Program-made: the position numbers and the translations under genes
In this document: positions 1 through 46,926 of the stretch, piece after piece
Layout of the letters: every line of letters starts with the position of its first letter
Numbering within the stretch: the stretch's first letter is position 1
Assembly (NCBI GenBank): GCA_016288795.1
Contig: JAEELI010000004.1
Location: forward strand, 1 to 46,926
Direction of reading: 5' to 3'
Length of the DNA stretch: 46,926 nt
DNA from: Caryophanales bacterium
Lineage (GTDB): Bacteria > Bacillota_I > Bacilli_A > RF39 > UBA660
The notes under the pieces: model-generated
Databases searched by the model: none
What the model saw: the letters and a program-made list of their open reading frames with translations, nothing else
Told to the model about the DNA's origin: nothing

Positions 1-1
1 A

Positions 2-187
2 ACTACTGATCCTACTAAGACTACTTCTTATAGTTGTCCAAGTGGATACACTAAGAGCGGTTCTGGTTCAAGCACTACTTGTTCAAAAACTGTAACTACT
101 GATCCTACTAAGACTACTTCTTATAGTTGTCCAAGTGGATACACTAAGAGCGGTTCTGGTTCAAGCACTACTTGCTCAAAGAAAACT
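2..187 (+). repeat. Two tandem 93-bp coding repeats
   Basis: Units at 2-94 and 95-187 are identical over about the first 80 bases and each encode 31 residues. The phase (unit starts ACT ACT GAT CCT) is the same as in the second array at 563-841. Confidence 0.9.
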
Positions 188-1405
188 ACTACTGATCCTA
201 CTAAGACAGTAAAATACTCTTGTTCAAAAGGAACATTAAGTGGAACTGAATGTATTATTACAAGTTACACTGATGCTACTCCTAAATATTCTTGTTCAAA
301 AGGATCATTAGTAAATACAAGTTATTGTAGAGTTTATAAAACAAGTGAACATTATGAAACTTATACATCATATAAGGGTGCCACTTATGCTGGATGTTCA
401 TATAGTGGATCTTATACTGATGCATGTTCAACTGGAACAAATTGTACTCAAACATATTATAAATATTACTGTTCTACAACCACTTATACAGATACAAAAG
501 CTAACGTAACATACAAGTGTGTTACTGGAACAGTAAGTGGTAACCAATGTAAAACTACTAAAACAGAAGATGCTACTAAGACTACTACTTATAGTTGTCC
601 TTCTGGATATACTAAGAGTGGTTCTGGTTCAAGCACTACTTGTTCAAAAACAACTACAACTAGTCCAAGCACTTCTACAACATACAGTTGTCCAAGTGGT
701 TATACTAAGAGTGGTTCTGGTTCAAGCACTACTTGTTCAAAAACTGCTACAACTAGTCCAAACACTTCTACAACCTATAGTTGTCCAAGTGGTTATACTA
801 AGAGCGGTTCTGGTTCAAGCACTACTTGTTCAAAAACTGTAACTACTGATCCTACTAAAACTTCTAAAAACAATTACTATTGTGATGAAGGAGAATTAGA
901 TGGAACTAAATGTATTGTTACAACAAATAAGAACGCTACTAAGAATACATCTTATAGTTGTGCATCTGGTTATACATTAAGTGGAACATCATGTAGTAAA
1001 ACATCAAATACTGATGCAACTAGAACAAGCACAAAATATTGTGATACTGGTTGGTCATTAAAAGATGGTAAGTGTTATAAAAACACTAATGTAACTACTG
1101 ATCCTACTAAGAATACTAGTTATTCTTGTCCTTCTGGTTATGCATTAAACGGAACATCTTGTTCATCAAGTGGTTCAAGTGTAATTAATGCTAACAAGAA
1201 CATAACTTATAGTTGTCCTTCTGGATATACTAAAGTTGGTTCTGCTTCAAGTTCAAGCTGTATTAAAAAATCTTCTACATCAGCAAATCCAAGTAAATCA
1301 ACTAGAGAAGTAACAAAATATAGATACAAATGGAGCGAAGAAGAAAGCTTAGAAGGCTGGACAAGAACAGGAAAAACAAGAAAAACTAAAGCTATTGCAA
1401 AATAA
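2..1405 (+). CDS. Secreted Cys-module repeat protein, 3' end only
   Basis: The reading frame is already open at base 2 and ends with TAA at 1403-1405, so the start lies outside the window. The visible 467 residues form about 13 modules of the type YSC-x(2)-G-[YTW]-x-x-x-G-x-x-C, for example CPSGYTKSGSGSSTTC and CASGYTLSGTSC, joined by Thr/Asp/Pro linkers such as TTDPTKT. Each module carries two Cys, which suggests a chain of small disulphide-bonded extracellular units. A Cys/Tyr-rich stretch with a different pattern sits at about 340-540. The C-terminus is a basic tail (YKWSEEESLEGW, then TGKTRKTK) without an LPXTG signal or membrane helix, so the protein may be released or bound non-covalently. 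I recognise no named family. Adhesin or surface-matrix function is inference from the repeats. Confidence 0.8.
   Translation, partial: TTDPTKTTSYSCPSGYTKSGSGSSTTCSKTVTTDPTKTTSYSCPSGYTKSGSGSSTTCSKKTTTDPTKTVKYSCSKGTLSGTECIITSYTDATPKYSCSKGSLVNTSYCRVYKTSEHYETYTSYKGATYAGCSYSGSYTDACSTGTNCTQTYYKYYCSTTTYTDTKANVTYKCVTGTVSGNQCKTTKTEDATKTTTYSCPSGYTKSGSGSSTTCSKTTTTSPSTSTTYSCPSGYTKSGSGSSTTCSKTATTSPNTSTTYSCPSGYTKSGSGSSTTCSKTVTTDPTKTSKNNYYCDEGELDGTKCIVTTNKNATKNTSYSCASGYTLSGTSCSKTSNTDATRTSTKYCDTGWSLKDGKCYKNTNVTTDPTKNTSYSCPSGYALNGTSCSSSGSSVINANKNITYSCPSGYTKVGSASSSSCIKKSSTSANPSKSTREVTKYRYKWSEEESLEGWTRTGKTRKTKAIAK
563..841 (+). repeat. Three tandem 93-bp coding repeats
   Basis: Units start at 563, 656 and 749, exactly 93 bases apart, and a divergent unit follows at 842. 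The core GGTTCTGGTTCAAGCACTAC is shared with the copies at 2-187. Near-identity at the DNA level implies recent duplication or ongoing recombination, so copy number may vary between strains. Confidence 0.9.
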
Positions 1406-1420
1406 GCAATAGCTTTTTTT
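1390..1420 (+). terminator. Rho-independent terminator of the repeat-protein gene
   Basis: A perfect 9-bp stem AGCTATTGC (1390-1398) / GCAATAGCT (1406-1414) with a 7-base loop is followed by T7. The stop codon lies in the loop. Confidence 0.9.
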
Positions 1421-1458
1421 ATTGTTTAAAAAAGTGATATAATATAGTTGGTGGTAGT

Positions 1459-2490
1459 ATGAGAAAAAGAAAAAAGATAATTAAAAGAAGAGCTCTATTA
1501 TTAATAGTTATAGTAGTATTAGCAATATTTACCTTGTTTTGGTTAAATAAGCCAAATAATCTCCAAAATAAGACAATAGAAATACTTAAAAAAAATGATG
1601 CCTATAACAAAGAATATGATAAAGAATATCAAGATATAAAATATTTAGATATAGATGATTTTAGTTCTAAGGTTAATAAATATTTAAGTATTGGTTACAC
1701 TGGTAAAGAAATTAATAATTTATTTAAATTAAGTAAAAAGAATCAAGATAAATTATTAGAATTAGAGAAAAAAGATATAACTAAGTTTGTTAATATTAAA
1801 AACTTTAATATCGATAATTTAGAAAGATATAATGAGTATTTAAAGAATAATAAATATGATTTAATAGATATTGTTACTTACGTAAATATTAATCTTGATA
1901 AAGATTTTTATACTGAAACCAAAGAAGTTCAAGATCCAGATAGTTTATTAGTTCTAGTAAACAAATATAATCACTTACCAAGCAACTATAAACCAAAAGA
2001 CATAGTTTATGTTCCTGGGGCATACGGAAATGAAGTTCCGTTTCGTGCAGTATTAAAAGATGATTTTATTAAACTACAAGAGGCTGCTAAAAGTGATATT
2101 AATATTAATTTAATGCCCACTACTGCCTTTAGAAACGAATCATTTCAAACTACTCTATACAACAACTATGTAAGTAAAGATGGTAAAGAAGCTGCAGATA
2201 CCTACTCTGCTAGACCAGGTTATTCAGAACATCAAACGGGGTTGGCTATAGACTTAAAAAATATGGCTCTATCTAATACTAGACTTACTGATGATAATTT
2301 TGAATGGTTAAATAATAATGCTTATAAATATGGTTTTATTATTAGATTCCCTAAAGACAAAGAATTTGTAACTGGCTATCAATTTGAAAATTGGCATATC
2401 AGATATGTAGGAAAAGATATTGCTAAAGTTATCCATGATAACAATTTAACTTTAGAAGAGTATTTAGATTTATATGTTATTGAATATTAA
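1459..2490 (+). CDS. VanY-type D,D-carboxypeptidase (peptidase M15B), membrane-anchored
   Basis: 343 residues. A basic N-terminus and one membrane helix (about 12-29) anchor an extracellular protein. The region to about 160 resembles the helical spacer found ahead of VanY domains, and the M15B catalytic domain fills about 160-325. Zinc-site residues are visible: the SEHQTGLAID motif (His258, Asp265), Glu310 and His313 in ENWHIRY. The family cleaves the terminal D-Ala from peptidoglycan stem peptides or trims the wall. The ATG at 1459 follows GGTGG at close spacing, and a TATAAT lies at 1438-1443 with no good -35. The gene sits between two terminators and is probably monocistronic. No vanR/S or vanH/A/X genes are nearby, so a resistance role is unlikely; wall maintenance is more probable. 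Confidence 0.88.
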   Translation: MRKRKKIIKRRALLLIVIVVLAIFTLFWLNKPNNLQNKTIEILKKNDAYNKEYDKEYQDIKYLDIDDFSSKVNKYLSIGYTGKEINNLFKLSKKNQDKLLELEKKDITKFVNIKNFNIDNLERYNEYLKNNKYDLIDIVTYVNINLDKDFYTETKEVQDPDSLLVLVNKYNHLPSNYKPKDIVYVPGAYGNEVPFRAVLKDDFIKLQEAAKSDININLMPTTAFRNESFQTTLYNNYVSKDGKEAADTYSARPGYSEHQTGLAIDLKNMALSNTRLTDDNFEWLNNNAYKYGFIIRFPKDKEFVTGYQFENWHIRYVGKDIAKVIHDNNLTLEEYLDLYVIEY

Positions 2491-2493
2491 AAA

Positions 2494-2513
2494 AAGAAGT
2501 ATTACTACTTCTT
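2494..2513. terminator. Bidirectional terminator between convergent genes
   Basis: An 8-bp stem AAGAAGTA/TACTTCTT with a 4-base loop has a T-rich tail on the plus side (TTCTTTTC) and TTTTTAATA on the minus side. It serves both the VanY-type gene and the SPFH gene, whose stop codon falls inside it. Confidence 0.8.
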
Positions 2514-3251
2514 TTCTTTTCCTTTCATGGCTTCAATTATTTCAATTGGTAAACAGAATACTACAGTATTTGATTTATCTGAAGATATATCAGATAAAGT
2601 AGATAAAGTTCTTAAGTGAAGAGCTCCAGGAGTTTTAGCCATTATTTCAGCGGCTTTAGATAAGTTATTAGAAGCTTCAACTTCACCTTTAGCTTTAGTA
2701 ATAACTGCAGTTTTCTCTCTTTCAGCTTCAGCAGCAATTGCTAAAACTCTTTTCATATCTTCTGGTAAAGATACATCTTTTAACTCAACGTTTTCTACCT
2801 TGATTCCCCAAGGATCAGTAGCTTTATCAATAATATTACATATTTCATCACTAATCTTATCTCTTTCGGCTAGTAATTCATCTAATGTAACTGATCCAAC
2901 TACATTACGCATTGTTGTTTGAGCAAGTTGCCCTACTGCATAGTAGAAGTTTTCAACTGCTAGAATAGCCTTAGAAGCATCAAATAACTTGTAATAGATA
3001 ACGGCATTAATTTGAACAGATACGTTATCTTTAGTAATTGCTTCTTGAGATGGAACATCTACTGCTTTTGTTCTGATATCAACCTTTTTATATGATTGGA
3101 AAATAGGAATAACTAATCTCCAACCTGGTTTCATTATCTTGCTAAATTTACCAAAAGTAAACTTAATCCCCCTTTGATATTCATTAATTTGTTTGATTGA
3201 TGCCAAGATGATTATTAAAACAACAACTAAAATAGGAACTAATATTTCCAT
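2505..3251 (-). CDS. SPFH/stomatin-like (slipin) membrane protein
   Basis: 248 residues. An N-terminal hydrophobic helix (about 3-18) precedes an SPFH domain starting at YQRGIKFTFGKF, with typical slipin motifs: AVIYYKLFDASKA, LAQTTMRNVVG and LDELLAERDKI. An Ala/Glu-rich helix (AEAEREKTAVITKAKGE) follows. SPFH proteins oligomerise into ring-like membrane assemblies and organise functional microdomains. The usual partner, a NfeD/ClpP-class protease, is absent here. A strong site (GGAAGGAGAGGA) precedes the ATG. The gene lies 26 bases downstream of pnp on the same strand and probably shares its transcript. The family assignment is firm; its specific function in this organism is not visible. Confidence 0.9.
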   Translation of the reverse strand: MEILVPILVVVLIIILASIKQINEYQRGIKFTFGKFSKIMKPGWRLVIPIFQSYKKVDIRTKAVDVPSQEAITKDNVSVQINAVIYYKLFDASKAILAVENFYYAVGQLAQTTMRNVVGSVTLDELLAERDKISDEICNIIDKATDPWGIKVENVELKDVSLPEDMKRVLAIAAEAEREKTAVITKAKGEVEASNNLSKAAEIMAKTPGALHLRTLSTLSDISSDKSNTVVFCLPIEIIEAMKGKEKK

Positions 3252-3277
3252 AACATCCTCTCCTTCCTATTAATATA

Positions 3278-5452
3278 TTATTCCTCTTTCATTGCTTCTT
3301 TATCTTTTTTAACTTCTTTTTTTGGTAGAGCTTCTTTTCTTGATAAGTTTAATCTACCACGATTATCATAACCTAGAGATTTAACCATTATTTCATCGCC
3401 AACACTAACAACATCAGAAGGTTTATTAACTCTTTCGTGAGCTAATTGAGAAACATGAACTAATCCTTCACATCCAGGCCATAATTCAACAAAGCAACCA
3501 AAGTCTTCAACTTTTACAACTTTACCATTGTATATTTTACCTTCTTCAACTTCTCTAATTGTTTCTTCAATCATTTGTCTTGTTTTAGCAATGATATCTT
3601 TATCATTATGATAAATAATTACTCTTCCATCGTCTTCTAAATCGACTTTAACAGCATTTTTATCATTGACTGTTTTAACATTACTAGCTTCTAAAATAAT
3701 CTTAGTAATTGTTTCTCCACCACGACCAATAACATCTTTAATCTTTTCTGGATCAATATTAAACATTTCAATTTTTGGTGCATATTGACTTAATTCTTTT
3801 CTTGGTTCTTTTATAACAGTTTCAAATAAATCTAATATTTGCATTCTTGCTTTCTTAGCTTGAGCTAAAGCTTCTTTTAAAATATCTCTATTTACACCAT
3901 CAATCTTAATATCCATTTGTAAAGCACAAATACCATTTCTTGTTCCAGCCACTTTAAAGTCCATATCTCCTAAATGGTCTTCCATACCTTGAATATCAGT
4001 AAGAATGGTATATTTATCGTTATTAGTTATAAGACCCATAGCAATACCTGCGACTGGAGCTTTAATTGGAACTCCTGCTGCCATTAATGATAAACAGCCA
4101 GCGCAAATACTTGCTTGTGAAGATGAACCATTACTTTCTAAGATTTCTGATACTACTCTTATTGTATATGGGAATTCCTCTTCAGAAGGAATAACTTGAA
4201 GAAGTGCTCTTTCTCCTAAGGCACCATGACCAATTTCTCTTCTTCCTGGAGAACCATATCGACCAGTTTCACCAACACTAAATTGTGGGAAATTGTAGTG
4301 TAACATAAATCTTTTTTCTTCTTCGATAGATAAGCCATCTAACATTTGTGATTCACCTAAAGCTCCAAGAGTAGTTATTGATAAACTTTGAGTTTGTCCC
4401 CTTGTAAACAATGCTGATCCATGAGTTCTAGGTAATATATCTATTGATGCACTTAACGGTCTTATTTCATCAAATTCACGTCCATCTATTCTAATATGTT
4501 CATCTACCACTATCTTTCTAAATGTATCATATTGAACACTTTCAAATATTAAACATACTTTAGTAATTAATTCTTGGAAATCTGCAGATTTCATTTGTTC
4601 TTCGTTTTCTAAAGTATATTTTTCTACTAATTCTTCTTTAATTGCATCTATTGTTGAATACATTTCTGCTTTATCTTTAATTCTTAAAGCTTTATCTAAT
4701 CTATCACCAATAAACTCTTTAACTTCATTTTTAAGAGAATCAGTTATTTCTAAGTGAGGATATTCCATCTTTTCTTCACCAATTTCTTTGATTATATCTA
4801 ATTCAAATTGGCATAATTTTTTGATAGCTTCATGACCAAATAATAAGGCCTCTAACATATCTTCTTCGCTAACTTCTTTACTACCAGCTTCAACCATGTT
4901 AATAGCGTCCATAGTTCCTGCAACAGTTAAATCTATATCTGATTCTTCTAACTCCTCAACAGTAGGATCTATTACAAATTCACCATTAACTCTTCCCACT
5001 TTAACTGCTGCTACTGGTCCATTAAATGGAATCTTACTTATACAAGTTGCTAAACTTGAGCCAAACAATGCAGTTAACTCTGGAGAATTATCTTGATCAA
5101 CACTTAAAACTGTGTTAACAATTTGCACTTCATTACGAAAATCTTCTGGGAATAATGGACGCATAGGTCTATCTATCATTCTTGCAGCAAGAGTTGCGTT
5201 ATCAGTTGGTCTTCCTTCTCTTTTTATAAATCCCCCTGGTATCTTTCCTACAGAATATAATTTTTCATTATATAAGACCATTAATGGAAAGAAATCAGAT
5301 AATAAATTAGCTGTTTTAGCTACAACAGCAGTAGATAAAACAACTGTATCACCAAATCTAACTAAAGTAGCTCCATGAGCTTGTTTAGCTAATTCTCCAT
5401 GTTCTACTACTAATTTTCTTCCATAAAAGTCTAATTCAAATACTTTCTTCAT
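3278..5452 (-). CDS. pnp: Polyribonucleotide nucleotidyltransferase (PNPase)
   Basis: 724 residues, normal for the family. The order is RNase PH-like domain 1 (about 5-215), an all-helical linker, catalytic RNase PH-like domain 2 (about 310-540, with the GQTQSL and [16 protein letters not shown] motifs), a KH domain containing [11 protein letters not shown], and an S1 domain (about 622-690, [20 protein letters not shown]). A charged Lys/Glu tail ends the protein. PNPase degrades RNA 3'-5' using phosphate, as a trimer and often with RNase E/Y-type partners. The gene lies downstream of rpsO, the classical arrangement. The ATG is preceded by GAAGGAAGAGG. Confidence 0.98.
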
Positions 5453-5477
5453 CTCTACCTCTTCCTTCTCTAAATTA

Positions 5478-5515
5478 AAAGGCGCAAAAACCTTTTATAT
5501 TTATTTCGCGCCTTT
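5478..5515 (-). terminator. rpsO-pnp intercistronic hairpin
   Basis: On the minus strand AAAGGCGC (5515-5508) pairs with GCGCCTTT (5485-5478) around a 22-base loop, followed by a T-rich TTTTAATTT. It overlaps the rpsO stop codon. In other bacteria the rpsO-pnp junction carries a leaky terminator or an RNase III processing site; either role fits, and some read-through is expected because pnp has no obvious separate promoter. Confidence 0.65.
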
Positions 5516-5783
5516 ATTTTCTTAAATTTAATTTCTTAATTACTTCTCTATAACTAACAACGTCATTTTCTTTTAAATAGTTAAGTAATTTTTTTCTACG
5601 ACCAACTTTCATAAGTAACCCTCTTTTTGAGTGAAAATCATGAATATGTTCTTTCATATGGTCTGTTAAATCATTAATTTCTTTTGTAAGAATTGCTATT
5701 TGAACTTCAGCTGATCCGCAATCTTTTTCATTCTTACCAAAAGTCTTAATAATCTTTGCTTTTTCTTCTTTACTTAAAGCCAT
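5514..5783 (-). CDS. rpsO: Small ribosomal subunit protein uS15
   Basis: 89 residues, full length. It shows the uS15 core: NEKDCGSAEVQIAILTKEI, the HDFHSKRGLL loop and VGRRKKLLNYL. It binds the 16S rRNA central-domain three-way junction and starts platform assembly. It begins a transcript distinct from the nusA-infB block because a sigma-A-type promoter lies in the 113-base gap to truB, and it is followed by a hairpin and pnp. The leader has a strong hairpin that could serve autoregulation. Confidence 0.98.
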   Translation of the reverse strand: MALSKEEKAKIIKTFGKNEKDCGSAEVQIAILTKEINDLTDHMKEHIHDFHSKRGLLMKVGRRKKLLNYLKENDVVSYREVIKKLNLRK

Positions 5784-5817
5784 AATTCTTTCCTTTCTAT
5801 CAATCGGTTTAAACTGG

Positions 5818-5843
5818 GATTAAAATCGGAAAACTTTTTAATC
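5818..5843 (-). promoter_or_regulatory. rpsO leader hairpin, candidate S15 autoregulatory element
   Basis: In the untranslated leader GATTAAAA (5843-5836) pairs perfectly with TTTTAATC (5825-5818) around a 10-base loop, about 35 bases ahead of the rpsO start. uS15 commonly represses its own mRNA through leader structures that differ between phyla. The hairpin is seen; the regulation is inferred, and no match to a known S15 leader class could be made by eye. Confidence 0.4.
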
Positions 5844-5855
5844 TAAGTCAAAACT

Positions 5856-5884
5856 TCTATATAATTATATTATAAAACAGTCAA
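5856..5884 (-). promoter_or_regulatory. Sigma-A-type promoter of rpsO-pnp
   Basis: Minus strand TTGACT (5884-5879), 17-base spacer, TATAGA (5861-5856). It lies between the truB stop and the rpsO leader. Confidence 0.55.
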
Positions 5885-5896
5885 AAAGTAAATATA

Positions 5897-6736
5897 TTAT
5901 AGTAATATTTTTAGAACTCCCTCACCATTTTCAAAGTAATATAAAGCTATATCTTGTTCTTTCTTTTGAAATAATACATAACCATTATATTTAGCTATAA
6001 TTTTATTACCATTTACTACTTTTTTATATAGATTATCATCTAATTCTATTTTAGTTATTTTTAAAACATCTTCTAGTGTAAGTGATTTAAAATTATTATT
6101 ACTTATATCTTCTAAAGTCCAAGAATTATCTATACTAAATGTTCCTTGCTTTGTCCTAATTAAATCACTCATACACCCTAGGACTTTTAATTCTTTACAT
6201 ATATCTCTAATTAAACTTCTAATATAAGTTCCTTTAGAAACTAAACATTTTATTTTAATAAAGTCTATGCCATAATCTAATAACTCTATATCTTTAATAG
6301 AAACCTTTATTCTTGGTAATTCTACATCTATATTTTCTCTAGCATATTCATATAATCTTTTACCATTAATTGATTTAGCGGAATACTTAGGCACTTCTTG
6401 TTCATATTCTTTTTTAAAACTATTTAATACTTTAATTATTTCTTCCTTTTGTAATAAACGAGGCTTTTCCTCTTTTAAAATATTACCATTTATATCCAAA
6501 GTATCTGTTTCTATCCCCAGTTTAATAGTAGCTATATATTCTTTATCTAAAGAAGTAATCAAATCTACTAACTTAGTCCATTTATTAGTAACACAAACAA
6601 GAACACCAGATGCAAGGGGATCTAGTGTTCCTGTATGACCTATTTTTTTGATATTTAATATCTTAGATAGTTTATTAACAACATCTCTACTTGTTAATCC
6701 TTTTTCTTTATTAATAACTAAAATTAAATTATCCAT
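5897..6736 (-). CDS. truB: tRNA pseudouridine(55) synthase TruB
   Basis: 279 residues, slightly short for the family. The catalytic motif GHTGTLDPLASGVL is present with the nucleophile Asp39, followed by KEYIATIKLG and the KGTYIRSLIRDI motif. It converts U55 in the T-loop of tRNAs to pseudouridine. A variable C-terminal region (about 215-279) takes the place of the PUA domain. The start follows GAGAGATAG. It is the last gene of the rimP-nusA-infB block. The usual next gene of Bacilli, ribF, is missing and rpsO follows directly. Confidence 0.95.
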   Translation of the reverse strand: MDNLILVINKEKGLTSRDVVNKLSKILNIKKIGHTGTLDPLASGVLVCVTNKWTKLVDLITSLDKEYIATIKLGIETDTLDINGNILKEEKPRLLQKEEIIKVLNSFKKEYEQEVPKYSAKSINGKRLYEYARENIDVELPRIKVSIKDIELLDYGIDFIKIKCLVSKGTYIRSLIRDICKELKVLGCMSDLIRTKQGTFSIDNSWTLEDISNNNFKSLTLEDVLKITKIELDDNLYKKVVNGNKIIAKYNGYVLFQKKEQDIALYYFENGEGVLKILL

Positions 6737-6740
6737 AATT

Positions 6741-7265
6741 CTATCTCTCTAACTCTTTACTAACTATATATTCTTTATTATTAATTAATGAAGAATCTTC
6801 TTTATATCCTAATTCTTGACTTCTAATTAATAATGGGCCTTCAATACGTGGTATTTTTAGATATACTTTGTTATATTTTTTATTGATTAAGTATTTCTCT
6901 ATAAATGTTATTATTTCTTTATAAATAGTTCTTAATTCTTTAATACTAATATCTATATTAACTATGTCAAGAATAAAACTATTTTTAATTCTTGAAAATG
7001 CAACTAATGAACTATTATTATATATACATAAATATAAAACACTATCATCATTAACAATATTTAAAGCTTCATTATAATTAGTTCCAAGGTCTTTTAGTAA
7101 TTCCTTTTTATTCTTATAATCATTTGATTTAGAATTAGTTACTTTTAAGAAAGCATCAAAATAATCTGGACCATATATATACTCATGATACTTGCGATAT
7201 GCCTCGCTTATTTTATCCTTTTCTTTAGTTTCTAATTTAGTTTTTATATCATAACTTAATACCAA
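6741..7265 (-). CDS. Possible GNAT-fold protein in the infB-rbfA-truB operon
   Basis: 174 residues of uncertain family. Secondary-structure rhythm and the C-terminal pattern (IPRIEGPLL, then SQELGYKEDSSLI) resemble the end of GNAT acetyltransferases, but a clear acetyl-CoA pyrophosphate loop is not visible. The only plausible start is TTG at 7265, six bases after AGGTG. It sits tightly between rbfA (8 bases upstream) and truB (4 bases downstream), a slot that holds no such gene in Bacillus. The context suggests a link to ribosome maturation or translation, but this is inference. Confidence 0.6.
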   Translation of the reverse strand: MVLSYDIKTKLETKEKDKISEAYRKYHEYIYGPDYFDAFLKVTNSKSNDYKNKKELLKDLGTNYNEALNIVNDDSVLYLCIYNNSSLVAFSRIKNSFILDIVNIDISIKELRTIYKEIITFIEKYLINKKYNKVYLKIPRIEGPLLIRSQELGYKEDSSLINNKEYIVSKELER

Positions 7266-7273
7266 AATAACAC

Positions 7274-7615
7274 CTAATTATTATGAATATCTTCAATAAT
7301 CTTTTCTATTCTACTTGCATATTCTATTGTTTCATCATAAATAAAATCTAATTCAGGAATATTTCTAACTTCTAAAACCTTAGCTAATTTTCCTCTTAAA
7401 TAAGGAGCAGCTTCCTTCATTTCTTTTTCTATTTCTTTATGATCCATATCACTTAAACTAGTAAAATATACCTTAGCTATACTTAAATCTTTACTAACTT
7501 TAGCATCAGTTAAAGTAATTGTTTTAAGAAGTTCATCTCTAGTTTCAGTAAGTAATATATTACTTAGATATTTTATTAAATCTGATGCTATTCTTTCAAT
7601 TTTATGACTAGCCAT
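7274..7615 (-). CDS. rbfA: Ribosome-binding factor A
   Basis: 113 residues. A KH-like fold protein with the family's conserved segments: RIASDLIKYLSNIL, VSKDLSIAKVYFTSL, and VLEVRNIPELDFIYDETIEYASRI. It binds the 30S subunit during late maturation of the 16S 5' region. It overlaps the 3' end of infB by 8 bases with its own GAGG site, so translation is coupled. The RbfA/IF2 pairing is the standard order. Confidence 0.95.
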   Translation of the reverse strand: MASHKIERIASDLIKYLSNILLTETRDELLKTITLTDAKVSKDLSIAKVYFTSLSDMDHKEIEKEMKEAAPYLRGKLAKVLEVRNIPELDFIYDETIEYASRIEKIIEDIHNN

Positions 7616-9713
7616 TTTTTACCTCAACTACTTCATATGCCTCTAAAATATCTCCAACTTTAATATCATTAAATCCTTCAAGAGTAATTCCACATTCAAA
7701 GCCTTTTTTAACTTCTTTTACTGTATCTTTTTCTCTTTGTAATGAAGATATTTTATCATCAGCTATAACAATTCCGTCTCTAATTACACGAGCATTGACA
7801 TTATTTTTAATAACACCATCTACTACATAACATCCTGCTATATTACCTACTTTAGAATATTTAAATATCTTTCTTATTTCAGCATTACCAAGTATTTTTT
7901 CTTCATACTCTGGATCCAACATACCAGTGATTGCTTGTTCCATTTCTTCAACTAATTTATAAATAATTGTATATAGTCGAATATCAACATTATATTCTTT
8001 AGCAATCTCTTTAGTAATATTTGATGGAACTACGTTAAATCCTAAGATAATTGCATTAGATGCATTAGCTAAAACTACATCAGATTCTGTTATTGTCCCA
8101 ATTCCACTTCTAATAACTTTAACTACTACATCCCCTATATTAATTTTTTGTAAAGCATTTTTAACTGCTTCTTCAGAACCTCTAACATCAGCCTTAAGTA
8201 TAACATTAACTTCTTTTTGACCTCCATCGATTCTTTTAAATAAATCATCTAATGATACTACATCACTCTTATATTTAGAAGAGGCAATATTCTTTCTCTT
8301 TTCAGCAATTTCTTTTGCCTTAGCTTCAGTCTCAAATGCCATAAACTTATCTCCTGCCTCAGGGCTAGAAGATATACCTGTTATTTCAACTGGTGTTGAT
8401 GGTCCAGCTTCAACAATAGGCATTCCTAAATCATTACGCATAGTTCTAACTTTTCCAAAGTATTCACCAACTACAACAGGATCACCAATTCTTAAAGTTC
8501 CATTTTGAATAATGAATGATGCAACACCGCCAATATTCTTATCCATTTTAGATTCTATTACAGTTCCTGTAGCATATCTATTTGGATTTGATTTGTAATC
8601 ATTCATCTCTGCTATAGTTTCTATAGTCTCTAATAATAAATCTATACCTTCTCCAGTTTTAGCAGATATGTTTATAAATGGTATATCTCCACCCCAACTT
8701 TCTGGTGTAAGACCATTTTCAACCATTTCTGTTAATATTCTTTCTGGATTAGCATCAGGTTTATCAATCTTATTTACAGCCACAATTATTGGAACATTAG
8801 CCACTTTGGCATGGTCTATCGCTTCCTTAGTTTGAGGCATTACACCATCATCAGCAGCTACAATTATTATAACTATATCTGTAATACTAGCTCCTCTAGC
8901 ACGCATTTCAGTAAATGCAGCATGCCCAGGAGTATCAATAAAGGTTATTTTTGAACCGTTATGTTCTATTTGATATGCACCTATATGTTGAGTAATACCA
9001 CCAAATTCATTATCTACAACATGAGAATTCCTAATATAATCTAAAAGAGTTGTTTTACCATGATCAACATGACCCATTATTGTAACTATAGGTGGTCTTT
9101 TTATTAAATCACTTTCATTATCAATAATTTCATACTCTTCAAAATTAGCTAAATCTTGAGTTTCTTCTCTTTTTAATGTTTTATTGTAGTCTAAAGCTAA
9201 TATTTCTGCGTTTTCAAAATTAATCTTATCATTTAAACTTAACATTAATCCAAGACCCATTAATTTCTTAATAATATCTGTTCCATTAACATTTAAACTA
9301 TTAGCTAATTCATTAACAGTCATTCCATCTTTATATAATACTATATCTTCAGATACTTTATTACTCATTAATTTTTCTTTATGTTTATACATTTCTTTCT
9401 TAAGAATATTAAAGTCATCTTTATTCTCTTTAATAGTATCTTTCTTTTTTAATTTTTGCTTTTTAGATGTATTACTTTCAGAAATATTATTGCTTTCCAT
9501 TATATCCATAGCAATATTTTCTACCAACTCATCTTCATCATAAGATATTTCATCATCAGTACTAATTAAGTTTAAGGTATTATCTAAAAGAATAATATCG
9601 TCATCTGTTAAAAAATCTTCACTACTTGTTGCCTTAATACCTAATTCCTTACATTTTTTTAAAACTTCGGCAACTGATAAATTAATATCTTTAGCATAAT
9701 CTTTAACACTCAT
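7608..9713 (-). CDS. infB: Translation initiation factor IF-2
   Basis: 701 residues. Two IF2_N-type modules (about 1-45 and 130-175, the latter with [18 protein letters not shown]) are joined by a charged linker. The GTPase domain carries G1 GHVDHGKTT (214-222), G3 [15 protein letters not shown], and G4 NKID. Domains II-IV follow, ending in [11 protein letters not shown]-2 delivers initiator fMet-tRNA and promotes subunit joining. The ATG follows AAAGGAGAA. YlxQ, the L7Ae-like gene usually present between rnpM and infB in Bacillus, is absent here. Confidence 0.98.
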
Positions 9714-9730
9714 ATTTCTATTCTCCTTTC

Positions 9731-9988
9731 TTACAATAGTTTTTCTAATTCATCATATAATTCTTCTTTAACTTCTGTTTCTAAAATCTTATCTAATATT
9801 TTATTATTTCTAGCTTTAAGAAAAACCTCTTTGTCCTTTTTTAAGTAGGCTCCTCTTCCGTTTCTCTTTCCACCTAAATCAATTATTACTTCCCCTTCAG
9901 GAGTCCTAACAATTCTAATTAAATCTTTTTTCTCACATTTTTCTTTGCTAACTACACATGTTCGCATCGGAATCTTTCTCTGTTTCAT
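9731..9988 (-). CDS. rnpM: YlxR-family RNA-binding protein (RNase P modulator RnpM)
   Basis: 85 residues. The family signature is clear: RTCVVSKEKCEKKDLIRIVR, then GKRNGRGAYL. YlxR proteins are small basic RNA binders, and the Bacillus subtilis member modulates RNase P. The gene is in its canonical place between nusA and infB, 12 bases after nusA and 17 bases before infB. A strong AGGAGG precedes the ATG. Confidence 0.93.
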   Translation of the reverse strand: MKQRKIPMRTCVVSKEKCEKKDLIRIVRTPEGEVIIDLGGKRNGRGAYLKKDKEVFLKARNNKILDKILETEVKEELYDELEKLL

Positions 9989-10000
9989 AAAACCTCCTAA

Positions 10001-11116
10001 TTAATTCTTATTACCTTCATCATTTATTTGTGACAAAGTCTTTATTTCTAACTTATATTTAGTTAATTTGCTTGCTAATCTTATATTACTTCCCTTTTTA
10101 CCAATAGCTAAACTTAAATTATCATCTGTAACTATAACTAAAGCTTCTTTTTTAACTTCATCAGTTATATTAACAATAACATTTTTAGCTGGTGATAAAG
10201 CATTAGCAATAAATACTTTAGGATCTTCATCATATAAAACTAAATCTATTCTCTCACCATTTAGTTCTTTTAATATGCCTCCAATTCTTGAACCTTTTTC
10301 TCCAATACATGCTCCAATTGCATCTATTCTCTCTGATTCAGAATGAACAGCAACTTTGCTTCTATTACCTGCATCCCTAGCTACTGCATACAGTGTAATT
10401 GAACCATCTTGTAATTCCGGAATAAATGATTCAAATAATCTTTTGACAAATCCATAATGCTTTCTAGAACACATAATAACAGGTCCTTTAGTTCCATTTT
10501 CTACCTTAGTAATATAGACTCTAATATTTGAACCCATTTTTATTTCTTCACCAGGTATTATTTCTGACTTTGGAAGAATTCCTCTAGTTCTACCTAAATC
10601 AATATAATAGTTTCTTTGATCTTCCATTGCTACCATACCAAGCATTAATTCAAATTCTTTATCAGCAAATTCAGAAATAATACTTTCTTTTTCTGCTTCT
10701 CTAATCTTTTGAGTAACTACTTGTTTAGCTGTTCCAGCTGCTACACGGCCAAAATCTTTTGGCGTTACTTCTTTTTCAATTGTGTCACCAATTTTGGCAT
10801 TAGGATCAATTAATTTAGCATCCTCTAATAATATTTGAGCATCAATATTTATTTGTGGAGGAACTTCAACAACATTTCCTTCTTCATCAGTGGTTTCACT
10901 ACCCTCATCAATTTCTGGAACTACTACTAAATAAGAAAAAACTTTTATATCTCCAGTTTCACGATTAATATCTACTCTAACATTAGTCTTAGAATCAAAA
11001 TTCTTTTTATAAGCAGTTTGTAATGCTAAAGTCATAGCATCAAAAACTACATCTTCAGGAATATTCTTTTCTTTAACTATATTATCTAACGCTTTGATAA
11101 ATGCTTTACTATCCAT
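10001..11116 (-). CDS. nusA: Transcription termination/antitermination protein NusA
   Basis: 371 residues from the chosen start. Order: NusA N-terminal RNAP-binding domain (about 1-125), S1 domain (about 130-195), then two KH domains (GACIGEKGSRIGGI and LAIGKKGSNIRLA). There are no C-terminal acidic repeats, as expected in Bacillota. It promotes pausing and termination at weak hairpins. A longer ORF could start at 11146, but the ATG at 11116 has GGAAAGAGG at 8-base spacing and begins with the typical MDSKAFIKAL, so the shorter form is preferred. One base separates it from rimP, and the rimP 3' end supplies its ribosome site. Confidence 0.95.
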   Translation of the reverse strand: MDSKAFIKALDNIVKEKNIPEDVVFDAMTLALQTAYKKNFDSKTNVRVDINRETGDIKVFSYLVVVPEIDEGSETTDEEGNVVEVPPQINIDAQILLEDAKLIDPNAKIGDTIEKEVTPKDFGRVAAGTAKQVVTQKIREAEKESIISEFADKEFELMLGMVAMEDQRNYYIDLGRTRGILPKSEIIPGEEIKMGSNIRVYITKVENGTKGPVIMCSRKHYGFVKRLFESFIPELQDGSITLYAVARDAGNRSKVAVHSESERIDAIGACIGEKGSRIGGILKELNGERIDLVLYDEDPKVFIANALSPAKNVIVNITDEVKKEALVIVTDDNLSLAIGKKGSNIRLASKLTKYKLEIKTLSQINDEGNKN

Positions 11117-11117
11117 C

Positions 11118-11369
11118 TTAATTACCTCTTTCCTTACTAATAACATCTAAAATGTATGAATCATCACAAATATCATATTTATCTACTATTGGATTAATAA
11201 TATTAGTTGCGTCCACTATTTCATCTAAATTAATTCCACCAACTTTATCTAAAACTATAGTCAAAAATTGGTATTTCCCCTTCTTACTAGTAGTTATTTC
11301 ATCAACTATAATATTATATGGTTTTAAAACAACTTCTAATTCTTTTTTTAACTCTTCTAAATTTTTCAT
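11118..11369 (-). CDS. rimP: Ribosome maturation factor RimP, N-terminal domain only
   Basis: 83 residues against about 150 for usual RimP. The sequence covers the N-terminal domain (LKPYNIIVDEI, YQFLTIVLDKVGGINLDEI, then SYILDVIS) and stops where ordinary RimP reads LEVSSPGLxRPL and enters the C-terminal SH3-like domain. The stop codon directly abuts nusA, and the position ahead of nusA confirms identity. GTG at 11375 is in frame, but ATG at 11369 is 5 bases after GAGG and is preferred. RimP assists 30S maturation through uS12, and the missing domain contributes to that contact. Whether the short form works is unknown. Confidence 0.8.
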   Translation of the reverse strand: MKNLEELKKELEVVLKPYNIIVDEITTSKKGKYQFLTIVLDKVGGINLDEIVDATNIINPIVDKYDICDDSYILDVISKERGN

Positions 11370-11391
11370 ACTCACCTCAAACTATAAATAA

Positions 11392-11413
11392 AAGTGGGAA
11401 ATTATGCCCACTT
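11392..11413 (-). promoter_or_regulatory. Leader hairpin of rimP-nusA operon, candidate NusA-dependent attenuator
   Basis: On the minus strand AAGTGGG (11413-11407) pairs with CCCACTT (11398-11392) around an 8-base loop, followed by an interrupted U-tract (TTATTTATAG). The hairpin lies between the promoter at 11428-11455 and the rimP start, so every operon transcript must pass it. It also terminates transcripts arriving from the TasA-like gene at 11468. In B. subtilis NusA autoregulates this operon through a NusA-dependent terminator in the same leader position. Confidence 0.6.
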
Positions 11414-11427
11414 AAATCTGTAACCTT

Positions 11428-11455
11428 ATTATAACACACTTTTTATTATTAACAA
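11428..11455 (-). promoter_or_regulatory. Promoter of the rimP-nusA-infB operon
   Basis: Minus strand TTGTTA (11455-11450), 16-base spacer, TATAAT (11433-11428). The predicted start is about 10 bases before the leader hairpin. Confidence 0.65.
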
Positions 11456-11467
11456 CCATTTATTTAA

Positions 11468-12490
11468 TTAATCGTCCCAAACATCCCATGAATCACAAAT
11501 CACATTTCCGCTATTATATATTTCGCAAAAATCTATATCATAACTACATTGAATTGACCTTGCTTGACGATGAACACCACAACTGACCGAACCATATGAA
11601 CAAATTAAATCACCTGAAGTTTCATAATTAGAATTGCATGTAGCTCCCAAAGAAGTCAATTCGTTATAATACCTAGCCATATTGTCATAAGAATCTTGAT
11701 CAAAACAACTTTCTGTTCCATTAAATACTCCACAGACTTCTATGTCACTACTATTACCTATTCTTTTCAAATAATACAACATTCCATTTGAATTTGTTAC
11801 CCAATCAGAAGTGCTATTATTTTTGTAATATTTAGTTGGTTCTGCATATTCTCCAGTAACGGAGCAATTAAATGATGTAGCTGAAAAGGTTAATGTTATA
11901 TCTTTATTTTTTAATGCGCTTTGATCTAGTGATTTTTTGTTAACAAATTTTAATTGCGCCGTTATTTGTCCAGGTGAACCGCTCGCAATTCCACTTAATG
12001 TGCCATTAATTACAATTTTATTATTTGTGAAAAGATTGGCGGTATTAAAATCATATACATTATTACCAACCGTTAAAACAATCTGACCTTCAGTCTTTCC
12101 GCTCCATCCTTGGAATGCGGTGTATAAATCGTTTGTAGCGCTTTTAGATATTTCTAAAGTATAATCACAAGTATAAATTCCATCTCCGGACACTTTAGCC
12201 TTTGCTATAACTGGAGTTGTTTGGAGGTTAACAGTTCCATTGCTCGACGCATAATATGATATATCTATATCTTTTTTCATCATTTGACTAGCTGTTATAT
12301 TCATTGTCAAATTTGACCCACTTGTTAAAATTACGCTTCCTACCTCTGGTGCACTAGCACTAATGGTTTTTGAACCAAAACTATTTGTTGATGTCACACT
12401 AAAATAGGCATATGATGCTCCTATCACTAATAGTAGTAACGTCATTATTACTATAATCAAATATATTATTAATCTTTTTTTTGTTTCCAT
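11468..12490 (-). CDS. TasA/camelysin-like surface protein with Cys-rich C-terminal module
   Basis: 340 residues. The N-terminus is a SipW-type signal peptide: basic start, hydrophobic core (about 8-24), then GASYAYFS with likely cleavage after Ala28. Residues about 45-210 form the TasA-like body shared with four other proteins in the window (GSVILTSGSNLTMN, then MMKK; TAFQGWSGKTEGQIVLTVG; LKNKDITLTFSAT). Residues about 245-340 are an added module with eight Cys (253, 262, 285, 297, 304, 315, 322, 332). The relative at 20817-21836 has the same module, and the membrane protein at 14390 has a related one. TasA-family proteins form extracellular fibres after SipW processing; fibre formation here is inference. 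The start has only a weak site (AAGG at 9 bases). A good promoter lies upstream. Confidence 0.8.
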   Translation of the reverse strand: METKKRLIIYLIIVIMTLLLLVIGASYAYFSVTSTNSFGSKTISASAPEVGSVILTSGSNLTMNITASQMMKKDIDISYYASSNGTVNLQTTPVIAKAKVSGDGIYTCDYTLEISKSATNDLYTAFQGWSGKTEGQIVLTVGNNVYDFNTANLFTNNKIVINGTLSGIASGSPGQITAQLKFVNKKSLDQSALKNKDITLTFSATSFNCSVTGEYAEPTKYYKNNSTSDWVTNSNGMLYYLKRIGNSSDIEVCGVFNGTESCFDQDSYDNMARYYNELTSLGATCNSNYETSGDLICSYGSVSCGVHRQARSIQCSYDIDFCEIYNSGNVICDSWDVWDD

Positions 12491-12552
12491 TGATTATCGC
12501 CTTAACAATTTACTATTAAATCGCATATCTTTATTATACTAATTCTAAGATT

Positions 12553-12581
12553 AATATACTATTTTAGACACGTTCAGTCAA
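12553..12581 (-). promoter_or_regulatory. Promoter of the TasA-like gene at 11468-12490
   Basis: Minus strand TTGACT (12581-12576), 17-base spacer, TATATT (12558-12553). A second TATAAT lies at 12538-12533 without a matching -35. Confidence 0.55.
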
Positions 12582-12614
12582 TTTGAAGAGCAAAAAAAAG
12601 TTAATAATTATACT

Positions 12615-13085
12615 CTATTTTACAAAACCATTGTAAACTACTTTTGTTTCATTTGCTACTATGAATGCTTCTTTATCATAAGACTTAACTATATTTATTA
12701 ATTCTTTTAATGAAGAACTATTCAGTTCAATAAATAACATATCTTTATTAAAGCCATCATAACATTCTTTTAATTCTATTACGGATACTTGATAACCATA
12801 ACTTCTTAATCTGTTTATTATAGTTTTAGATGGCTCTTTAACTATTATTTGAACTCCCAGTATTTCTTTAATAAATCTATTGGCAAGTTTTGATCCAATA
12901 AATGTCCCCGTTGCGTATCCTAAAGCATAAGATATACCAATTATTATTGCATTGTTATTATTATTTAATGCTTCCCTAGCAATAAAAAACCATATTAAAA
13001 CTTCAAAAAACGCTATTAAGAATGGTTCTATAGTTTTCCCTTTAACAAAAAGAACAGTTCTAACTGTTCCCAATGAAACATCCAC
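12615..13085 (-). CDS. UPF0316 family membrane protein (DUF5698/DUF2179), 5' end doubtful
   Basis: 156 residues from the GTG at 13085. It shows the UPF0316 pattern: DVSLGTVRTVLFVKGKT, FFEVLIWFFIAREAL and SYALGYATGTFIGSKL in membrane helices, then a cytoplasmic DUF2179 domain (VIELKECYDGFNKDMLFIEL, then DKEAFIVANE). No ribosome site precedes GTG 13085. The family's first membrane helix should begin earlier, and the in-frame upstream sequence does continue it (TCVEIFTARIVDVS) but is cut off by TGA at 13116-13118. An AAAGGG site (13139-13134) lies upstream of that stop, followed by GTG TTT TGA. The gene is therefore either started internally or disrupted near its 5' end. Its function is unknown. 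Confidence 0.65.
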   Translation of the reverse strand: MDVSLGTVRTVLFVKGKTIEPFLIAFFEVLIWFFIAREALNNNNNAIIIGISYALGYATGTFIGSKLANRFIKEILGVQIIVKEPSKTIINRLRSYGYQVSVIELKECYDGFNKDMLFIELNSSSLKELINIVKSYDKEAFIVANETKVVYNGFVK

Positions 13086-13141
13086 TATTCTAGCAGTGAA
13101 TATTTCTACACAAGTTCAAAACACTATCTCACGTCCCTTTA

Positions 13142-13345
13142 TTATTTTAAAAATAATAATACTAACATAACTACTAAAAATATAACAAAAAGAACTACAG
13201 ATATATATATTAAACCTATTTTTTTATCACTATTAATATTATTATCTCTTCTTACCATATTCTCATTATCATGATTAAATAATTCGCTTTTCAACTTAAC
13301 TTCAAACTTGTTTTCATTGTTATTGTTATTAATATTATTATCCAT
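13142..13345 (-). CDS. Small Asn-rich single-pass membrane protein
   Basis: 67 residues, unrecognised. A polar Asn-rich N-terminus (residues 1-40, with a run of Asn at 7-10) is followed by a hydrophobic helix (about 43-66) that ends the protein. A good GAAGGAAA site precedes the ATG, which supports real translation. It sits between the acyltransferase and UPF0316 genes on the same strand. The topology suggests an N-in tail-anchored or single-pass protein; no function can be given. Confidence 0.55.
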   Translation of the reverse strand: MDNNINNNNNENKFEVKLKSELFNHDNENMVRRDNNINSDKKIGLIYISVVLFVIFLVVMLVLLFLK

Positions 13346-13385
13346 TATTATTTTTCCTTCTTTCCATAAATATTATACTAATTTT

Positions 13386-14372
13386 TTATATTTTCCCTAC
13401 CATTATTGGAACTTTCTTCATAACTATTTTAGCTATAGGATAGATTATCAATATAGTTATAAAACTAGTAAATATAGTTAAAATGTTATTACTTAATAAA
13501 ACTGGTACAAACATTTTAAAACTAGTTAAAATAAAACCATGATATCCTAGATAAAATATAGATAATATACCGACCTCTTTAAATAATTTATCTTTTTTAA
13601 ACAATATATTTACTATTATTATTAAAGAAAAAATAGTTAATAGTGAAGAGGCAATAAATAAGAATATATTATGATAATAATTACCGTTCATACTTACTCT
13701 ACCATTCATGATGCTAAATATATAGCCTAAGGGAATGGTTATAAATAATAATAGTAACGATTTATTATTAGTAATTACTTTATTTATATTATTTATATAT
13801 TTCATAAACATATAACCCAAGTAATAATAGAATAACCCAATTAATGCCGTTCCTATATGGTAATACATTAAGAAATTATAGTTACTAATTGAATATAAAT
13901 AACCTAAAATAGTTATACCAATAACTATAATTGATAATTCCTTATCATTTTTAGTTATTTTAGTTATTACAAAGAATAATAAATCCATTATGAAAAGCGC
14001 AAGTAAGAACCAACTTTGAATACAAGGTATATTAGAACTATATCCTTTTAGGAAATATATTAAAGCTGTTTTAAGATTAAGATTCTTATACATATTAAGA
14101 GTGATTTTTAATATATACTTAATTATAAAAACAAAGATATTAATAAATACATAGGGAACTAATATGCTTTTACTCTTCTTTTTTAAATATTCTTTAAAGG
14201 AAATATCTTTTCTTTTGGTTGTTAAACCACTTATAAAGAAAAATAATGGCATATGAAATGAATAAATATAGTTTCTTATTGAATTAGTTTTAGATACGAA
14301 AGCATGACCTAAAACCACAAAAAACATTGCAATTCCCCTTAATATATCAATCCATTCAATTCTTTCTTTCAT
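13386..14372 (-). CDS. Acyltransferase 3 family integral membrane protein
   Basis: 328 residues with about 10 predicted membrane helices. The family signature at the N-terminus is clear: IDILRGIAMFFVVLGHA with the catalytic-type His20, then YSFHMPLFFFISG. Members transfer acetyl or other acyl groups to extracytoplasmic sugars of polysaccharides, peptidoglycan or glycolipids. No SGNH partner domain is fused. The start has GGAG at 5-base spacing, and the gene follows the Cys-module membrane protein by 17 bases, so the two are probably co-transcribed. The substrate is not evident. Confidence 0.85.
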   Translation of the reverse strand: MKERIEWIDILRGIAMFFVVLGHAFVSKTNSIRNYIYSFHMPLFFFISGLTTKRKDISFKEYLKKKSKSILVPYVFINIFVFIIKYILKITLNMYKNLNLKTALIYFLKGYSSNIPCIQSWFLLALFIMDLLFFVITKITKNDKELSIIVIGITILGYLYSISNYNFLMYYHIGTALIGLFYYYLGYMFMKYINNINKVITNNKSLLLLFITIPLGYIFSIMNGRVSMNGNYYHNIFLFIASSLLTIFSLIIIVNILFKKDKLFKEVGILSIFYLGYHGFILTSFKMFVPVLLSNNILTIFTSFITILIIYPIAKIVMKKVPIMVGKI

Positions 14373-14389
14373 TAAAACTCCATATTCTA

Positions 14390-15139
14390 TTATTCTATTC
14401 CAAAACAGTATGCACTTAAATCGGCATTAATTGAACAATAAGCCGTATTATGATCATTAAATATTGCACTTCCGTCTGTGCCTAAATCAAAAAACATTTC
14501 TTCGCTTAAAGCTTGATTTCTGATGCTTGGCTTAGTTTTAGAACATTCCATAATTCCTTTTTTAGGAGCCTTAGTATCACTATGTTTGCCAGTTGAATAA
14601 TCAGTGTATTCACATTTCCAACCAATGTTTTCAAACATTTTTTTATAGTTTTTGTTATTTTTCCAATCATTTGCTTTAACACAAATTAATTCCTCATTGA
14701 TAACTGCACATACTTCGCTATCTATTTTTTCATACTTAAATCCAGCTTTATGTTTAATACATTTAAAGCTTGATGTTTCAGCATGGTAATGAACTTTTTT
14801 TCCGTCACAAACTAATCCATTTTTAATATCTTCAGCAAAATATTTTTTAAATTCATCTACAGTATAGTATCCATATAAAAGATATGGGGCATTGAAATCA
14901 GATGAATATTGCATCTCTATAACTTCAGTCTTAGATTTTGCCTTAGATGCAGTTTCTTTAATAAAATAATTTCTTTCCAATTCTTTATAATTATATACTT
15001 TAATAGCATTTGAACTCATTACATATTCTCCATCATATGTATAATAACGAACTCTTTTTTTAACATTTATTAAGTAAGCTGTCAAAAATGCTCCGATTAT
15101 AACAACCACAATCAATAAAACCATATATCTCTTTTTCAT
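14390..15139 (-). CDS. Membrane-anchored protein with the Cys module of the TasA-like proteins
   Basis: 249 residues. One N-terminal membrane helix (about 6-24) anchors an extracellular part. Cys at 111 and 127 precede a C-terminal region with Cys at 144, 153, 176, 199, 235 and 245. The segment EVCAVINEELIC, then YKKMFENIGWKC aligns with EVCGVFNGTESC/YYNELTSLGATC of the TasA-like proteins, with the same 9- and 23-residue Cys spacings. It lacks the TasA body and SipW-type cleavage site, so it may stay in the membrane. A strong AAGGAG site precedes the ATG. It could be an assembly or anchor partner of the fibres, or simply another user of a common extracellular module. Function is unknown. Confidence 0.65.
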   Translation of the reverse strand: MKKRYMVLLIVVVIIGAFLTAYLINVKKRVRYYTYDGEYVMSSNAIKVYNYKELERNYFIKETASKAKSKTEVIEMQYSSDFNAPYLLYGYYTVDEFKKYFAEDIKNGLVCDGKKVHYHAETSSFKCIKHKAGFKYEKIDSEVCAVINEELICVKANDWKNNKNYKKMFENIGWKCEYTDYSTGKHSDTKAPKKGIMECSKTKPSIRNQALSEEMFFDLGTDGSAIFNDHNTAYCSINADLSAYCFGIE

Positions 15140-15184
15140 AAAAAACTCCTTTATTTATACAATACAAATATAACAATGTCTATT

Positions 15185-15505
15185 TCAATTTTCAAGTGTA
15201 TTTGTATAATTATCTAAATTAAAATCATATATAATAATACTCTTATTTTCATATGTAATATTGGTATTATTTTCTTCTATTTTATATGTAGAATTAATAA
15301 TTGGTATTTTTAAAACCAATTCATTTTGAGGTGGCAAATACCCTCCTCTATGATTCAATATATTATCTTTATTAATATTATCAAATAGTAAAATATGTTT
15401 ATCAGTAATTAAAAAATTAAAATCAAATTCTTTATCATCAATCTCAACAAATGCATTTAATTTTTCATATGTTACTTTTTCGTCTTTAAAATCATAATTA
15501 TACAT
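15185..15505 (-). CDS. Small soluble protein of unknown function
   Basis: 106 residues with no signal peptide or membrane helix. It is rich in alternating hydrophobic/polar strands (FDFNFLITDKHILLFDN, then ITYENKSIIIYDF), suggesting a small beta fold, perhaps PH-like. A good GGAGG site precedes the ATG. It ends in TGA, rare in this window; reading through would add only 10 codons, so TGA as a true stop is reasonable. It lies upstream of the Cys-module membrane protein on the same strand. Confidence 0.6.
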   Translation of the reverse strand: MYNYDFKDEKVTYEKLNAFVEIDDKEFDFNFLITDKHILLFDNINKDNILNHRGGYLPPQNELVLKIPIINSTYKIEENNTNITYENKSIIIYDFNLDNYTNTLEN

Positions 15506-15536
15506 ATTTAGCCTCCTAATATATATAAATTATATC

Positions 15537-15567
15537 ATAAAAAAAGAATATTATTTCTAATATCCTT
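15537..15567 (-). terminator. Terminator of the gene at 15566-16204
   Basis: Minus strand stem AGGATATTA/TAATATTCT (9 bp with one G-U) closed by a GAAA loop and followed by a run of T. Its stem is identical to that of the terminator at 16291-16316. Confidence 0.85.
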
Positions 15568-16204
15568 AATTAACTATTTTTGGTGAAGAAAATACTCCAT
15601 TGGAATAACTCATTTTAAAAGTAGCTTCTTTTTTATAACTAGATTCATCATATCCACATTGTTCACCACAGCCAGATCCGCTTATCATAATATCTGAACC
15701 ATCCAATGTATATGATTCTGGCCAATATCCTTCTAATTTTTCTGGAGTTAATTTAACAACCATAGACTTTGATGCCAAACTATAAATATCTAATTTTGAA
15801 CCACTAGTATCTCTAGAAAGTATGATTACATTATTATCAAGCACATCATATGCATCAACCCATAAATTAAGATCATCTTTAATATCTTTATCATTAATTT
15901 TAAATTTACTAATTACACAAACCCCATCGCCATCTTTTTCTTCTATTTGAATATTAATGCCATTAATAGTTGTATTGACATTTTTACAAGATAAACTATT
16001 TGAAGGCTCAGTGTTTTCTTCAACTTCGGTTGAATTATTCATATTATTATCTGTGTTATTATCAGTTACTTGTTCATTTGAACTATTATTATTAGAACTT
16101 GATACTTTATTAAACAATCCTTTCCCAAGAAAAAAACCTACTACAAATATAACTATTATAACTACTATTGCTAGTAATACATTTTTCATATTTTTATTTT
16201 CCAT
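15566..16204 (-). CDS. Single-pass membrane protein with extracellular beta domain
   Basis: 212 residues. One membrane helix (about 8-28) is followed by a Ser/Asn/Thr/Glu low-complexity linker (about 35-68) and an extracellular domain with four Cys, two of them in GSGCGEQCG. The ATG at 16204 has GGAGA at 7-base spacing; an in-frame ATG six codons upstream has no site and is discarded. The domain pattern (DVLDNNVIILSRD, then SKLDIYSLASKSMVVKL) resembles a few beta-propeller-like strands but is too short to name. It is flanked by near-identical terminators and is probably monocistronic. Unknown function. Confidence 0.65.
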   Translation of the reverse strand: MENKNMKNVLLAIVVIIVIFVVGFFLGKGLFNKVSSSNNNSSNEQVTDNNTDNNMNNSTEVEENTEPSNSLSCKNVNTTINGINIQIEEKDGDGVCVISKFKINDKDIKDDLNLWVDAYDVLDNNVIILSRDTSGSKLDIYSLASKSMVVKLTPEKLEGYWPESYTLDGSDIMISGSGCGEQCGYDESSYKKEATFKMSYSNGVFSSPKIVN

Positions 16205-16290
16205 ATCTATCTCTCCTAACATTATTATTATACATTTGAAGTTATAATATTTCTATTAGATCAATCTTAGTTTACATATAGTTAACAAAC

Positions 16291-16316
16291 CAAAAGAATA
16301 TTATTGCTAATATCCT
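16291..16316 (-). terminator. Terminator of the cotJ genes
   Basis: Minus strand stem AGGATATTA (16316-16308) / TAATATTCT (16303-16295) with a GCAA loop, followed by TTTTGG. It overlaps the cotJC stop codon. Confidence 0.8.
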
Positions 16317-16864
16317 TTGCTTTTATAATATTCATATAATTCTTTAAACCGGTTAAAATGAACAATTTCTCTCTGTCTTAAGAATAGAAGCGGCGCTAAG
16401 ATATCTTCATCGGTAGTTAAATCAATTAAATTTTCATATACTGCTCTTGCCTTTTGCTCGGCTGCCATATCTTCAGATAGGTCGGCTAAAGGATCTGCAG
16501 TTACAGCAAAATATGATGCCGAAAACGGAACTCCTGAAGCATTTATTGGATAAATACCTTTATTAAAATCAGCGTAATAACTTCCTAATCCAGCATTTTC
16601 TAATTCTTTTAATGTTGCATTTTTAGTTAATTGATTAACCATTGCACATATCATCTCACAGTGCCCCAATTCTTCTGTTGCTATATCATTTAATAATGCT
16701 TTCCCTTTATCATCAGGCATAGTAAATTTTTGACTAAAATAGCGCATCGCTGCACCCAACTCACCATTTGGACCTCCAAATTGAGTTATAAGATACTTTG
16801 CCATTTGTAAATCTTTTGAACGAATATTAATTGGATAATTTGTCATTTTTAGATATTTAAACAT
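16307..16864 (-). CDS. cotJC: CotJC-type manganese catalase
   Basis: 185 residues. Ferritin-like four-helix dimanganese protein: QFGGPNGELGAAMRY (ligand Glu35), TEELGH (Glu65, His68), AAEQKARAVYE (Glu136) and REIVHFNRF (Glu166, His169). The GVPFSASY motif is typical of CotJC. In B. subtilis CotJC is a spore-coat component and catalase homologue. The longer ORF start at 16933 is rejected because ATG 16864 follows GGGAG at about 9 bases and begins like CotJC. It overlaps the upstream cotJA-cotJB gene by 8 bases, so the two are translationally coupled. Its role may be peroxide removal even if the organism does not sporulate. Confidence 0.93.
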   Translation of the reverse strand: MFKYLKMTNYPINIRSKDLQMAKYLITQFGGPNGELGAAMRYFSQKFTMPDDKGKALLNDIATEELGHCEMICAMVNQLTKNATLKELENAGLGSYYADFNKGIYPINASGVPFSASYFAVTADPLADLSEDMAAEQKARAVYENLIDLTTDEDILAPLLFLRQREIVHFNRFKELYEYYKSKGY

Positions 16865-17282
16865 ATGAACTATCTCCCATCCCTTCCCATGGCCAAGGAT
16901 TATTAATCCATTCAAAAGTATTACTAACATCACATATATCTAAGGGACCATAATATTTAATATACTCTTCTTTAGCTTGCTTCTCTTCTTTTATTAACTT
17001 TTCTAACTTTTGAACCATCATATTATTTTCAGGATGAATATCTAAATATAAATTTAAATCATTAATAGCAAAACTATACTGACTTATAGTCCATAGTTTA
17101 GCTTCTCTATCATTGGAGGGCTTAATGTTTATATATGTTAGATTCTTATAAGGCATATATTCATCTTTAAACATATTGCCCCTTAAAAAGCCCTCTTTTG
17201 TTGAGTATAAATCATTATTATCATTTATATTCATCAAATTATAAGTTAAATAATCTATACTATCATCAGCTTCAAAATACAT
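16857..17282 (-). CDS. CotJA-CotJB fusion protein
   Basis: 141 residues. Residues about 25-55 resemble CotJA (GFLRGNMFKDEYMPYKNL), and residues about 60-141 are CotJB-like (LYLDIHPENN, YYGPLDICD, WINNPWPWEG). In Bacillus these are separate genes cotJA and cotJB preceding cotJC; here both lie in one frame without an internal stop, directly overlapping cotJC. CotJB and CotJC are interdependent coat proteins in B. subtilis. An AGGAGG site precedes the ATG. A plausible promoter (TTGGAT, 18-base spacer, TATAAT at 17335-17330) lies at the end of the upstream gene. Confidence 0.85.
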   Translation of the reverse strand: MYFEADDSIDYLTYNLMNINDNNDLYSTKEGFLRGNMFKDEYMPYKNLTYINIKPSNDREAKLWTISQYSFAINDLNLYLDIHPENNMMVQKLEKLIKEEKQAKEEYIKYYGPLDICDVSNTFEWINNPWPWEGMGDSSYV

Positions 17283-17340
17283 AAAAAAATACCTCCTACA
17301 TTAGTGTATGAGATATTTTTATTATATTAATTATATATGC

Positions 17341-17895
17341 CTATTCAGTAGTAATCCAACCACGATCATTTAATAGTTTAATTAAATTATTAAGATTATT
17401 ATCTTTTAAATATATAATGTTATCTTTATTTATTTTACTATTTTCTACATATATTATTAATGGTATTCTTTTAATAAAATCTATATTCAGTTTTTGATTA
17501 ATTAAATCCAAGGAATTATTTGATTCTTCTATTAAATTAGACACATCTACATAGTAGAACAAATCATTTAATTCATATTTATCGATGATGCTCTTCATTT
17601 TTATTTCATAATTATATATTTCTTCATCTCCTGTATAACTAATATATATAAAGTATGAGGCTGGAGCATCTTGCAAGACTTGAGATAATGAATTTAAATC
17701 TTGAACCCTAGATACTATTGTATTAGTTTTTATTAAATAACTAACACTTAGCTTTTCTTCTTTTTTTATTAAATACCATTTTGCCAAGAAAAATGTAAGC
17801 AAAATACCTCCGATTAGGATAACTGCTGCATATAAATAATTTTGAGGTTTAATAACTCTAGTCTTATTATTAATCTTCTTTTTAGTTTTAGCCAT
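17341..17895 (-). CDS. Membrane-anchored protein with possible thioredoxin-like fold
   Basis: 184 residues. A Lys-rich cytoplasmic tail, one membrane helix (about 21-42) and an extracellular domain with alternating strands and helices (ASYFIYISYTGD, then LFYYVDVS, then RIPLIIYVENSKI). The layout resembles thioredoxin-fold proteins but no CxxC is present, so redox activity is unlikely. It lies 29 bases downstream of ftsK with its own AAAGGA site and is probably co-transcribed. I cannot name a family with confidence. Confidence 0.6.
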   Translation of the reverse strand: MAKTKKKINNKTRVIKPQNYLYAAVILIGGILLTFFLAKWYLIKKEEKLSVSYLIKTNTIVSRVQDLNSLSQVLQDAPASYFIYISYTGDEEIYNYEIKMKSIIDKYELNDLFYYVDVSNLIEESNNSLDLINQKLNIDFIKRIPLIIYVENSKINKDNIIYLKDNNLNNLIKLLNDRGWITTE

Positions 17896-17924
17896 ATAGA
17901 CATATCCTTTCTTATTAATAATAT

Positions 17925-20144
17925 TTATTCTTGTTCTCTTTTAATTAATACTTCCCTAGGTTTAGAACCATTTTGAGGTCCAACTATACCTCTTGCTTCC
18001 AATAAATCTATCATTCTTGCTGCTCTATTAAATCCAAATCTAAATTTTCTTTGAATCAACGAAGCACTTATTCTGCCTGTTTCAATAGCAAATTCTACTA
18101 TTTCATTATACATTGGATCATCATATCCATCTACTCCATTACCAGAAGCTGAATTCATTGAGGCATTCATTTCTTCTAAATTCTCTATTTTCTTATTAAC
18201 AGTTTGTTTAGTGCAGAACTTAATAAGTCTATCTATTTCTTCATCAGAGATAAAGCATCCTTGAATACGTTCTGGAGTGTTTTCCCCCATTGGAATATAT
18301 AACATATCACCACGACCAAGAAGTTTTTCTGCTCCCGCCATATCGATTGCTGTTCTTGAATCTATTTGACTAGCAACAGCAAAACAAATACGCGAAGGAA
18401 TATTAGCCTTAATTACACCAGTAATAACATTTGTTGATGGTCTTTGAGTAGCCACAATTAAATGGATACCAGCTGCTCTAGCAAGTTGAGTAATACGCAT
18501 TATAGAGTTTTCTACTTCTTTAGACGCTACCAACATTAAATCAGCAAGTTCATCGATTATAACAACTATGTATGGCATTCTTGCCAAAGGATTATCTGGA
18601 TGCTTTTTATTTTCTTTATCTACATGTTCATTATATTCTTCAATCTTTTTAACGCCTTTTTTACTAAATATTTCATATCTTTCATCCATTTCTGCTACTA
18701 TCTTTTGTAGTGCCCCAGATGCTAATTTAGGATCATTAATAACCTTATATTTTAGATGTGGAATATTCATATAAGAAGTAAATTCTACTTTTTTAGGGTC
18801 AACCAAAACCATCTCAACTTCTTTAGGAGTATAATTCATTAAAATAGAACAAATAATTGAATTAATACAAACTGATTTTCCTGATCCGGTAGAACCAGCA
18901 ACTAAAAGGTGTGGCATTTTAGTTAAATCTGCTACTATAGCTTTACCCATTAAATTTTTACCTAAAGTAACCATTATATGGTATTTATTCTTAACATCTT
19001 TATTAGCTTCTAATATTTCTCTAAATGGAACAGATGAAATTGTTGCATTAGGAACTTCTATTCCTATTGTGCTTTTTCCTGGTATTGGTGCTTCTATTCT
19101 AACGTCTTTAGCAGCAAGCGCCAATGCAATTTCTTTATTAATAGATAGTATTCTACTAACTTTTGTTCCTGCAGGCACAACCATTTCATATTGAGTAAAT
19201 GCTGGGCCTATATGTATTTCTACAACTTTTGCAGTAATTTGAAAATCTTTCAAAACATTTTCCAAAACATCTTTGTTCTTAATTATATTAGGATCAGATG
19301 TGTTCTTTTTAGTTGGCTTTATTTCATTTAATAAACTAATTGGTGGTAATAAATAAGTTTTTGAATCTAACTCTTCTGCCATTAATAATGATTCATCAAA
19401 AGATTCTTCTTTCTTTGGAACATTATTCTTTTTAATATCTTCCAACCTTGTTATAACTACTTCTTCTTTTGGACTACTCTTTAATTCATGATTAATCTCT
19501 TCAGCAATATCAGATAATTTAGGAGCACTTTCTTTTTCTTCTTCGTCACTAACTCTAAGTTTTTTAGAGCCACTTTTAATAGATGCAAAGACTTCAGCAA
19601 AATTAACATCAAATAACATTATTAATCCAACTAAGCCAATAACAACTAGCACGATAATTGTTCCAACTTTAGCAAATAAGAAATATAACCCACTTATCGA
19701 CAAAGAGCCAAATATTCCCCCACCAATAGCAATTGATGTATCACCAGCTTCTAAAATAGAATTAGATACGTCTATTGTGCTTATTCTTTCCATATATTGA
19801 TTAAATGTTGTTTTTATTATATCTGAAGGTGCCTCAACTTTGTTTAAAAAGGTAAAATGACTAGCAGTTAAAACTACTATCATCAAAAAATAAAAACCAA
19901 TTAAACGTGACGAAAAGAACTTTGGCATCTTTCTTTCAAATAACATATATAATCCGATTAATACTATGAATATGTCAAAGACAATCCACCAAGTTCCAAG
20001 CAAAAACATAGCAAACTCTTTAATTAAAGTTCCAATGTAACCAAAGCCAAAACCAATTACCCCGATTAATATTAAAATTACTCCGGTTAATTCAACACTC
20101 ATTTTTTTAGAGCTTTTTTCTTTTGATTTTTTACGTTTTGCCAT
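17925..20144 (-). CDS. ftsK: DNA translocase FtsK/SpoIIIE
   Basis: 739 residues. An N-terminal block of four to five membrane helices (about 18-180), a short acidic linker, an alpha/beta motor domain with Walker A GSTGSGKS (417-424) and Walker B VVIIDE (Asp531), and a C-terminal gamma winged-helix domain (about 672-739, ISASLIQRKFRFGFNRAARM). The motor pumps chromosomal DNA through the division septum, and gamma reads the orienting sequences. Length is typical of Bacillota SpoIIIE/SftA-type proteins; the membrane helices make it FtsK/SpoIIIE rather than soluble SftA. The start has AAAGGTG, and a promoter lies at 20168-20196. Confidence 0.95.
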   Translation of the reverse strand: MAKRKKSKEKSSKKMSVELTGVILILIGVIGFGFGYIGTLIKEFAMFLLGTWWIVFDIFIVLIGLYMLFERKMPKFFSSRLIGFYFLMIVVLTASHFTFLNKVEAPSDIIKTTFNQYMERISTIDVSNSILEAGDTSIAIGGGIFGSLSISGLYFLFAKVGTIIVLVVIGLVGLIMLFDVNFAEVFASIKSGSKKLRVSDEEEKESAPKLSDIAEEINHELKSSPKEEVVITRLEDIKKNNVPKKEESFDESLLMAEELDSKTYLLPPISLLNEIKPTKKNTSDPNIIKNKDVLENVLKDFQITAKVVEIHIGPAFTQYEMVVPAGTKVSRILSINKEIALALAAKDVRIEAPIPGKSTIGIEVPNATISSVPFREILEANKDVKNKYHIMVTLGKNLMGKAIVADLTKMPHLLVAGSTGSGKSVCINSIICSILMNYTPKEVEMVLVDPKKVEFTSYMNIPHLKYKVINDPKLASGALQKIVAEMDERYEIFSKKGVKKIEEYNEHVDKENKKHPDNPLARMPYIVVIIDELADLMLVASKEVENSIMRITQLARAAGIHLIVATQRPSTNVITGVIKANIPSRICFAVASQIDSRTAIDMAGAEKLLGRGDMLYIPMGENTPERIQGCFISDEEIDRLIKFCTKQTVNKKIENLEEMNASMNSASGNGVDGYDDPMYNEIVEFAIETGRISASLIQRKFRFGFNRAARMIDLLEARGIVGPQNGSKPREVLIKREQE

Positions 20145-20167
20145 TCAAATCACCTTTATCATATATA

Positions 20168-20196
20168 ATTATAACCTAAAAAACTAACTAAAACAA
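20168..20196 (-). promoter_or_regulatory. Promoter of ftsK
   Basis: Minus strand TTGTTT (20196-20191), 17-base spacer, TATAAT (20173-20168). It diverges from the trmL promoter; the two -35 boxes are five bases apart. Confidence 0.6.
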
Positions 20197-20201
20197 TCAC
20201 T

Positions 20202-20230
20202 TTGACAATTAATTATAGATTTTATATAAT
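20202..20230 (+). promoter_or_regulatory. Consensus sigma-A promoter of trmL
   Basis: TTGACA (20202-20207), 17-base spacer, TATAAT (20225-20230): a perfect match to the housekeeping consensus, 23 bases before the start codon. Confidence 0.85.
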
Positions 20231-20252
20231 TTAATGGACTTGAGGTGAAATT

Positions 20253-20762
20253 ATGATTAATGTAGTTTTATTTGAACCAGAAATACCTACAAATACTGGT
20301 AATATTATGAGAACTTGTATTGCTACAAATACTCACTTACATCTTATTAAACCTTTAGGATTTAGTTTAGATGATAAATATGTAAGAAGGAGTGGCGTTA
20401 ATTATATAGATAAATGTCATTATACTGTTTATGAAAATATAGATGATTTCTTTTCAAAAAATAAGGGAGAATATTATTTTTTAACTAGGTATGGTCATAA
20501 ACCTCATACTTCATTTGATTATTCAGATGCATCTAAAAATATTTATTTTATTTTTGGAAAAGAATCTACTGGTATTCCTCCCAAAATATTAAAACCATAT
20601 ATAGATAGATGCTTAAGAATACCAATGACTAGTGATGTTAGAGCACTAAATCTTTCTAATACTGTCGCTATAGTAGTCTATGAAGCCTTAAGACAACAAA
20701 ATTACCCAAACCTATTATTTGATGAACCGCATAAATCAAAAACATTTATTGAAGAATCATAA
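20253..20762 (+). CDS. trmL: tRNA (cytidine(34)-2'-O)-methyltransferase TrmL (SPOUT)
   Basis: 169 residues, normal length. SpoU/TrmL signatures: LFEPEIPTNTGNIMRTC, the FGKESTGIPPKIL motif and the knotted SAM site RIPMTSDVRALNLSNTVAI. The enzyme 2'-O-methylates the wobble base of tRNA-Leu isoacceptors. The ATG follows GAGGTG, and the gene is driven by a consensus promoter and closed by a strong terminator. Confidence 0.95.
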   Translation: MINVVLFEPEIPTNTGNIMRTCIATNTHLHLIKPLGFSLDDKYVRRSGVNYIDKCHYTVYENIDDFFSKNKGEYYFLTRYGHKPHTSFDYSDASKNIYFIFGKESTGIPPKILKPYIDRCLRIPMTSDVRALNLSNTVAIVVYEALRQQNYPNLLFDEPHKSKTFIEES

Positions 20763-20795
20763 AAAAGTATAATGTTTTAAACACTATACTTTTTT
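20761..20795. terminator. Bidirectional terminator after trmL
   Basis: Stem AAAAAAGTATA (20761-20771) / TATACTTTTTT (20785-20795), extended by TGTT/AACA inside the loop. It can also serve the minus-strand gene ending at 20817. Confidence 0.8.
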
Positions 20796-20816
20796 AGTTT
20801 AAATATGCAATAATCT

Positions 20817-21836
20817 TTATACTCCATCCCAATAGTCAAAACATAAAGTGTTATTTTTACTGATATTACAACCGTTTCCTCCATCATCATAACCACATCC
20901 AACAGTTCCGGATTTGTTAGCGCCACAATTGACTGTTGAATTTCTACAGTAAAAGAAAGTTTGAGTATTTAAATAACATGAAGCCCCCAAAGATTCAAGT
21001 GTGCTTTTGTATGTTTCGTTATTTATCCATTCACCCGGCGACATACAAAATTCTGTGCCATTAAATACTCCGCATACTTTAGCATAGTTACCAGCATTAT
21101 CGCCAACCAAATAATGATCTAGCCCAGCTGAGCTTGATAATGGTTCTGATATATAATTATTAGATGATTTGGTAGAATCATACACATAATAATATGGCCC
21201 ATCTGCTAGACTACAGTTAAAATTAGTCGCAGTTACTGTTATAGTTATATCTTTACTTTTTAAAACACTCTGATCTGTTCCTCGTTTATTACTTAAGTAT
21301 AAAGAAATCCCTATTGATTTTGAATCAGCACTAGTTACTCCATTCAACGTTTCATTAATTGTAATTGGAAATAAGTTGGAAGTATAAAAATCATAATCTT
21401 TATTTGCAATTTGGAGAACTATTTGTCCTGTTGATTTACCACTCCATCCTTGAAATGCTGTATACAAGTTATTTGTTCCAGTGGCTGTTACATTTAATGT
21501 GTACGAACAATTAAAATATCCTTCTCCAGTTACATTTGTATGTGCCACTTTAACTATTGTTTCGCTAGATGATGGTGTTCCATTTGCTGTTCCATAATAT
21601 ATAACATCTCCACTTTTTCTCATCATATCTCCAGCACTCAAATTAAGAGACACAGTGCTGTTATCTCCTATTAATTGAACAGAGCCTATATTTGGAGCGC
21701 TTGCACTTATGGTTTTACTTCCAAAACTATTGGTTGATGTCACACTAAAATATGCATATGATGCCCCTATAACTAACACCAACAAAGTTAAGATTACAAC
21801 TATCAAAGATATTATTGCTTTCTTTTTATTATCCAT
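20817..21836 (-). CDS. TasA/camelysin-like surface protein with Cys-rich C-terminal module
   Basis: 339 residues. The SipW-type signal peptide ends in GASYAYFSVTSTNSFGSKTI, almost identical to the protein at 11468. The TasA-like body spans about 45-210 and the C-terminal module about 250-339, with eight Cys at 255, 264, 287, 297, 304, 314, 323 and 332. The two proteins share CGVFNGTE-x-C and SLGA-[ST]-C. A GTG (21845) and two ATGs (21839, 21836) are possible starts; 21836 has the best spacing to AGGTG. The nearest sip or sortase gene is 9 kb away, so processing enzymes must act in trans. The long unshared stretch between body and module (about 212-245) looks like a flexible linker. Confidence 0.8.
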   Translation of the reverse strand: MDNKKKAIISLIVVILTLLVLVIGASYAYFSVTSTNSFGSKTISASAPNIGSVQLIGDNSTVSLNLSAGDMMRKSGDVIYYGTANGTPSSSETIVKVAHTNVTGEGYFNCSYTLNVTATGTNNLYTAFQGWSGKSTGQIVLQIANKDYDFYTSNLFPITINETLNGVTSADSKSIGISLYLSNKRGTDQSVLKSKDITITVTATNFNCSLADGPYYYVYDSTKSSNNYISEPLSSSAGLDHYLVGDNAGNYAKVCGVFNGTEFCMSPGEWINNETYKSTLESLGASCYLNTQTFFYCRNSTVNCGANKSGTVGCGYDDGGNGCNISKNNTLCFDYWDGV

Positions 21837-21867
21837 CATTATCACCTATATACTATCTTATATATTT

Positions 21868-21896
21868 AGAATACTACACGCCTCTCCTATAGTCAA
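21868..21896 (-). promoter_or_regulatory. Promoter of the TasA-like gene at 20817-21836
   Basis: Minus strand TTGACT (21896-21891), 17-base spacer, TATTCT (21873-21868). Confidence 0.6.
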
Positions 21897-21925
21897 TTGT
21901 TTGATATTATTACTGTTAATAACAT
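21897..21925 (+). promoter_or_regulatory. Promoter of the P-type ATPase gene
   Basis: TTGTTT (21897-21902), 17-base spacer, TAACAT (21920-21925). Its -35 directly abuts the -35 of the divergent TasA-like gene, so the two promoters may compete for or share a regulator. Confidence 0.5.
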
Positions 21926-21944
21926 ATACTTCAATGGAGGCATA

Positions 21945-24509
21945 ATGATAAATTATAATGGTCTTAATAATGATGAAGTTATATTTAATAGGAAAAAATA
22001 CGGTACTAATGAATTGACAAAAATAAAAAGAAAACCTTTCTTTAAAATTCTCTTAGAATCTTTGGGTGATCCAATAATAAAGATTCTTTTAATTGCTCTA
22101 GCAATAAAACTATTATTTATTTTCTCTAAATATGATTGGTATGAAACTATTGGCATAGCTATCGCAGTTATCTTAGCGTCCTTTATTTCCAGTATATCGG
22201 AATATGGTTCTGAGGAAGCATTTAAAAAACTATCGGAAAATGAAAAAAATATTAAAGTTAAAGTATTAAGAAATAAAACTATTCAAGAAATATCAATTAA
22301 TGATGTAGTTTATAATGATATAGTTATTTTAAATGCAGGAGATGCAATTCCTACTGATGGAATAATAGTTGAAGGAAATCTAACTTGTAATGAATCTACT
22401 ATAACTGGAGAATCTAAAGATGTCTTTAAAAAGATTGATGATAATCTATATCGAGGAACTTATGTAATAAATGGTTATGGAAAAATGTTAGTTCAAAAAA
22501 CAGGTAACAGAACCATGTATGGAAAGATATCTTTAGAAGTTCAAAAGAGTGAACCAGCTTCTCCACTTAAAGAAAGATTATATGGACTAGCTAAAATTAT
22601 TAGTAAAATTGGTTATATCGGGGCTTTTGTTGTTTCACTTTCTTATCTTTTTAATAAAATTGTTATTGCTAATCACTTTAATCTAGAATTAATCATGGAA
22701 ACTATTACTAATCCTAAATTAATAATTAGTTATTTATTATATGCCTTAACACTAACTGTAACAATAATTATAGTAGCAGTTCCAGAGGGTTTACCTATGA
22801 TGATTACTTTAGTCCTATCATCTAATATGAAAAGAATGATAAAAGATAATGTATTGGTTAGAAAACCCACCGGGATTGAAACTAGTGGTAATATAAACTA
22901 TTTATTAATAGATAAGACAGGAACTCTAACTAAAGGAGCGTTAGATATTAGTTATATTATGACTATCGAAGGAATTAAATATAGTAAAGAAGAAGATATT
23001 AAGGATAAAGATTTTTATAATATTATTTACAACTCTATAGTGGTAAATAATGAAAGTTCTTGGGGAGATAGTTCTACTCCCATCGGGGGAAATACCACAG
23101 ATAAAGCTTTATTAAAGTTTTTTAAAAAAAGAGATAATAATATAAATATTCAGGAAAGAATTAATTTTTCATCTAATTATAAATATAGTGCAATCAAAAT
23201 AAATGGTGAGTATTATGTAAAGGGCGCTAATGAAGTGTTGCTACCTAAGTGTTCTAAATATTTATCAAATAATTTAAAAGAAAAAAATATAACCAGTAGA
23301 AACTCTATTAATAGACTTATTGAAAAAGAAACTAAAAAAGGTGCTAGAGTTATTATTTTGGCTAAAGGTTATAATTTAGAAAAAGAATTAACACTCATAG
23401 GGTTTATTGTTTTAAAAGATGAGTTAAGAGACACAGCCAAAGAAGGAATAAATTTAATACGAGGAGCTGGTATCAAAACAATTATGATAACTGGTGACAG
23501 TTATGAAACGGCTAAGTATATTGCTATAAACTCTGGTATTATTCAATCTAATGAAGATATAATATTAAATAGTCAAGAATTAAATAAATTAAGTGATGAA
23601 GACATAAAGAATAAAATAAGCCATATTAAAGTTATTGCTAGAGCTTTACCCCAAGATAAAAGTAGATTAGTTAAAATACTAGAAGAAATGAATTGTATCG
23701 TAGGAATGACTGGAGACGGAGTAAATGATGCCCCAGCATTAAAATGTGCTAATGTGGGGTTCGCCATGGGATCTGGGACTGAAATAGCTAAAGAAGCAAG
23801 TGATATTATTATCTTAGATAATAATATCCTTTCTATAAGTAAAGCTATATTATATGGTAGAACTATTTTTAAAAGTATTAGAAGATTTGTTATGTATCAA
23901 TTAACAGTTAACTTTACTGCTCTATTTTTATCTATTTTAGGATCTTATATTGGAGTATCTACTCCCATAACAATAATGCAAATGCTATGGTTAAATATGA
24001 TAATGGATACTTTTGCAGGATTAGCGTTTGCCTATGAATATCCATTAAAATATTATATGGATAGTCCGCCTAAAGATAAAAATGAACCTATTATTAATCA
24101 TTATATGGCTAGTCAAATAATTATTAATAGTATATTCTCGGCTCTATTATGTGTCTTATTCTTAAAACTACCAATAATAAAACTATATATTAGAAATGAT
24201 TATAAACATTTTATGACTGCTTATTTTGCCCTATTTATTTTTCTTGGCATTGTTAATGCATTCCTGTGTAGAACAGAAAGATTAAATATATTATCTAACA
24301 TTCATAAAAACAAAGTGTTTTTAGTAGTATTTATATTTATTATTATAGTTCAAATAATACTAATATATAATGGTAATAATTTATTTAGAACTTATGGTTT
24401 AAAGATTCAAGAATTTATAATAGTTACTCTTCTATCTTTAATAATTATTCCTATAGATTTTGTTAGAAAAATAATATTAAAAAAGAATAATGTTTTAATA
24501 AAAATATAA
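21945..24509 (+). CDS. Calcium-type P-type (P2) cation ATPase
   Basis: 854 residues. P-type features in order: actuator TGES (154-157), helix-4 motif PEGLP (280-284), the phosphorylation motif DKTGTLT with Asp323, ITGDSYETAKYIA, and the hinge MTGDGVNDAP. About 10 membrane helices with an extended C-terminal bundle place it among P2A/P2B Ca2+ (possibly Mn2+) pumps exporting cytosolic cations. The upstream in-frame ATG at 21897 overlaps the promoter; ATG 21945 follows GGAGG and is chosen. No metal-binding N-terminal HMA domain is present, arguing against Cu/Cd pumps. Confidence 0.92.
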   Translation: MINYNGLNNDEVIFNRKKYGTNELTKIKRKPFFKILLESLGDPIIKILLIALAIKLLFIFSKYDWYETIGIAIAVILASFISSISEYGSEEAFKKLSENEKNIKVKVLRNKTIQEISINDVVYNDIVILNAGDAIPTDGIIVEGNLTCNESTITGESKDVFKKIDDNLYRGTYVINGYGKMLVQKTGNRTMYGKISLEVQKSEPASPLKERLYGLAKIISKIGYIGAFVVSLSYLFNKIVIANHFNLELIMETITNPKLIISYLLYALTLTVTIIIVAVPEGLPMMITLVLSSNMKRMIKDNVLVRKPTGIETSGNINYLLIDKTGTLTKGALDISYIMTIEGIKYSKEEDIKDKDFYNIIYNSIVVNNESSWGDSSTPIGGNTTDKALLKFFKKRDNNINIQERINFSSNYKYSAIKINGEYYVKGANEVLLPKCSKYLSNNLKEKNITSRNSINRLIEKETKKGARVIILAKGYNLEKELTLIGFIVLKDELRDTAKEGINLIRGAGIKTIMITGDSYETAKYIAINSGIIQSNEDIILNSQELNKLSDEDIKNKISHIKVIARALPQDKSRLVKILEEMNCIVGMTGDGVNDAPALKCANVGFAMGSGTEIAKEASDIIILDNNILSISKAILYGRTIFKSIRRFVMYQLTVNFTALFLSILGSYIGVSTPITIMQMLWLNMIMDTFAGLAFAYEYPLKYYMDSPPKDKNEPIINHYMASQIIINSIFSALLCVLFLKLPIIKLYIRNDYKHFMTAYFALFIFLGIVNAFLCRTERLNILSNIHKNKVFLVVFIFIIIVQIILIYNGNNLFRTYGLKIQEFIIVTLLSLIIIPIDFVRKIILKKNNVLIKI

Positions 24510-24510
24510 T

Positions 24511-24535
24511 AGCTCTAGTTTATTAAACTAGAGCT
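24511..24535. terminator. Bidirectional terminator between P-ATPase and clpC-like genes
   Basis: Perfect 11-bp stem AGCTCTAGTTT / AAACTAGAGCT with an ATT loop, flanked by T-rich sequence on both sides. The clpC-like stop codon lies in it. Confidence 0.9.
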
Positions 24536-26469
24536 TTATTATTATAAACTTCAAGGACTTCGTCCACTAGGTTTTTTAATTCATTAGAATTTATAGAAAC
24601 ACTTTCAAAACCTATGGGGTTTTTGCTTTCTTCATCACTAATAAATATAAAACTATTATTAAAATATATTGTATTTCCTTTATTATCTTTAATATGCCCT
24701 TCCTTAAGTATTTCTTTAATTAATTCTTTAATACTTGAGTGAGCATAGTTATAATTATCAAAATGAATTATACTAAATAAATTATTATTAAGAGAATTTA
24801 AAATATGATTATCATTATAACCAATGTAACCTTGGGTAGTGCCAATTAATTTACTTATATCTATAGATGAAGAATACTCTTTCAAATCTATTCCTATATA
24901 ATTAACTTTAGGGAATAAATTGGCTATGTCTTTTATAAGTTTTTCTTTATTATTTCCATTTATGTATATTCTTAAAAAACATTTATGATTATATAATTGT
25001 TTTTTTATTAGTTTAATGATTCTATTTGCAAATTCATCATTAAAAGTAGTTTCATCCAAGAACTTTAATTTTTGTTTATTAAAGATAATATTTGTTTTAT
25101 TTTCTAAAGTTTCAAGAACATCTTCTTCTATTATAATTTCTTCTTTATTTTCATGACGATGGATTTCTTCTTTAATAATTAATTCCTTATTATAGATATC
25201 TAATGCTTTTTCATAATCTTTATTTTTTATATATCCATCTTTTACTTCTTTTAATTCTAATAATCTTTTATAAGAGGCCTTTTTGAATTCAGTATAATTA
25301 CTCTTTGCTCTTGTTCGAGAACAAACTGAATCCAAAAAGTCGATGGCTTTATCAGGGTTCTTTTTATTATGAATAAAGTTTTCTGTTACATTTAAAATAC
25401 TATCTATAATATTATCCGATATACAAACGTTGTGATGTTTTTCGTATTCACTCTTTACTTTCAAAAGAATTTCTTTAGTTTCAGTGTAATTAGGTTCTAA
25501 AACATTAACAACTTCAAATCTACGCATTAAAGCTTTATCAGGATAAAAATATTTTAAATATTCATCCTTAGTAGTGGCACCGATACACTTGATTTTTCCT
25601 CTAGCCAAGGCTGGTTTCAGGATATCTCCAGCAGTTATCGCTCCCTCTGCTCCTCCTGCTTTGACCATAGAGTGAATTTCATCTATAAATATAATATAAT
25701 TGTCATTATTTTCTAATTCTTTAACTATTTTAGTTAGTTTTTCTTCAAATTCACCTCGATATTTAGTTCCTGAAACCAGCTCTGACATTTCCAAAGAAAC
25801 TATTTTAGTATTTATTAATTTTTCTGGAACATCTTTTTTATTAATTCTTCTAGCTAATTCTTCCACTATTGCTGTTTTTCCTACTCCTGCTTCACCAATT
25901 AAAATAGGATTATTTTTTTTCTTTCTTAAAAGAGTCTCAATAATTGCTTCGATTTCTCTATCTCTATTAATTATCATTTCATCGTCTAAAACTGTATCAT
26001 TCAAAACAGTTCCAATCTCTAATAATGATAACTTTTGATTAGATCCTTTTTTATTCTGATTTATTTCTTCATATAGAGAATCAATATCAATATTCATTCC
26101 AATTAATAATCTAATTCCTATTCCTTCACCCTCTTCAAATAGAGCTAAGATTAAATCTTTGGTCGTAACAATGCCATTATTATTTTCCTTAGCGTTTTCT
26201 AATGCACTTTCAACGACTCTTTTAAGCAACGGAGTCCAAAGATTTATATCCAAGGTTTCTTGAGAAGAACCTACAACATTGATTAATTCTTTTCTAAATT
26301 TTTGATATGTTAAATTATATTTTTGAAAAAACAAAGCAATGTCATCATCACACTTTAAAATAGCCAAGAGCAAATGCTCTGTTCCTACATAAGGATGATG
26401 TAATAAATATCTTTCTTTTTCAGCTTCTTTAAAAATTGCACTTATACTCGAACCAAAATTATTAAACAT
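24523..26469 (-). CDS. clpC: ClpC-like AAA+ unfoldase with degenerate second ATPase domain
   Basis: 648 residues against about 810 for ClpC. Clp_N repeats (1-140, HHPYVGTEHLLLAIL) and a complete D1: Walker A GEAGVGKT (192-199), Walker B IIFIDE (259-264), IGATTKDEY and ALMRRFE. A short M-domain follows (about 395-440). D2 is clearly related but has lost catalysis: the Walker A position reads INGNNKEK, and the Walker B position IIHFDNYN. The pore loop GYIGY (547-551) and an IGF tripeptide (619-621), the usual ClpP-contact loop, remain. The D2 small domain is absent. It probably unfolds substrates with one active ring. ATG 26469 has GGGAG at 8 bases and is preferred over 26484. No ctsR/mcsAB neighbours and no CtsR or CIRCE box are seen. 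Confidence 0.88.
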   Translation of the reverse strand: MFNNFGSSISAIFKEAEKERYLLHHPYVGTEHLLLAILKCDDDIALFFQKYNLTYQKFRKELINVVGSSQETLDINLWTPLLKRVVESALENAKENNNGIVTTKDLILALFEEGEGIGIRLLIGMNIDIDSLYEEINQNKKGSNQKLSLLEIGTVLNDTVLDDEMIINRDREIEAIIETLLRKKKNNPILIGEAGVGKTAIVEELARRINKKDVPEKLINTKIVSLEMSELVSGTKYRGEFEEKLTKIVKELENNDNYIIFIDEIHSMVKAGGAEGAITAGDILKPALARGKIKCIGATTKDEYLKYFYPDKALMRRFEVVNVLEPNYTETKEILLKVKSEYEKHHNVCISDNIIDSILNVTENFIHNKKNPDKAIDFLDSVCSRTRAKSNYTEFKKASYKRLLELKEVKDGYIKNKDYEKALDIYNKELIIKEEIHRHENKEEIIIEEDVLETLENKTNIIFNKQKLKFLDETTFNDEFANRIIKLIKKQLYNHKCFLRIYINGNNKEKLIKDIANLFPKVNYIGIDLKEYSSSIDISKLIGTTQGYIGYNDNHILNSLNNNLFSIIHFDNYNYAHSSIKELIKEILKEGHIKDNKGNTIYFNNSFIFISDEESKNPIGFESVSINSNELKNLVDEVLEVYNNKALV

Positions 26470-26532
26470 ATAATATTCTCCCATTAAATTCTATGATTAT
26501 TATGGAGCATTTATAAGTTTTTTAATCAATAA

Positions 26533-26559
26533 AAAACTTGATAATTAATATCAAGTTTT
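26533..26559 (-). terminator. Terminator of the transporter gene
   Basis: Stem AAAACTTGATA / TATCAAGTTTT (11 bp) with a 5-base loop; the minus-strand continuation is T-rich. Confidence 0.85.
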
Positions 26560-26567
26560 ATATCTAA

Positions 26568-28226
26568 TTAAACATATGTCATTATTGTAAATAGAATCAA
26601 TAGTATTGCTAATATTGATAATACAAATATCCATATATATTTAATCCAAGCTTTATAATCTATTTTTAAGTAAGAAAGTCCAATTACTAGAACTAAACTA
26701 GTTGGAGCAATTAATCCTACAAATCCAAATAGAGTTGTAAATATAATATGAATGACTTCAACGTTTGTAGCGTATGTATTCATTAATGAACCTGCTACTG
26801 TATAAGCAGTAAATCCTAAATCAGCATGGAATAAGTTTGAAACAAATGCTGCGAATGATACTAAATAAGGATTAAATGCAGATACTTTTTTGAATAACAT
26901 ATTTGTAATTGTTGGCATAAATGGTGAGAAATAAGCTGCTACTAAAACCATGTAAGCTCCTACAACGTATGCTATAGGTTTTAGCATTCTCTTTATTCCT
27001 ACATAATATGCATCTAATAATTCGTCTAATTTGATTTTGTTTAAAATAGCAATTAATAAGCTAAATACAAACATTAATGTAGCACCATGGAATAAAGTCC
27101 AATTACCAAATGCACCTTTTAATGAATCATTTGCATCAGCTGCTAAAGTTCCAAAAACGGCTTTGAATATTTGGAAATTACCAATTTTAAGGCCCATTAA
27201 CCAATTATGGAATTTATTAAATACTTCTATTCCAAATGTTCCATTCCAACTTACATATCCTAGAACAATAAGAACTACGAATATGCATAATAGAACTACT
27301 GTTGGCCATCTCTTAGCATTTTTATCCACCTTTTCTACTGCAAATGGATCATCTTCTACTTCATTTAATTTTTTATTCTTCAATACTTTTTTAACATGAA
27401 GAACCATAAATAAATTAAATAAAACATAACCAACAACAAATACTATTAAACGATAGATAATTGCTGTTTTAACTGATGTTTCAGTATAATAATTGAACCA
27501 ATATAATGCTTCTCCTCCATATACAGCTCCAAGGCATCCTACTAATATTGAACCAAATGTTACTGCAAAAGCAGTTATCTTATCTAGTTTCATATTCAAT
27601 AGAATTGAAACTAAGAACGGAACAAATATTAAAACAGCTAGTGTTTGTGATAAGAAAGAAGTAATAACCATTAATAATAATGAAATTATTAATGAGAATA
27701 TAATTTCCTTTCCTTCCATAGTTGAAGCAATACTTGTTACAAGTTTTTTGTAACCTTCACTTCTAGCTAATACTGCATAGAATGCTCCTAGAGATAATAA
27801 AAATACTATTTTATCTCCTGCAAAATTGAATGCATAGTATATAAAGTTAGGTAAATCAGTTAAACCTTGTTGATTCATACCATAATTCATATACTCGCCA
27901 GCATTAAAGTATCCATAAGAGAAAATCCAAGTAAATCCAACAGCAACTAAAACTAATAATAATAGCATCTTAGCTAATCTGTGATTTTCAGATTTTGTCA
28001 TTATTAGATAACCAAATAATAATGCTAAATATACAACTACTAACACACTCATTAATTCAAAATGTTTTTTACAAAGAATTGTATAGCAAACTAGTAACGC
28101 AGTTAGAACAACTAATGCAACTAATTTAAGAACTTTTTTCTCTGAAGACTTTTTTATAATTAAGAAGCCTGCTAGTGCTGCCAACAAAACTACAACTACA
28201 AGACAAATAATTTGAATGCTTGTCAT
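26568..28226 (-). CDS. Polytopic membrane protein, ion-transporter/YfcC-DcuC-like
   Basis: 552 residues with about 14 hydrophobic helices. Two similar halves with helix-break motifs (FLSQTLAVLIFVPF and SPFMPTITNML) and a central hydrophilic loop (about 280-308) suggest the ion-transporter superfamily that includes the anaerobic C4-dicarboxylate carriers (DcuC/YfcC). GLIAPTSLVLVIGLSYL near the C-terminus matches the re-entrant region of these carriers. It would move a carboxylate, amino acid or peptide with Na+ or H+. An AGGAGG precedes the ATG. No neighbouring catabolic genes identify the substrate. Confidence 0.65.
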   Translation of the reverse strand: MTSIQIICLVVVVLLAALAGFLIIKKSSEKKVLKLVALVVLTALLVCYTILCKKHFELMSVLVVVYLALLFGYLIMTKSENHRLAKMLLLLVLVAVGFTWIFSYGYFNAGEYMNYGMNQQGLTDLPNFIYYAFNFAGDKIVFLLSLGAFYAVLARSEGYKKLVTSIASTMEGKEIIFSLIISLLLMVITSFLSQTLAVLIFVPFLVSILLNMKLDKITAFAVTFGSILVGCLGAVYGGEALYWFNYYTETSVKTAIIYRLIVFVVGYVLFNLFMVLHVKKVLKNKKLNEVEDDPFAVEKVDKNAKRWPTVVLLCIFVVLIVLGYVSWNGTFGIEVFNKFHNWLMGLKIGNFQIFKAVFGTLAADANDSLKGAFGNWTLFHGATLMFVFSLLIAILNKIKLDELLDAYYVGIKRMLKPIAYVVGAYMVLVAAYFSPFMPTITNMLFKKVSAFNPYLVSFAAFVSNLFHADLGFTAYTVAGSLMNTYATNVEVIHIIFTTLFGFVGLIAPTSLVLVIGLSYLKIDYKAWIKYIWIFVLSILAILLILFTIMTYV

Positions 28227-28268
28227 AACTCTACCTCCTAAAATGATTATAGCACTTGTCCAAGCAAA

Positions 28269-28292
28269 AAAAAAGCCTTTGACAGCTTTTTT
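28269..28292 (-). terminator. Terminator of lysS
   Basis: Minus strand AAAAAAGC (28292-28285) / GCTTTTTT (28276-28269) with an 8-base loop and a long T-run. Confidence 0.75.
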
Positions 28293-28310
28293 ACACTTTT
28301 AATTCTTTAG

Positions 28311-29795
28311 TTAATCCTTAGGTTTCATTGTTGGGAATAAGATTACTTCTCTAATAGAATCGCTCTCAGTAAATAACATACACATTCTATCAATACCATA
28401 ACCAATTCCTCCAGCTGGTGGCATTCCGTATTCTAATGCTTCGATAAAGTCCATATCGATATCATTAGCTTCATCATTACCTAAGTCTCTTTCTTTTAAT
28501 TGAGCTTCAAATCTTTCTAATTGATCATCTGGATCATTTAGTTCAGTATAAGCGTTGGCAAATTCTTTGCCCCCGATAAATAATTCAAAACGATCAACAA
28601 ATCTTCCGTCTTCTGGATTTTTCTTTGTTAATGGAGATATCTCTATTGGATGTCCATATAGGAACGTTGGTTGAATTAATGACTCTTCAACATACTTTTC
28701 AAAGAAAAGATTTACTATATGACCATATGATTTTTGATGTTCTTCTACTACAATATCATGTTCTTTAGCTAATTTTAATGCTTCCTCAGTAGTTTCTATC
28801 TTTTTAAAATCTATTCCTGTAGCATCTTTAATAGCGTCAGTCATGCTAATTCTTTTCCATGGACCTTCTAAATTGATTTCATTTCCACCCCAATTATAAT
28901 TCATTTTCTTAAATACTTCTTTGGCTATGGTTTGAAACATATTTTCAGTTAAATCCATCATTCCTTGTAAATCAGAATATGCCATATAAGCTTCCATTAA
29001 AGTAAACTCCGGATTATGCTTTGGATCCATTCCTTCATTTCTAAAGGTTCTTCCAATTTCATATACTCTTTCCATTCCTCCAACTAATAATCTTTTAAGA
29101 GGTAACTCTAAAGCTATTCTTAAATACATATCCAAGTCTTGAGTATTATGATGAGTAGTAAATGGTCTTGCTGATGCTCCAGTCAATAATGTAGTTAAAA
29201 TTGGTGTTTCTACTTCAGTAAAACCTAGATTATCCATAAATTTTTGAATGCATCTAATAATTTTAGGTCTAGTAAAAGCTTTATTCTTAGCATTCTCATT
29301 CATTATTAAGTCTACATAACGACGACGATATCTTTCTTCAACATCTTGTAGCCCATGGAATTTTTCAGGTAATGGTCTTAATGCTTTAACTAAATGAATA
29401 TACTTAGTTGCGTGAATAGACAAAGCCCCAGTGTTTGTTTTACAAACCCAACCATTTATACCAATAATATCTCCTAAATCACAAGATTTATATAATTCAT
29501 ATTCTTTTTCACCAACATCACTTATACTAATGTATATTTGAATAGTTCCAAATTTATCTTGAATATCCATGAATCCAGCTTTTCCAGAACGACGTTTACT
29601 CATAATACGTCCTGCTACAATAACTTCATTCTTTTCTTCTTCTAATTCTTCTTTAGTTTTGTTTTCAAATAATTCTTTAATTATTTTAGAATTACTGTTA
29701 GTATCAAAGCGAGAGCCAAATGGATCAACACCAATTTTTCTTAAATCTTCAGCTTTTCCTCTTCTTACTAACTCTTGTTCTGAAAAATCCCTCAT
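28311..29795 (-). CDS. lysS: Lysyl-tRNA synthetase, class II
   Basis: 494 residues, typical length. N-terminal OB-fold anticodon-binding domain (about 50-165, VAGRIMSKRRSGKAGFMDIQD) and class II catalytic core: motif 1 near VETPILTTLLTGASARPF, motif 2 FRNEGMDPKHNPEFT, motif 3 GIGYGIDRMCMLF. ATG 29795 follows AGGTG; the GTG three codons upstream is rejected. No T-box or lysine riboswitch is present in the 75-base upstream gap; only a TATAAT next to the terminator of the preceding gene is visible. Confidence 0.98.
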   Translation of the reverse strand: MRDFSEQELVRRGKAEDLRKIGVDPFGSRFDTNSNSKIIKELFENKTKEELEEEKNEVIVAGRIMSKRRSGKAGFMDIQDKFGTIQIYISISDVGEKEYELYKSCDLGDIIGINGWVCKTNTGALSIHATKYIHLVKALRPLPEKFHGLQDVEERYRRRYVDLIMNENAKNKAFTRPKIIRCIQKFMDNLGFTEVETPILTTLLTGASARPFTTHHNTQDLDMYLRIALELPLKRLLVGGMERVYEIGRTFRNEGMDPKHNPEFTLMEAYMAYSDLQGMMDLTENMFQTIAKEVFKKMNYNWGGNEINLEGPWKRISMTDAIKDATGIDFKKIETTEEALKLAKEHDIVVEEHQKSYGHIVNLFFEKYVEESLIQPTFLYGHPIEISPLTKKNPEDGRFVDRFELFIGGKEFANAYTELNDPDDQLERFEAQLKERDLGNDEANDIDMDFIEALEYGMPPAGGIGYGIDRMCMLFTESDSIREVILFPTMKPKD

Positions 29796-29828
29796 AAATA
29801 TCACCTGCTAAAAATTATAACACAAAAA

Positions 29829-29855
29829 AGCAGTCTTTCATAGAGAAAGACTGCT
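29829..29855 (-). terminator. Terminator of the CPKTG surface-protein gene
   Basis: Perfect 11-bp stem AGCAGTCTTTC / GAAAGACTGCT with a 5-base loop, followed on the minus strand by TTTTTTG. Confidence 0.93.
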
Positions 29856-29870
29856 AATTATCGTTTTAAA

Positions 29871-30476
29871 CTAAATCTTATACATTTTTGTTTTATTCTT
29901 TGTTGCAACGTAAGCACCACCAGCAAGTAATGCAATTGTTCCAATTGCTACAAATGGTAGTGAAACACCAGTTTTTGGACATTCATTATTATATTCTTCT
30001 TCAGTTACTGCTTCTCCATTAATAAAGTATCCATCTTTATTATAAACACATTTACCAGTTGGAGTTTTTTCTTCATTTTTAGGTGTATCTGGAGTTACTG
30101 ATTCTGTTTTACCATCTAAATCAATTAAAACTCTACAATCGGTTTCACCAGATGGTTTGTAAGAAAATTTGAATAAATCAACTTCTCCTGTATCAGTTCC
30201 AGTTATTGTAAATGTATATGTGCTACCACTTTTAGTAACTGATGAAACTATCCAGCTACCAGTTGAAACTATAGAAGTTTCATCGATAGTAGCGCCACCT
30301 TCTTCAGTTAATGAAACAATAATACTTGTGCTATCAGTAACTGCACCAATACTACATGTCTTTGAACCATCACTGCCAGTAGTACAACTATTAAACATTT
30401 CTTCCACTTCAGCATGAACACCTAATGGAATAATTAATAATAATGCCAATAAAATCAAACCATAAAACTTTTTCAT
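29871..30476 (-). CDS. Secreted protein with CPKTG sorting signal
   Basis: 201 residues. Signal peptide (1-22, ending GVHA) and a beta-rich extracellular region with Cys at 31, 41 and 114. The C-terminal cell-wall sorting signal has the motif CPKTG (166-170), a hydrophobic span (171-191) and the basic tail KNKTKMYK. This is an LPXTG variant with Cys in the first position. The divergent sortase gene at 30602 is the obvious candidate enzyme. The short segment CVYNKDGYFINGEAVTEEEY just before the signal repeats a 'KDGYFxNG' pattern seen in other surface proteins. The ligand or function is unknown. Confidence 0.8.
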   Translation of the reverse strand: MKKFYGLILLALLLIIPLGVHAEVEEMFNSCTTGSDGSKTCSIGAVTDSTSIIVSLTEEGGATIDETSIVSTGSWIVSSVTKSGSTYTFTITGTDTGEVDLFKFSYKPSGETDCRVLIDLDGKTESVTPDTPKNEEKTPTGKCVYNKDGYFINGEAVTEEEYNNECPKTGVSLPFVAIGTIALLAGGAYVATKNKTKMYKI

Positions 30477-30601
30477 TTTCTTCTCTCCTACTCTTATTAT
30501 GTCTTAATTATATCATAAAAATACAAAATTCAACATTTATTTGATTTTTTTTTGTTATTTTATGTCAAATTGTGTTATTATATATAATAAGGAGACTAGA
30601 T

Positions 30602-32239
30602 ATGAAGAAGATTCTTTTACAATTTAAAGATGACAAATTATTCTTTTCTATCAAAAAAAGACTTAACACAGAACAGAAAAGTCTAATTAATACTAATGTC
30701 ATTAGTCAAAACGAACTAGTCTTTAGTGACGAATACATGGTTCAAAACTCTAAGATTGTTCACAACTTTATTAAAGAACTTATTAATGATATGTCAATTA
30801 ATACTGTAGTGATTAAAGAATCAGAAATTGCTACTCTAGTTCTAAAACTAATTAATAACATAAGTAAAATTAAAAATTTATATCTACTTGAGGAATCAAT
30901 ACTAACATATCATATATGTTCAGCCATAATAAAATGTTCATCAATTAAATATGTTTCTTTATATAATATACCAACCTATTTATTAGAAATGCTGGATAAA
31001 GAAGATATTATTGTTGATTCTCGTAACGAAATGTTATTTTTAAGTCCATTTATGAAAGATAATAACCTCGATAAATTTTCGACTTTATATTATAAGACAT
31101 CAATATACTTAAATTTACCACTTTCTAAAGAAGATGAAGATGATTTTATATCATTTATAAATATAAACAAGTATTTAAGAACTATATATTTAAATAAAGT
31201 TCAGAAAAGCGATATAGAATATTTATTAGAAATCCTCTATAAGAAGAAATTAAAAAACATAAAAATATATATTGAACAAGATTTGAATAATATAGAAACA
31301 ATAGAATATCTAAAGAAAATTAATAAACATAATAGTAAAGTTAATGGTATTCAATTTAAAATAGATTATTCTAAAAAATATTTGCAAGATAACTTAATGA
31401 ATCAAATTCACTTAAATACAATAAAAATGTGTATAATCGTTTCTTTAATGATAGTTGGTTCAGTAATATTCTATGTATTTATATCTAATTACACTTCGAT
31501 GCAGAAAGTTGAAGATATTAAAAAAGATATTAATGAAACCATTGCTGAATATAAAGAAGAATTAAAACAAGAAGAAAAAAATGTAATTGAACAAACCGAT
31601 GAAACAGATGAACCAACAGATATTATTAATCAAGAAGAAACACCTGTAGAACCACAAAATAAGCCACCGGTTATGACAAATGATGATGTAGCGGGACTTC
31701 TATCAATAAATGAGGATACAGTTGGTTGGTTAAAAGTAAATAATACTAATGTTGATTATCCTGTTGTTCAAGCAAGTGATAATGAGTTCTATTTAAAAAG
31801 AAACTTTAAAAAGAATAATGACAATAGTGGTTGGATATTTATGGATTATCGTGCTGACGCAGTTAATTTAAGTCAAAACACTATTATATTTGGCCATAAT
31901 ATGTATTATAGTGGAGTTATGTTTGGAACTTTATATAAAGTTAAACAAGCTAATTGGTATAGGGATCCTGAGAATCAAATTATAGAATTTGATTCACTAT
32001 ACGAGAAAATGAAATGGAAAATATTTTCCATTTATACTCTACCTAATACTAATGATTATTTGATATCAGATTTCAGTTCTGACGATAAATATCAAGAGTT
32101 CTTAAATCTAATAACAGGAAGAAGTATTTATACATTTAATACTCCTGTATCAGTTCAAGACAAAATACTTACACTTTCAACTTGTTCAAACAATGGCAAA
32201 AATAGACTTGTAATTCATGCAGTCTTACTAGAAAACTAA
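30602..32239 (+). CDS. Class B-type sortase with large cytoplasmic N-terminal domain
   Basis: 545 residues. The catalytic domain (about 370-545) has the class B layout: VGWLKVNNTNVDYPVVQ, FGHN with His432, TLSTC with Cys528, and Arg535. It is preceded by a membrane helix (about 274-294) and an extracytoplasmic acidic coiled linker (298-355). The first 273 residues are cytoplasmic and of unknown fold, with repeated Ile/Leu strands (IKNLYLL, IKYVSLY, LRTIYLN, LKNIKIY) that could be leucine-rich-repeat-like. Normal sortases have only a few cytoplasmic residues. ATG 30602 follows AAGGAG; the upstream in-frame ATG has none. It is divergent from the CPKTG substrate gene and next to TasA-like genes. 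Confidence 0.85.
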   Translation: MKKILLQFKDDKLFFSIKKRLNTEQKSLINTNVISQNELVFSDEYMVQNSKIVHNFIKELINDMSINTVVIKESEIATLVLKLINNISKIKNLYLLEESILTYHICSAIIKCSSIKYVSLYNIPTYLLEMLDKEDIIVDSRNEMLFLSPFMKDNNLDKFSTLYYKTSIYLNLPLSKEDEDDFISFININKYLRTIYLNKVQKSDIEYLLEILYKKKLKNIKIYIEQDLNNIETIEYLKKINKHNSKVNGIQFKIDYSKKYLQDNLMNQIHLNTIKMCIIVSLMIVGSVIFYVFISNYTSMQKVEDIKKDINETIAEYKEELKQEEKNVIEQTDETDEPTDIINQEETPVEPQNKPPVMTNDDVAGLLSINEDTVGWLKVNNTNVDYPVVQASDNEFYLKRNFKKNNDNSGWIFMDYRADAVNLSQNTIIFGHNMYYSGVMFGTLYKVKQANWYRDPENQIIEFDSLYEKMKWKIFSIYTLPNTNDYLISDFSSDDKYQEFLNLITGRSIYTFNTPVSVQDKILTLSTCSNNGKNRLVIHAVLLEN

Positions 32240-32258
32240 TCAATGATTAGTTTTTTTA
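32232..32258 (+). terminator. Terminator of the sortase gene
   Basis: AAAACTAATC / GATTAGTTTT (10 bp), AAT loop, then T7. The stop codon lies in the stem. Confidence 0.85.
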
Positions 32259-32270
32259 TTGCAATAAAAA

Positions 32271-32291
32271 AAGCTATTATTATAATAGCTT
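32271..32291 (-). terminator. Terminator of the three-gene TasA-like operon
   Basis: Minus strand AAGCTATTA / TAATAGCTT (9 bp), TAA loop, then a T-run. Confidence 0.88.
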
Positions 32292-32302
32292 AATTATTCA
32301 TA

Positions 32303-32950
32303 TTATGATGTTGCTGTACAACTGAATGTTGTTGCAGTAAATGTTAATATAATATCTGTGTTCTTTAATGCGTCTTGAGCTAAATTATATTTATTAACAA
32401 ATTTCAATTGAGCAGTTAATGTTTTTGCTTGAGCAGATGTTAAGTTTGTAATTGTTCCAGAAACAGTTGCTGGGAATAAACTACCTGAATTAAAATCAAA
32501 TGTTTGAGCAGAACCTCCAAATGGTGTTACAGTCAATACTATTTGACCTGTTGATTTTCCAGTCATTCCTTGGAAGGCTGTATACATACTTGTTCCAGTA
32601 GATGATGCCGCAATATTAAATGAATAGCTACAACTAAATGTTCCTGCTCCTGTAACTGTTGCTGTTGCCATAACTGGTGATGTTGCTGTAGTAGTAGTTC
32701 CTGAGGCACTAGCATAGTATGTTAAATCGGATTCTCCTTTCATCATTTGCTCTGCTGTTAAATTCATTGTCAAAGCTGCTCCACTTGTCAATGTAACTGA
32801 TCCTACATCTGGTGTAGTCGCAGTAATTGTTTTTGTACCAAAACTATTTGTAGTGCTAACACTAAAATATGCATATGCTGCTCCAATTACTAGAACAACC
32901 AATGTAGCTACTGCCACTATCATTGAAATTAGTATTTTCTTGTCTTTCAT
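32303..32950 (-). CDS. TasA/camelysin-like protein, short form
   Basis: 215 residues. SipW-type signal peptide with core VATLVVLVIGAAYAYFS, followed by the family body: FGTKTITATTPDVGSVTLTS, LTMNLTAEQMMKG, GMTGKSTGQIVLTV and LKNTDIILTFTAT. It ends right after the body with a single Cys pair region (SCSYS and SCTATS), so the C-terminal Cys module is absent. It is the third gene of a tandem operon, 24 bases after its closest relative, with a GAAGGAG site. It is presumed a fibre subunit. Confidence 0.82.
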   Translation of the reverse strand: MKDKKILISMIVAVATLVVLVIGAAYAYFSVSTTNSFGTKTITATTPDVGSVTLTSGAALTMNLTAEQMMKGESDLTYYASASGTTTTATSPVMATATVTGAGTFSCSYSFNIAASSTGTSMYTAFQGMTGKSTGQIVLTVTPFGGSAQTFDFNSGSLFPATVSGTITNLTSAQAKTLTAQLKFVNKYNLAQDALKNTDIILTFTATTFSCTATS

Positions 32951-32974
32951 TCTCTTCTCCTTCTTTCTATTTTA

Positions 32975-33619
32975 TTATACAGCAGTACAGCTGAACGCTG
33001 TTGCTGTGAATGTAAATGTTATATCTTTACCTGCCAAAGCATCTTGAACTACAGTATTTTTATTTACAAATTTAAATTGCGCCGTTACTTGTCTAGAAGA
33101 TGCTGCTGTTGAACTTGTAATACCATTTAGGTTACCACTAACTTCAGCATATTGATTATTTGAAAAGTTTTTACTATAGAAATCAAATGCTGTTCCTCCT
33201 ATAGTTAGAACTATTTGACCAGTTGATTTTCCACTCATACCATTAAATGCTGAATATAAACTATTTGTAGATGAAGCAGTAGCTCTAATTGTATAAGAAC
33301 AGTTAAATGTTCCTGATCCTGTAACTGTTGCTGTTGCTATTGCTGGACTGGTTGCAGTTGTTGATTTTCCAGAAGCTGTTGCATAATATGTAACATCACT
33401 TCCCTTTTTCATCATGTCAGCCGCAGTTAAATCCATCGTTAGTGAAGAACCACTTGATAATGCTACTGAACCAACTGTTGGAGTTGTAGCAGTTATTGTT
33501 TTTGTTCCAAAACTATTTGTTGATGTAACACTAAAGTATGCGTATGTAGCTCCAACTACTAATGTAATCATTGCTACAATACCAATCGCCAACGATAATA
33601 TAACTTTCTTGTCTTTCAT
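32975..33619 (-). CDS. TasA/camelysin-like protein, short form
   Basis: 214 residues, very similar to its downstream neighbour (MKDKK start, YAYFSVTSTNSFGTKTITAT, GMSGKSTGQIVLTIG, GKDITFTFTATAFSC). SipW-type signal peptide, no Cys module and no sorting signal. AGGAGGTAAA precedes the ATG. Tandem duplication is the likely origin of the pair; sequence divergence suggests different subunits rather than dosage. Confidence 0.82.
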   Translation of the reverse strand: MKDKKVILSLAIGIVAMITLVVGATYAYFSVTSTNSFGTKTITATTPTVGSVALSSGSSLTMDLTAADMMKKGSDVTYYATASGKSTTATSPAIATATVTGSGTFNCSYTIRATASSTNSLYSAFNGMSGKSTGQIVLTIGGTAFDFYSKNFSNNQYAEVSGNLNGITSSTAASSRQVTAQFKFVNKNTVVQDALAGKDITFTFTATAFSCTAV

Positions 33620-33636
33620 TTTACCTCCTAAATTAT

Positions 33637-34428
33637 TTATCCTACTACATTACAACTAAATGCAGTTGCTGTAAATGTGAATCTAATGTCTGAACCAGAT
33701 AAATTCGATTGATCTATTGTATTACTATTTAATATTTTAAATTGAGCGGTTAATTCTTTTGTTGAAGCTGATGATGAACTAGATATACCTGTAAAACTTC
33801 CTGTATGAGTCCATGCTGTAGAAAAATCATGAGTTGCAAAATCATATACAGTAGAACCAACTGTTAAAACAACTTGACCTGTTGTTTGATTCGCAGCTGG
33901 AGTAATTGCTTTAAATTTAGAATACATACTAGAAGTAGTATAAGTTGGGGTAATTAACAATGTGTATTCACAATTGAATACACCGACACCCTCTACTACC
34001 GCAGTGGCAATTACTGGGCTTGTTGCAGTTGTCGTTTTTCCAGATGCTGTTGCATAATAACCAACATCATTACCCTTTTTCATCATATCTTCAGCAGTAA
34101 GTGCCATTGTTAATGAACTACCACTGGATAAAGATACTGTTCCAACTTCTCCGGCTGTTGCTGAAATAGTCGTTGTTTCATAATGGTTTTCTGCTTGAAC
34201 TGTAAAATACGCATAAGTCGCTCCAACAGTCAATATGATTAAAGTTGCTATAGCAATTATTGCTGGAATTAGTATTCCCGCTGTTGTCAATTTCTTTGCT
34301 TCAACTTTTTTTTCACTTGGCTTTGCTTGAACCTTTTTTGGGGTTGCTTTTGAAGCTGCTTTAGTTGTAGACTTAGCTTTTGCTTTAGTTTTCTCAACTT
34401 TTTCTTTACTAGCTTTTTGCATTGCCAT
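33637..34428 (-). CDS. TasA/camelysin-like protein with Lys/Ala-rich cytoplasmic extension
   Basis: 263 residues, first gene of the operon. The family body (residues about 78-263) and signal helix (about 50-70, TLIILTVGATYAYFTV) match the other members. A 47-residue N-terminal extension rich in Lys, Ala, Thr and Pro (TKAKAKSTTKAASKATPKK) precedes the signal helix. Such a histone H1-like tail would remain in the cytoplasm until signal cleavage. ATG 34428 follows AGGAGA. The extension could delay processing or bind nucleic acid or the ribosome; these are guesses. Confidence 0.8.
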   Translation of the reverse strand: MAMQKASKEKVEKTKAKAKSTTKAASKATPKKVQAKPSEKKVEAKKLTTAGILIPAIIAIATLIILTVGATYAYFTVQAENHYETTTISATAGEVGTVSLSSGSSLTMALTAEDMMKKGNDVGYYATASGKTTTATSPVIATAVVEGVGVFNCEYTLLITPTYTTSSMYSKFKAITPAANQTTGQVVLTVGSTVYDFATHDFSTAWTHTGSFTGISSSSSASTKELTAQFKILNSNTIDQSNLSGSDIRFTFTATAFSCNVVG

Positions 34429-34465
34429 AATCTTTCTCCTATCTTTATGCTTTAATTTTAATATT

Positions 34466-34514
34466 ATTATACTAATAATGCAATGATTATTTACACTTTT
34501 TACACCTATTTACA
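34466..34514 (-). promoter_or_regulatory. TasA-like operon promoter with three TGTAAA direct repeats
   Basis: Minus strand TATAAT at 34471-34466. No consensus -35 is present. Instead TGTAAA occurs at 34514-34509, 34504-34499 and 34495-34490, with 9- and 10-base periods, the last overlapping the -35 position. The phasing of about one helix turn suggests an activator-bound operator. Confidence 0.45.
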
Positions 34515-34530
34515 ATCTGTTTGCAGTTTT

Positions 34531-35652
34531 TTAATTCTTTAATTTATTATAAACAATATTAAACTTTTCTAAAAATTCATTTAATTCATCTTTGGTTGTT
34601 AAAGATGAAAGACTAATTCTAATACTTGATCTAGCTAGTTCTTTATCGTTTGTTAATGCATATACACTTTCACTTATACTTTCTTCATCAGAACACGCTG
34701 ATTTTGTTGAAACATATATTTCATAATTGGATAAAGCTCGCATAAATGTTTCCGATTTCACTCCTTTTATACTTATATTTAAGATATGAGGAATTGCATC
34801 TTCAGGAGAATTAATATATACGTCTTTATATTCTTTTAAATGATTCTTTAGATATTTATTTAAATCTTTTATATATATATATTTATCGTCTAAGTCCGAA
34901 GTGGCAATTCTTAATGCTTTTGCTAATGACGCTACTAAGGGATGAAAAGGCGTTCCTGAACGATATATAGTTGTTGATTTGCCACCATGGATTAATGGTT
35001 CTAATAATACTTTGTTTTTCTTTATTAGGGCTCCTACTCCTTTTATTCCATATATTTTATGAGCTGAAAATGATGCTAAATCAATATTATCTAAATTAAC
35101 GTGAATTTTACCTACAGCTTGAGTAATATCTACATGATAAATACACTTAGGATATTCTTTTAAAAGGACTCCAATTTCATCAATTGGCTCAACTATTCCC
35201 AACTCACTATTAACAGCATTTATAGATACCAAAATGGTATCATCTCTAATTAGTTCTTTTAAATTATTTAAATCAATTTTCCCAGAACTATCATGTTTAA
35301 CATAACTAATTTCATAACCTATACTTCGTAAATACTCTAATGGTCCATAGACTGAAGAATGTTCAAAGCTAGAAGTTATTATATGTTTCCCTCTACTAGC
35401 ATATTTTAAAGCTACTCCCTTTATTGCTAAATTATTTGCTTCACTTGAACCACTTGTCCATATAATTTCACTATCTTTAATATCTAATAATCTTTTAACT
35501 TGCTCAGCCGATTCATCAATTAATTCTTGGCATTTTATTCCTAAACCATGCGATGAATTGGCATTGCCAATAAACTCTTTAGATATTGTATTAAAACTAT
35601 TTAAAACATCTTCATTAACTGGTGTCGTAGCACTATAATCTAAATAAACCAT
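34531..35652 (-). CDS. Cysteine desulfurase (NifS/IscS family)
   Basis: 373 residues. PLP enzyme with the family motifs: YLDYSATTPV, SGSSEANNLAIKG, FEHSSVYGPLEYL, HVDITQAVGKI, the Schiff-base Lys199 in SAHKIYG, and catalytic Cys320 in STKSACSDEES. It frees sulfur from cysteine for Fe-S clusters or tRNA thiolation. The long loop around the Cys resembles NifS/IscS group I rather than SufS. No thiI, iscU or mnmA gene is adjacent, so the acceptor is unclear. The start has AGGGTG. Confidence 0.93.
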   Translation of the reverse strand: MVYLDYSATTPVNEDVLNSFNTISKEFIGNANSSHGLGIKCQELIDESAEQVKRLLDIKDSEIIWTSGSSEANNLAIKGVALKYASRGKHIITSSFEHSSVYGPLEYLRSIGYEISYVKHDSSGKIDLNNLKELIRDDTILVSINAVNSELGIVEPIDEIGVLLKEYPKCIYHVDITQAVGKIHVNLDNIDLASFSAHKIYGIKGVGALIKKNKVLLEPLIHGGKSTTIYRSGTPFHPLVASLAKALRIATSDLDDKYIYIKDLNKYLKNHLKEYKDVYINSPEDAIPHILNISIKGVKSETFMRALSNYEIYVSTKSACSDEESISESVYALTNDKELARSSIRISLSSLTTKDELNEFLEKFNIVYNKLKN

Positions 35653-35683
35653 AAGATCACCCTAAAAAAATTATATCAAAAAA

Positions 35684-35710
35684 AAGTAGATATTCAAACG
35701 ATATCTACTT
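35684..35710 (-). terminator. Terminator of the Pro-rich membrane protein gene
   Basis: Stem AAGTAGATAT / ATATCTACTT (10 bp), 7-base loop, followed on the minus strand by T8. Confidence 0.92.
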
Positions 35711-35718
35711 AATTAATA

Positions 35719-37047
35719 TTATTCAGCTTTTGAGAATACACAATTTAAGCCTTGTTTACTAAAATATTGAATTATTGAACCAAAATTAGCTAAATTTTCT
35801 TCTCCATATTCACCTGATAAATCTTCTTTGCTTAGTTCTTTAGTTATGATAATTGTTGGTTTTCCTTCGCTATCAGTAGTAAATTCTGACCAACCAGAAA
35901 CATCATTTATAGTTATTTTTTCACCCTTATTATGAGATGACAAGTAATTATTATATAAACTTTCATCATCAAATGTAAATGTATTAACATCGTAAGCAAA
36001 ACCTGCAAATGAATTTAAACTATCGTTTAGAATTGCAAACTTTTTAGCAACCACTAATTTAGGTGCATTACTAGTTTCATCAGCTAATTGACCATTTGAT
36101 GAACAATTAACATATCCTTTAATTTTAGATGGAAGGATAACAATTTTACCTTCTACTTCTTGACTCTTAGAGCCTTTACTTACAGTTAATTTAACACTGT
36201 GAGTTCCACTAGTGTTAGCCATAACTACATTAACTTCTTCTTCATCAACAAATGCATAAGTATAATCTTTGTTAATGCTAAATTCAGAAGCGCTAACCTT
36301 TTCTCCAGTAGTTTTATAAACTGTTTTAGTTTCTAATAACAATTCAGAATCATCCATTACTGTAATAGTTCCAGTTTTTTTGTTGCCTTCACCACAAGTT
36401 ACAGTAAATTTATAACTACCTTCTTTTGTCATATCAACATCTTTTGTATCTAAATAACAATTTGATGGGTCAGTTCCAGTAATAGTAGCATATTCTGTTA
36501 TACTATCTGGTAAAGTTTCGCTTATACCTAATTGTTTATTCTTAGTTACAATAGAAATCTTTTCTTTCTTTTTCAATAAGTCAGTGTTGTTTAATAAATA
36601 ATAAGTTCCATATCCAATTCCGCCTAGAACAACTAAAATCAGTAGAATAAATAAAAATTTATTCTTTTTCTTTTTTGGCTTTTGATCTTGTTCAGATGAA
36701 ATTGGCGGAGTTTGACCAATTTGATTGTGATCTTCAAATCCAGGTATCTGTGATGGTGAAATTGTTTGTGGATTAGTATATGCTTGTGGCGCTGCTGGTG
36801 TCTCAACTTGAGGTGCTGGTGCTGGATTTTCAACTGGTGGAACTGGAGCACTACTAGCTGGTGCTACCGGTGTTTCTACTGGTGCGCTTGGAGGAACAAC
36901 TCCCCCAGCCATCACTTGGCTACTTCCACTAAGTTCACTAACTACATTTGGATTACTTGCAACTTCTGGTGTTGCTGTTGGTGCTGGTGCAGGATTGTTA
37001 TTTACACTTCCTAATACCTCACCGTTTAAATTATTATCATTATTCAT
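35719..37047 (-). CDS. Single-pass membrane protein: Pro-rich cytoplasmic tail and extracellular domains
   Basis: 442 residues. A low-complexity Pro/Ala/Val/Thr segment (about 18-120), a basic stop (KPKKKKNK) and a membrane helix (131-152) give an N-in topology. The outer part has about two Ig-like strand-rich repeats (SYKFTVTCGEGNKKTGTITV and HSVKLTVSKGSKSQEVEGKI) and a C-terminal domain with two Cys. The layout, Pro-rich inside and beta outside, resembles zinc-ribbon or DUF-type sensory/anchor proteins of Bacillota, but no family name is certain. The high Pro/GC content of the tail also creates long shadow ORFs in other frames. Confidence 0.75.
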   Translation of the reverse strand: MNNDNNLNGEVLGSVNNNPAPAPTATPEVASNPNVVSELSGSSQVMAGGVVPPSAPVETPVAPASSAPVPPVENPAPAPQVETPAAPQAYTNPQTISPSQIPGFEDHNQIGQTPPISSEQDQKPKKKKNKFLFILLILVVLGGIGYGTYYLLNNTDLLKKKEKISIVTKNKQLGISETLPDSITEYATITGTDPSNCYLDTKDVDMTKEGSYKFTVTCGEGNKKTGTITVMDDSELLLETKTVYKTTGEKVSASEFSINKDYTYAFVDEEEVNVVMANTSGTHSVKLTVSKGSKSQEVEGKIVILPSKIKGYVNCSSNGQLADETSNAPKLVVAKKFAILNDSLNSFAGFAYDVNTFTFDDESLYNNYLSSHNKGEKITINDVSGWSEFTTDSEGKPTIIITKELSKEDLSGEYGEENLANFGSIIQYFSKQGLNCVFSKAE

Positions 37048-37085
37048 AATATCGAGCCCCTTTTGCTACTATATAAATTATATCT

Positions 37086-38408
37086 TTAATTAAATAATTT
37101 TTCAACTAGTTTTTTAAATTCTTCGCCTCTTGTTTCAAATTTATCATATTGATCCCAAGATGCACTGGCTGGAGAAAGCAAAACTGCTTCGCTTTCTAAG
37201 ACGTTTTCTTTAATACAAGTCATAGCTTTTTCTAAAGTAAAACATTTAACACATGGAATATTATTCTCTTTGGCATATTCTTCTATTCTATCAGTAACAC
37301 TTCCAATTGCATAAATGCATTTAACAATTTTTATTGCTTCATTTAACTCATTGAAATCTTGTTTTCTTTCCATTCCCCCTAATATTAAATGAGTTGGTCT
37401 ACTCATTGCTTTTAAAGCCATTATTGTTGAAGTTGGATTAGTTGCCTTAGAATCATTATAAAACTCTATATTGCTTTTGGTATCTACTATCTCTATTCTA
37501 TGTTCTACTCCCCCAAAGTTTCTTAAATATTCCTTTATAATCTCTTTATCAAAAGCAAATTCTTTTAAAACTAATAAAGCCGCTAAAATATTTTCATAGT
37601 TATGATTTCCTTTAATTTTAATATCTTCTTTATTAATTACTAATTCCTTATTTATATATATACCATCATTATTATAATAATTATTTTCATCATTAAAATA
37701 TACTTTAGTAGAATTAATATATTTAGTAATTTTTAGGCTATCTTGATTTTGATAATTTATATAAGCTTTATCATCTTTAGTATGATGATTAAATATTTTT
37801 TTCTTAACATTTATATAATTTTCATAAGTGCCATGAAAATCTAAGTGAGTTGGACATAAATTTGTTAAAACGCTGTAATCAGTTTTAAAATCTATAAAAT
37901 TATACAGTTGGTGATCTGATATTTCTAAAACTAGAATACTATTGGCACTAACCTTTGAAACTATCTCACTTAGTGGATAACCGATATTACCCCCAAGAAA
38001 AGCATCTACGTTATGGAGTTTTAATAAATTATATAAAATTGTAGTGGTGGTTGTTTTACCATTACTACCTGTAATTCCTATAATTTTAACTCCCTTAGGT
38101 AAATAATGGAATGCAACTTCCATTTCGTTCACTATTGGTATATTTAATTCTTTTGCTTTATTAACACATGGATGACTTGGATCTATGCCAGGATTCTTAA
38201 TAACTATATCTATATTTTCATCTAATAATTCTACCCCAGTTTCTGACTTGACAAAAGAAATACCCAAGGTATCTAATTCTTTTATTTTATCTTCTTCTTG
38301 ATCTGCCCGATCAGTAATAATTATTTTATTAGAGGCATGAATTAACTTGGCTACATGATAACCACTTCTAGCCATTCCTAATATCAAAACGTTTTTGTTT
38401 TCTATCAT
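37086..38408 (-). CDS. murD: UDP-N-acetylmuramoyl-L-alanine:D-glutamate ligase
   Basis: 440 residues. Mur-ligase order: Rossmann-like UDP-binding N-domain (VLILGMARSGYHVAKLI), central ATPase domain with GSNGKTTTT (114-122), DHLDFHGTYENYINVK, and a C-domain (GGVEHRIEIVDTKSNIEFYNDSKATNP). It adds D-Glu to UDP-MurNAc-L-Ala in the cytoplasm. The gene stands alone, away from the usual dcw cluster and from murC (3.6 kb away). A remnant of the enzyme that supplies its D-Glu substrate lies directly upstream. Confidence 0.97.
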   Translation of the reverse strand: MIENKNVLILGMARSGYHVAKLIHASNKIIITDRADQEEDKIKELDTLGISFVKSETGVELLDENIDIVIKNPGIDPSHPCVNKAKELNIPIVNEMEVAFHYLPKGVKIIGITGSNGKTTTTTILYNLLKLHNVDAFLGGNIGYPLSEIVSKVSANSILVLEISDHQLYNFIDFKTDYSVLTNLCPTHLDFHGTYENYINVKKKIFNHHTKDDKAYINYQNQDSLKITKYINSTKVYFNDENNYYNNDGIYINKELVINKEDIKIKGNHNYENILAALLVLKEFAFDKEIIKEYLRNFGGVEHRIEIVDTKSNIEFYNDSKATNPTSTIMALKAMSRPTHLILGGMERKQDFNELNEAIKIVKCIYAIGSVTDRIEEYAKENNIPCVKCFTLEKAMTCIKENVLESEAVLLSPASASWDQYDKFETRGEEFKKLVEKLFN

Positions 38409-38487
38409 ATATTCAACTTCTTTCTATATCTAAGTTATCTAACTCTAACATTCTTTAGATTTTTAAAGATGTCTTTCTTTTTTTTTA

Positions 38488-38610
38488 TCATTTTACTTCA
38501 TCAAACAAATAATCATCTAAACAAATTATATCACCATAATAGTGTTTTTCGATATATTTTTTTATAATTGTTAACCCGACAATTCCTGAATCTATTAATC
38601 CTATTTCCAT
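38488..38610 (-). pseudogene. murI: Glutamate racemase (murI) 5' remnant
   Basis: A 40-codon frame with ATG 38610 and TGA 38490-38488 encodes the N-terminus of MurI: IGLIDSGIVGLTIIKKYIEK, then GDIICLDDYLF. Intact MurI has about 260 residues with DSGxGGLTV at this place, so over 80% is missing; the second Gly of the loop is Val. Only a weak AAAGTG precedes the ATG. It lies in the 250-base gap between murD and nrdG. A decayed gene is the simplest reading, though a translated microprotein cannot be excluded. A complete murI elsewhere would be required for wall synthesis. Confidence 0.65.
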
Positions 38611-38659
38611 TTAAATCACTTTTATTAATTTATATTACTATTATATATAAAAAAATAAA

Positions 38660-39214
38660 CTAAATGAATAGTTTATCTTTATTCTTAAAACTGTCAATTA
38701 TTCCATCACTTTCAGGAACAAGAACTATCTCTTTGCTTTTTAAAGTCTTTTTCATATCTATTAATCTTTGATTACTAGATCCTCTAAATAAAAGATTTAA
38801 ATCTTTTTTATCATTTTCAAATTTACCATCAACTAAGACATCAATGTAATTCAAAAATTCTAAATACTTAGGATTTTTCTTACCAAGCTTTAGAACTTCC
38901 TCATATGTCCAACCTGTATAACACCAAACATTAAGGTTTAGTTTTTTTGCATGCTTTGCAATCTCTAAAACTGGTTCAATTTGAAATAATGGGTCTCCCC
39001 CAGAGAATGTTATTCCATCTTGATTATTTAATTCATCTAATTCTCTTTTTATTTCTTCGACAGTCCACTCTTCACCACCATTAAAATCATGTGTTTGAGG
39101 ATTTTGACAAAAAGGACAATTATGAGAACATCCTTGAGTCCAAATAACTGTCCTAACTCCAAAGCCATCAACAACACTATCTTTTTGTAGTGGCGCTGCT
39201 AGCCTTATTTTCAT
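38660..39214 (-). CDS. nrdG: Anaerobic ribonucleotide reductase activating enzyme
   Basis: 184 residues. Radical-SAM protein with the cluster motif CSHNCPFC (Cys29, Cys33, Cys36), WTQGC upstream, and the SAM-binding GGDPLFQ. NrdG uses SAM to place the glycyl radical on NrdD. It begins four bases after the stop of the separate glycyl-radical peptide and has only a distant AAGG, so it is probably translated by coupling. Confidence 0.95.
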   Translation of the reverse strand: MKIRLAAPLQKDSVVDGFGVRTVIWTQGCSHNCPFCQNPQTHDFNGGEEWTVEEIKRELDELNNQDGITFSGGDPLFQIEPVLEIAKHAKKLNLNVWCYTGWTYEEVLKLGKKNPKYLEFLNYIDVLVDGKFENDKKDLNLLFRGSSNQRLIDMKKTLKSKEIVLVPESDGIIDSFKNKDKLFI

Positions 39215-39218
39215 AGGT

Positions 39219-39392
39219 CTAACTAGCCTTAGTTATTTCTTTAATGCCAGTATGTTTAACTCTATCTTGTTCTTCACATTTTTTAGCATTATTGAATCTA
39301 TCTGTTGTTCCAACTAAGTATCCAGTAATACGACGGATTCTTTCAAATCCTATACCTTCTCCTACCATTTTTTTGCTTTTTCCGTTTTCCAT
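39219..39392 (-). CDS. Separate glycyl-radical C-terminal polypeptide of class III ribonucleotide reductase
   Basis: 57 residues, not previously joined to NrdD. The core IGFERIRRITGYLVGTTDRF, then NNAKK and DRVKHT, is the C-terminal radical-loop sequence of class III NrdD, with Gly24 as the expected radical site. The reading frame equals that of the upstream nrdD, but two tandem stops (TGA TAA, 39416-39411) separate them and a strong AAAAGGAGAGG lies just before the ATG. It therefore has its own start and would have to join NrdD as a subunit, as GrcA/YfiD does for pyruvate formate-lyase. Codon use is normal and the sequence shows no decay, which favours a working split protein. nrdG follows four bases later. 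Confidence 0.85.
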   Translation of the reverse strand: MENGKSKKMVGEGIGFERIRRITGYLVGTTDRFNNAKKCEEQDRVKHTGIKEITKAS

Positions 39393-39413
39393 TTTTACCT
39401 CTCCTTTTCTTTA

Positions 39414-41687
39414 TCAACAATCACATTCTAAATGATTAATAGTTTCAACCGGAACCCCTTCAAAATTGCGTCTACCACATCTAGGGCAAACATCCCCAAT
39501 AACTCCAACATATCCACATACTGGATCTCTATCAACTGGATGGTTAATTGCTCCATAACCTATATCATTATCATGCATAACTCTAACTATACTTTCAAAA
39601 GCATCAACGTTATTTGCTGTATCACCATCAATTTCAATATATGATATATGTCCAGCATTAGTTAATTTATGATATTTTCCTTCAACTTCCAACTTATGAC
39701 TAATAGTTGTGTGATAATAAACCGGAACGTGGAATGAATTTGTATAGTATTCTCTATCAGTTATTCCTTTAATTTTGCCATAAATTGATCTATCTATACC
39801 AACAAATCTACCAGATAAACCTTCTGCTGGAGTTGCTAAACAAGTGAAATTCAACTTTTCATCTTGACTATAACCATCACATTTTTCACGCATGTGTTTA
39901 ATAATTTCTAATCCTAATTTTTGAGCACGTTCTGATTCTCCTTGATGTTCTCCTATTAAAGCTTTTAAACACTCGGCTAATCCTATGAAACCAATTGATA
40001 ATGTTCCGTGTTTCAACACTTTTCTAATTTTATCACCTGGTTCTAATTTCTCAGAATCTAGCCATACATGTGCTCCAAGAAGGAACTTAAAGTTTTCAAC
40101 ACCTTTACTACATTGAATATTAAATCTTTGTAATAATTGACCTTTACATAAGTCTAAAACATCATCTAGTTCTTCATAGAAACCTTTCATGTCTGCTTTA
40201 GTTCTTTCTCCTAATGCAATACCATGTTTAATTCCTATTCTTGGTAAATTAATTGTTGTAAATGAAAGGTTTCCTCTTCCTGGGGTTACTTCTTTATCTC
40301 TATCTACAACATTACCTATTACTCTAGTTCTACATCCCATATATCCAACTTCATATTTAGGATCATTTCCATGTAAGTATGGCTTATTAAATGATGTGTC
40401 CATAAATGAGAAGTTAGGGAATAATCTTTTTCCAGATACTTTACAAGCCAATCTAAATAAATCGTAGTTTGGATCTTCTTTATTATAAGATACTCCTTCT
40501 TTTAATTTAAAGATTGATATTGGGAATATTGGTGTTTCACCATTACCTAAACCAGCATCTGTTGCTAACAAGAAGTTTTTAATAACCATTCTTCCTTCAG
40601 GAGATACATCTGTTCCAAAGTTTACTGATGAAAATGGAACTTGAGCTCCTGCTCTAGAATGCATTGTATTCAAATTATGAATAAATGCTTCCATTGCTTG
40701 ATAAGTAATTCTATCAGTCTTTGAATATGCCTTACTATAAGCTTTAGTAAATAATTCTTCTAATCTATCAGATGTTATATATTCTTTAAATACTTCTTTA
40801 ACATCTATATCTATAGTTTCTAATTTATCAATGATTTCAACAATTTTATCAAAATCTATTTCTCCCAAGAAACCATCTAAATCCAAATAATCATATATCA
40901 TTTGTTTTAATTGCTTTTTAAATGTTTTTTTAACTCCAGGAGCCATATAGTAATCAAACATCGGAATACTTTGACCACCATGTTGATCATTTTGATTTGC
41001 TTGAATACATATTGCTGCTAGGGCTGTATAACTCATAATATCATTTGGTGTTCTTAAATAACCGTGTCCTGTTGAAAAACCATGTTTAAATAATTTATCT
41101 AAATCTATTTGATTACAAGTAGTTGTTCCCATTGCTAAGAAATCTAAATCATGAATATGAATAGTTCCTTCATCATGAGCTCTTGCATACTTGGTATCCA
41201 TTAAATATGCCTTACCAAATTCTTTTGAAACTGTTGAACCAAAATGTAACATAGTTCCCATTGGTCCATCACCATCAACATTAGCGTTCTCTCTTTTTGC
41301 GTTTTCTTCTTTAGCACTTTTTAAGCCTAAACTTTCAATTGCCTTGACAAATTTATGTTGTTGTTTTACTACGAACGCATCACGAGATGCCGCTCTTCTT
41401 TCACGATAATCTGAGAATGATTTGTATACTTCTTCATCATATTTTTTTAATTCTTCTTCAATAATATCTTGAACTTCTTCAACGCCAATTGTCTTTCGAC
41501 TCTCATAATTTTTTTCTATGTTTTTTAAAACCTTTTCGTATACTTTGTTTACTTCTTTTTCATCGTAATTGTCATATACGCTATCAAAGCCTTTTTTAAT
41601 AGCTATTGCTATTTTTGGCCCATTAAACCCCACTCTTTGGCCGCTTCTTTTGACAACGACCAAGTCATTTAATAAATCATTTTTCAT
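39414..41687 (-). CDS. nrdD: Class III (anaerobic) ribonucleoside-triphosphate reductase, large subunit lacking the radical loop
   Basis: 757 residues from the chosen start. Order: ATP-cone regulatory domain (about 5-95, VVVKRSGQRVGFNGPKIA), then the ten-stranded barrel with typical NrdD segments (HIHDLDFLAMGTTTCNQIDL, HGGQSIPMFDYYMAPG, YMGCRTRVIGN with an active-site Cys), and a C-terminal zinc-site segment (PVCGYVGVIGDVCPRCGR). It ends in HLECDC before the normal glycyl-radical loop, which is supplied by the next ORF. The long ORF start at 41843 is rejected: those 52 residues are AT-rich spacer, while ATG 41687 has GGGAGAGG and starts the ATP-cone. A near-consensus promoter lies 30 bases upstream. 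It reduces NTPs to dNTPs using formate, oxygen-sensitively. Confidence 0.95.
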   Translation of the reverse strand: MKNDLLNDLVVVKRSGQRVGFNGPKIAIAIKKGFDSVYDNYDEKEVNKVYEKVLKNIEKNYESRKTIGVEEVQDIIEEELKKYDEEVYKSFSDYRERRAASRDAFVVKQQHKFVKAIESLGLKSAKEENAKRENANVDGDGPMGTMLHFGSTVSKEFGKAYLMDTKYARAHDEGTIHIHDLDFLAMGTTTCNQIDLDKLFKHGFSTGHGYLRTPNDIMSYTALAAICIQANQNDQHGGQSIPMFDYYMAPGVKKTFKKQLKQMIYDYLDLDGFLGEIDFDKIVEIIDKLETIDIDVKEVFKEYITSDRLEELFTKAYSKAYSKTDRITYQAMEAFIHNLNTMHSRAGAQVPFSSVNFGTDVSPEGRMVIKNFLLATDAGLGNGETPIFPISIFKLKEGVSYNKEDPNYDLFRLACKVSGKRLFPNFSFMDTSFNKPYLHGNDPKYEVGYMGCRTRVIGNVVDRDKEVTPGRGNLSFTTINLPRIGIKHGIALGERTKADMKGFYEELDDVLDLCKGQLLQRFNIQCSKGVENFKFLLGAHVWLDSEKLEPGDKIRKVLKHGTLSIGFIGLAECLKALIGEHQGESERAQKLGLEIIKHMREKCDGYSQDEKLNFTCLATPAEGLSGRFVGIDRSIYGKIKGITDREYYTNSFHVPVYYHTTISHKLEVEGKYHKLTNAGHISYIEIDGDTANNVDAFESIVRVMHDNDIGYGAINHPVDRDPVCGYVGVIGDVCPRCGRRNFEGVPVETINHLECDC

Positions 41688-41715
41688 TATATTACCTCTC
41701 CCATAATACAATTCA

Positions 41716-41744
41716 ATTATAATCACGCAGGATATAATTATCAA
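41716..41744 (-). promoter_or_regulatory. Promoter of the nrdD-nrdG operon
   Basis: Minus strand TTGATA (41744-41739), 17-base spacer, TATAAT (41721-41716). Confidence 0.75.
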
Positions 41745-41931
41745 TGTTTTTTTTAAAAAAAATATTCGTTTTGTAAATCGAACATTTAAAAAAATTAAAA
41801 AAAAATATAAAAAAAAATATTTGTTCTTAGATTTTATAAGCAAAATAAAAAAAATAAATTTTTTTATTTTTTTTGTTCGCTTTACATTCCAAAAAATGTA
41901 AAGGACGGTAAATATCTATTGTTAATATTTA
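41745..41931. other. A/T-tract-rich spacer between nrdD and murC
   Basis: No ORF of note. The spacer has many A or T runs of 6-9 bases. GTTCG-[AC]-TTTACA occurs twice in inverted orientation: plus strand at 41874-41885 and minus strand at 41783-41772. The first overlaps a perfect inverted repeat at 41880-41903. The A-tracts could bend DNA or act as an UP-element. Confidence 0.6.
41880..41903. repeat. Inverted repeat, candidate operator
   Basis: CTTTACATT (41880-41888) and AATGTAAAG (41895-41903), 9 bp each with 6 bases between. It lacks a following T-tract on either strand, which argues for a protein-binding site rather than a terminator. Confidence 0.5.
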
Positions 41932-41960
41932 TTGCTATATAATTCTATAAATATTATAAT
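41932..41960 (+). promoter_or_regulatory. Promoter of murC
   Basis: TTGCTA (41932-41937), 17-base spacer, TATAAT (41955-41960). Confidence 0.7.
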
Positions 41961-41984
41961 ATATTTATATAAGGAGTGATGGCT

Positions 41985-43352
41985 TTGTTTATTAATAAAA
42001 GAATCCATTTTATCGGTATTGGCGGTATTAGTATGAGCGCAATTGCTGAACTATTGCTTAGCAAAGGCTCTATTATAACTGGTAGTGATATCTATGAATC
42101 AAAAATAGTTAAAAATTTAGAAGATAAAGGGATAGAGATTGCCATTGGTGAAAAACCCGAATTAGTAGACAATGCTGATATAGTTGTCTACACTGCTGCT
42201 ATTAAAGATGATAATAAAGAATTAATTAGAGCAAGGGAGTTAAATAAAGAATTACACGAAAGAGCGGAATTCTTAGGTATTATTTCTAAAGAATACGAAA
42301 ATAGAATATGTATTTCAGGAACTCACGGCAAAAGCACTACTACTGGAATGGTAGCCACCTGTTTTTTAGAAGCAAATTTAAATCCTACTATTCAAGTAGG
42401 AGCAATCCTACCAATAATAAACTCCAATGGTTATGTTGGAGGTTCTAAATACTTTATTATGGAATCATGTGAATATGTAGACTCATTTTTAAAGTTTTTC
42501 CCTACCAGTGCTGTTATTTTAAATATTGACGATGATCACTTGGATTATTTTGGAGATATTGAAGGAGTAAAAAAATCATTTTCAAAGTTTGCAAATCTAT
42601 TACCAGAAAATGGCTCACTAATTATAAATGGTGATGATAAGAATACTATGGATATTAAAAAACCTCAAGTTAGCACTATAACTTATGGTTTAAAAGATAA
42701 TAATATTTTACAAGCTAAAAATATTACTTATGATGACTTGGGTCATCCTGAGTTTGATATATTCTATAATAACGAATTATTTATTCATATAGCATTAAAT
42801 GTTTTAGGAAAACACAATATTTATAATGCTCTAGCCGCTAGTGCTGTTGGTATAGCTCATGATTTAGATAAAGATAGCATTAAAAAAGGCCTAGAGAGCT
42901 ACCATGGAGTTGAAAGAAGATTTGAATTAGTGGGTAAATATAAAGATAGTGTTTTAGTTTATGATGATTATGCTCATCACCCTACTGAAATAGCATCTAC
43001 CCTTAATTCAATAAAGAATATTAAATATAATCATTGTTATGCTGTTTTTCAATCTCATACTTATTCTAGAACTGTTGAACATTTGGAAGAATTTGCTAAT
43101 GTATTAAAAGAATTTGATAATATCATTATTGCTCCAATATATCCAGCTAGAGAAACTAATATATGGAACGTTAAGGAAAGTCAATTGGTAGATTTAATAA
43201 AAAAAGACAATGATAAAGTATGTTATATTGATTCTTTCCCTAAGATAGTAGATTATTTAAAAGATAAATTAGTTCCTGGGGATGTAGTTATTACAATTGG
43301 AGCTGGACCAATTAATGAAGTTGGTTTAAGTTTATTAGAAAAAAAGAAATAA
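41985..43352 (+). CDS. murC: UDP-N-acetylmuramate:L-alanine ligase
   Basis: 455 residues. Mur-ligase order with HFIGIGGISMSAIAELL, P-loop SGTHGKSTTT (111-120), NIDDDHLDYFGD, and the C-domain GVERRFELVGK and VYDDYAHHPTEI. It adds the first residue of the stem peptide. Three in-frame starts compete: GTG 41976, ATG 41979 and TTG 41985. The AAGGAG at 41971-41976 is only 2 bases from the ATG but 8 bases from TTG, so TTG 41985 is chosen, with modest certainty about the start only. Confidence 0.95.
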   Translation: MFINKRIHFIGIGGISMSAIAELLLSKGSIITGSDIYESKIVKNLEDKGIEIAIGEKPELVDNADIVVYTAAIKDDNKELIRARELNKELHERAEFLGIISKEYENRICISGTHGKSTTTGMVATCFLEANLNPTIQVGAILPIINSNGYVGGSKYFIMESCEYVDSFLKFFPTSAVILNIDDDHLDYFGDIEGVKKSFSKFANLLPENGSLIINGDDKNTMDIKKPQVSTITYGLKDNNILQAKNITYDDLGHPEFDIFYNNELFIHIALNVLGKHNIYNALAASAVGIAHDLDKDSIKKGLESYHGVERRFELVGKYKDSVLVYDDYAHHPTEIASTLNSIKNIKYNHCYAVFQSHTYSRTVEHLEEFANVLKEFDNIIIAPIYPARETNIWNVKESQLVDLIKKDNDKVCYIDSFPKIVDYLKDKLVPGDVVITIGAGPINEVGLSLLEKKK

Positions 43353-43373
43353 AGATTAAATCTTTATTTCTTT
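43343..43373. terminator. Bidirectional terminator between murC and addA
   Basis: Long A/T-rich stem AAAGAAATAAAGAT / ATCTTTATTTCTTT (14 bp) with a 3-base loop; T-rich on both exits. Both stop codons lie inside it. Confidence 0.75.
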
Positions 43374-46300
43374 TATTTTGTCATCCATAATACTATATAA
43401 ATATACTTTGGCATCTTTCTTTAGGACCATTTGAATATAATCATAATATATTTTTAATTGTTTTTCATATTCTAAATCGTCTATATTCTTTAATTTATAA
43501 TCCACTATTTTAATCATATTGCTTTCTATTAATAATAAATCTATTATTCCATAATAATTATTATTATCTTTAGCGAACATAAACTCATGTTCTTTTATTA
43601 TTTTCGTTTCTTTAGTTATATTTAATAATTTAACCAAGGAACTTATTTCTTTTTTATAGGGATTATCATCTTCTATATTTAAAAAATCTGTTTCTTCAAA
43701 TATTTTATGTATATTAGTCCCCTTAGTTAACAATTCATCGTCATGCAAAGATATACGATCTATTATTTTTTTAGAAGCATTCTTATTAACTTTATTATAC
43801 TTTTCTATTGATATATTTTTAAAAGTTATTTTTTCTTCTTTATTTTTTAATTCTAATAAATTGTTTTTTCTATATAAATAATCTTTAGTCAAATTATAAT
43901 TATCAATTTTTATATCAGTTATATACTTATCTATATTAATAGAATTCAAAAAACTTAAAAATGAATTATATTTTCTTTTAATGCTTATATCTACTAATTT
44001 ATTTAAAGATAATCTTTCTTCATCTAAACTAGTTACAATTATTATTTTTTCTTTAGCTCTAGTTAACGCTACATAAAAAAGTCTAATTTCTTCAGAAACA
44101 TTATCTATTAAATATTTTTCTTTCAACAAATCTTTTAGTATTGAACTAGATACTCCATCATTAAATATAGGAGTAATAAGACCATATTTATTATCAAATA
44201 TCCATCTTTCTTTTATATCCATGGTGTTAAACTCTTTATGCAAACCACAGAAATAACATACTGGGAATTCTAAACCTTTAGATTTATGAATATTCATTAA
44301 TTTTACTGAAGAAGAATCATTTATTGTGTTTTTATATGTTATTTCTTTAGAACTATCAATTATTTTTATTAAATACTCACTAAAGTCTCTAATTGTCCAA
44401 CCTAATTCAGTTAAATATGATGCCATATCACAAAGATTATCGATTCTAATAATTGCATCTTCAATAGATCCTATTTTAATAAGATTTTCATAATAATTAA
44501 ATCTATCTAATATAATGTTAATTAATTCATAACTATCTATATTATCTATATTAGATATTATATCTAAGCATTTATTATAAATATCGGTTTCTTTATAAGA
44601 GTTATTTTTAATAATATTAAAAATAACTTTGTCTTCATATTCAAATAAATATGATCTAGCTACACTCATAAAATAATACTTAAATTTATTATCTAAAATA
44701 TTATCCTTTATTTTAAATAATAATTGAATAATATTATTAATCATAATAATATCTATTTCATTAGTTAATTTTTTATCTTCATAAACTGTTATAGGAATAT
44801 TTAAATAATTAAATACTTTAGTCATTAAAGAAAATGATGCTCCCCTATCCATTATAATAGCAAAATCTTCATATCTAGCTTTCCTTAAAGTATTATTATC
44901 TTTATCCCAAACCAAATAATTATTATTAATTTTATTAATAATATCTCTACCAATAATAAAACATTCAATTTCTTCTTTAGAATAACCATTATTCTCCTTG
45001 GAATAATTATATATTTCTAAATTATAATTTTGATTATTTGCTAAATTATCTTCATAAGATTTATTTGCTTCTTTCATTTGGTGAGATGAAGCATAATCTG
45101 CTCCCCCGATTAAATCATCCATAATTAGAGAAAATATCGTATTAATACCTTCAATTACCTCTTTACGAGAGCGAAAATTATTTAATAAATCAATTTTTAT
45201 TCCACCCCAATTATTTGAATAATTATCATACTTACTCTTAAATAAGCTTGGGTTAGCATTTCTAAATCCATATATAGATTGTTTAATATCACCAACCATA
45301 TAGACATTGTTATTTGCTATTAAGTTAATAACTTCTTCTTGCAAATCGTTGGTATCTTGATATTCATCTACACATATTTCCTTTGTTTTATTCCTTATTT
45401 CTTCCCTAATGGAATCTTGTTCTTTTAATAACCTAATGGCTAATAATTCAATATCAGTAAACTCATATAAATCATTTTCAAACTTATATTCATCAATTTT
45501 TTTAAAATATCTTTTTATTATAGTTATTAGAACTTCTACATAATCAGCAGTTATATTGAATGTATTATGTATTTCTTCTGTGTCTTTATATCTTACAAAA
45601 GATATAATTCTTTTTAAAGCACTATCAATATTATCTTTATATATTTTAATATCTTCACTAGAACTAGGCCTTCTTGGTAATTTTACTTGCGAATTAATTA
45701 AGATATCTTCATAAGTCTTTGATTTAATTAATTTATCTAAAGCTTTACTCATACTATCATAATAATCCGAATAATTAGATTCACTCAAATAATATAAATT
45801 AGTTTCTATATCATCTATTTCTTTGATAATAAGATTAACATATTCATCAATATATCCATTAATAACACTTTCATTAAAGTTTTTTTCTAAATATGAATCT
45901 AGATACTCATCTCTATTGCTTAATAATTCTATCTTTTTTATAATTTTTAAGAATTGCTTTTTTAACAAAGCATCATCTTTAATTACAAAATCATTAATTA
46001 ATTTTATAAACTTTTCATTATCTTCTTCATATAATTCATCAAATACACTATCTAGTATTTCTTCTTTTTTCATATCCATAAAACTATTATCAGCAATACT
46101 TAGATTAGGAGATATATTTAATAAATAATTATATTGTTTAACTAAAGAAAGAGTCCAAGAATCAAAAGTAGTAATTGAAGCTGCATCTAATAAAAGTAAG
46201 TTATCCTTTAATTCTGGATAATCCATAATCTTTTTTCTAATTCTTTCTTTCATTTCTAAAGCTGCAGCATTAGTAAACGTTAAAACTATTAATTCATCTA

Positions 46301-46439
46301 TTTTTATTCCTTTTAGAAGATTATTTATGACTCTTTCTGTTAGAACTGCTGTTTTACCAGAACCTGCTCCAGCTGAAACAATTATATTAGTTCCTGTTTC
46401 ATTAATTGCCTTTAATTGCTCTTCTGTCCATTTAGGCAT
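43356..46439 (-). CDS. addA: ATP-dependent helicase/nuclease subunit A (AddA)
   Basis: 1027 residues, compact against about 1200 in Bacillus. UvrD-type helicase with Walker A SAGAGSGKT at the N-terminus, LTFTNAAALEMKERI (motif Ia), VDEYQDTN (motif II), GDIKQSIYGFR (motif III), NNFRSRKEV (motif IV), NIHKSKGLEFP (motif V) and YVALTRAKEKI (motif VI). The C-terminal RecB-family nuclease retains GIIDLLLIE and IVDYKLK. AddAB resects double-strand ends for RecA loading. ATG 46439 has AGGGGGTGA at good spacing; GTG 46448 is less likely. It overlaps addB by 8 bases. Confidence 0.96.
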   Translation of the reverse strand: MPKWTEEQLKAINETGTNIIVSAGAGSGKTAVLTERVINNLLKGIKIDELIVLTFTNAAALEMKERIRKKIMDYPELKDNLLLLDAASITTFDSWTLSLVKQYNYLLNISPNLSIADNSFMDMKKEEILDSVFDELYEEDNEKFIKLINDFVIKDDALLKKQFLKIIKKIELLSNRDEYLDSYLEKNFNESVINGYIDEYVNLIIKEIDDIETNLYYLSESNYSDYYDSMSKALDKLIKSKTYEDILINSQVKLPRRPSSSEDIKIYKDNIDSALKRIISFVRYKDTEEIHNTFNITADYVEVLITIIKRYFKKIDEYKFENDLYEFTDIELLAIRLLKEQDSIREEIRNKTKEICVDEYQDTNDLQEEVINLIANNNVYMVGDIKQSIYGFRNANPSLFKSKYDNYSNNWGGIKIDLLNNFRSRKEVIEGINTIFSLIMDDLIGGADYASSHQMKEANKSYEDNLANNQNYNLEIYNYSKENNGYSKEEIECFIIGRDIINKINNNYLVWDKDNNTLRKARYEDFAIIMDRGASFSLMTKVFNYLNIPITVYEDKKLTNEIDIIMINNIIQLLFKIKDNILDNKFKYYFMSVARSYLFEYEDKVIFNIIKNNSYKETDIYNKCLDIISNIDNIDSYELINIILDRFNYYENLIKIGSIEDAIIRIDNLCDMASYLTELGWTIRDFSEYLIKIIDSSKEITYKNTINDSSSVKLMNIHKSKGLEFPVCYFCGLHKEFNTMDIKERWIFDNKYGLITPIFNDGVSSSILKDLLKEKYLIDNVSEEIRLFYVALTRAKEKIIIVTSLDEERLSLNKLVDISIKRKYNSFLSFLNSINIDKYITDIKIDNYNLTKDYLYRKNNLLELKNKEEKITFKNISIEKYNKVNKNASKKIIDRISLHDDELLTKGTNIHKIFEETDFLNIEDDNPYKKEISSLVKLLNITKETKIIKEHEFMFAKDNNNYYGIIDLLLIESNMIKIVDYKLKNIDDLEYEKQLKIYYDYIQMVLKKDAKVYLYSIMDDKIKEIKI

Positions 46440-46926
46440 CTTCTTCACCCCCTAAAAAGGATAAATCTTTTATTTCTTCTAATATGACATAGTCTTCTTC
46501 TTTTTTAAAGCAAAGATCCTTAAAAGAACAATATTGGCACCCAATTTTATTATCATAACCTATCTTTTTAGGATTAATATTAAAATTACCTTCTAAAATA
46601 TTATCTATTGCGTTATCAATATTCTTCTCAGTTAAATCAATAATTTGATTAATTTGATCATCACTTAAAACTTTAGCATAACTACTAAAAGAACCATCAT
46701 TTTTGGTTTTCATTCCTTTTATTAAAAAACTATTTTCATAACTATTATCAAACTCTTTTAATATATCTTGAGAGTTATTTGAATAACCTAATAATTTTAG
46801 ATTGTTTTCTCTTTGAATATCATAACTTTCTCTATGATTATAAGCAATATCTTTATCTAAAACATAGTGTAAATAAAAACCAGAAAACCTAGGGTGAATG
46901 AATAAATTACTTTTAGATATCAAATA
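46432..46926 (-). CDS. addB: ATP-dependent helicase/nuclease subunit B (AddB), C-terminal part
   Basis: 164 codons visible; the gene runs off the window end. The visible part contains HPRFSGFYLHYVL and the C-terminal iron-sulfur staple CQYCSFKDLCF, which with a fourth Cys further upstream holds the nuclease domain together in AddB. Position directly ahead of addA, with a short overlap, confirms it. Confidence 0.9.
   Translation of the reverse strand, partial: YLISKSNLFIHPRFSGFYLHYVLDKDIAYNHRESYDIQRENNLKLLGYSNNSQDILKEFDNSYENSFLIKGMKTKNDGSFSSYAKVLSDDQINQIIDLTEKNIDNAIDNILEGNFNINPKKIGYDNKIGCQYCSFKDLCFKKEEDYVILEEIKDLSFLGGEEDA

Follow-up and report, generated by a model that had tools for sequence, protein, structure and literature searches.

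INTRODUCTION

ClpC of the Bacillota (S. aureus, with its MecA/ClpC/ClpP structure, and B. subtilis) is described in PMC12521514 as carrying a Clp_N domain, a full D1 ring, a folded D2 large domain, and a ΦGF loop past sensor 1, and the tip of that loop in the S. aureus protein docks into the H-site of ClpP; the G672D/F673D exchange is reported there to abolish the interaction. The two rings are of different clades: D1 is a classic AAA ring, and D2 falls in the HCLR clade together with HslU, ClpX, and Lon (PMC9663308, PMC2674469). The D2 ring is described as the principal motor of ClpA, with D1 as an auxiliary (PMC9663308), and AAA2 as the main motor of ClpB, where its block costs 7.6-fold in substrate-stimulated ATPase activity (PMC6593972). 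A machine that works with D1 only should therefore be weak. The small domain of D2 matters as well: M. tuberculosis ClpC1 without it is reported to lose both oligomerization and chaperone activity (PMC3527473). The need of class I Hsp100 proteins for two rings, and whether the weaker D1 can power a protease by itself, are usually probed with engineered mutants.

Here, we describe a ClpC-derived protein encoded in the window, by which we mean the whole 46,926-nucleotide stretch of DNA that was analyzed. It shares the Clp_N domain, the full D1, the folded D2 large domain, and the ΦGF loop with the Bacillota proteins but has no D2 Walker A, Walker B Glu, arginine finger, sensor 2, or small domain. 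Its features set it apart from the canonical two-motor ClpCs, both the D2 motor set and the small domain being absent. From comparison of its sequence with those of its relatives, we consider it probable that this is a ClpP partner in which D1 would be the only ATP-driven ring, D2 having been demoted to a docking collar and finally, in one genus, to a tail. The hosts of these ClpCs are tiny-genome gut bacteria. We note that the relatives are metagenome bins, mostly of uncultured Bacilli, some of them from goat and roe deer samples.

RESULTS AND DISCUSSION

Domain Architecture of the Window Protein

The gene lies on contig C7 of a metagenome bin of 979 kb (22 contigs, 93% complete). The best matches of its product are ClpC proteins, the closest solved chain being S. 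aureus ClpC (E 1.1e-105), and Pfam assigns Clp_N, AAA, AAA_lid_9, and a partial AAA_2. With the ClpA model NCBIfam TIGR02639, the protein scores 349.9 bits, which is under the curated cut-off of 993.15 bits. The in-frame ATG of residue 6 (26469) is the start favored by the relatives' consensus MFNNFG... and is probably the true one. A first-pass annotation had placed the gene at 24523-26469 and counted residues from this second ATG, so that 5 must be added to its numbers to obtain ours. The features below are given in the 653-residue numbering.

24523..26484, (-) strand: clpC-derived gene, 653 aa, or 648 aa if the start is the ATG at 26469
26035..26469, (-) strand: Clp N-terminal domain, approximately residues 6-150 (PF02861, 63.2 bits, cut-off 20.7)
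25873..25896, (-) strand: D1 Walker A GEAGVGKT (197-204), intact by sequence comparison
25747..25770, (-) strand: D1 pore loop GTKYRGEF (239-246), intact by sequence comparison
25675..25689, (-) strand: D1 Walker B FIDEI (266-270), intact by sequence comparison
25519..25524, (-) strand: D1 arginine-finger pair RR (321-322; RRF at 321), intact by sequence comparison
24940..24963, (-) strand: former D2 Walker A, now INGNNKEK (508-515), without GxxxxGK[ST]
24817..24831, (-) strand: D2 pore loop GYIGY (552-556), kept, as in 32/32 genus members
24748..24765, (-) strand: former D2 Walker B, now HFDNYN (574-579), with the catalytic Glu replaced by Asn
24607..24615, (-) strand: IGF tripeptide (624-626), putatively ClpP-docking, in a loop with pLDDT <50 (621-632)
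24526..24606, (-) strand: C-terminal remnant of 27 residues in place of the D2 small domain

The first-pass annotation had called D1 intact, and we find its Walker A, pore loop, Walker B, and RR pair all present. Walker A, Walker B, and the RR finger of D1 are likewise intact in 149/149 family sequences checked. This set consists of 155 orthologs minus five that are cut by contig edges (L060, L068, L091, L119, and L161) and L156, which was left out here and then counted as a one-ring ClpC. In three of the edge-cut sequences (L068, L091, and L119), GF is found at its expected position; L060 and L161 stop short of it.

The earlier description of D2 holds as well: Walker A (INGNNKEK), Walker B (HFDNYN), and the small C-terminal domain are gone, and GYIGY (at 552) and IGF (at 624) remain. 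The arginine finger and sensor 2 are also absent. No remnant of the small domain was recognized in the three reading frames downstream of the gene, and ClpB_D2-small does not appear among the 25 of 26 Pfam matches listed for the protein. A chance origin of the IGF motif is ruled out by shuffling and by its constant spacing. Shuffled tails would be expected to yield ∼2.1 GF hits across 19 degenerate proteins versus the 19 observed, and GF sits 40-46 residues past the former Walker B in 19/19 sequences (the window protein and 18 degenerate proteins from other genera), the window value of 44 residues matching the relatives. Within D2, no columns of this set are better kept than those of GF (G in 19/19 and F in 18/19, with one Y).

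An AlphaFold2 monomer model of the window protein, made from a 41-row alignment, has a mean pLDDT of 83, with most of the D2 large domain well predicted. Residues 150-653 of the model match S. aureus ClpC in the MecA/ClpC/ClpP structure (Z 29.0, rmsd 3.6 Å, 454 aligned), so the D2 fold is probably retained. Residues 621-632 around IGF fall below a pLDDT of 50, and the docking loop is disordered in the model. D2 of the window protein thus probably keeps both its fold and a flexible docking loop.

Elsewhere in the window, a sortase-like protein is encoded at 30572-32239 (+), with a C-terminal TLSTC motif that we take to be a sortase feature. Adjoining it at 29871-30476 (-) is a short surface-protein-like ORF whose C-terminus consists of PKTG, a hydrophobic segment, and a basic tail.

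Erosion of D2 across the Family

The family sample comprised one genome per genus (145 genomes) and same-genus replicates, which together gave 170 two-domain ClpC orthologs for scoring within one GTDB family. The D2 Walker B Glu is kept in 105 and lost in 65, the latter being 32 members of the window genus (g1) and 33 sequences from 19 other genera. Among these 65, Walker A persists in 50, the pore loop in 51, the arginine finger in 1, and sensor 2 in 1, and ΦG[F/Y] is found in every one. The D2 alignment across the lineage, which had been proposed as a check of the original reading, shows the catalytic Glu lost in 65 sequences and ΦG[F/Y] in place in 170/170.

Within the window genus, a search for clpC in 38 genomes returned 33 full or nearly full matches and one C-terminal fragment (G156), with none in 4 genomes. 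The catalytic Glu of D2 Walker B is missing in 32/32 scorable members, as are the arginine finger and sensor 2, and the D2 pore loop and ΦGF are present in 32/32. GxxxxGK[ST] of D2 Walker A is present in 31/32, the window organism being the sole exception. The first-pass annotation had proposed that selection kept substrate gripping and protease docking while dropping ATP hydrolysis. The loss of hydrolysis motifs and the retention of docking (ΦG[F/Y] in 170/170) stand, but gripping is not general, as the pore loop is kept in 32/32 within the genus and in 19/33 degenerate D2s outside it. Because part of the latter have lost the pore loop, only docking is universally kept.

One-Ring Forms in Genus g59

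Nine of 18 genomes of genus g59 carry a one-ring ClpC of 441-474 residues, in which D2 is wholly gone; to our knowledge, these would be the smallest ClpC-type ClpP partners known. In G058, a clean frame of 464 residues contains the N domain, D1, and a linker and ends in ...KPIGYTAEISYT before the stop, and the frame downstream is an unrelated peptidase-like one. The G058 gene (L156) was thus ruled out as a frame-broken gene, since it is an intact one-ring ClpC with a separate gene behind it. A frame with an HETGH zinc-metallopeptidase-like motif lies directly downstream of the one-ring ClpC in L156/L310.

D1 Walker A, the pore loop, RRF, and Walker B are present in all nine one-ring proteins (Walker B of L315 was read by eye), and 9/9 terminate in ΦG[F/Y] with 1 to 8 residues behind it (IGFKTN, LGFKIN, IGFKPS, IGFKTN, FGFCS, IGFKIC, IGFN, IGFKLP, and IGYTAEISYT). 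The chance of finding ΦG[F/Y] in the last 15 residues is 1-2% per protein, values that we do not multiply because the nine proteins are related. ClpP occurs in the same nine g59 genomes as the one-ring ClpC and in 0/9 of the others (Fisher p 4e-5, ignoring relatedness).

ClpP and Other Candidate Unfoldases

The original reading depended on a ClpP being encoded in the genome, and one is found, a 190-residue protein with the catalytic triad. Across the 145 family genomes, ClpC and ClpP occur together in 121, neither in 17, ClpP only in 5 (G011, G055, G078, G095, and G124), and ClpC only in 2 (G116 and G121), for a Fisher p of 7e-16 that ignores relatedness. Losses of the two proteins go together in this family. 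The 17/145 genomes with joint loss include several small ones, such as G036 (98% complete). ClpP is present in 71/74 genomes with a degenerate or one-ring ClpC (18/18, 14/15, 30/32, and 9/9), and no ClpP match was found in G148, G158, and G194 despite their degenerate ClpC. In the window genus, it occurs in 35/38 genomes and in 30/32 of those scored for ClpC, where G148 and G158 are the ones without it. The ClpP triad and residues L49, Y63, I91, and L115 (S. aureus numbering), which we take to form the docking pocket, are invariant in 50/50 ClpPs (52 tried).

No second complete clpC was found in the genome, as the first-pass annotation had also presupposed. An AAA_2 search of the window genome returns the gene described here, a ClpB-type protein as the other two-AAA protein, and one weak hit below the cut-off, in an ORF resembling a secretion-type ATPase. 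The ClpB-type protein (L002 1207-3327, (-) strand) has 706 aa and both AAA rings, without an N domain or a GF loop. GF stands at the docking position in 0/9 ClpB paralogs. ClpB is distinguished by two active rings and no ΦGF loop; the window protein has IGF and an inactive D2. ClpX was dismissed as an alternative ClpP partner, as no match in any of the 145 family genomes exceeds the TIGR00382 cut-off (370.75 bits). In the window genome (G000), the best match to the ClpX model has an E of 1.6e-6, and the weaker ClpX-like proteins described below are not found there. The window gene is the only candidate ClpP unfoldase found in its bin, because the ClpB-type protein has no GF loop and G000 has no ClpX-like protein.

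We also observed a ClpX-like AAA protein of 481 aa in G123 (L064 949-2394), with GPTGVGKT, VLDEFD, and IGF, which falls under the ClpX cut-off. Such a match (E <1e-25) occurs in dozens of the 145 genomes, and eight with the match have none to ClpP (G033, G043, G057, G082, G115, G125, G131, and G137). The protein is perhaps a divergent unfoldase that acts with or without ClpP.

Proposed Mechanism

We infer that the N domain and D1 would form a hexamer in which the KYRG pore loops of D1 pull the substrate. D2, folded but hydrolysis-dead, would serve as a passive collar whose GYIGY pore lets the chain through, and the six flexible IGF loops would plug into hydrophobic pockets on ClpP. In this way D1 alone may drive unfolding and ClpP-coupled degradation, perhaps of less stable proteins. 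One genus would have taken a further step by dropping D2 altogether, so that D1 is followed by the docking tripeptide at the C-terminus. What appears to count against a one-motor model is that the window protein is without the small domain that ClpC1 requires (PMC3527473); since ClpC1 needs this domain to oligomerize, the hexamer of the window protein would have to be held by its N domain and D1.

The same architecture might instead dock without real unfolding, a D1-only machine opening the ClpP gate and feeding in loose or adaptor-delivered chains while stable proteins are not unfolded. This is unlikely, though it is the alternative that we take most seriously: the strict retention of the D1 motifs and pore loop argues for a working motor, against which stand the auxiliary role of D1 beside the principal D2 motor in ClpA (PMC9663308) and the 7.6-fold loss of substrate-stimulated ATPase activity on AAA2 block in ClpB (PMC6593972).

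Repeated Loss of the D2 Motor

In both trees built from the N domain and D1, the window protein clusters with two-motor, full-length ClpCs from its own family, which identifies it as a ClpC ortholog by descent. The quick tree (127 rows, including 10 of the 32 genus members) needs 13 changes of D2 state and the careful tree (75 chosen rows) 14 (bootstrap 13-14). The minimum drops to 6 and 5 changes, respectively, when only strongly supported branches are counted. As for order-level sampling, all rows come from the same family and no outgroup was added. Genus g9 is mixed, with intact (G231 and G281) and degenerate (G008, G194, and G268) members that the trees do not group. Terminal N+D1 branches are longer in the degenerate lineages (median 0.54 versus 0.25), and the exact counts of changes are therefore uncertain. 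As part of the explanation that we favor, and with the same good confidence, the D2 motor would have been lost many times in the family.

The long branches fit a retuning of the N domain and D1, and they also fit relaxed constraint. The latter bears on whether the gene is simply decaying, with the leftover motifs as relics, a reading to which the faster evolution of D2 than of D1 would also lend itself. The closest genus pairs indicate otherwise. The D2 dN/dS is ∼0.05-0.10 in these pairs (dS roughly 0.15-0.7) and that of D1 ∼0.007-0.056, and on these values D2 is under purifying selection, with a constraint looser than that on D1. The free drift of D2 among close relatives that would have undercut the original reading is thus not seen. 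Moreover, GF is kept in 65/65 degenerate D2s and 9/9 one-ring forms while neighboring columns vary, and D1 is intact throughout. We regard decay as very improbable.

Walker A is missing in 15 Glu-less orthologs and in 0 Glu-bearing ones, so that the order of loss in D2 looks nested, with Glu going before Walker A. Asn takes the place of the Walker B Glu in 27/33 degenerate D2s outside the genus and in 31/32 inside it (Asn background 12%), and by this comparison the replacement is convergent. Such an Asn might allow ATP to stay bound, as in Walker B mutants, and 50/65 degenerate D2s keep GxxxxGK[ST] with the Glu lost; D2 could then bind ATP without hydrolysis as a nucleotide-locked structural ring, like NSF-type second rings. 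Walker A, however, is lost in the window protein and 14 other degenerate forms, and the one-ring proteins have no D2 at all, making this even less probable than decay. An assembly or frameshift artefact has a negligible chance of accounting for these data: the sequences do come from metagenome bins, and 5/155 of the first-collected orthologs are cut by contig edges, but it is contradicted by the same Walker B loss in 32/32 genus members from separate bins and by downstream frames without a recognizable small-domain remnant.

Comparison with Known Systems

Among the open-access titles and abstracts searched, we found none describing a ClpC whose D2 is degenerate or absent. The D1-driven, D2-docked arrangement that we prefer would reverse that of ClpA, in that the principal-motor ring D2 is given up and the auxiliary D1 is kept. 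Evolution would here have repeated one experiment, always giving up the ring that dominates in ClpA and keeping the docking tripeptide, and the intact, half-eroded, and one-ring forms of a single family are ready-made constructs with which to measure the contribution of D2.

Other double-ring AAA machines have an inactive ring, namely, D2 of NSF and D1 of Pex1/Pex6, and there too one ring drives and the other is structural. These are not protease partners, however, whereas here the inactive ring bears the docking loop, and relatives use that same ring as their main motor. Proteasomal ATPases of the PAN type carry C-terminal HbYX tails, to which we liken, as our own assumption, the C-terminal tripeptide of the one-ring forms. 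Both end in a short tripeptide that probably docks to a protease barrel; in g59, the tripeptide takes the form ΦG[F/Y] and ClpP would be the barrel. On balance, and somewhat more cautiously than for the favored explanation as a whole, the sequences lead us to propose a one-engine class of ClpC in which the D1 ring alone would power ClpP-coupled degradation, D2 would have been lost independently about a dozen times, and the g59 endpoint, a true one-ring ClpC, would dock by a C-terminal ΦG[F/Y] tail convergent with HbYX.

The single-ring apicoplast ClpC of Apicomplexa (Babesia microti) is also a ClpC cut to one ATPase ring, as described in PMC4184790. It keeps AAA_2 and ClpB_D2-small and is without the N-terminal part, whereas the family studied here keeps the N domain and D1 and is thus its mirror image (PMC4184790); in the window protein, Clp_N and D1 are present and the small domain is absent. 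ClpX likewise has one working ATPase ring that docks ClpP via an IGF loop, as is predicted here. Its ring, however, is of the HCLR (D2-like) clade, whereas the ring kept here is the classic-AAA D1 (PMC9663308, PMC2674469). The first-pass annotation saw in the window protein an intermediate between ClpC and ClpX, a view that we do not share: ClpX-like rings belong to the D2 clade, and because it is this ring that has been discarded and the other that has been kept, these proteins move away from ClpX.
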